Below are positions 1 through 50,089 of a DNA stretch of 50,089 nucleotides, in pieces. The first letter of the stretch is position 1, and each line of letters starts with the position of its first letter. The DNA is from Gammaproteobacteria bacterium. GTDB lineage: Bacteria > Pseudomonadota > Gammaproteobacteria > Steroidobacterales > Steroidobacteraceae. The notes under the pieces were generated by a model, which had not been told where the DNA came from, searched no databases, and was given only the letters and a program-made list of their open reading frames with translations. Both the position numbers and the translations under genes were made by a program. The DNA is taken from NCBI GenBank assembly GCA_003132425.1, contig PKXS01000096.1:14042-64130 (forward strand), read 5' to 3'.

Positions 1-246
1 TAGCGCCGCAGATTGCGCTTTGGTGGACACGTCCGATTTCGCCGGGCCAACGAAGCTCAGCGCGGCGGCCGTTGCCAACGAATCGGCATCGCCGCGCCCG
101 ATGAGGGTCTGCGCGACCTGTGTTCGCCACAGCTGAAATTTGTCGACCTCGACCGTCGAGGACATGCCTTGTGCGGCCGCGGATCCAAAGGCAATCGCGG
201 AAGGTGCGGTTAACAGCGCCAGGACCTGCAGGCAACGCTTGACCAT
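1..246 (-). CDS. Secreted protein of unknown function (N-terminal part)
   Basis: An ATG at 246 opens a frame that runs without a stop for 82 codons to the window edge, so the C-terminus lies outside. The first 26 or so residues form a signal peptide: MVKRC, then a hydrophobic stretch and an Ala-rich cleavage region ending near AAAQG. The mature part starts polar (STVEVDKFQLWRTQVAQTL) and then mentions a run rich in Ala and Ser. I do not recognise a family. The next gene upstream in transcription, a DUF502 protein, ends 18 bases before it, so the two are probably cotranscribed. The partial length prevents any functional call. Confidence 0.6.
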   Translation of the reverse strand, partial: MVKRCLQVLALLTAPSAIAFGSAAAQGMSSTVEVDKFQLWRTQVAQTLIGRGDADSLATAAALSFVGPAKSDVSTKAQSAAL

Positions 247-264
247 GCTCGACCGTTAAGTCCG

Positions 265-876
265 CTACGGGCTCTTGGTGCGGCTGCCGCCGGCCGTAAG
301 ACCCGCGGTGATTGCCAGGCGCATGGCATCCTCTACCGAGATGTCGAGAGGTTGCAGGCGATCGCGCGGCAGATAAATGGTGTAGCCGCCGAAGGCGTAG
401 CTCATGGGAAAATAAACGGTCACCCAGTCATGACCGCCGTGCACGTTCAACACCGTCGGCACATCCTCCCGGGTTACGAAGCCGATCGCATGAATATCCG
501 CGAACCGGGCCAGCACTACCCGCTGCAAATCGCGCTTCTCGCCGCTGCCGGAGGGCAATAAGCTGACCACGTCGCGAAATCCGCCGTACAAGGTTTTGAC
601 GAACGGAATTCGGCCCAAAAAATCGTCCCAATACTTGAGGAGTATCTTTCCGGCGTAGGCGTTGACCAAGCTACCTACCATCAGCAACAGAAGAAACCCC
701 GCGATCAGGCCCAAGCCGGGCCAATAATGCTCAGGGCTCACGATTTGCAGCGCGATCAACGCGCGCCGCAGCCACGCCTCCACCGTGTGCACCAACCACC
801 AAATGACATAAATGGTTAATGCCAGAGGCAGCACGGTCACCAAGCCGCTCATCGTCAGCGTCAGGATCTTTCGCAT
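265..876 (-). CDS. DUF502 family inner-membrane protein
   Basis: This 203-residue protein has two membrane segments at about residues 9-31 and 53-75, followed by a soluble C-terminal domain. The stretch GRIPFVKTLYGGFRDVV at about 88-104 matches the conserved RIP-x-V-x-x-x-Y signature of the DUF502 family. Its length is normal for the family. The family has no settled biochemical role, so none is assigned. It lies between two genes for exported proteins on the same strand, with gaps of 18 and 24 bases, which suggests one transcript. The start at 876 is chosen because the hydrophobic N-terminus begins directly after it. Confidence 0.85.
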   Translation of the reverse strand: MRKILTLTMSGLVTVLPLALTIYVIWWLVHTVEAWLRRALIALQIVSPEHYWPGLGLIAGFLLLLMVGSLVNAYAGKILLKYWDDFLGRIPFVKTLYGGFRDVVSLLPSGSGEKRDLQRVVLARFADIHAIGFVTREDVPTVLNVHGGHDWVTVYFPMSYAFGGYTIYLPRDRLQPLDISVEDAMRLAITAGLTAGGSRTKSP

Positions 877-900
877 AAGATTATCATCGCATGATCGGGC

Positions 901-1815
901 TCAGCGCGCCGTAACGGCGCAAAAGTTCGCTGCTGTCAGCTCGTATTCCGAGTTGAGCATGAGGCTCGCGTCGGTCGGATTCCACACATAGAACTGGGTG
1001 ACGACCGCGGCGCCGCGCACGCGGGTGATGCTCAGCAAGCGGCTGTCGCGCCGGAATACCAGGGCATCGTCGGCCCGGCACGGCAGCGTTCCCTGTATCT
1101 GCGCCAGCGAGGGCGGCTCATGGACGGTGCCGTTGCGCCAATCGACCAGCACGACATGGGCGCAAGCGGCGCCGCAGCGCGTCAGCGCCGCGGTCACGTG
1201 TCCGGCAAAATTCGGGCCGCCGGCGAGGGCCTGCTGCACGCTCGCCCGTTCCTCCGGGGGCAGCGAGCTGTCGCCGAAATCGATCGCCGGGACCGCCGGA
1301 ACATCGACGCGAGAGACGGGGTACTCGGAAAATCGCGGCGCGCTCAAGGGTTCCGTGTTTGCATTCGTCGCAATGCCGCGGATGTGGTCTATTTGGTCGG
1401 CAATGTCATCCGTCAGATACCAATCGTCGATCTTAACGGCGGCTCTCGATCCTTTGGAGTTCAACGTCACGGTGACCAGCGTGTGATCCGTGCAGTTGGC
1501 CTCCGTCTCATGCTCCAGGCAAAGGCTGTACTGGGTATAGGCTCCATAAATATTCGGCGCGCCCGGTTCGTTCGGCGCCAAGAATACCTGGTAGCGGCCC
1601 GGCGGCGCTTCGAGCCTGAAATTAGCCCGGCCCTCGGCAATTTGCACGGAACGGATGCGCGAGGTGTCCAGATCGTATGCGTAAGCCGTCATGGACGGCA
1701 CCAACTGACTTGGAAATGTGACGGCGCCTTCGATGCTCCCCGCGACAGCGGTTACGCCTAAGGCCGGCAGCGCTATGGCCGCCACGCTCAAGCGCATGAG
1801 AAACTCGTACCGCAA
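901..1815 (-). CDS. Secreted protein of unknown function, carboxypeptidase-regulatory-like N-terminus
   Basis: This 304-residue protein begins with a likely signal peptide ending near residue 26 (AVAGS). Residues about 27-80 read like a small beta-sandwich of the carboxypeptidase-regulatory type: SIEGAVTFP, then a region ending APPGRYQVFLAP. The rest has several Cys residues (CLEHETEANC and RCGAACAHVVLVDW), which fits disulfide formation in the periplasm. I do not recognise the C-terminal domain. A second ATG (MRLSVAAI) seven codons later gives a more typical signal peptide and may be the true start. It is divergent from the acetyltransferase gene at 1875 and probably leads a transcript with the two genes to its left. 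Confidence 0.65.
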   Translation of the reverse strand: MRYEFLMRLSVAAIALPALGVTAVAGSIEGAVTFPSQLVPSMTAYAYDLDTSRIRSVQIAEGRANFRLEAPPGRYQVFLAPNEPGAPNIYGAYTQYSLCLEHETEANCTDHTLVTVTLNSKGSRAAVKIDDWYLTDDIADQIDHIRGIATNANTEPLSAPRFSEYPVSRVDVPAVPAIDFGDSSLPPEERASVQQALAGGPNFAGHVTAALTRCGAACAHVVLVDWRNGTVHEPPSLAQIQGTLPCRADDALVFRRDSRLLSITRVRGAAVVTQFYVWNPTDASLMLNSEYELTAANFCAVTAR

Positions 1816-1874
1816 GACAGCTATTCTCCCACAAGCCGCGAACTGACGCTCACCTCACATGGTAACGACGCACG

Positions 1875-2372
1875 ATGACGCAAGCTACTACTCCAGATAT
1901 CGCCCCTGTCGCTGCCGACGACGTGCCGCTCCTTTTGGCGCTGATCAAGGAGCTGGCCGAATTCGAAAAACTGCAGCAATACGTCATTGCCACGGAAGAG
2001 TCTCTGCGGCGCGCGTTGTTCGCGGATCGGCCCGGCGCCGAGGCAGTGATTGCCCGTCTCGCCGGCGAACCTGCCGGGTATGCGCTGTATTTTCATAATT
2101 TCTCGACATTCCTGGGCAAGCGCGGTTTGTATTTGGAGGATCTATTCGTGCGGCCGGCGTTTCGCGGCCGCGCCGTCGGCAGGTCGCTTTTGGCCTATGT
2201 GGCGAATCTCGCAACGCAGCGCGACTGCGCTAGATTCGAGTGGGCAGTCCTGGACTGGAATCGGCCGGCGCGCGAATTCTACGAGTCCCTCGGCGCGGTG
2301 GCGAATTCTGCCTGGATCAATTATCACATCACCGGAGAGGCGTTGCTGCGTTTGTCCAAGATCGGCAGCTAA
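1875..2372 (+). CDS. GNAT family N-acetyltransferase
   Basis: This 165-residue protein has the full GNAT fold. It contains the motif A region LYLEDLFVRPAFRGRAVGRSL (split here as LYLEDLFV, then RPAFRGRAVGRSL at about residues 92-108), whose R-x-x-G-x-G/A pattern binds the pyrophosphate of acetyl-CoA. It then has the motif B segment FEWAVLDWNRPAREFYESLGA. It is closest to the diamine acetyltransferase-like branch (ALI-EL-FEKL start, LEDLFV), but the substrate cannot be read from the sequence. It stands alone on the plus strand between a divergent secreted protein and the convergent gspB. Confidence 0.85.
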   Translation: MTQATTPDIAPVAADDVPLLLALIKELAEFEKLQQYVIATEESLRRALFADRPGAEAVIARLAGEPAGYALYFHNFSTFLGKRGLYLEDLFVRPAFRGRAVGRSLLAYVANLATQRDCARFEWAVLDWNRPAREFYESLGAVANSAWINYHITGEALLRLSKIGS

Positions 2373-2399
2373 GGGAGCGGAGCGGCACCGCTCAATAAG

Positions 2400-3038
2400 C
2401 TATTGCGGCGGGCTATCGCCCTGGCCGGATGCTCGAGGCAATACAAAGCGAACGCCGTGAAAATTCAGCACGACGCCATCGCGCCGGATGCGCTCAATGG
2501 TTGGGCCTTCCTCGAGCGTAGCGCCTTCATGGTATTTGCGCATATTGATGTAGACGAAGCGCTCGCTGGGCTTGGTCGCAAATACATGGACGTCGAGGTG
2601 CAATTCGGGCAGCGCCAAGGGGCCCGTTAAATTGACTTCGCTGATCGAGGGCAGCACTTCATCGGAATCGGATTTGCTGTCCTCGTTCGTGAGTACCGGA
2701 TCCGGACGATGCAAGGCATGCGTTGCCGCGGCGGCAGGCGCGACGGGAATCTCGGGCGCGTACACCGGAGCATCCAGCGGACTGAAGTGCTCCGGCGCCG
2801 CCGAGGATGCGGCCACCGGCGGCCGCACCGCAACCGGCGCCGGCGCTGCCGAGGTGCCGCTGCGCGTCAAGACGAAGAGCAGCACCAGCAGATTGATTCC
2901 GAGCAGCGCGCCGAGCGCGATTGCCCAGACGGCGACGCGGGGCCGGCGCGATACGATCCCGGATTCAATCAGGCCCGGCGTCGTTTGCCGCTGCCGTTCG
3001 ATTTCGGATTTCTTGAGCGCGTCGAGAATGAAGGACAT
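2400..3038 (-). CDS. gspB: General secretion pathway protein B
   Basis: The 212-residue protein opens with MSFILDALKKSEIERQR, the hallmark cytoplasmic N-terminus of GspB/ExeB-type proteins. One membrane helix follows at about 36-58, then a Pro/Ala-rich periplasmic linker and a C-terminal T2SSB-type domain from about residue 130 (VNLTGPLALPELHLDVHVF through GVVLNFHGVRFVL). GspB works with the GspA ATPase at the inner membrane and is thought to help the type II secretin insert through the peptidoglycan. It starts 8 bases after the gspA stop, so the pair is translationally close. No other type II secretion gene is in the window. Confidence 0.88.
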   Translation of the reverse strand: MSFILDALKKSEIERQRQTTPGLIESGIVSRRPRVAVWAIALGALLGINLLVLLFVLTRSGTSAAPAPVAVRPPVAASSAAPEHFSPLDAPVYAPEIPVAPAAAATHALHRPDPVLTNEDSKSDSDEVLPSISEVNLTGPLALPELHLDVHVFATKPSERFVYINMRKYHEGATLEEGPTIERIRRDGVVLNFHGVRFVLPRASGQGDSPPQ

Positions 3039-3046
3039 AGCGGATC

Positions 3047-4690
3047 CTAACTGCCGCGCGAGGCGTTGGGCAGTAGCAGGGGTGAGCCGGGCTCGGCCAA
3101 GGCGGTGTCGAGCGCCACTTGAGTCTGCAAACCCGCTATTCCATCCACGTTGAGCCGATGCGCGCGTTGGAAATTTTGCACGGCGATCGCCAATTGCTCA
3201 TCGTAAATATCGCCGTGTTCCGGGTCCGCCGCCGCGCCCCGCAGGGCATTCAAGCTGCGTCGCAGCCAACGCACTTCCTCGCCCTTCATCCCCAATGACA
3301 GCGGCCGGGTATGCAAGGTCTTGGGCTTCCAGACGACGGTGAATTCCCCGAACCAATCTCGCGACAGCTCATCGAGCGGTACGCGCTCGCTGTGCTCCCC
3401 CAAGTCAAGCGTGGCGGTCTTGTCATCCAACGCCGACAGCACGACTTGATACTTCTTCCCCGCCGCATCCGTCAGGGTCAAGATTGCCGGCCGGTTGAGC
3501 GCTCTGACCTGTGCCCAGGAACCGCGCTGATCCAGGCAGGAGAGGCCCGCCTTCGTCGCCTGCTCGCATGGGTTTTGGTCTTCCGCCATCGCACTCCCCC
3601 ATAGCGACAGCAGCCGGCGAAAGGCGGCCGCCTCGCTGGTGTTGGCGCTATTGGCGGCAAGCAGCGCGTCGATCGAGACGGCGGGTGCGGGCGCCTTCGC
3701 GGGCGCCGCGGGGTGTGGTGCCGCGGCCGCAGTTCGAGCCGCCGGCGTCGGCGGATTGACAGGGGCGTACAACGGAGATGTCTGCTGCTGCCAGACTCGC
3801 CAGCCCACGAAGGCGGTGCCGGCGAGCGCTCCAATCGCCAGAGCGCCGGCGAACCATGCAAGCCACCGCGGCACGAAGCGCCGGCCGTAGACCTCGCCGG
3901 CTGCACGGCGCACCAGCGATGCGGTCACCGTTCGGGTCTCGCGGGTGTAGGCGCCGAGCAGGGCGCGATCGCAACTGACGTTGATTACGCGAGGAATACC
4001 CGACGATAAACGAAACACCTCGTTCAACGCGGCGCCCGTGAAGATTTCCCCGGAAGCGCCGGCGACGCGAAGTCGATGGCGTACGTAGCCCTGAGTTTCT
4101 TCCCGAGATAGCGGCTTCAGATGGTAGCGGCCCGTGATGCGCTGCGCCACCTGCCGCAACTCCGTGCGATCCAGCAATTCGCGCAGTTCGGGTTGACCGA
4201 TCAGAATGATTTGCAACAGCTTCTGTGTCGGCGTTTCGAGATTGGTCAGAAGGCGGACTTGCTCGAGCACTTCGGCCGACAGGTTCTGCGCCTCGTCCAC
4301 GATGACGATGATTCGCCGCCCCTGCGCGTGGGCCGACAGCAGACGCCGATTCAGCGCATCCACCATCGCTTTGACGCTGTCGCGATCGGAATCGCCGATG
4401 ACGACTCCCAGCTCCTCGCAGATGGTGAGCAGGAACTCCACCGGCGTCACGCGCGGATTCAAGATGACGGCAACATCGGCATGGTGGGGCACGCGTGACA
4501 GGAGCGTCCGCACCACGGTGGTTTTGCCCGTGCCCACTTCTCCGGTCAGTTGGATGAAGCCGCCCGATTCGTTGATTCCGTACAGCAGGTGCGCCAAGGC
4601 TTCCGCGTGCCGCTCGCTCAAATACAGATAGCGCGGGTCCGGAGTAATCGCGAAGGGCTTTTCGCCGAGACCGAAGAAAGCGGTGTACAT
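3047..4690 (-). CDS. gspA: GspA/ExeA-type AAA ATPase with peptidoglycan-binding domain
   Basis: This 547-residue protein has an N-terminal AAA module with Walker A GEVGTGKTT at 50-58 and Walker B IVIVDEAQNL (Asp132, Glu133). A membrane helix follows at about 276-300, then a Pro/Ala linker, a cysteine-peptidase-like region, and a C-terminal peptidoglycan-binding domain at about 465-535 (GEEVRWLRRSL to NVDGIAGLQTQ). This order is that of ExeA, the ATPase that remodels or binds peptidoglycan so that the secretin can assemble. Its partner gspB follows directly. The start MYTAFFGLGEKPF is the canonical one for the family. Confidence 0.9.
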   Translation of the reverse strand: MYTAFFGLGEKPFAITPDPRYLYLSERHAEALAHLLYGINESGGFIQLTGEVGTGKTTVVRTLLSRVPHHADVAVILNPRVTPVEFLLTICEELGVVIGDSDRDSVKAMVDALNRRLLSAHAQGRRIIVIVDEAQNLSAEVLEQVRLLTNLETPTQKLLQIILIGQPELRELLDRTELRQVAQRITGRYHLKPLSREETQGYVRHRLRVAGASGEIFTGAALNEVFRLSSGIPRVINVSCDRALLGAYTRETRTVTASLVRRAAGEVYGRRFVPRWLAWFAGALAIGALAGTAFVGWRVWQQQTSPLYAPVNPPTPAARTAAAAPHPAAPAKAPAPAVSIDALLAANSANTSEAAAFRRLLSLWGSAMAEDQNPCEQATKAGLSCLDQRGSWAQVRALNRPAILTLTDAAGKKYQVVLSALDDKTATLDLGEHSERVPLDELSRDWFGEFTVVWKPKTLHTRPLSLGMKGEEVRWLRRSLNALRGAAADPEHGDIYDEQLAIAVQNFQRAHRLNVDGIAGLQTQVALDTALAEPGSPLLLPNASRGS

Positions 4691-4713
4691 GGTTGCCTGG
4701 GATCATACCAAGC

Positions 4714-5895
4714 TCAGCCGTTTCGGGGTCCGTCCCCGCCCGGAGTCCGCCCCAGCAGGCTCGCTCGAGTCAATAGTTCCGATCCGAAGCGGCCGCGAAT
4801 GCCGTCGACGGCTGCGTCCAGCCGCGACTCCTTGAGGGGGGCCTGCGAGAACAAATCCGCCTGCGGAGTCTGCAAATCGCCGACCCCGACGCCCAATAAG
4901 CGCACTGCGACACCGGCGCGAGCGGCCGACCAGTCATCGAACAAGCTTTGCGCGACGCTGGATACCACCGCGGTATCCTGGGTCGGCGGTTCGATGGCGT
5001 GTTGACGCGTGAAGGTCGTGAAATCTCCACGGCGGATCTTGACCGTCACGCGGCCTGCGGCCAGACCGTGGGCCCGCAGTCGCGAAGCGGTGCGGTCGGC
5101 CAAGCGCGCCAATTGCGTTCTCAGGACGGAAACCTCGCGAATGTCTTGTTCGAATGTTTCCTCGGCGCTGATCGACTGTTCTTCGCGATTCGGCTCCACG
5201 GGCCGGTCGTCTAGGCCCGAGGCCCGGTCACGCATCAATCGTGCGTGCTTACCGAATACTCGCCACAAGAGCTGATCGCTTGCCCGGCGCAGATCCCCGA
5301 AATTGTGAATGCCGGCGGCCTGCACGGCTGGCAAGGTCTTTTGACCGATGCCGAATAGTTTCTGAATCGGTAAACCGTCCAGCGTCGTTTGCACGTTGTC
5401 CGCGCCAATGCGGTACATCCCGTCCGGCTTGTTGAGATCCGAGGCTATCTTCGCCAACAGCTTGTTCGGCGCGATTCCCACCGATGCGGTAAGGCCGGTT
5501 CTGGAGCGAATACGGCGGCGAATCTCGCCGGCGATTGCTTCGGCATCGCCCAGCAGCTGCTGGCTCGCGGTCACGTCGAGAAACGCCTCGTCCAAGGACA
5601 AGCCTTCCACCAGCGGCGTGATTTCGTGAAAGATCTCGAAAACTTGGCCGGAAAGCTCTTTGTAGCGCGACATTCGAGGCTGAACGCATATCGCTCCGGG
5701 ACAGCGGCGCAATGCCTCGCGCATCGGCATTGCAGAGCGCACGCCGTATCGACGCACCGCGTAGCTCGCCGCAGCGACCACCCCGCGTGCACCGGTGCCG
5801 CCGACGATCAGCGGCTGTCCCTTGAGCTCCGGCCGATCCCGCTCCTCCACGGAGGCATAAAATGCATCCATGTCCACATGCAGAATCGCCCGCAT
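4714..5895 (-). CDS. dinB: DNA polymerase IV (Y family)
   Basis: The 393-residue protein is an error-prone translesion polymerase. It carries the N-terminal catalytic signature HVDMDAFYASVE (Asp8, Asp10) and the second acidic pair SLDEAFLDVT (Asp102, Glu103) that together bind two metal ions. The helix-hairpin-helix thumb region (IQKLFGIGQKTLPAVQAAGI) and a little-finger domain follow. It ends without an obvious beta-clamp peptide of the classic E. coli form, so clamp binding is not judged. A 17-codon ORF with a strong ribosome-binding site ends 3 bases upstream, so dinB translation may be coupled to it. I see no LexA box in the 95 bases upstream. Confidence 0.93.
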   Translation of the reverse strand: MRAILHVDMDAFYASVEERDRPELKGQPLIVGGTGARGVVAAASYAVRRYGVRSAMPMREALRRCPGAICVQPRMSRYKELSGQVFEIFHEITPLVEGLSLDEAFLDVTASQQLLGDAEAIAGEIRRRIRSRTGLTASVGIAPNKLLAKIASDLNKPDGMYRIGADNVQTTLDGLPIQKLFGIGQKTLPAVQAAGIHNFGDLRRASDQLLWRVFGKHARLMRDRASGLDDRPVEPNREEQSISAEETFEQDIREVSVLRTQLARLADRTASRLRAHGLAAGRVTVKIRRGDFTTFTRQHAIEPPTQDTAVVSSVAQSLFDDWSAARAGVAVRLLGVGVGDLQTPQADLFSQAPLKESRLDAAVDGIRGRFGSELLTRASLLGRTPGGDGPRNG

Positions 5896-5898
5896 CGC

Positions 5899-5952
5899 CT
5901 ATTTCGCGGGGGCCGGCGAGCTCGCGGCCAATGCCAACAGTAGACGATTCAT
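5899..5952 (-). CDS. Possible 17-aa leader peptide upstream of dinB
   Basis: A complete ORF reads MNRLLLALAASSPAPAK and stops 3 bases before the dinB ATG. It is preceded by an excellent Shine-Dalgarno sequence (AAGGAGAG, 6 bases from the ATG), whereas dinB itself has only weak complementarity. The most direct reading is translational coupling: ribosomes loaded here reach dinB. A hydrophobic start followed by Ser/Pro/Ala could also be the stump of a secreted protein. Without conservation data it cannot be told from a chance ORF. Confidence 0.35.
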   Translation of the reverse strand: MNRLLLALAASSPAPAK

Positions 5953-5990
5953 GCGGATCTCTCCTTGAGTATGCCGACCGGCTTCCCATC

Positions 5991-8462
5991 TTACCGCTGC
6001 ACCGCCGCCTCCACACCCAGTTCATGCGGCGCGAAATCATCGACATTGACAAGCGCGAGCACCTTGGCATCGTAATCGCGCAACGCGGCAGCTTCGCCGT
6101 CGCTGAGAATGCCGAATTGCAGGGCCTGCGTGATCTGCCCCGGAAGATCCAGCGCCGTCACCCGGCCGGTCTTTACGCCGTCGACGCGGATGCGCTTCTC
6201 GAGCGCTTCGGCGGCGCCCGACAACACCAGGGCTTCTTGCAATAGACCGAGCGGATTGCGCGGTTCCACGGTTTTATAGATGTACGCGCTTAGGCGCTCT
6301 CTTGCGTCGGTCGGGTTCATGATCAGATCGACGATCTGGCGGTCCAAGCGGTCGCTGGGCGCGAAATAGGTGAGTCCGCGCGGAAAGATGACCAAGCGCA
6401 TGAACGCCGCCAACGGACGATTCGGAAAATTACGCAGAAATAAATGCAGTTGTTCCTGCGCTTGATAGAGCAGGCTGCGGCACGCCCATTCGACGAGCGG
6501 CAGATCCGTAAGCAGGCGTCCCTGGTTGTCGTGATGTTTCAGCACCATCGAAGCCAAGTACATTGATGAGAGCACATCGCCCAAGCGTGCCGATAAGCTC
6601 TCTTTTTTCTTCAGATAGCCGCCGAGCGCCAGCATGGCGACATCGGCCGCCAGGGCGAATGAAGCGCTGTAGCGGTTGATGTGCTGAAAATAGCGCTTCG
6701 TCGCTCCGGTCCGCGGCGACTTGGTGAAACGCGCGAACGTCAATGCCATGACGATCGAACGCGCGGCATTCGAGATGGCGAATCCCACGTGACCCATGAG
6801 CGCTTGGTCGAATTCGCGAACACCTTGATCGTGATTCGGATTGCGCGCCGCATTCATTTCCTTCAATACCCACGGGTGGCAGCGCACTGCGCCTTGGCCA
6901 AATATGATCAGACTGCGCGTCAGGATATTCGCGCCCTCGACCGTGATCGCAACCGGCACGACTTGGTAGCCGCGCCCCAGGTAATTATTGGGCCCCAGGC
7001 AAATGCCCTTGCCGCCGTGCACATCCATTGCGTCATTCGCGATCATGCGTCCGAGCTCGGTGGCGTGATACTTGAGCATGGCCGAAGGCACCGAGGGCTT
7101 CTCGCCGCCGTCAATGGCGCCGGCCGTAACGGAGCGCGCGGCATCGATGATGTAGGTGCGCGCCGCCATGCGCGCCAATACCTGTTCTATACCTTCGAAT
7201 CGACCAATCGGCGCGTTGAACTGGCGGCGTATTTGCGCGTAGGCGCCCGAGGCGTACACCGCCGCTTTCGCGCCTCCGGCCGTATTCGAAGGCAGCGAGA
7301 TGCAGCGGCCCACCGATAACTGTTCGACCAACATTCGCCATCCTTGGCCGGCCATCGCGAAACCGCCGATAATGGCGTCCATCGGAACGAACACATCGCG
7401 TCCCTGTATGGGCCCGTTCTGAAACGGGATGTTCAACGGGAAGTGGCGACGGCCGATGGCGACGCCCGGCGTATCGCGCGGAACCAGGGCGCAGGTGATC
7501 CCAAGGTCGGTCCGCTCCCCCATGAGTTTATCCGGATCGAATAGGCGAAAAGCCAGTCCGATCACCGTGGCGATCGGCGCGAGCGTGATGTATCGCTTCG
7601 AGAAGTTGAGCTTGATGCCGAGGACCTCCGATCCCTGCCACAGACCTTTGCAAATAACGCCGGTATCGGGAATCGAGGCCGCGTCGGAGCCGGCGCGCGG
7701 GCCGGTGAGGGCAAAACAAGGGACTTCATCGCCGCGCGCCAGCCGCGGCAAGTAGTGATTCTTTTGCGCCTCGGTGCCGTAATGCAAAAGAAGCTCGGCC
7801 GGCCCCAGGGAATTCGGCACGGCAATCGTCGAGGAGGCCGTGGCCGAGCGCGAGGCGATCTTTATCAGCACGCAGGAATGCGCGTATGCGGAAAATTCCA
7901 GTCCGCCGTACAACTTCGGAATGATCATGGCAAAGAAGCCTTGGGACTTGATGAAGTCCCACACCTGCGGGGGCATGTCGCCGCGTCGATGCGTGATATC
8001 CCAATCGTCGAGCATCGCGCACAGCTGCTCGCAAGGGCCGTCGAGAAACGCCCGCTCGGCGAGCGTGAGCGTCGGGGCCTTGGCCGACATCAATTTTTGC
8101 CAGTTCGGGCCGCCGGTGAACAACTCGCCGTCCCACCACACAGTGCCGGCATCCAAGGCTTCGCGCTCCGTCGCCGACATCGACGGCAGCAATCGGCGGT
8201 AATTCTTGAGAAACGGCCGGCTGATCAGGACGACGCGCCAAGGCCGGACATTGAGCAGGAGCAGGAGCGCGAGCGGAACGGACACGGTTATTTTCCACCA
8301 GTCCGCCGCAGCGCCGAAGACCCAGTAAGCCAGCAGAACGACGCCCAGCACGGCGGTCGCGGCCGCGAGGCTCGCCCGCCGGTAGGCGAGAATGAGAATG
8401 ACACCCACGAATAACAGACACCAAACGAGAGCCGCGGCGGCGCCCGGCAACCAATTGTTCAT
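5991..8462 (-). CDS. fadE: Acyl-CoA dehydrogenase FadE type
   Basis: At 823 residues this matches the long FadE-type acyl-CoA dehydrogenases (E. coli FadE is 814). These oxidise acyl-CoA to trans-2-enoyl-CoA in the first step of beta-oxidation, using FAD. The N-terminus has two or three hydrophobic helices in the first 80 residues, which would hold it at the inner membrane. The acyl-CoA dehydrogenase core follows (FFAMIIPKLYGGLEFSAYA, then CFALTGPRAGSDAASIPD, then the DAMDVHGGKGICLGPNNYL segment). The long C-terminal extension DUF1974 is present. It lies 16 bases downstream of malate dehydrogenase on the same strand, so cotranscription is likely. Confidence 0.93.
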   Translation of the reverse strand: MNNWLPGAAAALVWCLLFVGVILILAYRRASLAAATAVLGVVLLAYWVFGAAADWWKITVSVPLALLLLLNVRPWRVVLISRPFLKNYRRLLPSMSATEREALDAGTVWWDGELFTGGPNWQKLMSAKAPTLTLAERAFLDGPCEQLCAMLDDWDITHRRGDMPPQVWDFIKSQGFFAMIIPKLYGGLEFSAYAHSCVLIKIASRSATASSTIAVPNSLGPAELLLHYGTEAQKNHYLPRLARGDEVPCFALTGPRAGSDAASIPDTGVICKGLWQGSEVLGIKLNFSKRYITLAPIATVIGLAFRLFDPDKLMGERTDLGITCALVPRDTPGVAIGRRHFPLNIPFQNGPIQGRDVFVPMDAIIGGFAMAGQGWRMLVEQLSVGRCISLPSNTAGGAKAAVYASGAYAQIRRQFNAPIGRFEGIEQVLARMAARTYIIDAARSVTAGAIDGGEKPSVPSAMLKYHATELGRMIANDAMDVHGGKGICLGPNNYLGRGYQVVPVAITVEGANILTRSLIIFGQGAVRCHPWVLKEMNAARNPNHDQGVREFDQALMGHVGFAISNAARSIVMALTFARFTKSPRTGATKRYFQHINRYSASFALAADVAMLALGGYLKKKESLSARLGDVLSSMYLASMVLKHHDNQGRLLTDLPLVEWACRSLLYQAQEQLHLFLRNFPNRPLAAFMRLVIFPRGLTYFAPSDRLDRQIVDLIMNPTDARERLSAYIYKTVEPRNPLGLLQEALVLSGAAEALEKRIRVDGVKTGRVTALDLPGQITQALQFGILSDGEAAALRDYDAKVLALVNVDDFAPHELGVEAAVQR

Positions 8463-8478
8463 GGATCTTTCCGCTTTG

Positions 8479-9456
8479 TTAGATCAAGTCTTTGACACCA
8501 TCGCGCTCTTCCAACAGCTCGCGGTGCGTCGCCGCCATTTTTTCGCGGCTGAACTCATTGACGCTCAATCCTTGAACGATGCTGTACTCACCGCCCTTGC
8601 AGGTCACCGGATAGGAATAGATCACACCCGAAGGGATTCCGTAGCTGCCGTCGGAGGGAACCGCCATGCTGACCCAGTCGCCGGGCGGGGTGCCGAGCAT
8701 CCAGTCGTGAACATGGTCCAACGCCGCCGCGGCCGCCGAAGCCGCCGAGGAGGTGCCGCGAGCTTTGATGATGGCGGCGCCGCGTTGCTGTACCGTCGGA
8801 ATAAAAGTGTCCTTGAACCATCCCTGGTCGACCAGCGACAGCGCGGGCTTAAGTTGGACGGTCGCATGATGCAGATCCGGATATTGCGTCGCCGAATGAT
8901 TGCCCCAGATGATGATTCTTTTCACGTCCGCGAGGGCGGCCCCCGTCTTTTCGCACAGCTGCGCCCGGCCCCGATTGTGATCCAGCCGAGTCATTGCCGT
9001 GAAACGGCCGGGCGCCAGCGACGGCGCATTGCGCTGTGCGATCAGAGAATTGGTGTTGGCCGGATTGCCGACCACCAGGACCCGCACGTCGCGGCTGGCG
9101 GCGGCGTCCAGAGCCTTGCCTTGCGCCGAAAAAATCTTGGCGTTCTCCAGCAACAGATCCTTGCGCTCCATGCCCGGGCCGCGGGGCCTCGCGCCGACCA
9201 GCATCGCAAAATGACAGTCCTCGAAAGCGATGTTGGCATCATGCGTTGCGGCGACCTTATTGAGCGTCGGAAAAGCGCAGTCGTTCAGTTCCATCACGAC
9301 CCCTTGAACCGCGGCGTCGGCCGCAGGTATTTCCAAGAGATTCAGGTTGATCGGCTGATCGGCGCCGAGCATCTGACCCGATGCGACGCGAAACGCGAGC
9401 GCATAACCGATATTTCCGGCGGCGCCTGTGATAGTGACGGTGACTGGCTTCTTCAT
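8479..9456 (-). CDS. mdh: Malate dehydrogenase
   Basis: The start at 9456 gives 325 residues beginning [18 protein letters not shown], with the nucleotide-binding loop GAAGNIG at 11-17. A longer open frame upstream adds 43 residues without family character and overlaps the preceding gene. The catalytic Asp/Arg pair lies in TRLDHNRG, the substrate-binding arginines in [14 protein letters not shown], and the catalytic His in [13 protein letters not shown]. It converts malate to oxaloacetate with NAD+ in the TCA cycle. This is the cytosolic-type family with GxxGxxG variant GAAGNIG, not the LDH-like type. It follows the anti-sigma candidate by 28 bases and precedes fadE by 16. Confidence 0.94.
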
Positions 9457-9484
9457 AACGAGCTCCCGGCGAAACAGCTTTGAC

Positions 9485-9973
9485 TTAGTCGGCGGCGCCG
9501 ATGTCGTAATGCGGATAGATGCGACGAAACCGGCGCAATTCCGCGTCCGCTTCGGCAACGCGGCCGCCGCGTCGCAGGGCGGCAATGTCGGCCAACCACG
9601 CTGCGGGTTCTCGCGAGCGCAGGGGACTTAAGTGGCTCGGAGGATCGCTGCTGTAGAGCTGGAATTCCTGGCTGAGCGGAGCGCTCTGCGGCAGCGCCGC
9701 GTGCGCGGCGGTACGCAGCACATGCGGCTTGTCGTCAGCGCGCTGAACCGTTTGCGGCCCGAATATGATGGCGAGCACCAGCGCGACCGACAGCAGCACG
9801 CTGGCGGCCAGCGCCAAGGGTGCGAGACACGGCGTCTTACCCTGCATCTCACGCGCCCGGCGGAGCACTTGCCGGTCAAGCGTGCGCGGCGGCGAAGGAG
9901 CCGGCTCGCGCCTATATTGCCGCGAAAGTTCACTGTCGCCGCGCAGGTACTCGTCCAGTTCGTCGGGTCTCAT
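9485..9973 (-). CDS. Single-pass membrane protein, candidate anti-sigma factor
   Basis: This 162-residue protein has a soluble N-terminal half, one membrane helix at about 50-72 ([22 protein letters not shown]) and a periplasmic C-terminal part. The end ([28 protein letters not shown]) resembles a helix-hairpin repeat. Its start codon overlaps the stop of the sigma-factor gene by 4 bases, and that position plus the topology suggest it is the cognate anti-sigma factor. It lacks the zinc-binding HxxxCxxC motif of the ZAS type. No family was recognised, so the role rests on context. Confidence 0.6.
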
Positions 9974-10584
9974 GTCGCACGCACGCTGTGCGGCTGCGCT
10001 GCGCGGATCGCTCTGGGAATCAGCGATTTCTTCAATTTGCGGATGGCGTAGCGTAGCCGGCTTTTGGCGGTTTCAATCGGCACGTCGGTGACTCGCGCGA
10101 TCTCCTCGACGCACAGTCCAGTCTCCTCGTGCAGTAGAAATGCTTCCCGCTGCTCGGTGGGCAGCGCGGCCAGGGCCGCCAGCAATTCGGATTGCCGCTC
10201 GATGTACTCCGCGATCCGATCCGGTCTTTGATACTCCGGCACCTCGGCCGCCAGCATTTGCGAGTCCGCCTCGTCCGACCGAGTGTTGAATCGGCCGTTG
10301 TAATCGCGTCGGCGGGCATCGACCGCGCAGTTATGAGCAATATGAAACAAATAGGTCGCGAATTTTGCGCGCGGCTCATATCGCATTCGGGTTGCCACCA
10401 CGCGCGACCAAACCTCCTGAAACAGATCCGACGCCGCGGCCGCATTGCGGACGTGCCGCAGCAAATAGCGGTAAAGGGGCCCCTTCTGGCGGGCGTACAA
10501 CGCCTCAAATGCGCCAAGGTCTCCTTCCCGGTACCGCAGCATCAGCCCTGCATCGTCGTCGCGCGACTCCATGGACTCAAGCAT
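9970..10584 (-). CDS. RNA polymerase sigma factor, ECF type
   Basis: The 204-residue protein has sigma region 2 (FEALYARQKGPLYRYLLRHV, then SDLFQEVWSRVV, the DLxQE core-binding motif) and region 4 (LPTEQREAFLLHEETGLCVEEIA, then a helix-turn-helix ending ETAKSRLRYAIRKLKK). It has no regions 1.1 or 3, as expected for the ECF group. A second Met five codons in (MESRDDDAG) is an alternative start. It heads the minus-strand run that continues with the membrane protein overlapping it by 4 bases, then mdh and fadE. Whether it controls mdh and fadE is unknown. Two GC-rich hairpins lie in its upstream region. Confidence 0.9.
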   Translation of the reverse strand: MLESMESRDDDAGLMLRYREGDLGAFEALYARQKGPLYRYLLRHVRNAAAASDLFQEVWSRVVATRMRYEPRAKFATYLFHIAHNCAVDARRRDYNGRFNTRSDEADSQMLAAEVPEYQRPDRIAEYIERQSELLAALAALPTEQREAFLLHEETGLCVEEIARVTDVPIETAKSRLRYAIRKLKKSLIPRAIRAAQPHSVRAT

Positions 10585-10619
10585 ACGTCAAGCCCGGAGT
10601 CGAACGAACCGCCGGGGCA

Positions 10620-10661
10620 CCCCGTGAGGGGATATTGAGAGAAACGGGGCTGTTTAGCCCC
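10620..10661. other. Tandem GC-rich hairpins between divergent genes
   Basis: Two compact hairpins stand side by side: CCCC-GTGA-GGGG at 10620-10631 and GGGGCT-GTTT-AGCCCC at 10646-10661. They lie between the sigma-factor start (minus) and the promoter of the GntR operon (plus). Neither is followed by a T tract directly, so they are not classic terminators. They could belong to the 5' leader of the sigma gene. Confidence 0.35.
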
Positions 10662-10699
10662 CGGGTTGAGGTCGAACGAAAAAAAGATTGAAATAGTGC

Positions 10700-10734
10700 T
10701 TGCATGTAGCGGTGTTGTATATTACTATACCACC
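10700..10734 (+). promoter_or_regulatory. Promoter overlapped by a YtrA-type operator
   Basis: A possible -35 TTGCAT (10700-10705) and -10 TACTAT (10723-10728) are separated by 17 bases. Over the -10 lies GGTG (10711-10714), 16 bases, then CACC (10731-10734), and inside it an inverted repeat GTATA-TTAC-TATAC (10717-10730). From memory, GGTG-N16-CACC is the operator reported for YtrA-subfamily GntR repressors in Xanthomonas. The regulator gene lies about 300 bases downstream, so autorepression is the simple model. Confidence 0.6.
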
Positions 10735-10789
10735 AAGTCACCGAAACACCTCGATGACAGCCGATCAAAGCACTCAATAGGAGACGGTC

Positions 10790-10957
10790 ATGAAAACAGA
10801 AATCTCGACAAAGCTCGCAGCCCTTGGGGCCGCCCTGGTAATGAATTCAGCCATCATCGGCGGTGTGGCCTACTTGTTCAGCGCGCAGCTGCACCAGGCC
10901 GCGCCGGTGACCTCGCTGGTTTCGGCCGCAGGACAGGCAGCGGTTAAGTCGGCCTAA
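10790..10957 (+). CDS. 55-aa single-pass membrane peptide, first gene of the GntR/ABC-2 operon
   Basis: An ATG at 10790, preceded by a strong AGGAGA ribosome-binding site 6 bases upstream, opens a 55-residue ORF that starts MKTEISTKLAALGAALVMN. It has a charged N-terminus, one hydrophobic helix at about 9-31 (ending VAYLFSA) and a polar Ala-rich tail ending AVKSA. It lies between the operator and the GntR gene. It reads as a real short gene because its start, site spacing and hydrophobic pattern agree. I do not recognise the family. As the promoter-proximal gene it would be the most strongly expressed member, perhaps an accessory subunit or a product of the exporter. Confidence 0.65.
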   Translation: MKTEISTKLAALGAALVMNSAIIGGVAYLFSAQLHQAAPVTSLVSAAGQAAVKSA

Positions 10958-11003
10958 GCGTTCCGAATCGACCACAGCGTTCTGCTAGATTAGCGTGCTA
11001 CAT

Positions 11004-11023
11004 GGCCCCCACACACGGGGGCC
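11004..11023 (+). other. Hairpin in the leader of the GntR gene
   Basis: A perfect 7-bp stem (GGCCCCC, loop ACACAC, GGGGGCC) lies between the 55-aa gene and the GntR start. It ends 17 bases before the ATG at 11041. It covers the first codons of an alternative upstream start (ATG at 11002), which argues against that start. With no T tract it may act as a stability element or partial attenuator between the first gene and the rest. Confidence 0.45.
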
Positions 11024-11040
11024 CGCACCGCGAGAAGGGA

Positions 11041-11442
11041 ATGGACCCGAATTGGAATGACAACCAACCCATCTATCGCCAACTGCGCGATCGAATGGTT
11101 GCCCTCATTCTCGAGGGTGCGCTTAAGGAAGGCGATCCGTTGCCTTCCGTTCGTGCGGTCGCCGCCGACTACCGGCTGAATCCGCTAACCGTACTGAAGG
11201 GCTATCAGCAGTTGGTCGACGAACACCTGGTCGAAAAACGCCGCGGCCGCGGCATGTATGTGAGTGAAGGTGCGCGGCGATTGTTGCTTGCCGGCGAACG
11301 CGATCGGTTCCTGAACGAGGAGTGGCCGCAGATTCTGGCGGTCATTCACCGGCTGGGATTCTCCGCCCAGGAATTGTTCGCGCAAACACCTGCGCTTACC
11401 CACCCCGCACCACCGCCCCGCGGCGGTGATGCCAAAGACTAA
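11041..11442 (+). CDS. GntR family transcriptional regulator, YtrA subfamily
   Basis: From the ATG at 11041 this is a 133-residue protein: an N-terminal winged helix (QPIYRQLRDRMV, then LPSVRAVAADYRLNPLTVLK, then GYQQLVDEHLVEKRRGRGMY) and a short C-terminal helical tail of about 50 residues. The short tail without a ligand-binding domain defines the YtrA subfamily, which controls ABC transporters encoded next to it. A longer form from 11002 would begin with MAPTHGGP and lies in the hairpin. The ATP-binding gene starts inside or just after its end. The GGTG-N16-CACC site at 10711-10734 is its likely operator. Confidence 0.88.
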   Translation: MDPNWNDNQPIYRQLRDRMVALILEGALKEGDPLPSVRAVAADYRLNPLTVLKGYQQLVDEHLVEKRRGRGMYVSEGARRLLLAGERDRFLNEEWPQILAVIHRLGFSAQELFAQTPALTHPAPPPRGGDAKD

Positions 11443-11452
11443 TGAGCCCTAT

Positions 11453-12310
11453 ATGCCAGCGCTTATCGAAGCCCGCGATCTGACAAAAAAATATGGGGCG
11501 CATATTGCGCTCGATCGCGCCAATCTCACCATCGAGACCGGCCGCATCGTCGGTCTGATCGGGCCGAACGGCGCCGGCAAGACCAGCGCGCTGCGCGCCA
11601 TCCTCGGGCTAACCGCTTATGAGGGCCGCCTGCAAGTCCTGGGCCGCGAACCCTTCCGCGATCGCGCCGACCTGATGAACGATGCCTGCTTCATCGCCGA
11701 CGTGGCGGTGCTGCCGCCGTGGCTGCGAGTCGACCAGGCAATCGACTTTGTCGCCGCCATGCATCCGCGATTTCGCCGCGACCGCGCCATGGGATTCCTC
11801 GCCAAGACGCAGGTCACCGGCGAGCGCCGCATCCGCGAATTGTCGAAGGGCCTGAAGACCCAGGTACACCTGGCGCTGACCATGGGCATCGACGCCAGAC
11901 TATTGGTGCTCGACGAACCCACGCTGGGCCTCGATATTTTGGCGCGGCGCAGCTTCTACGACGCGTTGGTGGACGACTACATGGACGAAACCCGGACCAT
12001 TTTGATCACGACGCATCAAGTGGAGGAGGTGGAGAACCTATTGACCGACGTGATCTTCATAGACAGGGGTCATATCGTTCTCGACTGCTCGGTGGAACAG
12101 ATCGCGGCTCGGTACGCAGCCGTCGCCGTTTCAACGGATCAGATCGAGGCGGCGCGCGCCGAGCGGCCATTCTTCGAGCGCCGAACGCTGGGCAAGACAC
12201 TGCTGTATTTCGAGCGGCCGAATTTGGACAAACTCGCAGGCTTGGGCGAAGTGCACACGCCGAGCATCTCCGACTTGTTCGTCGCCAAACTCTCCGGGGG
12301 TGCCCCATGA
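11453..12310 (+). CDS. ABC transporter ATP-binding protein
   Basis: The protein has all ABC nucleotide-binding motifs: Walker A GPNGAGKT, a signature in the form LSKGL (LSGGQ in most relatives), Walker B LLVLDEPTLGLD and the switch histidine in ITTHQ. It would energise the membrane protein encoded next, whose start overlaps its stop by ATGA. The start at 11453 gives MPALIEARDLTKKYG, 285 residues; GTG at 11426 or ATG at 11429 would overlap the regulator. The signature variant is common in the YtrB-like exporter group. The substrate is unknown; YtrA-linked systems are often tied to cell-envelope or antibiotic stress. Confidence 0.9.
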   Translation: MPALIEARDLTKKYGAHIALDRANLTIETGRIVGLIGPNGAGKTSALRAILGLTAYEGRLQVLGREPFRDRADLMNDACFIADVAVLPPWLRVDQAIDFVAAMHPRFRRDRAMGFLAKTQVTGERRIRELSKGLKTQVHLALTMGIDARLLVLDEPTLGLDILARRSFYDALVDDYMDETRTILITTHQVEEVENLLTDVIFIDRGHIVLDCSVEQIAARYAAVAVSTDQIEAARAERPFFERRTLGKTLLYFERPNLDKLAGLGEVHTPSISDLFVAKLSGGAP

Positions 12311-13197
12311 ACCATTATTTCTGGCTGATGAAACGCGAATTTTGGGAGAATCGGGCGATCTGGGCGGTGCCAGCGATCATCGGCGGACTGTTGCTCCTGG
12401 CGGCGCTGTTCGGCCGAATCGATACCGTCAATTTGACCACGGCGGCTTTGACCACGCCGGCGCAGACCCGAATCGTCGGCTGGGCGGTTCTGTTCGCGCT
12501 CAGCGGCACGTTCTTCGTCGTCATGTCGATCTATTCCACCTGGTACTTGCTGGACTGCCTGTATGCGGATCGAAAGGATCGCAGCGTGCTGTTCTGGAAA
12601 TCGCTGCCCTTATCGGATACCGCCACCGTGCTGTCCAAATTGGTCACCGCAGTAATCGTCATTCCGTTGGTGTACTTCGTGGCCGCCGATTTCACGACCA
12701 TCCTGATCGCATTCATTCTATCGGTGCGCGCGAGTTCGGCTCTCGGCGGCGCCCTATGGCACGCCGAGTTGTGGCTGCAACTGCAGGCGCTGTGGCTTTA
12801 CGTGATCGTCACCACCGCCATTTGGTACTTGCCGGTCGCCGGCTGGCTTCTGGTGATCTCCGCCTGGGCGCGGCGCGCCGTCATGTTGTGGGCCATTCTG
12901 CCGCCTCTTGCCTTGTACTTGGCCGAGCGGTGGTTCCTCGGCAGCCACATGGTCGGCACCCAGCTCAATACGCGACTCTGGGGCTACTTGCCGCTGGCGT
13001 TTCATACGGCTCCGGACAGCACGCATTGGGCGACGACGGTGTTCGACAATGACCGGATCACGGCGCCGTCCAACCTGTGGGTATTGCTCAATCCGGGTTC
13101 ATTCCTGTCGAGTCCGCAAACCTGGATCGGCGCGGCAATCGGCATCGCGTTCATCATCGGCGCCGTCCAGCTGCGCCTGCGGCGCACCGAAATTTAG
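12307..13197 (+). CDS. ABC-2 type transporter permease
   Basis: The ATG at 12307 overlaps the ATP-binding gene stop (ATGA) and gives 296 residues. There are about six hydrophobic segments, the first at about residues 17-35 (IWAVPAIIGGLLLLAALFG) and others near 60-80, 120-150, 170-215 and the C-terminus (WIGAAIGIAFIIGAVQL). The N-terminus MNHYFWLMKREFWENRAIW is typical of ABC-2 permeases that pair with YtrB-like ATPases. The longer frame that starts at 11719 belongs to the overlapping gene and is not real. A dimer of this subunit with the ATPase would form the exporter. Confidence 0.85.
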   Translation: MNHYFWLMKREFWENRAIWAVPAIIGGLLLLAALFGRIDTVNLTTAALTTPAQTRIVGWAVLFALSGTFFVVMSIYSTWYLLDCLYADRKDRSVLFWKSLPLSDTATVLSKLVTAVIVIPLVYFVAADFTTILIAFILSVRASSALGGALWHAELWLQLQALWLYVIVTTAIWYLPVAGWLLVISAWARRAVMLWAILPPLALYLAERWFLGSHMVGTQLNTRLWGYLPLAFHTAPDSTHWATTVFDNDRITAPSNLWVLLNPGSFLSSPQTWIGAAIGIAFIIGAVQLRLRRTEI

Positions 13198-13250
13198 CGG
13201 GACGATGGCATAATGGCGCTGAGCCGACCCCGTTATGTAAGGAGCGCTGG

Positions 13251-13733
13251 ATGTACAAGACCAAGATAGATCTTTCGGAGAAAGTCCGCCGAAATGTCAA
13301 CGCCATTCTCAATGATCGCCTGGCCGATGCCATAGATTTGCAGAGCCAAGTCAAACAAGCACACTGGAACGTCAAGGGGCCTCACTTCATCGCCCTACAC
13401 GAGCTGTTCGATAAGATTTCAGATCTCGTGCTCGGACAAATCGACGACATCGCCGAGCGAGTGACGAGCTTGGGCGGCACCGCCGAGGGCACGGTGGCCG
13501 TGGCTGCTAAGCGCAGCAAATTGAAGAACTACCCTCTGAGCATTACCGCCGGGAAGGATCATTTATATTATTTGTCGACGCAATTATCGGTATTCGGCAA
13601 AGCCGTGCGCTCGACGATAGAAGACACCGCTAAACTGGGTGATGCGGATACTGCGGATTTGTTCACCGCGATTTCCCGCGACGTCGACAAATACCTCTGG
13701 TTCCTCGAGGCGCATTTACAAGATAAGGCCTGA
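13251..13733 (+). CDS. dps: Dps family DNA-binding ferritin-like protein
   Basis: The ATG at 13251 follows AAGGAG by 6 bases and gives 160 residues. The ferroxidase motif HWNVKGPHFIALHELFD at about 38-54, with more acidic ligands in the following helix (DDIAERVTSLGG), marks the dodecameric Dps fold. Dps stores iron, uses hydrogen peroxide to oxidise Fe(II), and shields DNA in stationary phase or oxidative stress. A positively charged N-terminus (MYKTKIDLSEKVRR) is the usual DNA-contact tail. It follows the exporter by 53 bases and could be cotranscribed or have its own promoter. No OxyR box was identified by eye. Confidence 0.92.
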   Translation: MYKTKIDLSEKVRRNVNAILNDRLADAIDLQSQVKQAHWNVKGPHFIALHELFDKISDLVLGQIDDIAERVTSLGGTAEGTVAVAAKRSKLKNYPLSITAGKDHLYYLSTQLSVFGKAVRSTIEDTAKLGDADTADLFTAISRDVDKYLWFLEAHLQDKA

Positions 13734-13763
13734 TGAACGGCCCCGCCGGCCTCTAGCAGCCCC

Positions 13764-15125
13764 TTAACCTAGAAGATGGGAAAAATAACTGTTGTGGAGC
13801 CGATTCATCGGGTCGGTCCGTTGCCGCAGCGCGCGAAACAGTTTAGCGCGGTCGCCAAAGGCCTTCGCGACGTGCTCGGGCTGCAAGGCGCGTGTTTGAT
13901 TGAAGGTGGGGGTTCCGCCGAGCCCGGACGCAAAATCGTTGAAATCGATTAGGAAATCGTCCCAGCCCTTATCTCCGGTCGAGGAGGGCTCCAAGGTAAA
14001 CATGGGGCCCGAGTAACTCACGCTGAATAGAGATCCTCTGTCCTGGTGCAGACGGCTGGCGCCGTTCACCACGTTGCAACGATAGCGATGTTCCTTGAAA
14101 TAGGCCTTGCAGAAAGCGAAATATTCGCCGAGCAGCCTTGGAAAGTCGGCCTGAGGGAATGCCCATAGACTGTAGGTGTAGCGCGACTTCCACGCTTCCT
14201 GGGGCAAGTCGCGCATCAACTCGTGCGCATATAGGACCACGCCGCGCGCGGCGCGATCCAGTGTCGCGCGCAAAGCGCGCTGCACGCCTGAAACCACCGC
14301 GGTACGCAAGCCGGGCGCGGACAGCACGCTGCCGACGGTGGAGCCGAAGGCGGGCAACACATTGCGCATCACGGAATTGCGGATTTGCCACATTCCGGAG
14401 CGGCTGGCGCCCATCGCTTCATCGAGGGTGCGCCGCTCCACCGTGACGCGATCGTTGAAGGGGGAGATATGCAATCTCAAGGCACCCGGGGCCTCGATGA
14501 TGGCCGCGAAGCGGGCCGCGAATTCCTTGAGCGATAGATCCTGGTATTCCATTTTTACGGGCGTCAGGGGCCGCACGCGGAGCACGATTTCGTGCACCAA
14601 GCCCAATAGGCCGAAACTCGATTTTAGTACGCGCATCAAGTCACGGTTGCGCTCCGTCACGGTCATCTGCTTGCCTTGCGGCGTGATCAGCTTCAGTTCC
14701 GTCACGCAAGAGGACATCTGCGCGACGCCCACCGTATGCGATGCCTGCGGAAGTGTGGCGACGGCCAGGGCGCCCAGCGAAATTTGGCCGATTTCGGGCG
14801 TCAGCGGCAGCTCGAGGCCGCGTTCGGTCAGCGCCCGCACCAAAGTGCCGACACGCACTCCGGCTTGCGCGCGAACCGTGTTTTCGCCGAACTCCAGAAT
14901 TTTGTCGAGCGTGCCCATGTCGATCGTGGTTCCGCCGTCGCCGCCCACGCAGCGTGTCTGCGAATAATCCGCGCCGACGGCGCGAACCGGCGTCGGGTAG
15001 GTCTTGGGCTTGCCCAGGATGGCCGGTATGTCTTCGACATTCTTTGGCTGCAGCACGATCCGCGGCCGTCGATATAGACCCGAGGCGTCCGCGCCGGGCG
15101 TACGAGGAGTGACTTTGAGAACCAT
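13764..15125 (-). CDS. FAD-linked oxidoreductase (BBE/ALO-like), cyclic-di-GMP riboswitch target
   Basis: From the ATG at 15125 this is 453 residues. The N-terminal half is an FAD-binding type 4 domain (VRAVGADYSQTRCVGGDGG, then a GLELPLTPEIGQISLGALA stretch that holds the ADP-binding loop). The C-terminal half looks like the ALO/sugar-lactone oxidase-type substrate domain, ending with MNRLHNSYFSHLLG. I cannot name the substrate; aldonolactone-type and sterol-type oxidases are both possible. A longer frame to 15221 adds residues that do not align with the family, and the ATG at 15125 has a GGGGGAAG ribosome-binding site. A clear cyclic-di-GMP-I riboswitch lies in its leader, so its expression should follow cyclic-di-GMP. 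It is a single gene on its transcript. Confidence 0.85.
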   Translation of the reverse strand: MVLKVTPRTPGADASGLYRRPRIVLQPKNVEDIPAILGKPKTYPTPVRAVGADYSQTRCVGGDGGTTIDMGTLDKILEFGENTVRAQAGVRVGTLVRALTERGLELPLTPEIGQISLGALAVATLPQASHTVGVAQMSSCVTELKLITPQGKQMTVTERNRDLMRVLKSSFGLLGLVHEIVLRVRPLTPVKMEYQDLSLKEFAARFAAIIEAPGALRLHISPFNDRVTVERRTLDEAMGASRSGMWQIRNSVMRNVLPAFGSTVGSVLSAPGLRTAVVSGVQRALRATLDRAARGVVLYAHELMRDLPQEAWKSRYTYSLWAFPQADFPRLLGEYFAFCKAYFKEHRYRCNVVNGASRLHQDRGSLFSVSYSGPMFTLEPSSTGDKGWDDFLIDFNDFASGLGGTPTFNQTRALQPEHVAKAFGDRAKLFRALRQRTDPMNRLHNSYFSHLLG

Positions 15126-15128
15126 ATG

Positions 15129-15142
15129 CTTCCCCCCGGAAG
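15129..15142 (-). promoter_or_regulatory. Hairpin that covers the ribosome-binding site (likely riboswitch output)
   Basis: On the minus strand CTTCC-GGGG-GGAAG forms a 5-bp stem whose 3' arm is part of the Shine-Dalgarno sequence of the FAD oxidoreductase, ending 3 bases before the ATG. It would block initiation when formed. It follows the riboswitch by about 80 bases and may be the output element, so translation control is more likely than termination. A second palindrome (TTGCGC-GTAT-GCGCAA, 15197-15212) lies between the two. Confidence 0.5.
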
Positions 15143-15221
15143 ACTTGAACACAAGCTCAGATGCCTGCTGTCGGGGGTACAAAACCTTGAGGTTCGTTGC
15201 GCATACGCGCAAGAGGTGCAC

Positions 15222-15315
15222 TGGCGACCCCGCTATCGTCAGGCTTCCAAAAGAAGCCCCTTAGACCGGTGGTTTTGCGTCCCCACCTTTCGGCGGGTTT
15301 GCCCTTAAACAGCCC
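15222..15315 (-). promoter_or_regulatory. Cyclic-di-GMP-I (GEMM-I) riboswitch
   Basis: Read on the minus strand, the leader contains, in order, GGGCAAACC (15304-15296), a GAAA tetraloop stem (CGCCGAAAGGTGG), GGGACGCAAA (15283-15274), ACCACCGGTCTAA (ending at 15261), a hairpin GGCTTC-TTTT-GGAAGCC (15258-15242) and TAGCGGGG (15235-15228). These are the conserved blocks of the Vc2-type cyclic-di-GMP aptamer, in the same order and spacing, including the GAAA tetraloop and its receptor-side segment. A promoter ends just upstream. It would control the FAD oxidoreductase at 15125-13764. Confidence 0.92.
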
Positions 15316-15319
15316 CCCT

Positions 15320-15348
15320 ACTATGCGAGAAAGCGGCCGCGCTGTAAA
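15320..15348 (-). promoter_or_regulatory. Sigma-70 promoter for the riboswitch transcript
   Basis: On the minus strand TTTACA (15348-15343) and CATAGT (15325-15320) stand 17 bases apart, with 5 of 6 and 4 of 6 matches to the sigma-70 consensus. The predicted start site near 15313 places the first transcribed bases at the 5' edge of the aptamer, leaving a leader of about 190 bases. It sits between the end of the Kef-type gene and the riboswitch. Confidence 0.6.
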
Positions 15349-15357
15349 GGGGTGTTT

Positions 15358-17346
15358 TTAGCCCATCAGGAGCAGGGTTTCAGCGTGTTCCACGGCCTCC
15401 GGGGTCCCGCACACGACCACCACGTCGCCCTCTTTGAAGACTGTATCCGGGCTGGGCTCGCGGCCCACGATGCCGTCGCGGCGCACCGCGCTGACGGCGG
15501 CCACCGACCCACGGCCTAAAAGCTCGGCGATGCTTCTGCCGACGGCCCAGGCGTGCGGCGGCAGTATGACGCTGTGCAATTCCTCGCGAAATGCGTGGGT
15601 TTCATCCAAATGTTCGGCGCCTGCGGCTCTGAAGTACTGCCGCAGCATGCTGTAGCGGCCGCTGCGGATGTCGTTGACCGTTCGAATGACGCGAGACACG
15701 GGCAATTTCAGCAACAGCAATAGGTGAGACAGCAGCATCAAGCTGGCTTCGAAGGTTTCCGGCACCACTTCGGTGGCTCCCGCCGCCTGCAATTGCTCGA
15801 GCTTGGTGTCGTCCTGCGTCCGCACCAATATGGGCACGTCGGCGCGCAATTCGCGCACCGCGCGCAATATTCTCAACGCCACCTCAGGGCCGGCGAAGGT
15901 GATCACCACGCAGCTCGCGTGCGCGACTCCCACGTTTTGCAATACCTCGACCTGCCCCGCGTCACCGTATATGACGGGATCGCCCGCCTGCCGGCCGAGG
16001 CGAATACGGTACGGATCGAGATCAAGCGCAATGAATTCGAAGCCCGTTTGCTCGAGCACGCGCGCGATGTTCTGCCCCACCCGGCCGAAACCGCAAATCA
16101 CCACGTGATCGCGCTCCGCAACCGCGAGAGTCGCGCGACTCTCGCGCATCGCCTCGGTGTGCGGCGGACCGGATTCGCTCAACAGGGCGCGCGTAATGCG
16201 GCGATTATGCCGTATCAGAAAGGGCGAGAGCACCATGCTCAGCACGGTGGCCGCGAGCAGCGGCTGCACCACCGCCGGATCGAGCAATTCGCGTCTCAGC
16301 AAAAGGGTCAATAGCGCAAACCCGAATTCCCCGCCTTGCGCCACCACCACGCCGGTGCGCAATGATTTAAACCAGCTCTTGGTTGCCGGTTCCGCGACCA
16401 GGGTGACGATCGCCGCTTTCAGCACCAGCATTCCCGCGAGTATGGCGGTGACCAACGGCAAGTGCCGCAGCAGCAACTGAACGTCGAGCAGCATGCCGAC
16501 CGTTATGAAAAACAGGCCGAGCAAAACTTCGCGATAGGAACGAATCGTCGCCTCGACTTGGTGACGAAATTCGGTTTCCGCCAGCATCATTCCCGCTAAA
16601 AATGCGCCGAGCGCCAGCGATAGGCCGACGGCATGGGTCGCCCACGAGGAGGCCAGGACCGCCAGCAAAACCGCCAGGGAAAACAATTCCGCGGAGCGCA
16701 CCGAGGCAATGACGACGAACAATGGCCGCAACAGCCAGCGCCCGGCGGCCAATACCAAGAGCAATGCCAGAGCGGCTGCGCCGATGGCGCCGATGATATG
16801 CCTTGCATCGGCGCCGCGGCCACCGGAGCTCAATACCGATACCAGAGCGAGCAGCAGCGGAAAGCTCAGATCCTGAAACAGACAAATCGCCACCGCGAGG
16901 CGGCCATGCGTCCGATTGTTCTCCGACTGTTCCGTGAGCTGCGAAATGATGATGGCCGTGGAGGACATTGCGACGGCGCCGCCGACCACCACGGCCACCG
17001 CGGGAGCGACATCGAATAGCACGATGGCCGCCGCGGCCACAAAGCCCGTCGTTATCAGGACCTGCGCGCCGCCGACGCCGAGAACCTCCCAACGCATGGC
17101 CACCAAGCGCGGCAGGGAAAACTCCAGCCCCAGAGTGAATACCAGGAATACCACGCCGAAATCCGCCAGCAGCCGAGTCGTATCGTTATCCACGGCCAGA
17201 GCGAGCGCGTGCGGGCCGAGCAGCATGCCCACGGCGAGATATCCAAGAATCGCCGGCAGTGCAAGCTTGCGCACTCCCGCGACCACGCACACGGAAGCTG
17301 TCAGCAGGATCAATATCTGCAGCAGAGGATCGTTGTGCATACCCAT
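15358..17346 (-). CDS. Monovalent cation/proton antiporter of the KefB/YbaL type
   Basis: This protein of about 662 residues has a CPA2-type membrane domain of about 12 helices (residues 1-390, with LGYLAVGMLLGPHAL and FLVFTLGLEFSLPRL near the start). A TrkA-N domain follows with the nucleotide loop VICGFGRVGQNIA, then a TrkA-C domain at about 580-660 (LHSVILPPHAWAVGRSIAELL). Such proteins exchange K+ or Na+ for H+ and are gated by NAD(H) or glutathione adducts on TrkA-N. Starts at 17358, 17346 and 17340 are all possible. The gene start lies only about 20 bases from the divergent mlaE-like start. No KefF/KefG-type partner is next to it. Confidence 0.87.
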   Translation of the reverse strand: MGMHNDPLLQILILLTASVCVVAGVRKLALPAILGYLAVGMLLGPHALALAVDNDTTRLLADFGVVFLVFTLGLEFSLPRLVAMRWEVLGVGGAQVLITTGFVAAAAIVLFDVAPAVAVVVGGAVAMSSTAIIISQLTEQSENNRTHGRLAVAICLFQDLSFPLLLALVSVLSSGGRGADARHIIGAIGAAALALLLVLAAGRWLLRPLFVVIASVRSAELFSLAVLLAVLASSWATHAVGLSLALGAFLAGMMLAETEFRHQVEATIRSYREVLLGLFFITVGMLLDVQLLLRHLPLVTAILAGMLVLKAAIVTLVAEPATKSWFKSLRTGVVVAQGGEFGFALLTLLLRRELLDPAVVQPLLAATVLSMVLSPFLIRHNRRITRALLSESGPPHTEAMRESRATLAVAERDHVVICGFGRVGQNIARVLEQTGFEFIALDLDPYRIRLGRQAGDPVIYGDAGQVEVLQNVGVAHASCVVITFAGPEVALRILRAVRELRADVPILVRTQDDTKLEQLQAAGATEVVPETFEASLMLLSHLLLLLKLPVSRVIRTVNDIRSGRYSMLRQYFRAAGAEHLDETHAFREELHSVILPPHAWAVGRSIAELLGRGSVAAVSAVRRDGIVGREPSPDTVFKEGDVVVVCGTPEAVEHAETLLLMG

Positions 17347-17364
17347 GCCTGCTAGCATATAACC

Positions 17365-18486
17365 ATGAAGCTTTCGTTGGAGGGAGAAGGCGGCAATTGG
17401 CAGCTGCACTTGACCGGCGATTGGTCGTTGCCTGCGACGGCGCAGATCCAAGAACAGCTTAGGTCGCTGCCCGCGACGCTTAGCGGCACAGTGGTCTGCG
17501 ATTGGTCGCGCGCCGAGGCGCCGGGGATCGGTCCGGTCTGGGCATTATTGAGGCGATTGGCCGAATTCGCCGCCGGCCCCTTGGACGTGCGTCACGTCGG
17601 CAATCCGCCCCACACGTTGGAATTGCTGCGCAGACTGCAGGCCGACCGGCACGCCCTGTGTGGCCCGCCGCAGCCGGCGCCGCCGGATATAGAAGAGGTT
17701 GTCGGCAGGCTGGGACGTTGGGTCGTCCTGCAGGGCACCGAAGCGCGCGCCGTGGTCGGCTTCTTCGGACGCATCGTGACGGTTATCCGGGAGATATTCT
17801 CCCGGCCGCGCGCGCTGCGTGGATCGTCGCTGGCGCGGCATCTCTACGAGACCGGCGTGACCGCCATCCCCATCGTGTCGCTCATCGCCTTTTTGATCAG
17901 CGTGATCGTCGCTTATTTGGGGGCGCAGCAGCTTTCGCGTTTCGGCGCCGATATTTTTGTAGTCGATCTGGTCACCATATCCGTATTGCGGGAAATGGGG
18001 GTGTTGCTGACCGCCGTCATCGTCGCCGGCCGATCCGGGAGCGCGTTCGCGGCCGAGATCGGCGTGATGCAGCTCAACGAAGAAACGGACGCGCTGCGCG
18101 CCATGGGCATGAATCCGATCGAATTGCTGGTCCTGCCAAGAGTCCTCGCGCTCGTCATCGCGTTGCCGCTGTTGACCGTCATCGCCGATGCCATGGGGCT
18201 TGCCGGCGGCGGACTGTTGTCGCTGCTCAACCTTCACATCCCGTTGCCGCAATTCACCAGCCGCCTGCGCGAATCGCTCTCGGCCACGACCTTTTGGGCA
18301 GGCCTGATCAAAGCACCGGTGTTTGCGCTGCTGATCGGCATGGTGGGGACTTACCGCGGCATGCAGGTGCGCGAATCGGCGCGTGAACTCGGCCGTTTGA
18401 CCACCGTGGCGGTGGTGGAATCCATTTTCCTCGTCATTCTCGCGGACGCGCTGTTCGCGATCTTATTCGTGCAAATAGACTTCTGA
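17365..18486 (+). CDS. MlaE-family lipid ABC transporter permease with N-terminal STAS-like domain
   Basis: The 373-residue protein fuses two parts. Residues 1-95 have the STAS pattern (beta strands with LSGTVVCDWSRAEAPGIGPVW), which in the E. coli Mla system is the separate protein MlaB. Residues from about 140 form the permease domain with four to six helices, including the family motif around EIGVMQLNEETDALRAMGM. With the ATPase, MCE protein and lipoprotein encoded after it, it moves phospholipids between the inner and outer membrane. The ATG is immediately downstream of the divergent antiporter start, so its promoter must lie within the antiporter gene start or be very compact. Confidence 0.88.
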   Translation: MKLSLEGEGGNWQLHLTGDWSLPATAQIQEQLRSLPATLSGTVVCDWSRAEAPGIGPVWALLRRLAEFAAGPLDVRHVGNPPHTLELLRRLQADRHALCGPPQPAPPDIEEVVGRLGRWVVLQGTEARAVVGFFGRIVTVIREIFSRPRALRGSSLARHLYETGVTAIPIVSLIAFLISVIVAYLGAQQLSRFGADIFVVDLVTISVLREMGVLLTAVIVAGRSGSAFAAEIGVMQLNEETDALRAMGMNPIELLVLPRVLALVIALPLLTVIADAMGLAGGGLLSLLNLHIPLPQFTSRLRESLSATTFWAGLIKAPVFALLIGMVGTYRGMQVRESARELGRLTTVAVVESIFLVILADALFAILFVQIDF

Positions 18487-19268
18487 TGGCCGACTCGCCC
18501 GTCAGTCCGGTGATTCGCGTTCGAGGTCTGGTGAATCGCTTCGGCAAGCAAGTAGTTCATGACGGACTCGATTTGGAAGTGCAGCCGAACGAGATATTCG
18601 GCATTGTCGGCGGATCCGGAACCGGCAAATCGGTGTTGCTTCGCACGCTGTTGGGATTGAAGCACCCGGACGCCGGCACGGTCGAGCTATACGGCAGGGA
18701 TATCCGGCATCTATCGCGAGCCGAACGTGTCTCCCTGGTGCGCAGCTACGGCGTGACGTTCCAGAACGGCGCCTTGATCAGTTCATTGAACGTCGCGCAG
18801 AACATCCAGCTGCCGCTGCGCGAGCATTTCTATTCCATGACGGAGGAGACTCTTGCATCGCTTGCCGAATTGGGGTTGTCGATGGTAGGGCTGCCCGCGG
18901 ACACCGCCGCGAAATTCCCGGCGCAGTTATCCGGCGGCATGGTCAAGCGCGCCGCTTTGGCTCGCGCACTGAGTCTGGAGCCGAAGCTGCTGTTTCTCGA
19001 CGAACCGACTTCGGGGCTCGATCCGATTTCCGCCGCAGCCTTCGATGAGCTACTGTTGTATCTTCATTCGCAGCTGCGGTTGACGGTAGTCATGATCACC
19101 CACGACCTGGATACCCTGTTTCGCACGTGCAGCCGCGTCGGCGTAATCGTCGGCGGGCGCATGACCACCGACTCGCTCGAGAGCCTGTTGCAGAATCGGC
19201 AACCGTGGATACACGAGTATTTTCACGGACCAAGGGCGCGCGCCGCGTACAAGGATGAACGTGGATAG
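18486..19268 (+). CDS. MlaF-type ABC transporter ATP-binding protein
   Basis: The 260-residue protein has Walker A GGSGTGKSVLLRTLLGL, signature LSGGMVKRAALARAL, Walker B LLFLDEPTSGLD and switch histidine MITHDLD. The motif LSGGMVKRAA is typical of MlaF. It overlaps the upstream permease by one base (TGATG) and the downstream MCE gene by 14 bases, so the four genes are translationally coupled. The C-terminal tail ending RARAAYKDERG is the usual length for MlaF. It supplies ATP energy to the lipid transporter. Confidence 0.92.
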   Translation: MADSPVSPVIRVRGLVNRFGKQVVHDGLDLEVQPNEIFGIVGGSGTGKSVLLRTLLGLKHPDAGTVELYGRDIRHLSRAERVSLVRSYGVTFQNGALISSLNVAQNIQLPLREHFYSMTEETLASLAELGLSMVGLPADTAAKFPAQLSGGMVKRAALARALSLEPKLLFLDEPTSGLDPISAAAFDELLLYLHSQLRLTVVMITHDLDTLFRTCSRVGVIVGGRMTTDSLESLLQNRQPWIHEYFHGPRARAAYKDERG

Positions 19269-20196
19269 GGATCCGAATTACGTTGCCGTCGGCGCGTTCG
19301 TGCTGCTGGTCATCGCAATGGCCGTATCCTTTGTATATTGGTACACGAATCAGCAAGACAAGCGAACCTACCAGCGCTACGAAATCTACTTCACGGGCTC
19401 CGTCAGCGGGCTGAGCGCGGGTAGTCCGATCCGCTACCTGGGCGTCGATGTGGGGAAGGTCAGACGCATCATGCTCGATCCGGAACAACGTAAGCGAGTA
19501 CTTGTCATTGCCGATATCGAATCGTCGGCGCCGATCGACAGCGGCACCTTGGCCGCATTGAGCTTGCAAGGCATCACGGGCCTGCTGTTCATCGATCTAG
19601 AGGAGGATAAGCAGGCGGTGGCGGCGGGTACGCTCGCACAAGGACTGAATTATCCCGTCATTCGATCCGCACCCTCGGATTTCGACGTGTTGCTGAGCAG
19701 TCTACCGACATTGGCCGATCACATCATTGCAATGGTGGACCACTTCAATCAGATCTTCAGCGCCGAGAATATTCGTGCCTTTAATGTCACGCTCGACAAT
19801 GCGCGGCGGGCGAGCGAGCGCTTGCCCAACACGGTACGCGATGCGCAGGAATTGGTCGCCGAGATGCGCGCGGCTTCGCGCGAGGTGCAGGAAGCCGCCT
19901 CCGACATACATGGAATCGCCACGGACGCGGCACCCGCCGTCAAGCAGTCTCTCGCCAATGTTCAGCATGTCACGGAAAGACTTTCCAGCACCGCGGACCG
20001 CTTGGATCGCTTTCTAGCCGACAATGAGGCCGGTATTTCGCACTTCACGAATCAGGGCCTACCGGAATTCGAACGGCTGCTGCACGAGAGTCGTGATGCT
20101 GCCCGGGATTTCCGCGACCTGTCCCGCTCGCTGAAACAAAACCCCTCGCAGCTGATTTATGAGTCCACCTATCGCGGTATCGAGGTGCCCAGATGA
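19255..20196 (+). CDS. MlaD-type MCE domain protein
   Basis: The 313-residue protein has a single N-terminal membrane helix at about 9-28 (YVAVGAFVLLVIAMAVSFVYW), then one MCE domain at about 35-120 (YFTGSVSGLSAGSPIRYLGVDVGKV, then DLEEDKQ). The rest is helical with a long coiled-coil-like stretch (about 155-290). MCE proteins form a hexameric ring on the periplasmic side that threads lipids. The longer helical tail and single MCE domain place it closer to the MlaD/Mce-type of non-E. coli systems. It overlaps both neighbours. Confidence 0.88.
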   Translation: MNVDRDPNYVAVGAFVLLVIAMAVSFVYWYTNQQDKRTYQRYEIYFTGSVSGLSAGSPIRYLGVDVGKVRRIMLDPEQRKRVLVIADIESSAPIDSGTLAALSLQGITGLLFIDLEEDKQAVAAGTLAQGLNYPVIRSAPSDFDVLLSSLPTLADHIIAMVDHFNQIFSAENIRAFNVTLDNARRASERLPNTVRDAQELVAEMRAASREVQEAASDIHGIATDAAPAVKQSLANVQHVTERLSSTADRLDRFLADNEAGISHFTNQGLPEFERLLHESRDAARDFRDLSRSLKQNPSQLIYESTYRGIEVPR

Positions 20197-20810
20197 GCCG
20201 CCTGCTGGCATTGACCTGCACGCTCGCCTTGGCAGCCTGCACCGGCACCTTGTTCAAGGACCGGGCGGTGCCGCCGTCCGTCTATCTGCTCTCGGCGACT
20301 GCGGGGACGCCGGGTCCGAGCATACCGGCCGATCTCGCGGTTCTGAAGCCCCGCGTGCGCGTGGGTCTCGATACGGACCGCGTTGCGGCGTTATATCCGG
20401 ATCGGCGTTTGGATTATTTCGCCGGCGCGCGCTGGAGCGGACCGCTCGACGAAGTCGTTCATGACCTGGCGGTGCAGATGTTTCGCACTCACGCAAATTT
20501 TCGCAACGTCAGCGCCGACCGGTCGGTCTTTGCGAATGGATATTGGTTGGAAATCGACGTGCTGGATTTTCAGGCCGAATACTTGTCCGCCGACACCGCG
20601 CCAACCGTCCACGTGCATCTCTCCGGTCGAATCGGCACTTCCGCCAGTCGCCGCGCGCTAAGCCAGTTCGAGGCCAGTTCACGCCAAGCTGCCGCGGACA
20701 ATCGCTTGACCGCGATTATCGCAGCGTATGAACAAGCAGCGGATGCAGCTCTTGCCGACATCGTTTCCGATGCAACCGCGGCGCTCGACAAGGGATTGGA
20801 ACGCCAATAG
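20193..20810 (+). CDS. ABC-type transport auxiliary lipoprotein, PqiC-like
   Basis: This 205-residue protein starts MSRLLALTCTLALAAC; Cys16 lies in the lipobox LAAC, so it is a lipoprotein. The mature domain (YLLSATAGTPG, then LKPRVRVGLDTDRVAAL, then VVHDLAVQMFRTHANF) matches the PqiC/YmbA-type auxiliary domain that sits in the periplasm and can link an MCE ring to the outer membrane. It overlaps the MCE gene by 4 bases (ATGA). In E. coli this type belongs to the pqi system and not to mla, so here the operon combines both schemes. MlaC and MlaA are not in the window. Confidence 0.83.
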   Translation: MSRLLALTCTLALAACTGTLFKDRAVPPSVYLLSATAGTPGPSIPADLAVLKPRVRVGLDTDRVAALYPDRRLDYFAGARWSGPLDEVVHDLAVQMFRTHANFRNVSADRSVFANGYWLEIDVLDFQAEYLSADTAPTVHVHLSGRIGTSASRRALSQFEASSRQAAADNRLTAIIAAYEQAADAALADIVSDATAALDKGLERQ

Positions 20811-20814
20811 ATCG

Positions 20815-23262
20815 TCAGCCTGTCGCGGTCGGCCGTAGCGACACGGGGCCGCACAAGGCGGCATGGTATGCAGGCCCGCCAACCTGGCTGGAGAGAATCG
20901 CGAGGATTTTCCTTGCCTCCATGGCATCGCCGAACAGTCGTCCTTGCGCAAAATAGCAACCGTGTTTGCGCAAAAACTCGAGCTGTTCGCTCACCTCCAC
21001 TCCCTCCGCAATGACCTCGAGATCGAGGCTCTTGCCCATGTCGATAATGGTGCGAACGATGGCTGCATCGTTCGAATCCACCGCCACGTCGCGAACGAAG
21101 GACTGATCGATTTTCAGCGTGCCTATCGGAAACTGCTGCAGGGCGGACAGGGAGGAGTATCCCGTGCCGAAGTCATCGATGGCCAGGTGCAATCCCATGG
21201 CGTACAGCTCGTTCAGAAGGCCAATGGTCCGTTTTGGATCGGTCATCAACGTGGTTTCCGTGACCTCCAGTTCGAAACACGTCGGCGAAACCGCGTGCTT
21301 GCGGAATACCCCCCGGCATCGCGCGATGAAGCTTGCCTGCTTCAACTGCCGCAGCGAGAGATTAATGGCGATACGGCCCGGTTCCGGCACCGTTTTCTGC
21401 CACTCGCGATAGTCGGAGCAGACACGGTTCAATACCCATTCGCCGATGTCCAAAATGAGGCTGGTCTCCTCGGCCAGGGGAATAAAGTGCGAAGGCGAAA
21501 TATCGCCATGGCCCGGCAAGCGCCAGCGCAATAAGGCTTCCGCGCCCACCACTCGGCCGTCGCGCAGGTCCACCTTGGATTGATACAGAATCACCAATTC
21601 GTCGCGCTCCAGCGCGCGCCGTAACTTGCTCTTCAGCATCAAGCGCTCGACCGCCGCGGCATTCATTTCGGGAACGTAGAACGCGCTGGAATTGCCGCCG
21701 TTCTGCTTGGAGTGATACATCGCCGCGTCGGCATTGCGGATTAGATCGATCACGTTCTCGGCGTCGTAGGGGCAGATCGCAACGCCGACGCTGGCGGTCA
21801 AATAAACCTCTTGCTGGTTGACGTAGAAGGTTCGGCTGATCTCATCGAGCAGGGTACGGGCCAGGGCGCCCAAGCTGGCGCGGTTGTCGATATCGACCGG
21901 CAAGTCGTCGATAAATATGGCGAATTCATCGCCCGCCAGCCGGCCGATGACCGTGTCCTTGCTCAAGTTTCGGGTAAGCCGCTCGCTCAAAATCTCCAGC
22001 GTGCGATCGCCCGCGGAGTGACCGAAGGTATCGTTGACCTCTTTGAATCGATCCAAATCCAGATACAGCAGCGCCAGACCGCGCTGATTGCGCCGCGATC
22101 GCGCGATCGCCTGCTGCAGCAAATGCTGGAATTGCATTCGATTCGGCATTTTGGTCAACGTGTCGTAGCGCGCCAAGTAGCGGATGCGCCGCTCGGCGCG
22201 CTTGCGCTCGGTTATATTGCGCGCGACGTAGATGTTGCCCTGGAATTGCGGGTCGTCGGTGGTAATCGTCGAGCTCGCCATGGAAACCGGAATGGTCTGC
22301 CCGCTGGCCGTGCGCAGCACCGTTTCGCGCGCTTCCGGCGCGGCACTCGATAAATCGAATGCGCTGCGATGCGCATCGTCGATGAAACTCACCAACGGCT
22401 TGGTCAGCAAATCCACCTCGCCGTAGCCCAACAGCCGCTGTGCGGCCTCGTTGCAACTTTTCACGATGCCATCGGGCGAGGTCACCAGCACCGCATCGCT
22501 CAGGCTGTTGAGCACCGTATTGAGGTAGTTCTTGGTGATCGTGGTTTCCGCCAATTTTTGGCGCATGCGCTCGAGCGCTCGTTGCAACTCGCCCAGCTCG
22601 TCATGGCGCACCACGGCGAGGGGGCGCGTGTAGTCGCCTTGGCCGATTCGCTCCGCGCTCTTGATCAGCGCAGAGATGGGACGCGCCAGTTGGCGGGCGA
22701 CGAACCATGCGCCGAGCAAGCCCAGAGCGAGCAACGGCAGGGTGATTGCCGCAAGCAATCCGCGTTTCCGTTTGACCTGAGTTCCCTGCTTGCTCTCCAG
22801 TTGCGTGCGTATGCTGCCGAGGGTTTCGTGCATTTTGGCGCGGCTTAGTGCGATCCGCAGGCTCCCGGACCGCATGTTGCTTTGCAAGACATAGGGTCCC
22901 AGAGTCGAATGCTGCACGACGGGGTTGCTGCCGCTGAACAATACGACGCCGTTCGCATCCAACACTTCGACGTGCTCGATATCCCGCTCGTCGAGCAGCC
23001 GGTCCGCGATCGACGATACCGCCGCGATGTTGCCCGAGGCGAGCGCGGGGGCAAGCAGCGAGCCGGCGATTTTACTCATGCTGCTTGCGCGCGATTCTAA
23101 GTCCGTCTCCAGCTTCTGCTCGACGGTTGCGTAGGTGAGCTGGTTCACGTCCGCCGTGTCGACGCGGTGTTCGTAGAACTCCAGGCCGCCCAACAGCAGC
23201 AACAACCCGGCGCCGACCCCAAGGGCGACCAGCAAGTACTTGGTTTTCAGGCTTCGCGCCAT
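20815..23262 (-). CDS. Membrane GGDEF-EAL protein (cyclic-di-GMP turnover)
   Basis: The 815-residue protein has helices at about 8-27 and 166-187 around a periplasmic sensor region, then HAMP (187-240), PAS (245-355), GGDEF (365-530) and EAL (540-790). The EAL site is intact: EALLRW, the Asn in AINLSL, the Glu in VTETTLM, DDFGTGYSSL, the Lys in LKIDQSF and IAEGVE, so phosphodiesterase activity is likely. The GGDEF motif reads AGDEF, a variant often still active, and the RxxD inhibitory site is not present at its usual position. It ends 5 bases from the convergent lipoprotein gene. It lies about 5.5 kb from the cyclic-di-GMP riboswitch, the first obvious enzyme of that signal in the window. 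Confidence 0.92.
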   Translation of the reverse strand: MARSLKTKYLLVALGVGAGLLLLLGGLEFYEHRVDTADVNQLTYATVEQKLETDLESRASSMSKIAGSLLAPALASGNIAAVSSIADRLLDERDIEHVEVLDANGVVLFSGSNPVVQHSTLGPYVLQSNMRSGSLRIALSRAKMHETLGSIRTQLESKQGTQVKRKRGLLAAITLPLLALGLLGAWFVARQLARPISALIKSAERIGQGDYTRPLAVVRHDELGELQRALERMRQKLAETTITKNYLNTVLNSLSDAVLVTSPDGIVKSCNEAAQRLLGYGEVDLLTKPLVSFIDDAHRSAFDLSSAAPEARETVLRTASGQTIPVSMASSTITTDDPQFQGNIYVARNITERKRAERRIRYLARYDTLTKMPNRMQFQHLLQQAIARSRRNQRGLALLYLDLDRFKEVNDTFGHSAGDRTLEILSERLTRNLSKDTVIGRLAGDEFAIFIDDLPVDIDNRASLGALARTLLDEISRTFYVNQQEVYLTASVGVAICPYDAENVIDLIRNADAAMYHSKQNGGNSSAFYVPEMNAAAVERLMLKSKLRRALERDELVILYQSKVDLRDGRVVGAEALLRWRLPGHGDISPSHFIPLAEETSLILDIGEWVLNRVCSDYREWQKTVPEPGRIAINLSLRQLKQASFIARCRGVFRKHAVSPTCFELEVTETTLMTDPKRTIGLLNELYAMGLHLAIDDFGTGYSSLSALQQFPIGTLKIDQSFVRDVAVDSNDAAIVRTIIDMGKSLDLEVIAEGVEVSEQLEFLRKHGCYFAQGRLFGDAMEARKILAILSSQVGGPAYHAALCGPVSLRPTATG

Positions 23263-23350
23263 CCGCTACACCAGGGGTTTGCACCGCAGATCACGGGAAT
23301 GATACTCGTTCACGCCAATCCTCATAAGGGGCCGGGTACAATCTTAGGAT

Positions 23351-24013
23351 ATGGGCGCAAACATGCGAATTGACGTGTTTTCCGACACGGTTTGTCCGTG
23401 GTGCTTCCTCGGCAAGCGGCGCTTCGAACTCGCGTTGGCCGAGCGCCCGCAATACGAGCCGCGGGTGACCTGGCGTCCGTTCGAATTGAATCCTGATCTA
23501 CCCGCGGAGGGCGTCGATCGGGCGGCTTACTTCGCGGCCAAAATAGGCGACGAAGCGGCCGTCCGTGAGGCGCAAGCGACGCTTGAGCGCCAGAGCGCGG
23601 CGATCGGCATTCAGTTCCGATTCGACTTGATCGAGCGTGTTCCCAATACGCGCCGGTCGCACCTGCTTATCGCGCACGCTGCTCGCTGCGGCCGCCAGAG
23701 CCAAGTCACGGACCGGATCATGCGTGCGTATTTCGAAGAGGGCTGCGACGTCGGTGAACTGGAGGAGCTGGTGCGGCTAGGAGTCGAGGCCGGATTGGAC
23801 GAACATGAAGCCCGGTCCGCGCTCGTTTTACGCGAAGGCTACGATGGTGTGCTCGCCGCCGAGCGCCACGCCTCCGTGTTGGGGATCACCGGCGTTCCCA
23901 CCCTCATTTTCGACGGCCAGTACACGCTCTCCGGCGCGCAGGAGGTGGCAGCCCTGGTGCGAACAATCGATCAAGTGGCCGAATTCGCGGCGGCGCGCGA
24001 AGTGACGCCGTGA
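23351..24013 (+). CDS. DsbA family oxidoreductase, FrnE/2-hydroxychromene-type
   Basis: This 220-residue protein has a thioredoxin fold with an inserted helical domain. The N-terminal motif DTVCPWCFLGKRRFE (CPWC near residues 15-18) is the redox site of the FrnE-like group, which lacks a signal peptide and acts in the cytoplasm. The C-terminal GVPTLIFDGQYTLSGAQ holds the cis-proline and the last strand. A Met four codons in (MRIDVF) is an alternative start. The next gene starts with GTG on its stop (4-base overlap). Its partner protein is unknown; FrnE relatives take part in oxidative-stress disulfide handling. Confidence 0.87.
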   Translation: MGANMRIDVFSDTVCPWCFLGKRRFELALAERPQYEPRVTWRPFELNPDLPAEGVDRAAYFAAKIGDEAAVREAQATLERQSAAIGIQFRFDLIERVPNTRRSHLLIAHAARCGRQSQVTDRIMRAYFEEGCDVGELEELVRLGVEAGLDEHEARSALVLREGYDGVLAAERHASVLGITGVPTLIFDGQYTLSGAQEVAALVRTIDQVAEFAAAREVTP

Positions 24014-24684
24014 ATTCGGGCGAGCTGACCGGGCAGCTGCGAACCCACATAGTCGCGATCCCCGATCCGGACAGTGAATTGCACCGGCATGCCGCCGGAC
24101 CCTTCTTGAATCTACGCCGTGCCGCTTTGGCGGACGGGTTCGATCCGCTGCCCGTCAGCAGCTTTCGGGATTTCGGGCGCCAGCTGGCCATTTGGAACGG
24201 AAAATTCAATGGCGAGCGGCCAATGCTCGACGCAGCCGGACAGGGCATCGATGCCCGGGCCTTGTCGCCAGCCGAACGCGTCGCCGCGATTTTGCAGTGG
24301 TCGGCGCTCCCCGGAGCCAGCCGCCATCACTGGGGAACGGACATCGATCTTGTCGACCGAAATGCTACCGCGCCGCAGTATCGCCCACAGCTGACGAGCG
24401 AGGAGTTTGCGCCGCCGGGGCCGTACGCAGCGCTGGCGACGTGGTTGGATGCCAACGCGACCCGCTTCGGATTTTTCCGCCCGTATCGCGGCGTGTCATC
24501 CGGCGTGCGGCCCGAACCCTGGCACTTCAGCTTTGCGCCGATAGCCGAAAATGCCCGCCGCAGTTTGACGCCTGGGATATTGAAGGCGGCGCTGGTCGAC
24601 GCGCCTCTGATGGGCAAGACGCACGTCTTGGCAAGGCTCGATGAACTGCATGCTCGCTTCGTGGCGAGCATCGATTGGCCTTGA
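24010..24684 (+). CDS. M15 family peptidase (D-alanyl-D-alanine carboxypeptidase, VanY-like)
   Basis: The 224-residue protein has the zinc ligands of the M15B family: SRHHWGTDIDL (His and Asp pair) and EPWHFSF (third His). It would cleave D-Ala-D-Ala ends of peptidoglycan precursors. It starts with GTG at 24010, overlapping the DsbA-like stop by 4 bases. No signal peptide is visible at the chosen start, so export is uncertain; other starts do not improve this. It stands at the end of a two-gene unit. It could also cleave other D-amino-acid ends. Confidence 0.85.
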   Translation: MNSGELTGQLRTHIVAIPDPDSELHRHAAGPFLNLRRAALADGFDPLPVSSFRDFGRQLAIWNGKFNGERPMLDAAGQGIDARALSPAERVAAILQWSALPGASRHHWGTDIDLVDRNATAPQYRPQLTSEEFAPPGPYAALATWLDANATRFGFFRPYRGVSSGVRPEPWHFSFAPIAENARRSLTPGILKAALVDAPLMGKTHVLARLDELHARFVASIDWP

Positions 24685-24700
24685 GCGAACCGATGGCCCC

Positions 24701-25696
24701 TTAGGCCCAGAGCGCCTTCAATCGGGTCAACATCAAGCCGCGAACCTGGCCTAGTTGATTGTCCTCTGAGGTAAACAGCGGCGGATTGCGTCGCAACATG
24801 GGCCAGCGCTCGGCGCGTAGCACGCGGTGCAAATACTCGAGATTGCGATCGATCGCCTCGAGGTACGGATTCTTGCCGCCGAATAACGGTTCCAAATACC
24901 GATAGGCGTGTTCAAACTCCCCCTCCAAGCGCTGTGCCCGTGTTTCACGCACGAACAGCGGCGTTTGCCGCAGCAGATCGAGGCCGGAACTATACTTTAC
25001 CTGCAAGGCGCCGTCCGTGCCGGTAGCGGCGGCGACTCCACCCAGCACGAACTCCGGATACAGCCGATCGCGGCACTTCTCCAAATAGCAGCGATCCGCC
25101 ATCTGCGCGATCAAATCTGCGGTGCCCAACAGATGACCGAGCTTGCGATCACGGCTGTCGGTGAGTTGGATCTGACTGAGTTTGATTTCATAGCCCGTGA
25201 AATGCACGATTCGCGTCGCAACCGGTACCCAGCTTTCCATCCCGATGCTCGGCAGAAATCGCGCCAAGAAGCGCGCGCCTCGGGTGACATGATACAGAGT
25301 GAACTCGGCGCCGTTGCGGTGCAGCCGGTCGTCGAATTCCCTGATGTATCCGGCGTCGTGAAACAGTGAGGTGACCAACCCCATCACCGCGCGATCGGCG
25401 CCGAAGCGCAGTCGAGCCTCGACGGTGCGCTCATGACCGACGATCAGCCGCGCCATGGCCAGAGTTATGTCCAGGGAGTGCTGGCGGTCATGGTAAACAG
25501 TGTCGACCCCGTGATAGCCCGGCATCCGGCCCGTAAAGAGCTTGTCGAAGTGTTCAAACGCCAGCGCCACTCGATCGAAAGATTCGCCCGGCCAGACGGA
25601 AGCAAACAGCGCGCGAACCGCGCCGGTCACGGCTGCCGTGGAACTCACTTGTACGGAATTCGTAACGTCATAGTCGTTACGGCGAAGGTCGTGCAT
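24701..25696 (-). CDS. HD-domain metal-dependent phosphohydrolase-like protein
   Basis: The 331-residue protein carries the motifs of the HD superfamily: YHDRQHSLDITLAMARL, then SLFHDAGYIRE (the HD pair) and a later His/Asp region (GTADLIAQMADRCYLEK). It has no GYP motif, so it is not a HD-GYP cyclic-di-GMP phosphodiesterase. Family members hydrolyse nucleotides or phosphorylated signals, but the substrate is unknown. The C-terminal half is helical (FEHAYRYLEPLFGG). It stands on its own between the M15 gene and the SH3 gene. Confidence 0.78.
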   Translation of the reverse strand: MHDLRRNDYDVTNSVQVSSTAAVTGAVRALFASVWPGESFDRVALAFEHFDKLFTGRMPGYHGVDTVYHDRQHSLDITLAMARLIVGHERTVEARLRFGADRAVMGLVTSLFHDAGYIREFDDRLHRNGAEFTLYHVTRGARFLARFLPSIGMESWVPVATRIVHFTGYEIKLSQIQLTDSRDRKLGHLLGTADLIAQMADRCYLEKCRDRLYPEFVLGGVAAATGTDGALQVKYSSGLDLLRQTPLFVRETRAQRLEGEFEHAYRYLEPLFGGKNPYLEAIDRNLEYLHRVLRAERWPMLRRNPPLFTSEDNQLGQVRGLMLTRLKALWA

Positions 25697-25763
25697 CGGG
25701 CTGAGTTTAAGCCTTTAGGGTATCCCGCGCCACGGACCTAGTTCTCCTTTGGCGCGGCCGGTG

Positions 25764-26351
25764 TTAGTAGACCTTGATGCCGCCGAACTTATGTCTTACG
25801 CGGCGGGCCAGCCAGGCGTATCCCAGCCAAAAGCTTAAAATAAGCGCCAGGACCGCTACGAGCGCCGTTTTCCAGGGATGCCCCGCCCACGCCGCCAGGG
25901 TGGCACCGGCGCCGGGGCCGCCTTGCGCAGCCACCGCCGATCCCGGCATCGCGGCCCGCACGGCGTCCAACTCCGATTGCTTCGCGGCAAGCTCGCTCTC
26001 CAGGCGTTCCACCTCGCTGCGCTCCGCCGCCTCGGCGAGCGCCGGCGTCGTCGCGCGACTGCGGTCCAGCTCCTCTTCGAGCTGCTTGACCTGCACCGTC
26101 GGCGGCACTTGCGTGGTCAGATACGGAGTCTTCACCCAACCGGTGGTTCCATCGGTCAATCGCACTTGGCTGTAGTCGCCGCTGACGCCAAGCGTCTCGA
26201 CACTGGCTCCGGAGTGCAAGGTCGCCAGGCGCTGACTCTGTTGATTTTGCTGGGCGTACACCCCCAACACCAGCTGGTCGGTGACGTAGGCCGTCGCCGC
26301 CCTGCCTTGCGCCGCCAGCAGAACCAGCAAGAGCGCGTATCGCACTTTCAC
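25764..26351 (-). CDS. TIGR04211 family SH3 domain membrane protein
   Basis: The 195-residue protein has a signal peptide (about 1-20), an SH3-like domain at about 21-85 (YVTDQLVLGVYAQ, then GVSGDYSQVRLTDGTTGWV), a coiled coil at about 90-140 and a C-terminal membrane helix (about 160-182, ALVAVLALILSFWLGYAWL), then a basic tail. This order is the TIGR04211 layout. Its start overlaps the end of prlC by 4 bases, so the two are translationally coupled. Its function is unknown. Confidence 0.88.
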   Translation of the reverse strand: MKVRYALLLVLLAAQGRAATAYVTDQLVLGVYAQQNQQSQRLATLHSGASVETLGVSGDYSQVRLTDGTTGWVKTPYLTTQVPPTVQVKQLEEELDRSRATTPALAEAAERSEVERLESELAAKQSELDAVRAAMPGSAVAAQGGPGAGATLAAWAGHPWKTALVAVLALILSFWLGYAWLARRVRHKFGGIKVY

Positions 26352-28366
26352 GCGGCAATTCCCGTTTGCTTGAGCAACGGCCGTACGTCAGGCTGGCGGC
26401 CGCGAAAACGCACGAATGCGTCCATCGCGTCTAGGCTGCCGCCGCGGGCCAGAATGGAATCGCGAAAGCGCGCCGCGGTCGCGCTGTCGAATACGCCGGC
26501 CTCCTCGAATGCTTCGAAAGCATCCGCCGCAAGCACTTCCGCCCATTTGTAGCTGTAGTAGCCGGCCGCGTAGCCGCCGGCGAATATATGGGCGAAACTC
26601 GCGGCCATTCGGTTGAACGGCGCAGCGGGCACCACGGCTACGCGCCGACGCACGGCCGCGAGTGTTTCGGCGACTTTGGCGCCGACGTTGGGGTCGAAGC
26701 TTGCGTGAAGCTCGAAATCGAAACTCGCGAGCTCGATCTGCCGCAGCGTGTCGAGCGCCGCATTGAAGGTGCGCGTGCCCAACAGGCGCTGCAACACGTC
26801 GACCGGGAGCGGATCACCGGTATCCACGTGCGCCGAGATGAGCGGTAGGACCTCCGCGCGCCAAACGAAGTTTTCCATGAACTGGCTCGGCAGTTCGACG
26901 GCGTCCCAAGCCACACCGTTGATCCCGGCGATGCTGGGATACGCCACGCGCGTGAGCATATGGTGCAACCCATGACCAAATTCGTGAAACAGCGTCGTGA
27001 CTTCTTCGTGCGTCAGCAATGAGGGCGCGGCGCCGATGGGCGCGGTGAAATTGCACACCAATTGCGCTACCGGGAGGGCCTTGCCTGAGGGCAAGGACTT
27101 GGCGGCGACGCATTCGTCCATCCAGGCGCCGCTGCGCTTCTCGGTGCGCGAGTAAGGATCCAAATAAAAGCCGGCGACAGGTTCGCCATGAGCGTCCACG
27201 AGATCGAAGTACTTCACGCTGCGGTGCCAAACGCCGACCTCGGGCCGCTCGCGAATACTGATGCCGTATAGGCGCTGCGTCAGCGCGAATAGTCCCCCGA
27301 GCACCTTCGGTAACGGGAAATACGGGCGCAGCGCTTCTTGCGAAACCTTGAAGCGGCTCTCCTGCAGCTTCTCGCTGTAGAACGCCATGTCCCACGCCTG
27401 CAGCTTGCGCCCGGCGAATTCCTCCAGGTCGGAAAATTCCTGGCGTCCCGCCGGCAGGCAGCGGCGCGCCAAGTCGCCTAAAAAGGCGATTACCTGCTTG
27501 CTGCTTTTTGCCATGCGTGTGGCCAGCGCAAAGTCGGCGAAGCTCTGGAAACCCAGCAGTTGCGCAAGCTCGTGACGCAGCGGCAGGATTTCCGCGATGA
27601 TCGGATTGTTGTCGAAACGTCCCGCGCTCGGACCCAATTCGGAAGCTCGAGTGACCCAAGCTTCATAGATATCGCGCCGCAGTTGCGGGTTCTCGGCGCT
27701 GCTCATGACGGTCATGTACGTGGGCTGATCCAATTTGAACAGCCAGCCTGGCCTGTTCGCCTCGCGCGCGTCGGCCGCGGCGCGATCGAGCGCGTTCGCC
27801 GGCAGTCCCGCAAGCTCGGCGTGGTCGGTGACGCTGCGCGTGTAGGCGCGCGCGGCATCGAGAACATTCTCGGAAAACTTCGTGGCCAAACGCGCGAGCT
27901 GCTGCACGACTTCTCGATACCTGGTTTTGCGCTCGGCCGGCAAGTCGACGCCGGCAAGGCGAAAATCGCGCAGCGCGTTTTCCAAGACTTTGCGCTGCGC
28001 CGGATCAAGCTCGCCGCCTTCGTGCTGCAATACGTAGCCATAGCCCGCCTGCAGCGCCGCGTTTTGCCCGAGCTCGGAGGAATATGCCGTGAGCAGCGGG
28101 ACGCATTCATTGTAGGCGGCGCGCATCTCGGCGGAGTTCGCGACCGCGTTCAAGTGGCCGATCGGACTCCAGACCCTGCTCAAGCGGTAGCTCAATTCCT
28201 CGACGGGCGCGACCAGTGAGGCGAATGTGGGAGTTGATTGCGCCGTCAGCTGCGCAAGTCGCGCGCGATTGTCGGCCAACACATGCTCCAGCGCCGGGCG
28301 CGCATCGCTCGCCTTGATTCGGTCGAAGGCGGGAAGGGATTCCAATTGCAGGAGTGGATTGTTCAC
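26348..28366 (-). CDS. prlC: Oligopeptidase A
   Basis: The GTG start at 28366 gives VNNPLLQLESLPAFDRI, which aligns with the E. coli N-terminus, and a protein of 672 residues, the usual length for this M3 family metallopeptidase. The zinc-binding HEFGHGLHHML carries the catalytic HExxH, with the third ligand Glu in the following region. A longer frame with an ATG at 28411 adds 15 residues without alignment. It degrades signal peptides and small peptides in the cytoplasm. It is followed by the SH3 gene in a 4-base overlap. Confidence 0.93.
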   Translation of the reverse strand: MNNPLLQLESLPAFDRIKASDARPALEHVLADNRARLAQLTAQSTPTFASLVAPVEELSYRLSRVWSPIGHLNAVANSAEMRAAYNECVPLLTAYSSELGQNAALQAGYGYVLQHEGGELDPAQRKVLENALRDFRLAGVDLPAERKTRYREVVQQLARLATKFSENVLDAARAYTRSVTDHAELAGLPANALDRAAADAREANRPGWLFKLDQPTYMTVMSSAENPQLRRDIYEAWVTRASELGPSAGRFDNNPIIAEILPLRHELAQLLGFQSFADFALATRMAKSSKQVIAFLGDLARRCLPAGRQEFSDLEEFAGRKLQAWDMAFYSEKLQESRFKVSQEALRPYFPLPKVLGGLFALTQRLYGISIRERPEVGVWHRSVKYFDLVDAHGEPVAGFYLDPYSRTEKRSGAWMDECVAAKSLPSGKALPVAQLVCNFTAPIGAAPSLLTHEEVTTLFHEFGHGLHHMLTRVAYPSIAGINGVAWDAVELPSQFMENFVWRAEVLPLISAHVDTGDPLPVDVLQRLLGTRTFNAALDTLRQIELASFDFELHASFDPNVGAKVAETLAAVRRRVAVVPAAPFNRMAASFAHIFAGGYAAGYYSYKWAEVLAADAFEAFEEAGVFDSATAARFRDSILARGGSLDAMDAFVRFRGRQPDVRPLLKQTGIAA

Positions 28367-28467
28367 CCCGGTGATTCTATCAGAGGCGCACCGGTCGGCC
28401 GGAGCCGACAACCGCCGCCGAGTGCGGGTATCATCGGTTTTTCAGCGCCGTTGCGGCGGAGAACACA

Positions 28468-29817
28468 GTGGCGAATCAAGCTTTCGATCTCATCAGCGTG
28501 GGCGGCGGCAGCGGCGGCTTGGCCTGCGCGCAGCGCGCGGCGGAGTACGGCGCGAAGACCGCCGTGATCGAACCGCACCGCCTGGGGGGCACCTGCGTGA
28601 ACGTGGGGTGCGTTCCGAAGAAAGTGATGTGGAATGCTTCCAGCATCGCTTCAGCCGTCGCCGACGCGGTCGATTATGGCTTCGCCGTCACGGCGCGCGG
28701 CAACGATTGGAGGGTGTTGAAAGCCAAGCGCGACGCCTACATCGCGCGCCTGAACGCCGCTTACGAGCGCAATCTCGCCGCCAAGGGTGTTGAGTATGTT
28801 CGGGGCGCGGCACGATTCCTCGACTCGCACACCCTCGAAGCGCACGGTAGGCGTATGACGGCACCGCACATCGTCATCGCCACCGGCGGCATACCCACCG
28901 TTCCCGCATTGCCTGGAGCGGCCCATGGGATCACGTCCGACGGCTTTTTCGCGCTCGAGCAAAGGCCGCAACGGGTCGCCATCATCGGCAGCGGTTACGT
29001 TGCTTGTGAATTGGCGGGTATGTTCCACGAACTCGGCAGCGACGTGGAGGTGTTCATCCGCAAGGATCATCTGCTGACGCATTTCGACGCCATGCTTGGA
29101 AAGTCGTTGATGCGCGAAATGCGCACCCAGGGCATGATTATTCACGAACACGTCGTGCCGGCGGAGCTGCGCGAGGCTGCGGGATTCAGGACATTGGTCG
29201 GCACCGCCGGGCGCGAATTCTCAGGCTTCGATTGCGTGCTGTGGGCGGTCGGCCGGACGGCCAACGTGGCCGGCCTTGATTTAGCCGCAGCGGGCGTGGC
29301 GCTCGATGCGAATAGCTTCGTCGCCACCGATGGCTTTCAAAACACCAATGTGGCCGGCGTCTACGCGATCGGCGATGTCACGGGTCGCGCCGCTTTGACG
29401 CCTGTCGCGATCGCGGCCGGCCGGCGGCTCAGCGATCGGCTGTTCGACGGCAAACGCGAGCGCCGCCTGGAATACAGCATGATCCCGACGGTTATTTTTA
29501 CGCACCCGCCCATAGGTGCCGTGGGCCTGAGCGAGAGCGAAGCGCGCTCCAAGTATGGAGATGCCGTGAAGGTCTACGTCGCCGACTTCACGCCCATGTA
29601 TCACGCGTTGACGACGCGAAAGACGCATACCGATATGAAGCTTGTTTGCGTCGGCCCGGAGGAGAAAATCGTCGGCTGCCACATAATCGGCGCCGGCGCG
29701 GATGAAATGCTGCAGGGTTTCGCGGTGGCGATTCGGATGGGCGCAACCAAGAGCGACTTCGACGACACCGTGGCAATTCACCCGACGAGCGCCGAAGAAC
29801 TCGTCACGATGCGTTGA
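28468..29817 (+). CDS. gor: Glutathione-disulfide reductase
   Basis: The 449-residue protein has the FAD-binding [15 protein letters not shown], the redox-active disulfide [16 protein letters not shown], the NADPH-binding [10 protein letters not shown] and the second FAD region [11 protein letters not shown]. The C-terminal [10 protein letters not shown] carries the catalytic His-Glu pair. It reduces GSSG with NADPH. The start at 28468 has a weak upstream site and begins [17 protein letters not shown]. It ends one base before the convergent aroE stop. An Arg/Lys check of NADPH preference was not done. Confidence 0.92.
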
Positions 29818-29818
29818 A

Positions 29819-31695
<1,877 letters not shown>

Positions 31696-31810
31696 TTATG
31701 CTGCCATGTCGGCATTCGCAAACCCGGCCACGCCACCCCGCTTGCCGGATTCAGTGCTTAAGGCGCTAAAATCAGGCGGTCTATATCTTAAACCGGGTGC
31801 TGACTTATAC

Positions 31811-32338
31811 ATGAAGGAACAGGTTGGCGGAAATCACCAACGCGCCCGTTTTCAGGCGCTGTGCCAATCGATGCGCCCGGACTTGCTGCGTTTCGCATTT
31901 TGGTTGTCTCGTGACCGCGCTTTGGCCGAGGATGTCGTGCAGGAAACCATGCTGCGTGCCTGGAAGGCGCGGGACTCGCTGCTGGACGAAGCTGCGGCAA
32001 AACCGTGGTTTCTGACCATCGTTCGGCGCGAATACGCCCGCACCTTTGAGCGAAAGCGGTTCGTGACGGTGGACGTCGATGATCTCATTGCCGCGGAGGA
32101 CCCCATGCTGGCGGCCACACAGGACCAGGACTTGGGGGAGATTCGGACAGCCCTGTTTAAGCTGCCCTTGGAATACCGCGAACCGCTGGTACTGCAGGTG
32201 CTGATGGGCTATTCGACGGCGGAAATCGCCCAGGAACTCGATCTCTCGAACGCCGCAGCGCTTACCCGTCTGTTTCGAGCGCGCAAGCAACTACGCGCGT
32301 TGTGCGGCGAAGACACCCGCCTGGATCCGGAAGAATGA
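31811..32338 (+). CDS. RNA polymerase sigma factor, ECF/RpoE-like
   Basis: The ATG at 31811 gives 175 residues starting MKEQVGGNHQRARFQAL. Region 2 is seen in LLRFAFWLSRDRALAEDVVQETMLRAWK (DVVQE core motif) and region 4 in LPLEYREPLVLQVLMGYSTAEIA to LTRLFRARKQLRAL. A longer frame from 31619 overlaps hemB and does not align. The DUF3379 gene begins on its stop (ATGA). This sigma/DUF3379 pair is known from several gammaproteobacteria. A stretch GGAACTT at 31654 lacks a matching -10 and is not accepted as its own promoter. Confidence 0.9.
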   Translation: MKEQVGGNHQRARFQALCQSMRPDLLRFAFWLSRDRALAEDVVQETMLRAWKARDSLLDEAAAKPWFLTIVRREYARTFERKRFVTVDVDDLIAAEDPMLAATQDQDLGEIRTALFKLPLEYREPLVLQVLMGYSTAEIAQELDLSNAAALTRLFRARKQLRALCGEDTRLDPEE

Positions 32339-33066
32339 TGGACTGTGCACACTATAGAAGGTCGATGTTGATCGATCCTCGCGACCCCAACCCCGAATTG
32401 GGGCTGCATCGCGCGGGCTGCCATGACTGCAATCGATACACGGAACGCTTGATGGCCTTTGAGTCCCGTCTTGACCGGGCTTTGCGCGTTGATGCTCCTG
32501 CTCGGAGCGCCGACCAGGTGATTCCGCTGCGCGCGCGCGCAGCGTCGCGAGTCCGGAGCAGCAGAGCCGTCGAGCGTCGAGGCTGGCTGGCGATTGCTGC
32601 CAGCGTGCTGGTTGCCATTGTCGTGGCCGGCGGCCTATGGCTCGCGGTTCCCGGCCCCAGCTTGGCCGCGGACGTCGTTAAGCACATGGCGGGGGAGCCC
32701 GACGCGTGGCGCCAAACGGACGTGCCGGTGCCGGAGTCGGACTTGAAAGCGGTACTGCGCGACTCGCACCTGCAGTTGAACCCCGGCGTCGGCGTCGTCA
32801 GCTATGCGCAAAGTTGTCTGTTCCGCGGCCGCCACGTGCCGCACTTGGTCGTGCAAACCGCGGCGGGGCCGGTGACCGTGATGGTGCTGGTGCATGAGCC
32901 GGTGCGAAAGCCCGTACAGTTCGATGAGCAAGGGTACCGCGGGGTGCTGGTGCCTGTGGCCGGTCACGGCAGCGTTGCCGTGCTCACGCGCAATAAGACG
33001 GTGGATCCAAAGTCTGTCGAGCACATTGCGGCGCGCGTGCTCGATGCAATCGTCTGGACCGGCTAA
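32335..33066 (+). CDS. DUF3379 family anti-sigma candidate with zinc-binding motif
   Basis: This 243-residue protein begins MMDCAHYRRSMLIDPRD and has HRAGCHDCNRY at about 30-40, an HxxxCxxC zinc motif of the ZAS anti-sigma type. A membrane helix lies at about 97-115 (GWLAIAASVLVAIVVAGGLWLAV), followed by a periplasmic domain (ADVVKHMAGEPDAW, then LNPGVGVVSYAQSCLFRG). Its start overlaps the sigma stop by 4 bases. The zinc motif could give redox control. It is separate from the first sigma pair at 9485-10584, which has no zinc motif. Confidence 0.85.
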   Translation: MMDCAHYRRSMLIDPRDPNPELGLHRAGCHDCNRYTERLMAFESRLDRALRVDAPARSADQVIPLRARAASRVRSSRAVERRGWLAIAASVLVAIVVAGGLWLAVPGPSLAADVVKHMAGEPDAWRQTDVPVPESDLKAVLRDSHLQLNPGVGVVSYAQSCLFRGRHVPHLVVQTAAGPVTVMVLVHEPVRKPVQFDEQGYRGVLVPVAGHGSVAVLTRNKTVDPKSVEHIAARVLDAIVWTG

Positions 33067-33085
33067 ACGGCGCAAAGGTCCGCAG

Positions 33086-33361
33086 CTACAGTCCCGCTTT
33101 GCCGAGCAGATCGACGAAGCCCCGGGCGCTCGAGGCTAAGGTAGGATGCTCGGCCTCGAATTTCACGGCGATTTTTTCCAGCCTATCGGGCAAAGAGCGG
33201 TCGGGTGCGGACGCGCCAATGGCGGCGGGCTCGTCGATCAAGCGCGTGATGTCGCGCATGATGTCGCCGAGCAATTGACGCGACTGCGGATCCACTCGAT
33301 GGACCGCGGCCAGCTCGTCGTGCAGCTTGCTCAAGTGACTGCGCAAATGATTGGGATCCAT
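33086..33361 (-). CDS. DUF4404 family protein
   Basis: The 91-residue protein reads as a helical pair (LRSHLSKLHDELAAVHRVD, then RQLLGDIMRDITRLIDE, then LPDRLEKIAVKFEAEHPTL), the layout of the DUF4404 family. A very good GGAGGA site precedes the ATG. The family has no known function. It ends 19 bases from the convergent DUF3379 stop. It is short but its composition and codon use are normal for the region. Confidence 0.82.
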   Translation of the reverse strand: MDPNHLRSHLSKLHDELAAVHRVDPQSRQLLGDIMRDITRLIDEPAAIGASAPDRSLPDRLEKIAVKFEAEHPTLASSARGFVDLLGKAGL

Positions 33362-33429
33362 GGTTCAGTTCCTCCAGAAGGCGCGCTCCGTCCCAGGCGA
33401 TATTGCCATGGATCGCGGCATCCGGGCGG

Positions 33430-34278
33430 TCATTGCGCCAGCCGCTCGGGGGTCAGGCGCTCGACTTCCACGTAACCCGATCCTGCGGCGGCGATGCCGC
33501 TGTGAATCGAGGCATAGGCCGAGCGTAGATAGTCGTCCGTGCCGAACGGCGGATTGACAATCATCAGGCCGCTGCCGGCGAGCCCCACGCCGGCGTCGTC
33601 CGGATGTATCGCCAAATCCGCATACAGCATTTTGGGAATATGCAGCGCTTCGAACCGCGCGTGCACCATGTTGCGCTGTGTTGCGCTGCGGATGGGGTAC
33701 CACAACAAGAAGATGCCGGTCGGCCAGCGGCGGTAGGCATCCGCGAACGCCTGCAGCATGATCTTCAGCTCGTCCAGGCTTTCGTAGGGTGGATCGATCA
33801 AGACCAATCCGCGGCGCTCCTCCGGCGGCAGGAAAGCTTTGAGTGCCGCATAGCCATCGTCGATTTCTGTTCGAACCCGCCCGAGCGACTCGATCTCGCG
33901 CGCGGCGGCACGCGCCTCCGCCGGCAGCAGTTCGACGAATAGCGCCCGATCCTGCCGGCGCAGGCTGCCCGCAACGATCGCGGGCGATCCCGGATAGCGC
34001 GCCAGGCGCTTGCCGCGGCGCGCCCGGATGGCGGTGAAATAATCGGCCAGGACCGGATCGCCGATGCTGTTTTCTATCAAGCGTTGGATACCGCGTTCTG
34101 CCTCGGCGGATTTGCGCGCTTCCGCGGCCTGCAGGTCATAGAAGCCGCGGCCTGAGTGGCTGTCCAGCGCGAAAAACGCTGCCTGCTTGCGCTTTAGCGC
34201 ATCGAGGCAGTACAGCAACCCCACGTGCTTCGCGATATCCGCAAAATTTCCCGCGTGATAAATATGCCGGTAGTTCAT
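33430..34278 (-). CDS. rlmJ: 23S rRNA (adenine(2030)-N6)-methyltransferase
   Basis: The 282-residue protein starts MNYRHIYHAGNFADIAKHVG, the hallmark of RlmJ, and carries the amino-methyltransferase motif DPPYES (ALIVLIDPPYE region) at about 165-171. It uses SAM to methylate A2030 in 23S rRNA. Length and motifs are normal. It stands alone, 68 bases after the DUF4404 start on the same strand. Confidence 0.93.
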   Translation of the reverse strand: MNYRHIYHAGNFADIAKHVGLLYCLDALKRKQAAFFALDSHSGRGFYDLQAAEARKSAEAERGIQRLIENSIGDPVLADYFTAIRARRGKRLARYPGSPAIVAGSLRRQDRALFVELLPAEARAAAREIESLGRVRTEIDDGYAALKAFLPPEERRGLVLIDPPYESLDELKIMLQAFADAYRRWPTGIFLLWYPIRSATQRNMVHARFEALHIPKMLYADLAIHPDDAGVGLAGSGLMIVNPPFGTDDYLRSAYASIHSGIAAAGSGYVEVERLTPERLAQ

Positions 34279-34350
34279 GGCCAGGCATTGTGCCTGTGCG
34301 GGAGGGCGCCGTGGAAACTAGCGCGCCGGAATCCGAACGAATTGCGTGCG

Positions 34351-34458
34351 CTACCGCGCCTTGCGAACGCCCATCCATGAGAGCAATCGTTTGAATCGCT
34401 CGCTGGCTAAGAAGAAGGCGATTCCAAACGATACGACAAATACATCTAACTTATTCAT
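34351..34458 (-). CDS. Possible 35-aa membrane peptide
   Basis: An ATG at 34458 gives MNKLDVFVVSFGIAFFLAS followed by a basic end, ERFKRLLSWMGVRKAR. One hydrophobic helix plus a basic tail is a sound pattern for a small membrane protein. The upstream site (AGCGAG) is weak. A longer 92-codon frame from 34629 has no family character. It stands in an otherwise empty stretch. It may be real or a chance ORF. Confidence 0.35.
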   Translation of the reverse strand: MNKLDVFVVSFGIAFFLASERFKRLLSWMGVRKAR

Positions 34459-34686
34459 AGCTTGCTCGCTTTTTGGTAAGCGGGAAGATTCCATCATCTG
34501 CGGGAAATAAACCGTTAAATTCGTCCCAAACCAGGGTGTCCGCGGTGAATCTAGGCAATATTCCGGTAGACAACTCCGCGCGACGTCACTAGCATTTTCA
34601 AAAATTACGACTCGCTCATCGAGCGGCACGGGCTTGCCATCTGACGACGCAGGCCGGATCTTGGATCTTTATTGGGAGAATCTGTT
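34459..34686. other. Noncoding stretch, AT-richer than its surroundings
   Basis: Between the small peptide gene and the membrane protein gene I see no convincing coding frame. The stretch is clearly AT-richer than its neighbours. It contains a small stem CGCTC-ATC-GAGCG around 34613-34625. It could hold a promoter for the plus-strand gene, but no sigma-70 pair with good spacing was found. Confidence 0.4.
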
Positions 34687-35469
34687 TTGGCAGCAACTCT
34701 GGACGTGATATTCGCGCGGCACATCAGTATCCGCATCTACGGTCTATCAGCCGTCGTGCTGGGGCTTGTAGGCCTGGTCTGGGGAGATTACGCGGTGGTT
34801 TTGCAACCGGCGCCGGATAGCGTTCCCGGACAGACTGCCTTGGGCTATGCCGTGGCCGTCCCTTTTTTGCTGGCAGGCTTGGCACTGCAATGGCAACGCG
34901 CCGCTGGACCCAGCGCTTTGGCGCTTACCGTGCTTTACAGTCTGGGGTCCATATTTTTTGACCTTCCTCAGGTCATCGCGCATCCATCCGTGTTCGTCAA
35001 TTGGGAGGGGGCCGCCGAAACGCTGGCGCTGGTGGCAGGAGGATTGGTCGCTTACGCATACTGCGCGCAACTCGAACCTGCAACTGCCGAGCGCCTATCC
35101 AAGCTCGGCCGTCTCCTCTTCGGGGTGTGTCTCATTGTGTTTGGCTTGGCTCATTTGTTCTACCTTGCTTACACGGCCACGCTGGTTCCCGCGTGGCTGC
35201 CGCCGAGTCAAATTTCTTGGGTGTACGTTACTGCGGCGGCATTTTTCGCGGCAGCCGCGGCGATTCTTTCCGGTATTGCCGCCCGCCTCGCGGCCATGTT
35301 GCTGACGGCAATGTTCGTCGTGTTCGCTGTCCTGGTGCATGCACCCACGATCCTCTTCCACCCCCACATTCACTTCAACTGGGTGGAGAATGCGATCAAC
35401 TTCGCATTGATCGGATCCGCATGGGTGATAGCCGCCTCGGTGCCGGCGGTGAGGAAATCCAAGGCCTAG
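34687..35469 (+). CDS. Seven-helix membrane protein of unknown function
   Basis: The 260-residue protein has about seven hydrophobic segments across its length (GLSAVVLGLVGLVWGDYAV, FLLAGLALQW, then LALVAGGLVAYAY, LLFGVCLIVFGLAHLFYLAY, FFAAAAAILSGIAA, and a last pair near the C-terminus). The DoxX/DUF-type feel (GLAHLFYLAYTATLVPAWLP) is suggestive but I do not name a family. The TTG at 34687 has a GGGAGAA site 6 bases upstream; a TTG at 34672 is less good. It is followed by a stretch with a coding-like frame and then the cupin gene. It is unlikely to be an enzyme with a soluble site. Confidence 0.75.
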   Translation: MAATLDVIFARHISIRIYGLSAVVLGLVGLVWGDYAVVLQPAPDSVPGQTALGYAVAVPFLLAGLALQWQRAAGPSALALTVLYSLGSIFFDLPQVIAHPSVFVNWEGAAETLALVAGGLVAYAYCAQLEPATAERLSKLGRLLFGVCLIVFGLAHLFYLAYTATLVPAWLPPSQISWVYVTAAAFFAAAAAILSGIAARLAAMLLTAMFVVFAVLVHAPTILFHPHIHFNWVENAINFALIGSAWVIAASVPAVRKSKA

Positions 35470-35537
35470 CGATCCGAAGATCCGGCTGCGATTGTCGTGC
35501 ACCTATTGCGCAGGGTCCTCCTCATTCTCCTGCCGCC

Positions 35538-35726
35538 GCGCGCATTCATCGCATCGAGGCGCTCGAACTGTATGCGCTGGATCGAGACTGGCTGGCGGGC
35601 CTCGCAGCCAGACTCGCCAGACGCATGGCATTTTCGCTCACCGTCGCCGAGCAGCACGTGTACCTGTCTCTGGGCAAGGACACTTTCCCCTGTGTCATCG
35701 AACGCATTGCGATCGGCCGCGCATAG
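35538..35726 (+). pseudogene. Coding-like frame without a clear start
   Basis: In one frame the DNA up to the stop at 35726 reads IEALELYALDRDWLAGLAARL and continues to SLGKDTFPCVIERIAIGRA. Third positions are mostly G or C, as in real genes here. No ATG or GTG with a site lies at its left end; an in-frame ATG at 35625 would give only 33 residues. It may be the rest of a gene with a lost start or frameshift, or a gene with a rare start codon. It lies between the membrane protein gene and the cupin gene, and the remaining bases of that gap hold nothing else I can support. Confidence 0.35.
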
Positions 35727-35792
35727 CGCGGTTGCCGTCGACAGCGCCGGGCGCTACCGTGTCCGACCGAGCAAACTCAGAAGGTACGAATA

Positions 35793-36149
35793 ATGGCCAA
35801 TCGATTGCTGGTCCTGCGCAATATGACGGCACCTGCGGAAGCCGACGCGCCCTGGCCGGGAACTGCGGTAAGCGGTGATCCGCATACGAAGACTTGGAAT
35901 CTGCACACGTCGGACGACGGAAAGATTCTCGCCGGAATTTGGGAGTCCACCCCGGGTGTGTGGAAAATCGACTACGACGCGTGGGAGTACTGCCACCTTC
36001 TCGCGGGGCGGTGCACCATCGCGCTCGACGGCAACGCGCCGGTGGAACTGAAGACAGGCGATGTGTTCATCGTCGAAACGGGGGCGAAGGGTACGTGGAC
36101 CGTCCACGAGGCCATACGCAAGTACTACGTATTTGCGCTGGGCCACTAA
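35793..36149 (+). CDS. Cupin domain protein (DUF861-like)
   Basis: The 118-residue protein has one cupin barrel: [27 protein letters not shown] and [19 protein letters not shown] hold the two cupin motifs. In place of the usual His/Glu set it has the DUF861 pattern (W-Y/E, then G-T-W). A good AGAAGG site precedes the ATG. It stands on the plus strand and overlaps the convergent hemF stop by 4 bases. Its substrate is unknown. Confidence 0.82.
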
Positions 36150-37063
36150 CCGCCGACTTCGGTCAAATAAGATCTGGGGCGCAGAAATTCCTCGTACAGG
36201 CGCGCCTCCGGCGAGCCCGGTTCCGGACGCCAATCGTAATCCCAGCGGACCAGCGGCGGCATGGACATGAGGATCGATTCGGTGCGGCCGCGCGATTGCA
36301 GGCCGAACAAGGTGCCGCGATCGCAAATGAGGTTGAACTCAACGTAGCGGCCGCGCCGGTAGAGCTGAAAATTTCGTTCCCGGTCGCCGTACAGCAGATC
36401 CTTGCGGCGTTCCACGAGCGGCATGAACGCCGGCAGAAAATGATCGCCGACGCTGCGCATGAATTCGAACGATCGCTCAAAGCCGCCTTCGTTGAGATCG
36501 TCGAAGAACAAGCCGCCGACGCCGCGGGTTTCGTTTCGATGCGGCAAGAAAAAATAGCGGTCGCACCAGTCCTTGTATCGTTCGTACACGCCTGCGCCGA
36601 ACGGCAGGCACGCGGCGCGCGCCGTTCGGTGCCAGTGCAGCACGTCCTCGTCGAACGGATAGTATGGCGTCAGATCGAAGCCACCGCCGAACCACCAAAC
36701 AGCGGGACCGCTGCGGGGCTTGGTTACTAGGTACCGGACGTTGCAGTGCGTGGTGGGAACGTAGGGATTGCGCGGATGTAAAACCAGGGACAAGCCCAGT
36801 GCTTCGAAGGGCGCGCCGGCGATTTCGGGACGTAGATTCGATGCAGTGGGCGGCATTTTGTCGCCCAAGACATGCGAGATCGAGACGCCTGCCCTCTCAA
36901 ACACGCTGCCCTCGCTCAAAATGCGGCTCTCGCCGCCGCCGCCTTCCGCTCTGGTCCAAGGATCGCGGCGGAATTTTGCCATGTCGATCCCCTCCACGGC
37001 GGCGGTTATGCGATCGTGCAGGTCATTCAAGTAGCGTTTGACTTCTGGGCCTGAGTCAGTCAT
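36146..37063 (-). CDS. hemF: Oxygen-dependent coproporphyrinogen-III oxidase
   Basis: The 305-residue protein has the aerobic HemF motifs: [56 protein letters not shown] and [20 protein letters not shown]. It makes two oxidative decarboxylations to protoporphyrinogen IX. It starts 6 bases after the topA stop and ends on the cupin stop. The C-terminal [14 protein letters not shown] is normal for the family. It is the last gene in the dprA-smg-topA-hemF run. Confidence 0.94.
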
Positions 37064-37069
37064 TGCGGC

Positions 37070-39598
37070 TTACAGCTTCTTTTTTGCGTGACTCTTCTTG
37101 TTCGCCTTTTTCTTCGCCTTTGGTTTGAGCCGCGTCGCCGCAGCCGCCGCCGCGGTTTTGACGACGGATTGTTTGAGCTTGGCGGCGAGTTTCGCGGGAA
37201 CGCGCGTAGTTGTCGGGGCCGATGCCGGCTCGGTGGCGGCCGCAGGCCCTTTGGGGCCCTTCGCGTCCTTCGCGTCCTTCGCGCTCTTGCGGCCCCACTT
37301 GCCGAACTTGCGCGCCGGGGCTGCCGCCAATAGGGTCTGGCATTCCGCCAATGACAGGGACTTCGGGTCTCTATCCTTGGGAATTTTGGCGTTGCGCTTC
37401 TTATCGGTGATATAGGGCCCGTAGCGCCCGTTCAGCACCTGGATCCCCGCATCCGGAAAGTCCAGGATCAGGCGGTTCGCATCGAGGATTTCCTTCTCGC
37501 GAATGACCTCGTGCGCGCGCTCAGGCGTAATGGTGTATGGGTCGTCGATTTTGAGCGACACGTACTTGGCGCCGAATTTCACATACGGACCGAAGCGGCC
37601 GACGTTGGTCGTGATTTCCTCGCCTTTTGCGGTGGTTCCCAATTTGCGCGGCAATTTGAACAGCTCGATCGCTTCGGAATGCGTGATGACGTCCATCTTC
37701 TGCCCGGGGCGAAGGCCCGCGAACCGCGGCTTGTCCGCATCGTCCTTCGTGCCGATTTGCACGAAGGGGCCGAATCGGCCCATGCGCACGCTCATCGGTT
37801 TGCCGCTTACCGGATCCTTCCCCAAGTCCCGCGCCTGCGCGACTTCGTCGCGGCTGACGGACTTTTCAATGTGATTCACGAGCTTGATGAACGGCTTCCA
37901 AAATTTCTCCAGCAACGGCACCCATTCCTGCTCGCCGGTCGAGACCGCATCGAGCGAGTCTTCCATTTTCGCCGTGAAGTCGTAGTCGACGTAAGTCGTG
38001 AAATATTGGGTCAAGAATCGGCTGACAATCTTGCCGATGTCCGTCGCCGTGAATCGCCGGCTTTCGATATCCACGTACTGCCGGTCGCGCAGAGTAGAAA
38101 TGATCGATGCGTAGGTCGACGGACGGCCGATGCCGTATTCCTCGAGGGCCTTGACCAGAGAGGCTTCGGAGAAGCGGGGCGGCGGTTCCGTAAAGTGCTG
38201 GGTCGGCACCACGGCGGTAAGTTTGACGCGATCGCCTTCCTGCATGGGCGGCAGCACATGGTCGGAATCGTCCTGAATGACGTCGTCCATGCCTTCCTGA
38301 TAGACCGATATGTATCCGGGCTTGACCAGCGTCGAACCGTTGGCGCGCAACAAGTTGCGCTTCGCGCCATCGGCGCCCGCCAAGAAATCCACCGCCACGG
38401 TATCGAAGACTGCCGGCGCCATCTGGCAGGCCACCGTACGCTTCCAAACCAACGCGTACAGGCGATATTGATCGGGCTCAATTTTCCCTTCAATGTCGCC
38501 GGGTAAAATGCTCGCGACGGTCGGGCGGATCGCCTCGTGCGCTTCCTGCGCGTTTTTGGACTTGGTGCGATAAATGCGCGGCTCTTCGGCGAGTCCTTCT
38601 TGCCCGTAGAGCTGAACGACCACTTCGCGAATTTGACCGATGGCTTCCTGCGCAAGATTGAGCGAGTCGGTACGCATATAGGTAATGAGCCCGACCGCGC
38701 CCTGGCCGGTGTCGACGCCCTCGTAGAGCTGCTGCGCGACGCGCATGGTCTTTTGCGCGCTGAACCCGAGTTTGCGCGCCGCCTCCTGTTGCAGCGTCGA
38801 GGTCGTGAACGGGGCAGCCGGATTGCGGCGCCGCTGCTTGCGGTCGACCGCCAATACGGTGAGCTCGCCTTGCGCCGCGCCGCGCAGCGCGCGTTCCACG
38901 GCGCGCGCCTGTTGCTCGGTCGTGAAGCTGAACTGCTCGACCTTCGCGCCCTCGTACTCGACCAGTTTGCCCGGAAACTTCTGCTCCGAGTGTTCCAATT
39001 CGGCGTCGATGGTCCAGTATTCGCGGGCGACAAATGCGGCGATTTCGTCTTCGCGCTCGCATATCATGCGCAGTGCCGGACTTTGCACGCGTCCCGCCGA
39101 CAGGCCGGGCCGCACCTTCTTCCAGAGCAGCGGTGATAGATTGAAGCCCACCAAAAAATCCAACGCGCGGCGGGCCTGCTGCGCATTCACCAGGTCGACC
39201 GACAGCGCTCGCGGTTGGGCCATGGCCTCGAGCACGCCGTTCTTGGTGATTTCATAGAACACGACGCGCTGCACTTCCTTACCCTTCAATTCGCCCTGGG
39301 CCTTCAACAGTTCGTGCAGATGCCAGGAGATGGCCTCGCCCTCGCGGTCGGGGTCGGTTGCGAGATACAGGGATTTCGCCTTCTTCAGGGCACGCGAAAT
39401 GGCATCGACGTGCTTCTGGTTGCGCTCCACCACTTGATACTTCATCGCGAAGCGATGCGCGGGATCCACGGCGCCTTCCTTCGGCACCAGATCCCGAACA
39501 TGGCCGTAGGAGGCAAGAACCTCGAAGTCCTTACCGAGGTATTTCTTGATGGTCTTCGCCTTGGCAGGCGATTCCACGATAACGAGATTGCTGCTCAA
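37070..39598 (-). CDS. topA: DNA topoisomerase I with lysine-rich tail
   Basis: The 842-residue protein is a type IA topoisomerase. The Toprim motif TDPDREGEA lies at 81-89, the active-site Tyr is Tyr307 in LITYMRTDS, and the domain order is standard. Instead of the four-cysteine zinc ribbons of E. coli TopA, the C-terminal part has two or three short TopoI-C repeats (MGRFGPFVQIG, then VGRFGPYVKFG, then NGRYGPYITDKK) without Cys pairs, and a tail of Lys, Ala and Pro from about residue 750. It relaxes negative supercoils. It follows smg by 6 bases. Confidence 0.95.
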   Translation of the reverse strand: MSSNLVIVESPAKAKTIKKYLGKDFEVLASYGHVRDLVPKEGAVDPAHRFAMKYQVVERNQKHVDAISRALKKAKSLYLATDPDREGEAISWHLHELLKAQGELKGKEVQRVVFYEITKNGVLEAMAQPRALSVDLVNAQQARRALDFLVGFNLSPLLWKKVRPGLSAGRVQSPALRMICEREDEIAAFVAREYWTIDAELEHSEQKFPGKLVEYEGAKVEQFSFTTEQQARAVERALRGAAQGELTVLAVDRKQRRRNPAAPFTTSTLQQEAARKLGFSAQKTMRVAQQLYEGVDTGQGAVGLITYMRTDSLNLAQEAIGQIREVVVQLYGQEGLAEEPRIYRTKSKNAQEAHEAIRPTVASILPGDIEGKIEPDQYRLYALVWKRTVACQMAPAVFDTVAVDFLAGADGAKRNLLRANGSTLVKPGYISVYQEGMDDVIQDDSDHVLPPMQEGDRVKLTAVVPTQHFTEPPPRFSEASLVKALEEYGIGRPSTYASIISTLRDRQYVDIESRRFTATDIGKIVSRFLTQYFTTYVDYDFTAKMEDSLDAVSTGEQEWVPLLEKFWKPFIKLVNHIEKSVSRDEVAQARDLGKDPVSGKPMSVRMGRFGPFVQIGTKDDADKPRFAGLRPGQKMDVITHSEAIELFKLPRKLGTTAKGEEITTNVGRFGPYVKFGAKYVSLKIDDPYTITPERAHEVIREKEILDANRLILDFPDAGIQVLNGRYGPYITDKKRNAKIPKDRDPKSLSLAECQTLLAAAPARKFGKWGRKSAKDAKDAKGPKGPAAATEPASAPTTTRVPAKLAAKLKQSVVKTAAAAAATRLKPKAKKKANKKSHAKKKL

Positions 39599-39604
39599 AG
39601 TCGT

Positions 39605-40078
39605 CTAATGCAGGGCGTCGGAGCGCTCTTCGAAGACCAGGTCTTCCATCTGCGCGTAAGCTGATTCTTGGCCAGGCTGGCTGAAGAGCACCATCAGGAC
39701 GACCCATTTCACTTGTTCTACGTCTATTTCGTCTGCCTCGAGCGCCATCAAGCGGTCGATGACGACCTCGCGCTGGGTACCGGAGAGTATTCGCACATTT
39801 TCCAGATACATCAGATAGCCCCGCACGTCCGTGTCGAGACGCAGCAGCTCTTGACCGCTGAAAACGCGCACGGCGCGCGCAGTGGCTTCGGCAACTTTGC
39901 CCAACTGTTCGCCGGAAAGGCCGTCCAGCCATTCCAGGGCGCGCTCGATGTCGGGCTCCGCAAATCCAGCCTTGTCCAACTCGAGTTTCAAAGTATCGCG
40001 ATCCGGCCGCGGTTCATCGTCGGCGCTCATGTAATTCTCGAAGAGATAGATGAGTAAATCGAGAACGTTATCTTTCAC
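39605..40078 (-). CDS. smg: Smg family protein (DUF494)
   Basis: The 157-residue protein starts MKDNVLDLLIYLFENYM and carries the Smg helices (LDKAGFAEPDIERALEWLDGL, then RVFSGQELLRLDTDVRGYLMYLE, then VDRLMALEADEIDVEQVKWVVLMVLFSQ region). It lies between dprA and topA in many gammaproteobacteria, as here. It overlaps dprA by 4 bases. Its function is unknown. Confidence 0.92.
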   Translation of the reverse strand: MKDNVLDLLIYLFENYMSADDEPRPDRDTLKLELDKAGFAEPDIERALEWLDGLSGEQLGKVAEATARAVRVFSGQELLRLDTDVRGYLMYLENVRILSGTQREVVIDRLMALEADEIDVEQVKWVVLMVLFSQPGQESAYAQMEDLVFEERSDALH

Positions 40079-41202
40079 CTCCGGCTCCTAACGACTCGGG
40101 AGTAGCGGCCCCCGGGGGCGGCCTGAACGTGGCCTTCGAGCTCGAGGATCAGCATCATCGAGGACACGGCTTCTGGTTTGAATCCGGTACGAACGACTAA
40201 CACATCGAGGTCCACGGGATCAAAGCCGAGCGCATCTAACAAGATTTTGTGATCCTTGTCCATGCCCGCTTCAAGGGCGTGCGGTGAAAACCGGTCCGCA
40301 TCCAAGGCCGGACCGCCGGCGAAAAAGGCGGAAAAGTTCAACTCGCTCAATATGTCATCCGCCGTTTCGGTCAATTTTGCCCCTTGCCGGATCAGTTGGT
40401 GGCAGCCGCGGCTCAAGGGATTGTGGATCGAGCCCGGAATGGCGAACACCTCCCTGCCTGCCTCGCCGGCGTGTCGAGCGGTGATCAAGGAGCCGCTGCG
40501 GCGAGCCGCTTCGACCACCAAAGTGCCGAGGCTCAAGCCCGCGATGATACGGTTACGCTGCGGAAAGTTGCCGCGCCGTGGCGCAGTTCCGAGCGGAAAT
40601 TCGCTGATCAAGGCGCCCCGCTGTTGGATTTCTTCCGCGAGCTTTGCGTGGTCGCGAGGATAAATGACGTCGAGGCCCGTGCCGAGGACGGCAAGAGTGA
40701 CTCCCGACGCCGCCAGAGCGCCGCGATGCGCCGCAGCGTCGATACCCACGGCCAGCCCGCTGGTGATTCCCAGGCCGCGCTCAGCGAGATACTCCGCGAA
40801 AGCGAACGCGGTCTCGCTTCCCTGCGCCGTGGGATTGCGGCTGCCGACCACGGCGAGCTGCGGATCGCTCAGAGCATCGAGGTTGCCGGCCACGTACAGC
40901 GCGATGGGACGACCCTGCAACGTGCGCAGCAATTTCGGGTAGCGTGGATCCGTGAAGGGCACGAGATGGTGACGCGCGTCCTTGAGCCAATCTTCTTCCG
41001 CGCTACTGGGGCCGGCAGCGGCGCTGCGCAAATATTCGCGCGCGGCGTCGGATATGCCGGCGCGGGCGCGCAAGCTATCGGACGCATTAATTACGCCGCC
41101 GGCTTGTCCCAAGGTTTCGAGCGCGGTGATGAGCGCCGGCACATCCAGTGCAGGCGCGCGCGTGAGCGTCACCCAAGCAAGCGTATCGTCGCCATGCGGC
41201 AT
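40075..41202 (-). CDS. dprA: DNA-processing protein A
   Basis: The 375-residue protein has the Rossmann-fold DprA core: VVGSRNPTAQGSE, then TSGLAVGIDAAAHRGAL, and ALISEFPLGTAPRRGNFPQRN with the conserved RNRIIAGLS. An N-terminal SAM-like domain and a C-terminal winged helix (about 310-370) flank it. DprA loads RecA on single-stranded DNA during natural transformation. Its start is 69 bases from the LysM gene stop. No other competence gene is in the window. Confidence 0.94.
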   Translation of the reverse strand: MPHGDDTLAWVTLTRAPALDVPALITALETLGQAGGVINASDSLRARAGISDAAREYLRSAAAGPSSAEEDWLKDARHHLVPFTDPRYPKLLRTLQGRPIALYVAGNLDALSDPQLAVVGSRNPTAQGSETAFAFAEYLAERGLGITSGLAVGIDAAAHRGALAASGVTLAVLGTGLDVIYPRDHAKLAEEIQQRGALISEFPLGTAPRRGNFPQRNRIIAGLSLGTLVVEAARRSGSLITARHAGEAGREVFAIPGSIHNPLSRGCHQLIRQGAKLTETADDILSELNFSAFFAGGPALDADRFSPHALEAGMDKDHKILLDALGFDPVDLDVLVVRTGFKPEAVSSMMLILELEGHVQAAPGGRYSRVVRSRR

Positions 41203-41271
41203 TCGCGCATTATCGCGTAAACGCCGTGCATGCGCCGTTTATCGATCCGGCGGCAACGTGCAGATAGGAGC

Positions 41272-42465
41272 TTAGGGGTTCTCGACTCGATCGGCGACGC
41301 GAATGATGTTCTTCGCTTCCATGATCAAACCGTAGCTCATGCGATCAAAGGTCTTGAACACCATGAATGTCCCGGTCCGCTCATCGGGCAGGCGCACGCT
41401 GGCGGCAATCAATCGTGAATCCCCACGCAAAAAGCCCTTGTTCTGCGTGTCGCGAATGGTATCGCCGTTCTGAAATACCGCGAGCACGGTGCCGGGCACG
41501 AGGCCATCCTGAGCACCACGGTTGATCACCACGACTTGGTACTGGCCGATGACGGTCACGCCGTCGGAAACCGCCATGATGCGCCCGCTGATCTTGGACT
41601 TCGGCGGGGTCGGGACGAAATCTAACGGCACCTCGACGCCGCTCGCGAATAATTTGTCGCCCGTTTCGGTCTCGCGGACCGAGTCGGTCATGATCAGGGT
41701 TGCCGGATCGCCGACGCGGGTAACGCGGCCCGCTCCGTTATAGATACCGTCGTAACCCACGATCCGGTTGTCGTCCGGGTCGCGCAGCGGGTCGCCGATG
41801 CGTACGACGTTGTAGTGCGTGCCGAGTTCTACGGGGCTTGTAAACCCTCGCGCGTACAAGGTGTCATCGTCGGCCATGACCACGTGCGAATCGCGAGCCG
41901 CGACCACGTACGGCGCGACTTTGATTTCTTCCTTCGACAACACCGTGGGCTTGGACATAAAGGCCGCCACGGCCGCGTACGGAATAGTGGTTACCGCCCC
42001 TTCGAGCGGCTCACTGCGTATCCGCGGCATAACCCGCGCGGAGTCTCCACGCTGCAGCAATATTTGGGGCTTACCTTCGATGTAGACCAGCCGCAAGGTA
42101 TCGCCCGGATAGATCAGGTGCGGGTTCTGAACTTGCGGATTGACCTGCCAGATCTCGGGCCAATACCAAGGATCGCGCAAAAAGACCTTGGCGATGCCCC
42201 ATAGGGTATCGCCGCGCTTGACGACGTAGCTGTCCGGGGCGTTCGGCGCCAGGGCTATCCCGCCCGCGGGCGCTTCGCTGCTCGGCGCGGCAGGCCCCGC
42301 ATCGACCGCCGCTTCCATCGCCGTGCGGTCATCGCCGACGGGGGCGCCCACCACGGCGGGTTCGGGCGTCGCTAGGGGTGCTTGGCTTTCCATCGGCCGT
42401 TCCGATCGGCATCCGGCGGCCAGCGCTATGGTAAGAGACAGGGCAATTAATCGGTGACCTTGCAT
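41272..42465 (-). CDS. LysM peptidoglycan-binding lipoprotein
   Basis: The 397-residue protein has a signal peptide ending in LAAGC (Cys19), so a lipoprotein is likely. One LysM domain lies at about 78-130 (YVVKRGDTLWGIAKVFLRD, then IWQVNPQVQNP). The rest is a long beta-rich domain of a family that often sits next to dprA. It probably binds peptidoglycan in the periplasm. A promoter for it would lie between its start and def; none is clear on this strand. The family is known in gammaproteobacteria but its function is not settled. Confidence 0.88.
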   Translation of the reverse strand: MQGHRLIALSLTIALAAGCRSERPMESQAPLATPEPAVVGAPVGDDRTAMEAAVDAGPAAPSSEAPAGGIALAPNAPDSYVVKRGDTLWGIAKVFLRDPWYWPEIWQVNPQVQNPHLIYPGDTLRLVYIEGKPQILLQRGDSARVMPRIRSEPLEGAVTTIPYAAVAAFMSKPTVLSKEEIKVAPYVVAARDSHVVMADDDTLYARGFTSPVELGTHYNVVRIGDPLRDPDDNRIVGYDGIYNGAGRVTRVGDPATLIMTDSVRETETGDKLFASGVEVPLDFVPTPPKSKISGRIMAVSDGVTVIGQYQVVVINRGAQDGLVPGTVLAVFQNGDTIRDTQNKGFLRGDSRLIAASVRLPDERTGTFMVFKTFDRMSYGLIMEAKNIIRVADRVENP

Positions 42466-42508
42466 TCGCTTCGCTCCCTTGAGTCAAGCCTTATGGTGCA
42501 GGTCTGGC

Positions 42509-42517
42509 TGGTATAAT
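42509..42517 (+). promoter_or_regulatory. Extended -10 promoter of the def-ntrX operon
   Basis: TGGTATAAT is a full extended -10 (TG-n-TATAAT) on the plus strand. There is no good -35 at 17 bases, as is common for this type. The predicted start near 42524 leaves a leader of about 140 bases before def at 42667. The leader has no other structure that I can support. Confidence 0.6.
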
Positions 42518-42666
42518 GCCGACCTGCCGCCAAGACTTATGACGTATCGCCCATTTCTGCCGATTGCCGGTGCTGTGCGCGCCGCGCAATGAGCATTAAG
42601 TTAAGCAGCGGCGGAACTTTAGCAACATTCTTAAGCCAAAAACACGATATTGCTCTCATAACTCCC

Positions 42667-43206
42667 ATGACAAAGCTCGCAATTCTGGAGTACCCCGACC
42701 CTCGCTTACGGAAGACGGCGGCTCCCATCCAAAAAGTTGATGATGCAGTGCGGCAATTAGCGGATAGCATGCTGGAGACCATGTACGCCGCGAATGGCGT
42801 CGGTCTGGCGGCCACCCAAGTGGATGTGCACAAGCGATTACTGGTGCTGGACATCAGCGAAGAGCGCAATCAGCCATTAGTGCTCATCAACCCCGAGATT
42901 CTCAAGGCCGAGGGCCTTGCCCCTGCGGAAGAGGGCTGTTTGTCGCTACCGGGTATCTACGACAAATTGTCGCGCGCAACTCATATCCGCGTGCGTGCGT
43001 TGGGCCGCGACGGCCAGCCCTTCGAAATGGACGCGGAAGGCCTGCTGGCGGTGTGCATTCAGCATGAGATGGATCATTTGGAAGGCAAGCTTTTCGTCGA
43101 CTACCTCTCTGAACTGAAACGTCAGCTGATTCGCCGGCGCTTGGAAAAAGAGCGTAAACAGCGCTCGACGCCGAGCGAAACCCGCGCTTCCGCGCCGGCT
43201 CTTTGA
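42667..43206 (+). CDS. def: Peptide deformylase
   Basis: The 179-residue protein has the three metal motifs: [17 protein letters not shown] (Cys ligand) and [12 protein letters not shown] (two His ligands and catalytic Glu). It removes the formyl group from new proteins. The ATG at 42667 gives [19 protein letters not shown], as expected for the family; an ATG at 42589 gives 26 extra residues that look wrong. The end carries a charged tail. It starts the def-fmt pair, and fmt begins 3 bases after its stop. Confidence 0.94.
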
Positions 43207-43209
43207 GTC

Positions 43210-44181
43210 TTGAGCGCCGCTTCGAGGTTCTTGAAGCTGGGCTTCGCCGGCACGCCGGAATTCGCGGTTCCGGCGCTCGAGGCATTGCTGCGCACCCGGC
43301 ACACCGTGCACGCGGTATTCACACAGCCGGATCGTCCGGCGGGCCGCGGCCAGGCGCTGCACGCCAGCGCCGTCAAGCGGCGCTCGCTCGAGCTGGGACT
43401 CCCCGTCCATCAACCCGTCAGTTTCAAATTACCCGAAACGCTATCGGTGTTGCGGGCCTTGAGTTTGGATGCCTTGATCGTGGTTGCCTACGGCTTGCTC
43501 TTGCCGCCGGATGCCTTGAGCGCGCCGGCGCTCGGTTGCTTCAACATCCATGCTTCACTATTGCCGCGGTGGCGGGGAGCCGCGCCGATTCAGCGCGCTC
43601 TGTTGGCGGGAGATTCGACGACCGGGGTGAGCATCATGCGCATGGAAGCCGGCCTCGATAGCGGACCTCTGCTGGCGAGCCGCGCCATCGATATTGGGTC
43701 ACGAGAGACGGCGAAAACCCTCAACGACCGGCTCGCGCTGCTGGGCGGCGAACTGATCTGCGAGGCCATGGACGCGCTCGCCTGCGGCAGTGCCCGCGAA
43801 GCGCCGCAGCGTACCGACGGGGTAATCTATGCCGGCAAAATCGCAAAAACCGAGGCTCTGATCGATTGGCAAGAGGACGCGGCCGCGATTGAGCGGCGGG
43901 TCCGCGCCTTCTATCCATCGCCGATCGCCGAAACCAGGCTGCATGGCGCGCAGTTGCGCCTCTGGGAAGCCGAGCTGGCAGGCTGCGGCTTGATCGGGCC
44001 CGCGAGCGCGCAGGCCGTTCCGGGGACGGTGATTGGGATCTCGCCTGCCGGTATCGATGTGGCTTGCGGCCGCGGCGCTCTTAAACTGACTCGCCTGCAG
44101 CTTGCCGGGCGCAAGCCGCTCGCCGCCGAAGAATTCATCAAGGCACAGCGACTCGAGGGTGCCAGATTCACGGGCTCATGA
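43210..44181 (+). CDS. fmt: Methionyl-tRNA formyltransferase
   Basis: The 323-residue protein has LGFAGTPEFAVPALEAL, FNIHASLLPRWRGAAPIQRAL (catalytic His and SLLPRWRGAAPI) and the C-terminal domain of the family. It adds a formyl group to Met-tRNAfMet. The TTG at 43210 is the upstream start; TTG codons soon after could serve too. It is 3 bases after def and overlaps rsmB by ATGA. Confidence 0.93.
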   Translation: MSAASRFLKLGFAGTPEFAVPALEALLRTRHTVHAVFTQPDRPAGRGQALHASAVKRRSLELGLPVHQPVSFKLPETLSVLRALSLDALIVVAYGLLLPPDALSAPALGCFNIHASLLPRWRGAAPIQRALLAGDSTTGVSIMRMEAGLDSGPLLASRAIDIGSRETAKTLNDRLALLGGELICEAMDALACGSAREAPQRTDGVIYAGKIAKTEALIDWQEDAAAIERRVRAFYPSPIAETRLHGAQLRLWEAELAGCGLIGPASAQAVPGTVIGISPAGIDVACGRGALKLTRLQLAGRKPLAAEEFIKAQRLEGARFTGS

Positions 44182-45503
44182 AACCCGGCGCCGCGAGCGC
44201 GCGTTCTGTGGCCGCATACGCGGTGGCGCGAATTCTGCGCGAAGGCGTGACCCTCGAGGCGGCACTGCAGGATGCGTTGGCCGCTGCTGCGGCGACGCTC
44301 GGGCCGTCGGTGCGATCCTTAGCCTACGGGGCTGTCCGCGGGTACTACCGGCATGAAGCCATTCTCGGTCGCCTACTCTCGACGCCCGTTCGGTCCCTCG
44401 ATTTCCTGGTGCGCGCCTTGCTGTCCGTCGCGCTGTTTGAGCTCGAGGACGCGCGCACGCCCGAGTATGCCGTGGTCGATGCTGCGGTCAAGACCGCTAA
44501 GAGCACCGACGCCGTGCGCGCGGCGGGCCTCGTCAACGCGGTGCTGCGGCGCTACTTGCGCGAACGCAAGACCATCGATGCGGACATCGCGAGCAAGCCG
44601 GCCGAGCGCCACGCAGCGCCGATTTGGCTTGCCGATCGCCTACGTGCCGACTGGCCCGTGCGCTGGACGCAGCTGCTGGCGGCAGGCGATGTCCAGGCGC
44701 CGATGTGGCTGCGGGTCAATCCACGGCACGCCACTGCCGAAGAATATCTGCAAGAGTTGCGCACGTCGGGTATCGGCGCCCGCGCGCAGCACCGCGTTCC
44801 TCAGGCGCTGATGCTCGACTCGCCCTGCGACGTGCACGAGTTGCCGGGTTTCGCCGAAGGCTGGGTATCCGTGCAGGATTTGGCGGCCCAATGCGTGGCG
44901 TTTCCCTTGCAGTTGGCGGCAGGCCAGCGCGTGCTCGATGCCTGCGCGGCACCGGGCGGCAAAACCGCGCTCATGGCGGAGCGCGAGCCGGATCTCGCGA
45001 GGCTGGTCGCCGTCGATATCGACTCCAAGCGCCTCGCGCGAGTTCAGGAGAACCTGGCGCGCGGGAATTTGCGGGCGGAGCTCATCGCGGCGGATGCCGG
45101 CGCTCCGGGGGCATGGTGGGACGGCGTGCCGTTCGATCGAATTTTACTCGACGCGCCTTGTTCGGCGCTTGGCGTCATTCGCCGGCATCCGGATATACGT
45201 CTGCGCAAATCCCCGTCCGAGATCGACAAATTACCGTTTGTACAGGCGCGCTTGCTCGCCTCGGCTTGGGCTATGCTGGCGCCAGGCGGGCGGCTGGTCT
45301 ACGTCACTTGCACCGTTACTCGCAGCGAAAACCGCGATGTCATTGCAGCTTTTTTACAAGGGACCCCGGATGCAAGCATCGTTCCGGCAGAGGCATGGGA
45401 CCATTGGCCCGGTTTCGGCGAGGCGGATGATTTTGGGCGCCAAATCCTTCCGGGTGAGGCGGGTGCCGACGGCTTCTATTATGCTGCCTTGACCAAGCAA
45501 TGA
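44178..45503 (+). CDS. rsmB: 16S rRNA (cytosine(967)-C5)-methyltransferase
   Basis: The 441-residue protein has an N-terminal NusB-like domain (about 1-140) and a C-terminal SAM domain: DACAAPGGKTALMAE, DAPCSALGVIRRHPD (catalytic Cys) and YVTCTVTRSENRDV (second Cys). It methylates C967 in 16S rRNA. It overlaps fmt and the DUF4390 gene by ATGA on each side. Length and motifs are normal. Confidence 0.94.
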   Translation: MKPGAASARSVAAYAVARILREGVTLEAALQDALAAAAATLGPSVRSLAYGAVRGYYRHEAILGRLLSTPVRSLDFLVRALLSVALFELEDARTPEYAVVDAAVKTAKSTDAVRAAGLVNAVLRRYLRERKTIDADIASKPAERHAAPIWLADRLRADWPVRWTQLLAAGDVQAPMWLRVNPRHATAEEYLQELRTSGIGARAQHRVPQALMLDSPCDVHELPGFAEGWVSVQDLAAQCVAFPLQLAAGQRVLDACAAPGGKTALMAEREPDLARLVAVDIDSKRLARVQENLARGNLRAELIAADAGAPGAWWDGVPFDRILLDAPCSALGVIRRHPDIRLRKSPSEIDKLPFVQARLLASAWAMLAPGGRLVYVTCTVTRSENRDVIAAFLQGTPDASIVPAEAWDHWPGFGEADDFGRQILPGEAGADGFYYAALTKQ

Positions 45504-46084
45504 ACGCCCTGCGCTCGAAACCTGTTTTGCTGCTCGCCTCGGCCGTGATCGGCGGAAGCCTGTTTGCACCGCCGATCCAGGCCGACGGGCTCGAGGGCCG
45601 CTGCGAAATCCGCTCCGCGGACCTGGAGCTGAAGGAAGGGGTCTATCACCTGAATGCGCGCATGGACCTGCCGGTGAGCGATGCCGTGCGGCGCGGCCTG
45701 GCGGACGGCGTGCCCCTGACGATCGAAGTGGATCTTGAAATCGAGCGGGTGCGCCAGCTGTTGCCGAACTCGCGCGTGGCTGAGCTGACCCAGAGGTACC
45801 ACCTGCAGTACAACGCGGTCAGCGCGCGCTACATATTGCGCAACGACAACAGCGGTCAGCAGGAGTCCATAGGCACGGTCGATGCGGCGCTCGAGCAACT
45901 CTCCGAGGTCCGCAGCGTGCCGGTTCTCGATAAATCCTTGATTGCGACGGGCCGGCGCTACGAGGCCAGCGTGCGGGTCAAAGTCGATTACGGCGACGTA
46001 CCGTTCACGTTGCGCTTGGTGATGTTTTGGGTCAGCGACTGGCACCGCGAAAGCGACTGGTACTCATGGACGCCGCAGCCATGA
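45500..46084 (+). CDS. DUF4390 family periplasmic protein
   Basis: The 194-residue protein has a signal peptide of about 28 residues (KPVLLLASAVIGGSLFAPP) and the DUF4390 domain (EGVYHLNARMDLPVSDAV, then LTQRYHLQYNAVSARYIL, then the C-terminal MFWVSDWHRESDWYSW). This family sits between rsmB and the ntrY-type kinase in many gammaproteobacteria, as here, with ATGA overlaps. Its function is unknown; it may give a periplasmic signal to the kinase. Confidence 0.9.
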   Translation: MNALRSKPVLLLASAVIGGSLFAPPIQADGLEGRCEIRSADLELKEGVYHLNARMDLPVSDAVRRGLADGVPLTIEVDLEIERVRQLLPNSRVAELTQRYHLQYNAVSARYILRNDNSGQQESIGTVDAALEQLSEVRSVPVLDKSLIATGRRYEASVRVKVDYGDVPFTLRLVMFWVSDWHRESDWYSWTPQP

Positions 46085-48294
46085 TTCGCAAGTACGGCGC
46101 CACGGTGTTGGGTTGCAGCGGCGTCGCGCTGTGGCTGGTCGCGCTCTACCTGCTCGCCTCCGCTGCGCAAAATTCCGCCGCATTCGACCGCTGGCTGCCC
46201 TGGATCCTGCTGATCAATATCTCGGGGTTGCTGACGCTGTTCGTGCTGCTGGCCGGCAAGATTACCCACCTGGTGCGCGACTATCGCAGGCATGTTCCCG
46301 GCTCGCGGCTCAAGGGGCGAACGGTCGCGATATTCAGCGCGCTCGCGGTGGCGCCGATTCTGGTGGTCTACTATTTTTCGCTGCAATTCCTCAATCGCGG
46401 CATCGACAGCTGGTTCGAGCTGGAGGTGAGTCAGGGCTTGAAGGACACACGCGAGCTTTCGCACGCGGCCCTCGAGGTTCGGGTGCGCGAGTTCCTAGAA
46501 TACACCGAAGTCGTTGCCCATGAATTGTCCGGGCTGCCCGATTTCCAGCTCATCGGCACGTTGGACCGTGAGCGGCGCGAAAAGGCCGCGCTGGAATTCA
46601 CGGTCGTGGGGGCGCAGGCGCGGATTCTCGCCACCAGCTCCGATCGACCCATGGAGACCATGCCGTTGCCGGCCACGGACGAGATGATGCTGCAGATCAG
46701 GCGCGGCCGGCCGTATGTGAGTTTGGACACCGACTCGGTCGGCGGCTACGTGATTCGCGCCGCCGCGCCGGTCGAACCGAACGGCAGCGCGGGCTCGCGC
46801 GTCTTGATCGCCTTGTATCCGGTGCCCCAGCAACTCAGCCAGCTAGCCGACACCGTGCAACGCTCGTATACCCAGTACGCCAACTTGGTGCAATTGCGCC
46901 AACCTCTCAAATCGACCTTCGTGTTGATATTGTCGTTCGTCGTGTTGATGTCGCTGATCGCCGCGGTGTACGGCGCATTGTTTGCCGCGCAGCGCCTGGT
47001 GCAGCCCGTTCAAGATTTGATCGCCGGCACGCGCGCCGTTGCCAAAGGCAATTACGACACCAAGCTGCCGCTGCCTTCGCGCGACGAACTGGGCTTTCTG
47101 GTCACGTCCTTCAACGACATGACCAAACGCCTGGGCAGAGCCCGGGAAGAAACGCGGCGCAGCCAGCAAGAGGTTGAGGCGGAGCGCGCAGGTCTTGCGG
47201 TCATTCTGGCGCGCTTGTCCACGGGCGTGGTCTCGCTGGAGCCGGACCTGACCGTGCGCACGGCGAATCAGGCGGCGAGCGCCATCTTGGGCGTCGATCT
47301 GGAGGCGGCGGTGGGAGCGCGGTTCGACGAGTCCATCAGCGACCACGCTCTATTCACGCAGTTTCTCGCCGCCGTCAAGTTGCGCCTCGGCGCCGCGCAC
47401 CCCGATTGGCGCGAGCAAATCGAATTGCACTCCGAATCGGGCAAGCACGTCCTCATGTGCGCGTGTACCGCGCTGCCGAACGAGTTGGCCGGCGCGCCCG
47501 GCGTGGTGCTGGTGTTCGACGATATCACCACATTGCTGCAGGCGCAGCGCGATGCTGCGTGGGGCGAAGTCGCGCGCCGCCTGGCGCACGAAATCAAGAA
47601 TCCTCTGACGCCGATTCAGCTGTCGGCGGAGCGCATGCGGCGCAAGTTTCTCGGCAGCATGAACGCTCAGGATGCGCAGATTCTCGAACGCGCGACGCAT
47701 ACCATCGTGGCGCAGGTCGACGCGATGAAGCAGATGGTCAACGCGTTCAGCGAGTATGCGCGCGCGCCCGACATGCAATTCTCGCAATTCGATTTGAATC
47801 AGCTCATCACGGAAGTCGTCGATTTATACCGCGCCCAGGACAGCGCCGCGGAACTGAAGTTGCTGCTCGATGCGCACCTGCCGGCCATCTCGGCGGACCG
47901 CGGGCGCATTCGGCAAATACTCAATAATCTGGTCACCAATTCCCTCGAGGCTCTCGAGGGGAGGGTGGGCGCACGCGTCGAAATCGAAACTCGCCTCGCC
48001 GCGGACGGCCCCAAGCAAGTCGCCTCGATCACGGTCGCCGACAATGGCCCGGGCTTTCAACGGGACTTGATCGGTACCGTGTTCGACCCCTATGTCACCA
48101 GCAAACCCAAGGGCACAGGTTTGGGGCTTGCGATCGTCAAGAAGATCGTGGAAGAGCACGGCGGGCGCATTGAAGCGGATAATCAACGCACGGGTGGCGC
48201 CCGCGTGCGGATTCTATTGCCGTTGGGCGAGAGCGCGCGCTCCATGGGTGGGCGTGAAACTCGTAAGGGCGAACACAGGAGAGAACGCGTATGA
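46081..48294 (+). CDS. ntrY: NtrY-type sensor histidine kinase
   Basis: The ATG at 46081 gives 737 residues. There are three or four membrane helices (about 9-31, 40-60, 85-105 and 285-305), a periplasmic part, HAMP (about 310-360), PAS (about 370-480), HisKA with RRLAHEIKNPLTPIQ (His box) and HATPase (LNNLVTNSLEALEG and DNGPGFQRDL, GTGLGLAIVKKI). It phosphorylates the response regulator encoded next. It overlaps the DUF4390 stop and the ntrX start by ATGA. Confidence 0.93.
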   Translation: MIRKYGATVLGCSGVALWLVALYLLASAAQNSAAFDRWLPWILLINISGLLTLFVLLAGKITHLVRDYRRHVPGSRLKGRTVAIFSALAVAPILVVYYFSLQFLNRGIDSWFELEVSQGLKDTRELSHAALEVRVREFLEYTEVVAHELSGLPDFQLIGTLDRERREKAALEFTVVGAQARILATSSDRPMETMPLPATDEMMLQIRRGRPYVSLDTDSVGGYVIRAAAPVEPNGSAGSRVLIALYPVPQQLSQLADTVQRSYTQYANLVQLRQPLKSTFVLILSFVVLMSLIAAVYGALFAAQRLVQPVQDLIAGTRAVAKGNYDTKLPLPSRDELGFLVTSFNDMTKRLGRAREETRRSQQEVEAERAGLAVILARLSTGVVSLEPDLTVRTANQAASAILGVDLEAAVGARFDESISDHALFTQFLAAVKLRLGAAHPDWREQIELHSESGKHVLMCACTALPNELAGAPGVVLVFDDITTLLQAQRDAAWGEVARRLAHEIKNPLTPIQLSAERMRRKFLGSMNAQDAQILERATHTIVAQVDAMKQMVNAFSEYARAPDMQFSQFDLNQLITEVVDLYRAQDSAAELKLLLDAHLPAISADRGRIRQILNNLVTNSLEALEGRVGARVEIETRLAADGPKQVASITVADNGPGFQRDLIGTVFDPYVTSKPKGTGLGLAIVKKIVEEHGGRIEADNQRTGGARVRILLPLGESARSMGGRETRKGEHRRERV

Positions 48295-49652
48295 CCGCTT
48301 CGAGAATTTTAGTGGTAGACGACGAGGCGGATATCCGCGGGCTCCTGCAGGAGATCCTCTCGGAGGAAGGGTACGAAGTGGATGTCGCGGCGGACGCGAC
48401 CCAGGCGCGCTCCTCGCGCGCGACCCAAGTTCCGGATCTGGTGCTGCTCGACATCTGGATGCCGGATACCGACGGCATTACCTTGCTGCGCGAATGGTCG
48501 GTGACCGACGGCTACGATTGCCCGGTGGTGATGATGTCCGGCCACGGCACGGTCGAGACAGCCGTCGAGGCCACACGCCTGGGCGCTTTCGATTTCGTCG
48601 AAAAGCCGCTGTCGCTGACCAAGCTGCTGCGCACCGTGGAGCGGGCGCTCGACGCGGGGCGGCGCAAGCGGCTCTCGGCGCGAACTCAAGGCTCGGCGCT
48701 TGCCGTGCCCATCGGCAAGGGGAAGGCCATTCAGGCCTTGCGCGAACAGGTGCAACAAGCCGCCGGCAGCGCATCGCCGGTGCTGCTGATCGGGGAGCTG
48801 GGATCGGGGCGCGAGGCGTACGCCCGCCGCTTGCATTCCTTGAGCGCGCGCTCGGCAAAGCCGTTTTTCATGGTGGTGGCCGCGAGCTTGGGAGCGGATC
48901 CCTCCGCAGCGCTGTTCGGCAGCGAGCGGGACGGCAGAGTGGAATTCGGCGCTCTCGATCAGGCGGCAGGCGGTTCGTTATACCTCAGCGGGCTGGAGGA
49001 TTTGAACAGCGCAGCGCAGCGCGCCTTGGTCGGCGTCATCGAGCAGGACGGCTACACCCGGGTGGGTGGCCGGCAGCGGTTGCCCCTCAACGTGCGCTGG
49101 ATCAGCTCCGCTCAGGAGGGCTACGAGCTGCACGCGACTCCCGAGCCTTACCGCCGCGATCTCATCGCGAACCTCAACGTCATCACGCTCAAGGTGCCGC
49201 CGCTGCGCGAGTACGCGGAGGACGTTCCCGACCTATTGCGCTATTACGTCGATCGCTTGGTCGATGATCAGCATTTGCCGCTGCGCCGCTTCAGCGTCGC
49301 CGCGCAGAACCGTCTGCGCAATTATCCGTGGCCGGGCAATGTCGGCGAACTGAAGAATCTGGTGCAGCGCGTATTGATTTTGGGCGCGGGCGAGGAGATC
49401 AGGCTCGAGGAGGTCGAGAGCGAGCTTGCCGTGAAATTAGCGGTCGACGAACCCCTGGTCAAACAGGACTTGTTGGCGCTGCCGCTGCGCGAGGCGCGGG
49501 AGCAATTCGAACGCGCTTACCTGCAGCAACAGCTCCTACTGTGCAACGGCAAGGTCGGCCAGCTCGCCAAACGCGTCGGCATGGAGCGCACACACCTGTA
49601 CCGCAAATTGCGCTCGCTCGGCGTCGACTTCCGCAACGTGAGCGAGGACTAG
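48291..49652 (+). CDS. ntrX: NtrX-type response regulator with degenerate AAA domain
   Basis: The 453-residue protein has a receiver domain (Asp10, Asp11, phospho-acceptor Asp54, Lys105), a central AAA-like domain at about 140-370 and a Fis-type helix-turn-helix at about 405-445. The AAA part has lost its key features: Walker A reads GELGSGRE, with Arg174 where Lys is needed. Walker B reads GGSLYLSGLEDL instead of GGTLFLDEIGDM, so the Asp and Glu are gone. The GAFTGA loop that contacts sigma-54 is missing between LFGSE (208-212) and GRVEFGALDQA. It should therefore not be a classic sigma-54 activator and may act as a DNA-binding repressor or activator at sigma-70 promoters. Confidence 0.92.
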   Translation: MTASRILVVDDEADIRGLLQEILSEEGYEVDVAADATQARSSRATQVPDLVLLDIWMPDTDGITLLREWSVTDGYDCPVVMMSGHGTVETAVEATRLGAFDFVEKPLSLTKLLRTVERALDAGRRKRLSARTQGSALAVPIGKGKAIQALREQVQQAAGSASPVLLIGELGSGREAYARRLHSLSARSAKPFFMVVAASLGADPSAALFGSERDGRVEFGALDQAAGGSLYLSGLEDLNSAAQRALVGVIEQDGYTRVGGRQRLPLNVRWISSAQEGYELHATPEPYRRDLIANLNVITLKVPPLREYAEDVPDLLRYYVDRLVDDQHLPLRRFSVAAQNRLRNYPWPGNVGELKNLVQRVLILGAGEEIRLEEVESELAVKLAVDEPLVKQDLLALPLREAREQFERAYLQQQLLLCNGKVGQLAKRVGMERTHLYRKLRSLGVDFRNVSED

Positions 49653-50089
49653 TCCCCGATACGGATGACGAGCGCATCGACGTCGGCGGCCTGCAGCTGT
49701 TTACGCACGCGATTGAGCTCGTTCATGTCGTTGATCGGACCGACGCGCACACGATGCCAGACGTCGTTGTCGACGGCGACGCGCTGCACCTTCGCATCAA
49801 CCCCTTGCTTCGCCAACTGCGCCTGCACGCGTTCGGCGTCCGAGAGATTGCGGTACGACCCGGCCTGCAGCACGTAGACGCCCGGCCGCTCAATGCGCGC
49901 CGTCGGCAGATCGTGGCGCACGTCGCGTTCCTTCTCAGGCACCACGACTTCGAAGTGCGGCAGCATTTCATAGAAGTCATAGCGCTCATCGCTCGAGTGC
50001 GCGCCGATCGGCTCAGCATCGGCAGGAGCTGAGTGGTGCGGCTGCGGCCGCGCCTCTTCGGCGGGCGCGCGGTGCGCATCACCCATGTA
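49649..50089 (-). CDS. SPOR domain protein, partial
   Basis: The frame is open to the window edge, so only the C-terminal part is seen. A SPOR domain at the end (VYVLQAGSYRNLSDAERVQAQL, then VDAKVQRVAVDNDVWHRVRVG, then NELNRVRKQLQ) binds denuded peptidoglycan at the division site. The region before it (YDFYEMLPHFEVVVPEKE) is typical of FtsN-like proteins that start with a membrane helix, here outside the window. It ends 4 bases inside the ntrX stop, convergent. An ATG near 50086 is probably internal. Confidence 0.85.
   Translation of the reverse strand, partial: YMGDAHRAPAEEARPQPHHSAPADAEPIGAHSSDERYDFYEMLPHFEVVVPEKERDVRHDLPTARIERPGVYVLQAGSYRNLSDAERVQAQLAKQGVDAKVQRVAVDNDVWHRVRVGPINDMNELNRVRKQLQAADVDALVIRIGD

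Follow-up and report, generated by a model that had tools for sequence, protein, structure and literature searches.

The targets of c-di-GMP-I (GEMM-I) riboswitches are mostly motility, pili and matrix genes. The 3',3'-cGAMP riboswitch (GEMM-Ib) is presumably marked by an A at position 20. In PMC9262584, G20 is given as the selectivity position of the riboswitch class, and closely similar aptamers are described in ON and in OFF versions. The locus analyzed here lies in a stretch of DNA of 50,089 nucleotides, referred to as the window. Comparison of its sequence with known RNA families and with orthologous loci makes it very probable that an RNA of the c-di-GMP-I class acts as a riboswitch on the gene of an FAD enzyme. 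The fuller reading, a canonical c-di-GMP-I riboswitch on a lone FAD-enzyme gene with c-di-GMP turning translation OFF, is the probable one. The features concerned are the following.

13248-13733, plus strand: ferritin-fold gene, next downstream of the FAD gene and convergent with it.
13764-15125, minus strand: FAD-dependent oxidoreductase, 453 aa (PF01565), with a predicted fold of the L-galactono-1,4-lactone dehydrogenase (GALDH)/alditol-oxidase/DprE1 type.
15132-15137, minus strand: Shine-Dalgarno sequence (SD) GGGGGG within CTTCCGGGGGGAAG, from the sequence and the orthologue alignment.
15167-15177, minus strand: putative switch element CCCCCGACAGC, with two predicted pairing partners, the SD and, in the aptamer 5' strand, CTGT and GGG.
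15219-15312, minus strand: c-di-GMP-I aptamer, from Rfam covariance models and the orthologue alignment.
15310-15312, minus strand: 5' strand CTG of aptamer helix P1, its putative partner being CAG at 15221-15223 (pairing read from the sequence).
15320-15325, minus strand: -10 hexamer CATAGT, at a 17-nt spacer, from a promoter scan and the orthologue alignment.
15343-15348, minus strand: -35 hexamer TTTACA, from the same two sources.

A whole-genome search by name with RF01051 (c-di-GMP-I) gave 72.1 bits at the aptamer site (G000:C125:29261-29354), well over the threshold of 35; the covariance-model check proposed in the initial annotation thus came out in its favor. When the 50-kb window was scanned against all Rfam families using cmscan, the aptamer site (15219-15312, minus strand) was the only gathering-level match. 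The label printed for it was that of RF03167 (c-di-GMP-I-GGC), with 63 bits over a cut-off of 59 (E = 1.3e-12), and cmscan on 371 bases reproduced this result; cmscan reports one model per clan, and one overlapping same-clan match was dropped at this site. The class motifs were found on the minus strand in the order claimed earlier, namely GGGCAAACC at 15296-15304, a GAAA-capped stem, GGGACGCAAAA, ACCACCGGTCTAA, a T-rich capped hairpin and TAGCGGGG. The placement of a riboswitch locus at 15222-15348 on the minus strand was correct as to its presence and inexact as to its ends, the aptamer match being 15219-15312.

Positions 15303, 15276 and 15224, which we take to be G20, A47 and C92 in Vc2 numbering, carry the canonical ligand-contact residues of c-di-GMP-I, and each of the three was invariant in 107/107 aptamer rows (four duplicates among them). 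In the cmscan alignment, position 47 is A in the window and G in the RF03167 consensus. Because these residues are canonical, the RNA was assigned to c-di-GMP-I rather than to the GGC variant, with c-di-GMP as its presumed ligand. The class assignment of the initial annotation is upheld by the RF01051 score and the three residues, and is qualified by the printed Rfam label, which is that of the GGC variant. A 3',3'-cGAMP riboswitch (GEMM-Ib) was rejected, position 20 being G, not A, in the window and in all 107 rows.

Covariation was counted in alignments fitted to the model and hence biased towards it, with a slide control included: two-sided changes filled 118 cells in 77 aptamers, compared with 48.0 (sd 5.7) in shuffles, none of 500 of which reached this number, and sliding the pairing partners by 1-3 columns collapsed the signal. 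Similarly, 27 distinct rows of a second alignment gave 59 such changes against 18.6 in shuffles (0/500 reaching it). For instance, 10 of the 77 aptamers and 8 of the 27 rows have U-A in place of the C22-G45 pair. Judged by these counts, the aptamer structure is under selection.

A variant aptamer that occurs in multiple copies and measures about 105-114 nt was noticed in family f2 (genus g26; genomes G704, G720 and G709), and 12 examples were examined (L215-L226). By eye, G20, A47 and C92 are kept, the P2 loop is CAAA, AAAA or GAAA, and GGGUCCUCGCUUCC...GAAGGACCC-like arms replace the usual UCUAA side, so that the variant appears to be a form of c-di-GMP-I that lacks the tetraloop-receptor contact. 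Upstream, 11 of the 12 carry ATTGAC (GAATTGAC in nine), and the open reading frames (ORFs), which begin 3-60 nt downstream, differ in kind.

TTTACA-N17-CATAGT was the sole sigma-70-like site in 15100-15420 (one found, 0.1 expected in shuffles), and CTTTACA-N16-18-GCATAGT occurred once in the window and in none of 100 shuffles. Among 18 unique close orthologues, window counted, the -35 hexamer was conserved as CTTTACA in 17 (CTTTGACA in L006) and the -10 hexamer as CATAGT in 16 (CATATT in L012 and L014). The own promoter proposed in the initial annotation is thus present as a site and conserved in orthologues. It would drive a transcript beginning near 15313, next to the aptamer end at 15312, in agreement with the earlier placement of the start at the aptamer edge. 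The most likely start of the FAD gene is the ATG at 15125, preceded by the SD, and not the GTG of the longer ORF at 15221, which lies inside the aptamer match; the leader then measures approximately 188 nt. Transcription termination was set aside as the control level on the weak evidence that 15100-15420 held no terminator-like site, where merely 0.4 were expected by chance.

The window genome, a draft assembly of 4.1 Mb in 146 contigs with a completeness of 96.57 and a contamination of 5.74, has three RF01051 matches: one of 82.2 bits preceding pilM, that of 72.1 bits preceding the FAD gene and one of 39.3 bits preceding a pectate-lyase-like gene. The pilM and pectate-lyase-like genes are ordinary kinds of target, which sets the FAD enzyme apart from the other two. 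That it is the sole target, as stated earlier, fits the window, the downstream ferritin-fold neighbor being convergent. A comparison of the window with ten larger regions around the FAD gene showed no conserved operon; in L203, L204 and L213, three f2 genomes, same-strand genes follow the FAD gene, with HlyD-/AcrB-type exporters in L203. In this comparison, which is rough because the FAD gene of L205 and that of L207 escaped the simple greedy ORF caller, the commonest family was that of the FAD gene itself (nine regions plus the two overlooked), followed by generic ABC ATPases (four regions) and exporter genes (three, within f2). Upstream of the riboswitch, the window holds a KefB/C-like antiporter gene (15358-17451, minus strand) and beyond it a Mla/Mce-type lipid transport operon (17365-20810, plus strand). 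A HAMP-PAS-GGDEF-EAL protein, possibly a c-di-GMP enzyme of the same region, is encoded 5.5 kb from the riboswitch (20815-23262, minus strand).

The enzyme matched FAD_binding_4 (PF01565) with 63.7 against a gathering cut-off of 26.4. Its matches to the TIGR01679, TIGR01678, DprE1 and GALDH models were weak, partial and far under the curated cut-offs, with 87.3 against 292.25 for TIGR01679 (bacterial FAD-linked oxidoreductase), 37.7 against 458.25 for TIGR01676 (GALDH) and 46.4 against 500 for NF053785 (DprE1). By profile, GALDH was the top match of the FAD half in the PDB (E = 1e-25). An AlphaFold2 model made from 19 sequences (pLDDT 74.8, pTM 0.76; residues 238-292 poor) resembled an ancestral L-galactono-1,4-lactone dehydrogenase (Z 39.2), alditol oxidase (Z 38.6) and DprE1 (Z 36.2) at 16-20% identity. 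A galactonolactone-dehydrogenase/alditol-oxidase fold is predicted from these results. The residue aligned with Ala113 of GALDH, presumably the gatekeeper, is Pro in the window enzyme and variable across homologues; H2O2 production as a family trait was dropped, since this residue is not constant. At the position where, as we assume, oxidases of this fold bear the flavin-linking His, the window enzyme has Y and only 6 of 115 homologues have His, so covalent flavin attachment through that residue is no family trait. A homologue without the aptamer was seen outside the order (L209, genome G470, 6672-9844, plus strand). Its ORF shares one base with the end of a gene for an animal-type haem peroxidase (PF03098), with which it likely forms a two-gene operon; chemistry involving peroxide or radicals may be hinted at by this pairing.

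A close homologue of the enzyme (63-100% identity) was present in 15 of 150 genomes of the window's family, its own included, and any match in 60 of the 150. A class-wide search at E 1e-30 recovered the subfamily from 4 of 369 genomes, among them that of the window, and the order-wide search from 125 of 396 genomes and 24 of 72 genera. The locus set consisted of 115 unique loci, that is, 111 of the 125 order genomes, three named records (L064-L066) and L091 from outside the order, following removal of duplicates (L069, L071, L084-L087, L089 and L093). The remaining 14 of the 125 genomes were left out (fragmentary genes, plus G663); in seven of these (G663, G708, G713, G717, G730, G747 and G749) an RF01051 match lies directly upstream on the right strand, and in G668 about 410 nt from the gene fragment. 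Aptamers were called with our own model, trained on 15 aptamers including that of the window, and for some loci with Rfam. The ends given by our model and by RF01051 agreed within 1 nt in the five loci compared (L120, L122, L124, L138 and L180), and Rfam matches were obtained at 14 and a further four close orthologue loci (L069, among the four, being a duplicate of L101).

The aptamer lay directly upstream on the same strand in 103 of the 115 loci. Ten lacked it (L107, L109-L112, L115, L148, L189, L200 and L091), and L011 and L118 had too little upstream DNA to be judged (L118: 189 nt before the contig end), which leaves a base of 113. RF01051 was matched in all 110 other enzyme-bearing genomes searched, at 1 to 21 matches per genome, from which a chance match within 300 nt upstream was estimated at well under 1 in 100. 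The 21 matches were those of G315, a 4.7-Mb genome of the same order, where they make up a large predicted class I regulon; G565 and G523 gave 17 and 15. At L107, an orthologue with 75% identity that duplicates L071, TTTGACA/CATAGT stands at the expected place and the aptamer is absent; judged by its sequence, this locus is a natural control. On a FastTree tree of the loci, arbitrarily rooted at its midpoint and containing duplicates and long branches, at least six changes of aptamer state were counted, L118 being scored as lacking. The history of the aptamer may be a single ancestral gain with losses, or multiple gains. The suggestion in the initial annotation that the locus may point to a new c-di-GMP output gained weight from the link being kept in 103 of 113 judgeable loci, and the FAD enzyme looks like a regular c-di-GMP output across much of one order, not a one-genome accident.

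In the mechanism proposed, the element at 15167-15177 would, at low c-di-GMP, pair back onto the aptamer 5' strand (CTGT and the G20-bearing GGG), leaving the SD free and allowing the enzyme to be made. At high c-di-GMP, folding of the aptamer would free the element to pair with the GGGGGG SD, which would be sequestered, and translation would stop. With an element that has these two alternative partners, the aptamer 5' strand and the ribosome site, rising c-di-GMP would switch off production of the enzyme; we infer translation as the control level and OFF as the direction, the latter with reasonable confidence. In most close orthologues the element reads CCCCC-xx-ACAGC and lies 33-50 nt upstream of the start codon, and its two partners, the G-rich SD or CTGT with the G20-containing GGG, are mutually exclusive. 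In 18 close orthologues, element:SD pairing scored -16.40 for own and -15.65 for swapped partners (127 of 2000 permutations as good), while element:aptamer pairing gave no own-versus-swapped signal (1467 of 2000). Both partners are re-matched in L007 (5'-CGCUGUUC with GAACGGCG, and CCUUGGAAC with GUUCCAGGG). In L006 the SD pairing is re-matched and the element:aptamer pairing nearly absent, and for L015-L018 swapped SDs pair better than the own one.

Leaders were also folded with pairings forced. With CTGT:ACAG forced, 13 of the 18 leaders had an SD exposure of one half or more; in three of the other five (L008, L013 and L065) exposure was lower than unconstrained. With aptamer and P1 forced (P1 could be forced in 17 of the 18, L006 having none), SD exposure fell by more than 0.05 in eight, was unchanged in ten and rose by more than 0.05 in none. 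For the window, forcing the aptamer took SD exposure from 0.16 to 0.02 with P1 forced and from 0.07 to 0.12 without. Over all 103 leaders, with the aptamer forced without P1, exposure went down by more than 0.05 in 27, up in 11 and was unchanged in 65, a weak outcome, the start codons being picked heuristically and some wrongly (e.g., L202, L190 and L125 in the start distances, L164 in the folding test). For the window's own relatives, support for the platform mechanism is suggestive.

In family f2, 32 leaders (type B) carry a GGUGUCUUUGGC-like element that matches aptamer CAAAGGCACACC and SD GCCGGAGAC. Element:SD pairing scored -13.53 for own and -12.60 for swapped partners, with 3 of 2000 permutations as good; for element:aptamer pairing 283 of 2000 were as good, with little own-versus-swapped signal. 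The base beside AAAGGCA that would face the element is C in 32/32 type B leaders and in 0/17 element-lacking relatives, which form two groups on the tree and represent two events, not 17. The type B SD is hidden already in the free ensemble (exposure 0.08, and 0.05 with the aptamer forced). Support for the predicted platform mechanism in type B, over its 32 loci, is fair. In eight of the 17 element-lacking relatives (type A1) the SD GGAG directly follows C92-C93, and forcing the aptamer raised SD exposure in five of the eight, including L164 with its wrongly picked start. Use of the SD as the 3' strand of P1 was considered for type A1 and rejected, the complementarity being inconsistent by eye. 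In the other nine (type A2), the aptamer is followed by the ATG at a distance of 0-1 nt, and GGAG within the GCGGAG of the aptamer is the likely SD, so that aptamer folding would hide it; GCGGAG is also present in leaders with a separate SD (e.g., L145, L153, L171, L197, L164 and L015-L017). The likely start codon lies 0-8 nt past the aptamer in 17 loci. The layouts of types B and A2 favor OFF and that of A1 does not.

Three other readings were weighed against an OFF switch on the FAD gene. The same aptamer and target might form an ON switch, the folded aptamer exposing the ribosome site. This is possible and rather doubtful: ON and OFF versions of near-alike aptamers do exist according to PMC9262584, and aptamer folding raised predicted SD exposure in the five type A1 leaders and in 11 of 103 overall, whereas an element that has the aptamer 5' strand as well as the SD for possible partners makes an order that gives OFF, and a likely SD within the aptamer in nine leaders also speaks against ON.

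Much less credit is given to the remaining two. Were the RNA a c-di-GMP-I-GGC variant (RF03167), its ligand might be other than c-di-GMP; the printed cmscan label, which passes its threshold and was also given to 10 of 14 close-orthologue aptamers (window's included), agrees with this, yet the bits are higher for RF01051, and A47 stands in 107/107 rows where the GGC consensus has G, so that the variant was rejected as very unlikely. The aptamer could also be a relic or serve another gene, the enzyme being regulated otherwise, as the ten loci without it and the promoter-like site kept at L107 might suggest. Against this stand its retention in 103 of 113 judgeable loci, the compensatory changes in its helices, the absence of any other gene family beside it in as many of the compared regions, and the 17 loci in which the start codon likely follows within 8 nt; it is the least probable reading of all. 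An OFF switch acting on the FAD gene is preferred.

The locus is a known riboswitch class, as assigned by sequence, with an unusual target conserved across an order; no report of this riboswitch target, order or enzyme was found in searches of an open-access library. We lean somewhat towards the wider view of an order-wide, unreported c-di-GMP output, in which translation of a distinct GALDH/alditol-oxidase-like subfamily would be shut off through a class I riboswitch by several separately evolved platforms, one of which (nine loci) would hold its SD inside the aptamer. If true, the decision between motile and sessile life would be tied directly to a sugar- or lactone-oxidizing step. The judgeable loci at which the switch accompanies this one metabolic flavoenzyme, 103 of 113, come from several families of a single order. 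This offers a concrete lead to the role of the enzyme, whose activity should suit either the motile or the sessile lifestyle, and likewise to a metabolic branch of c-di-GMP signaling. The series of leaders (element present, element lost, SD in aptamer, aptamer lost) suits the study of platform evolution around a fixed aptamer.

Compared with c-di-GMP-I riboswitches of the Vc2 type (RF01051), the window RNA shares the fold, the GAAA loop, G20/A47/C92 and the position at the mRNA 5' end, and differs in its target, a lone flavin enzyme, and in its putative translation platform with a C-tract/ACAGC element. Like c-di-GMP-I-GGC RNAs (RF03167) it passes the cut-off of that model; unlike them it has A, not G, at position 47, and it scores lower there than with RF01051. 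The enzyme resembles L-galactono-1,4-lactone dehydrogenase, alditol oxidase and DprE1, which are VAO-type flavoproteins, in predicted fold over most of its length (Z 32-39), and departs from them in sequence, with 16-20% identity and scores far under the TIGR01676, TIGR01679 and NF053785 cut-offs.
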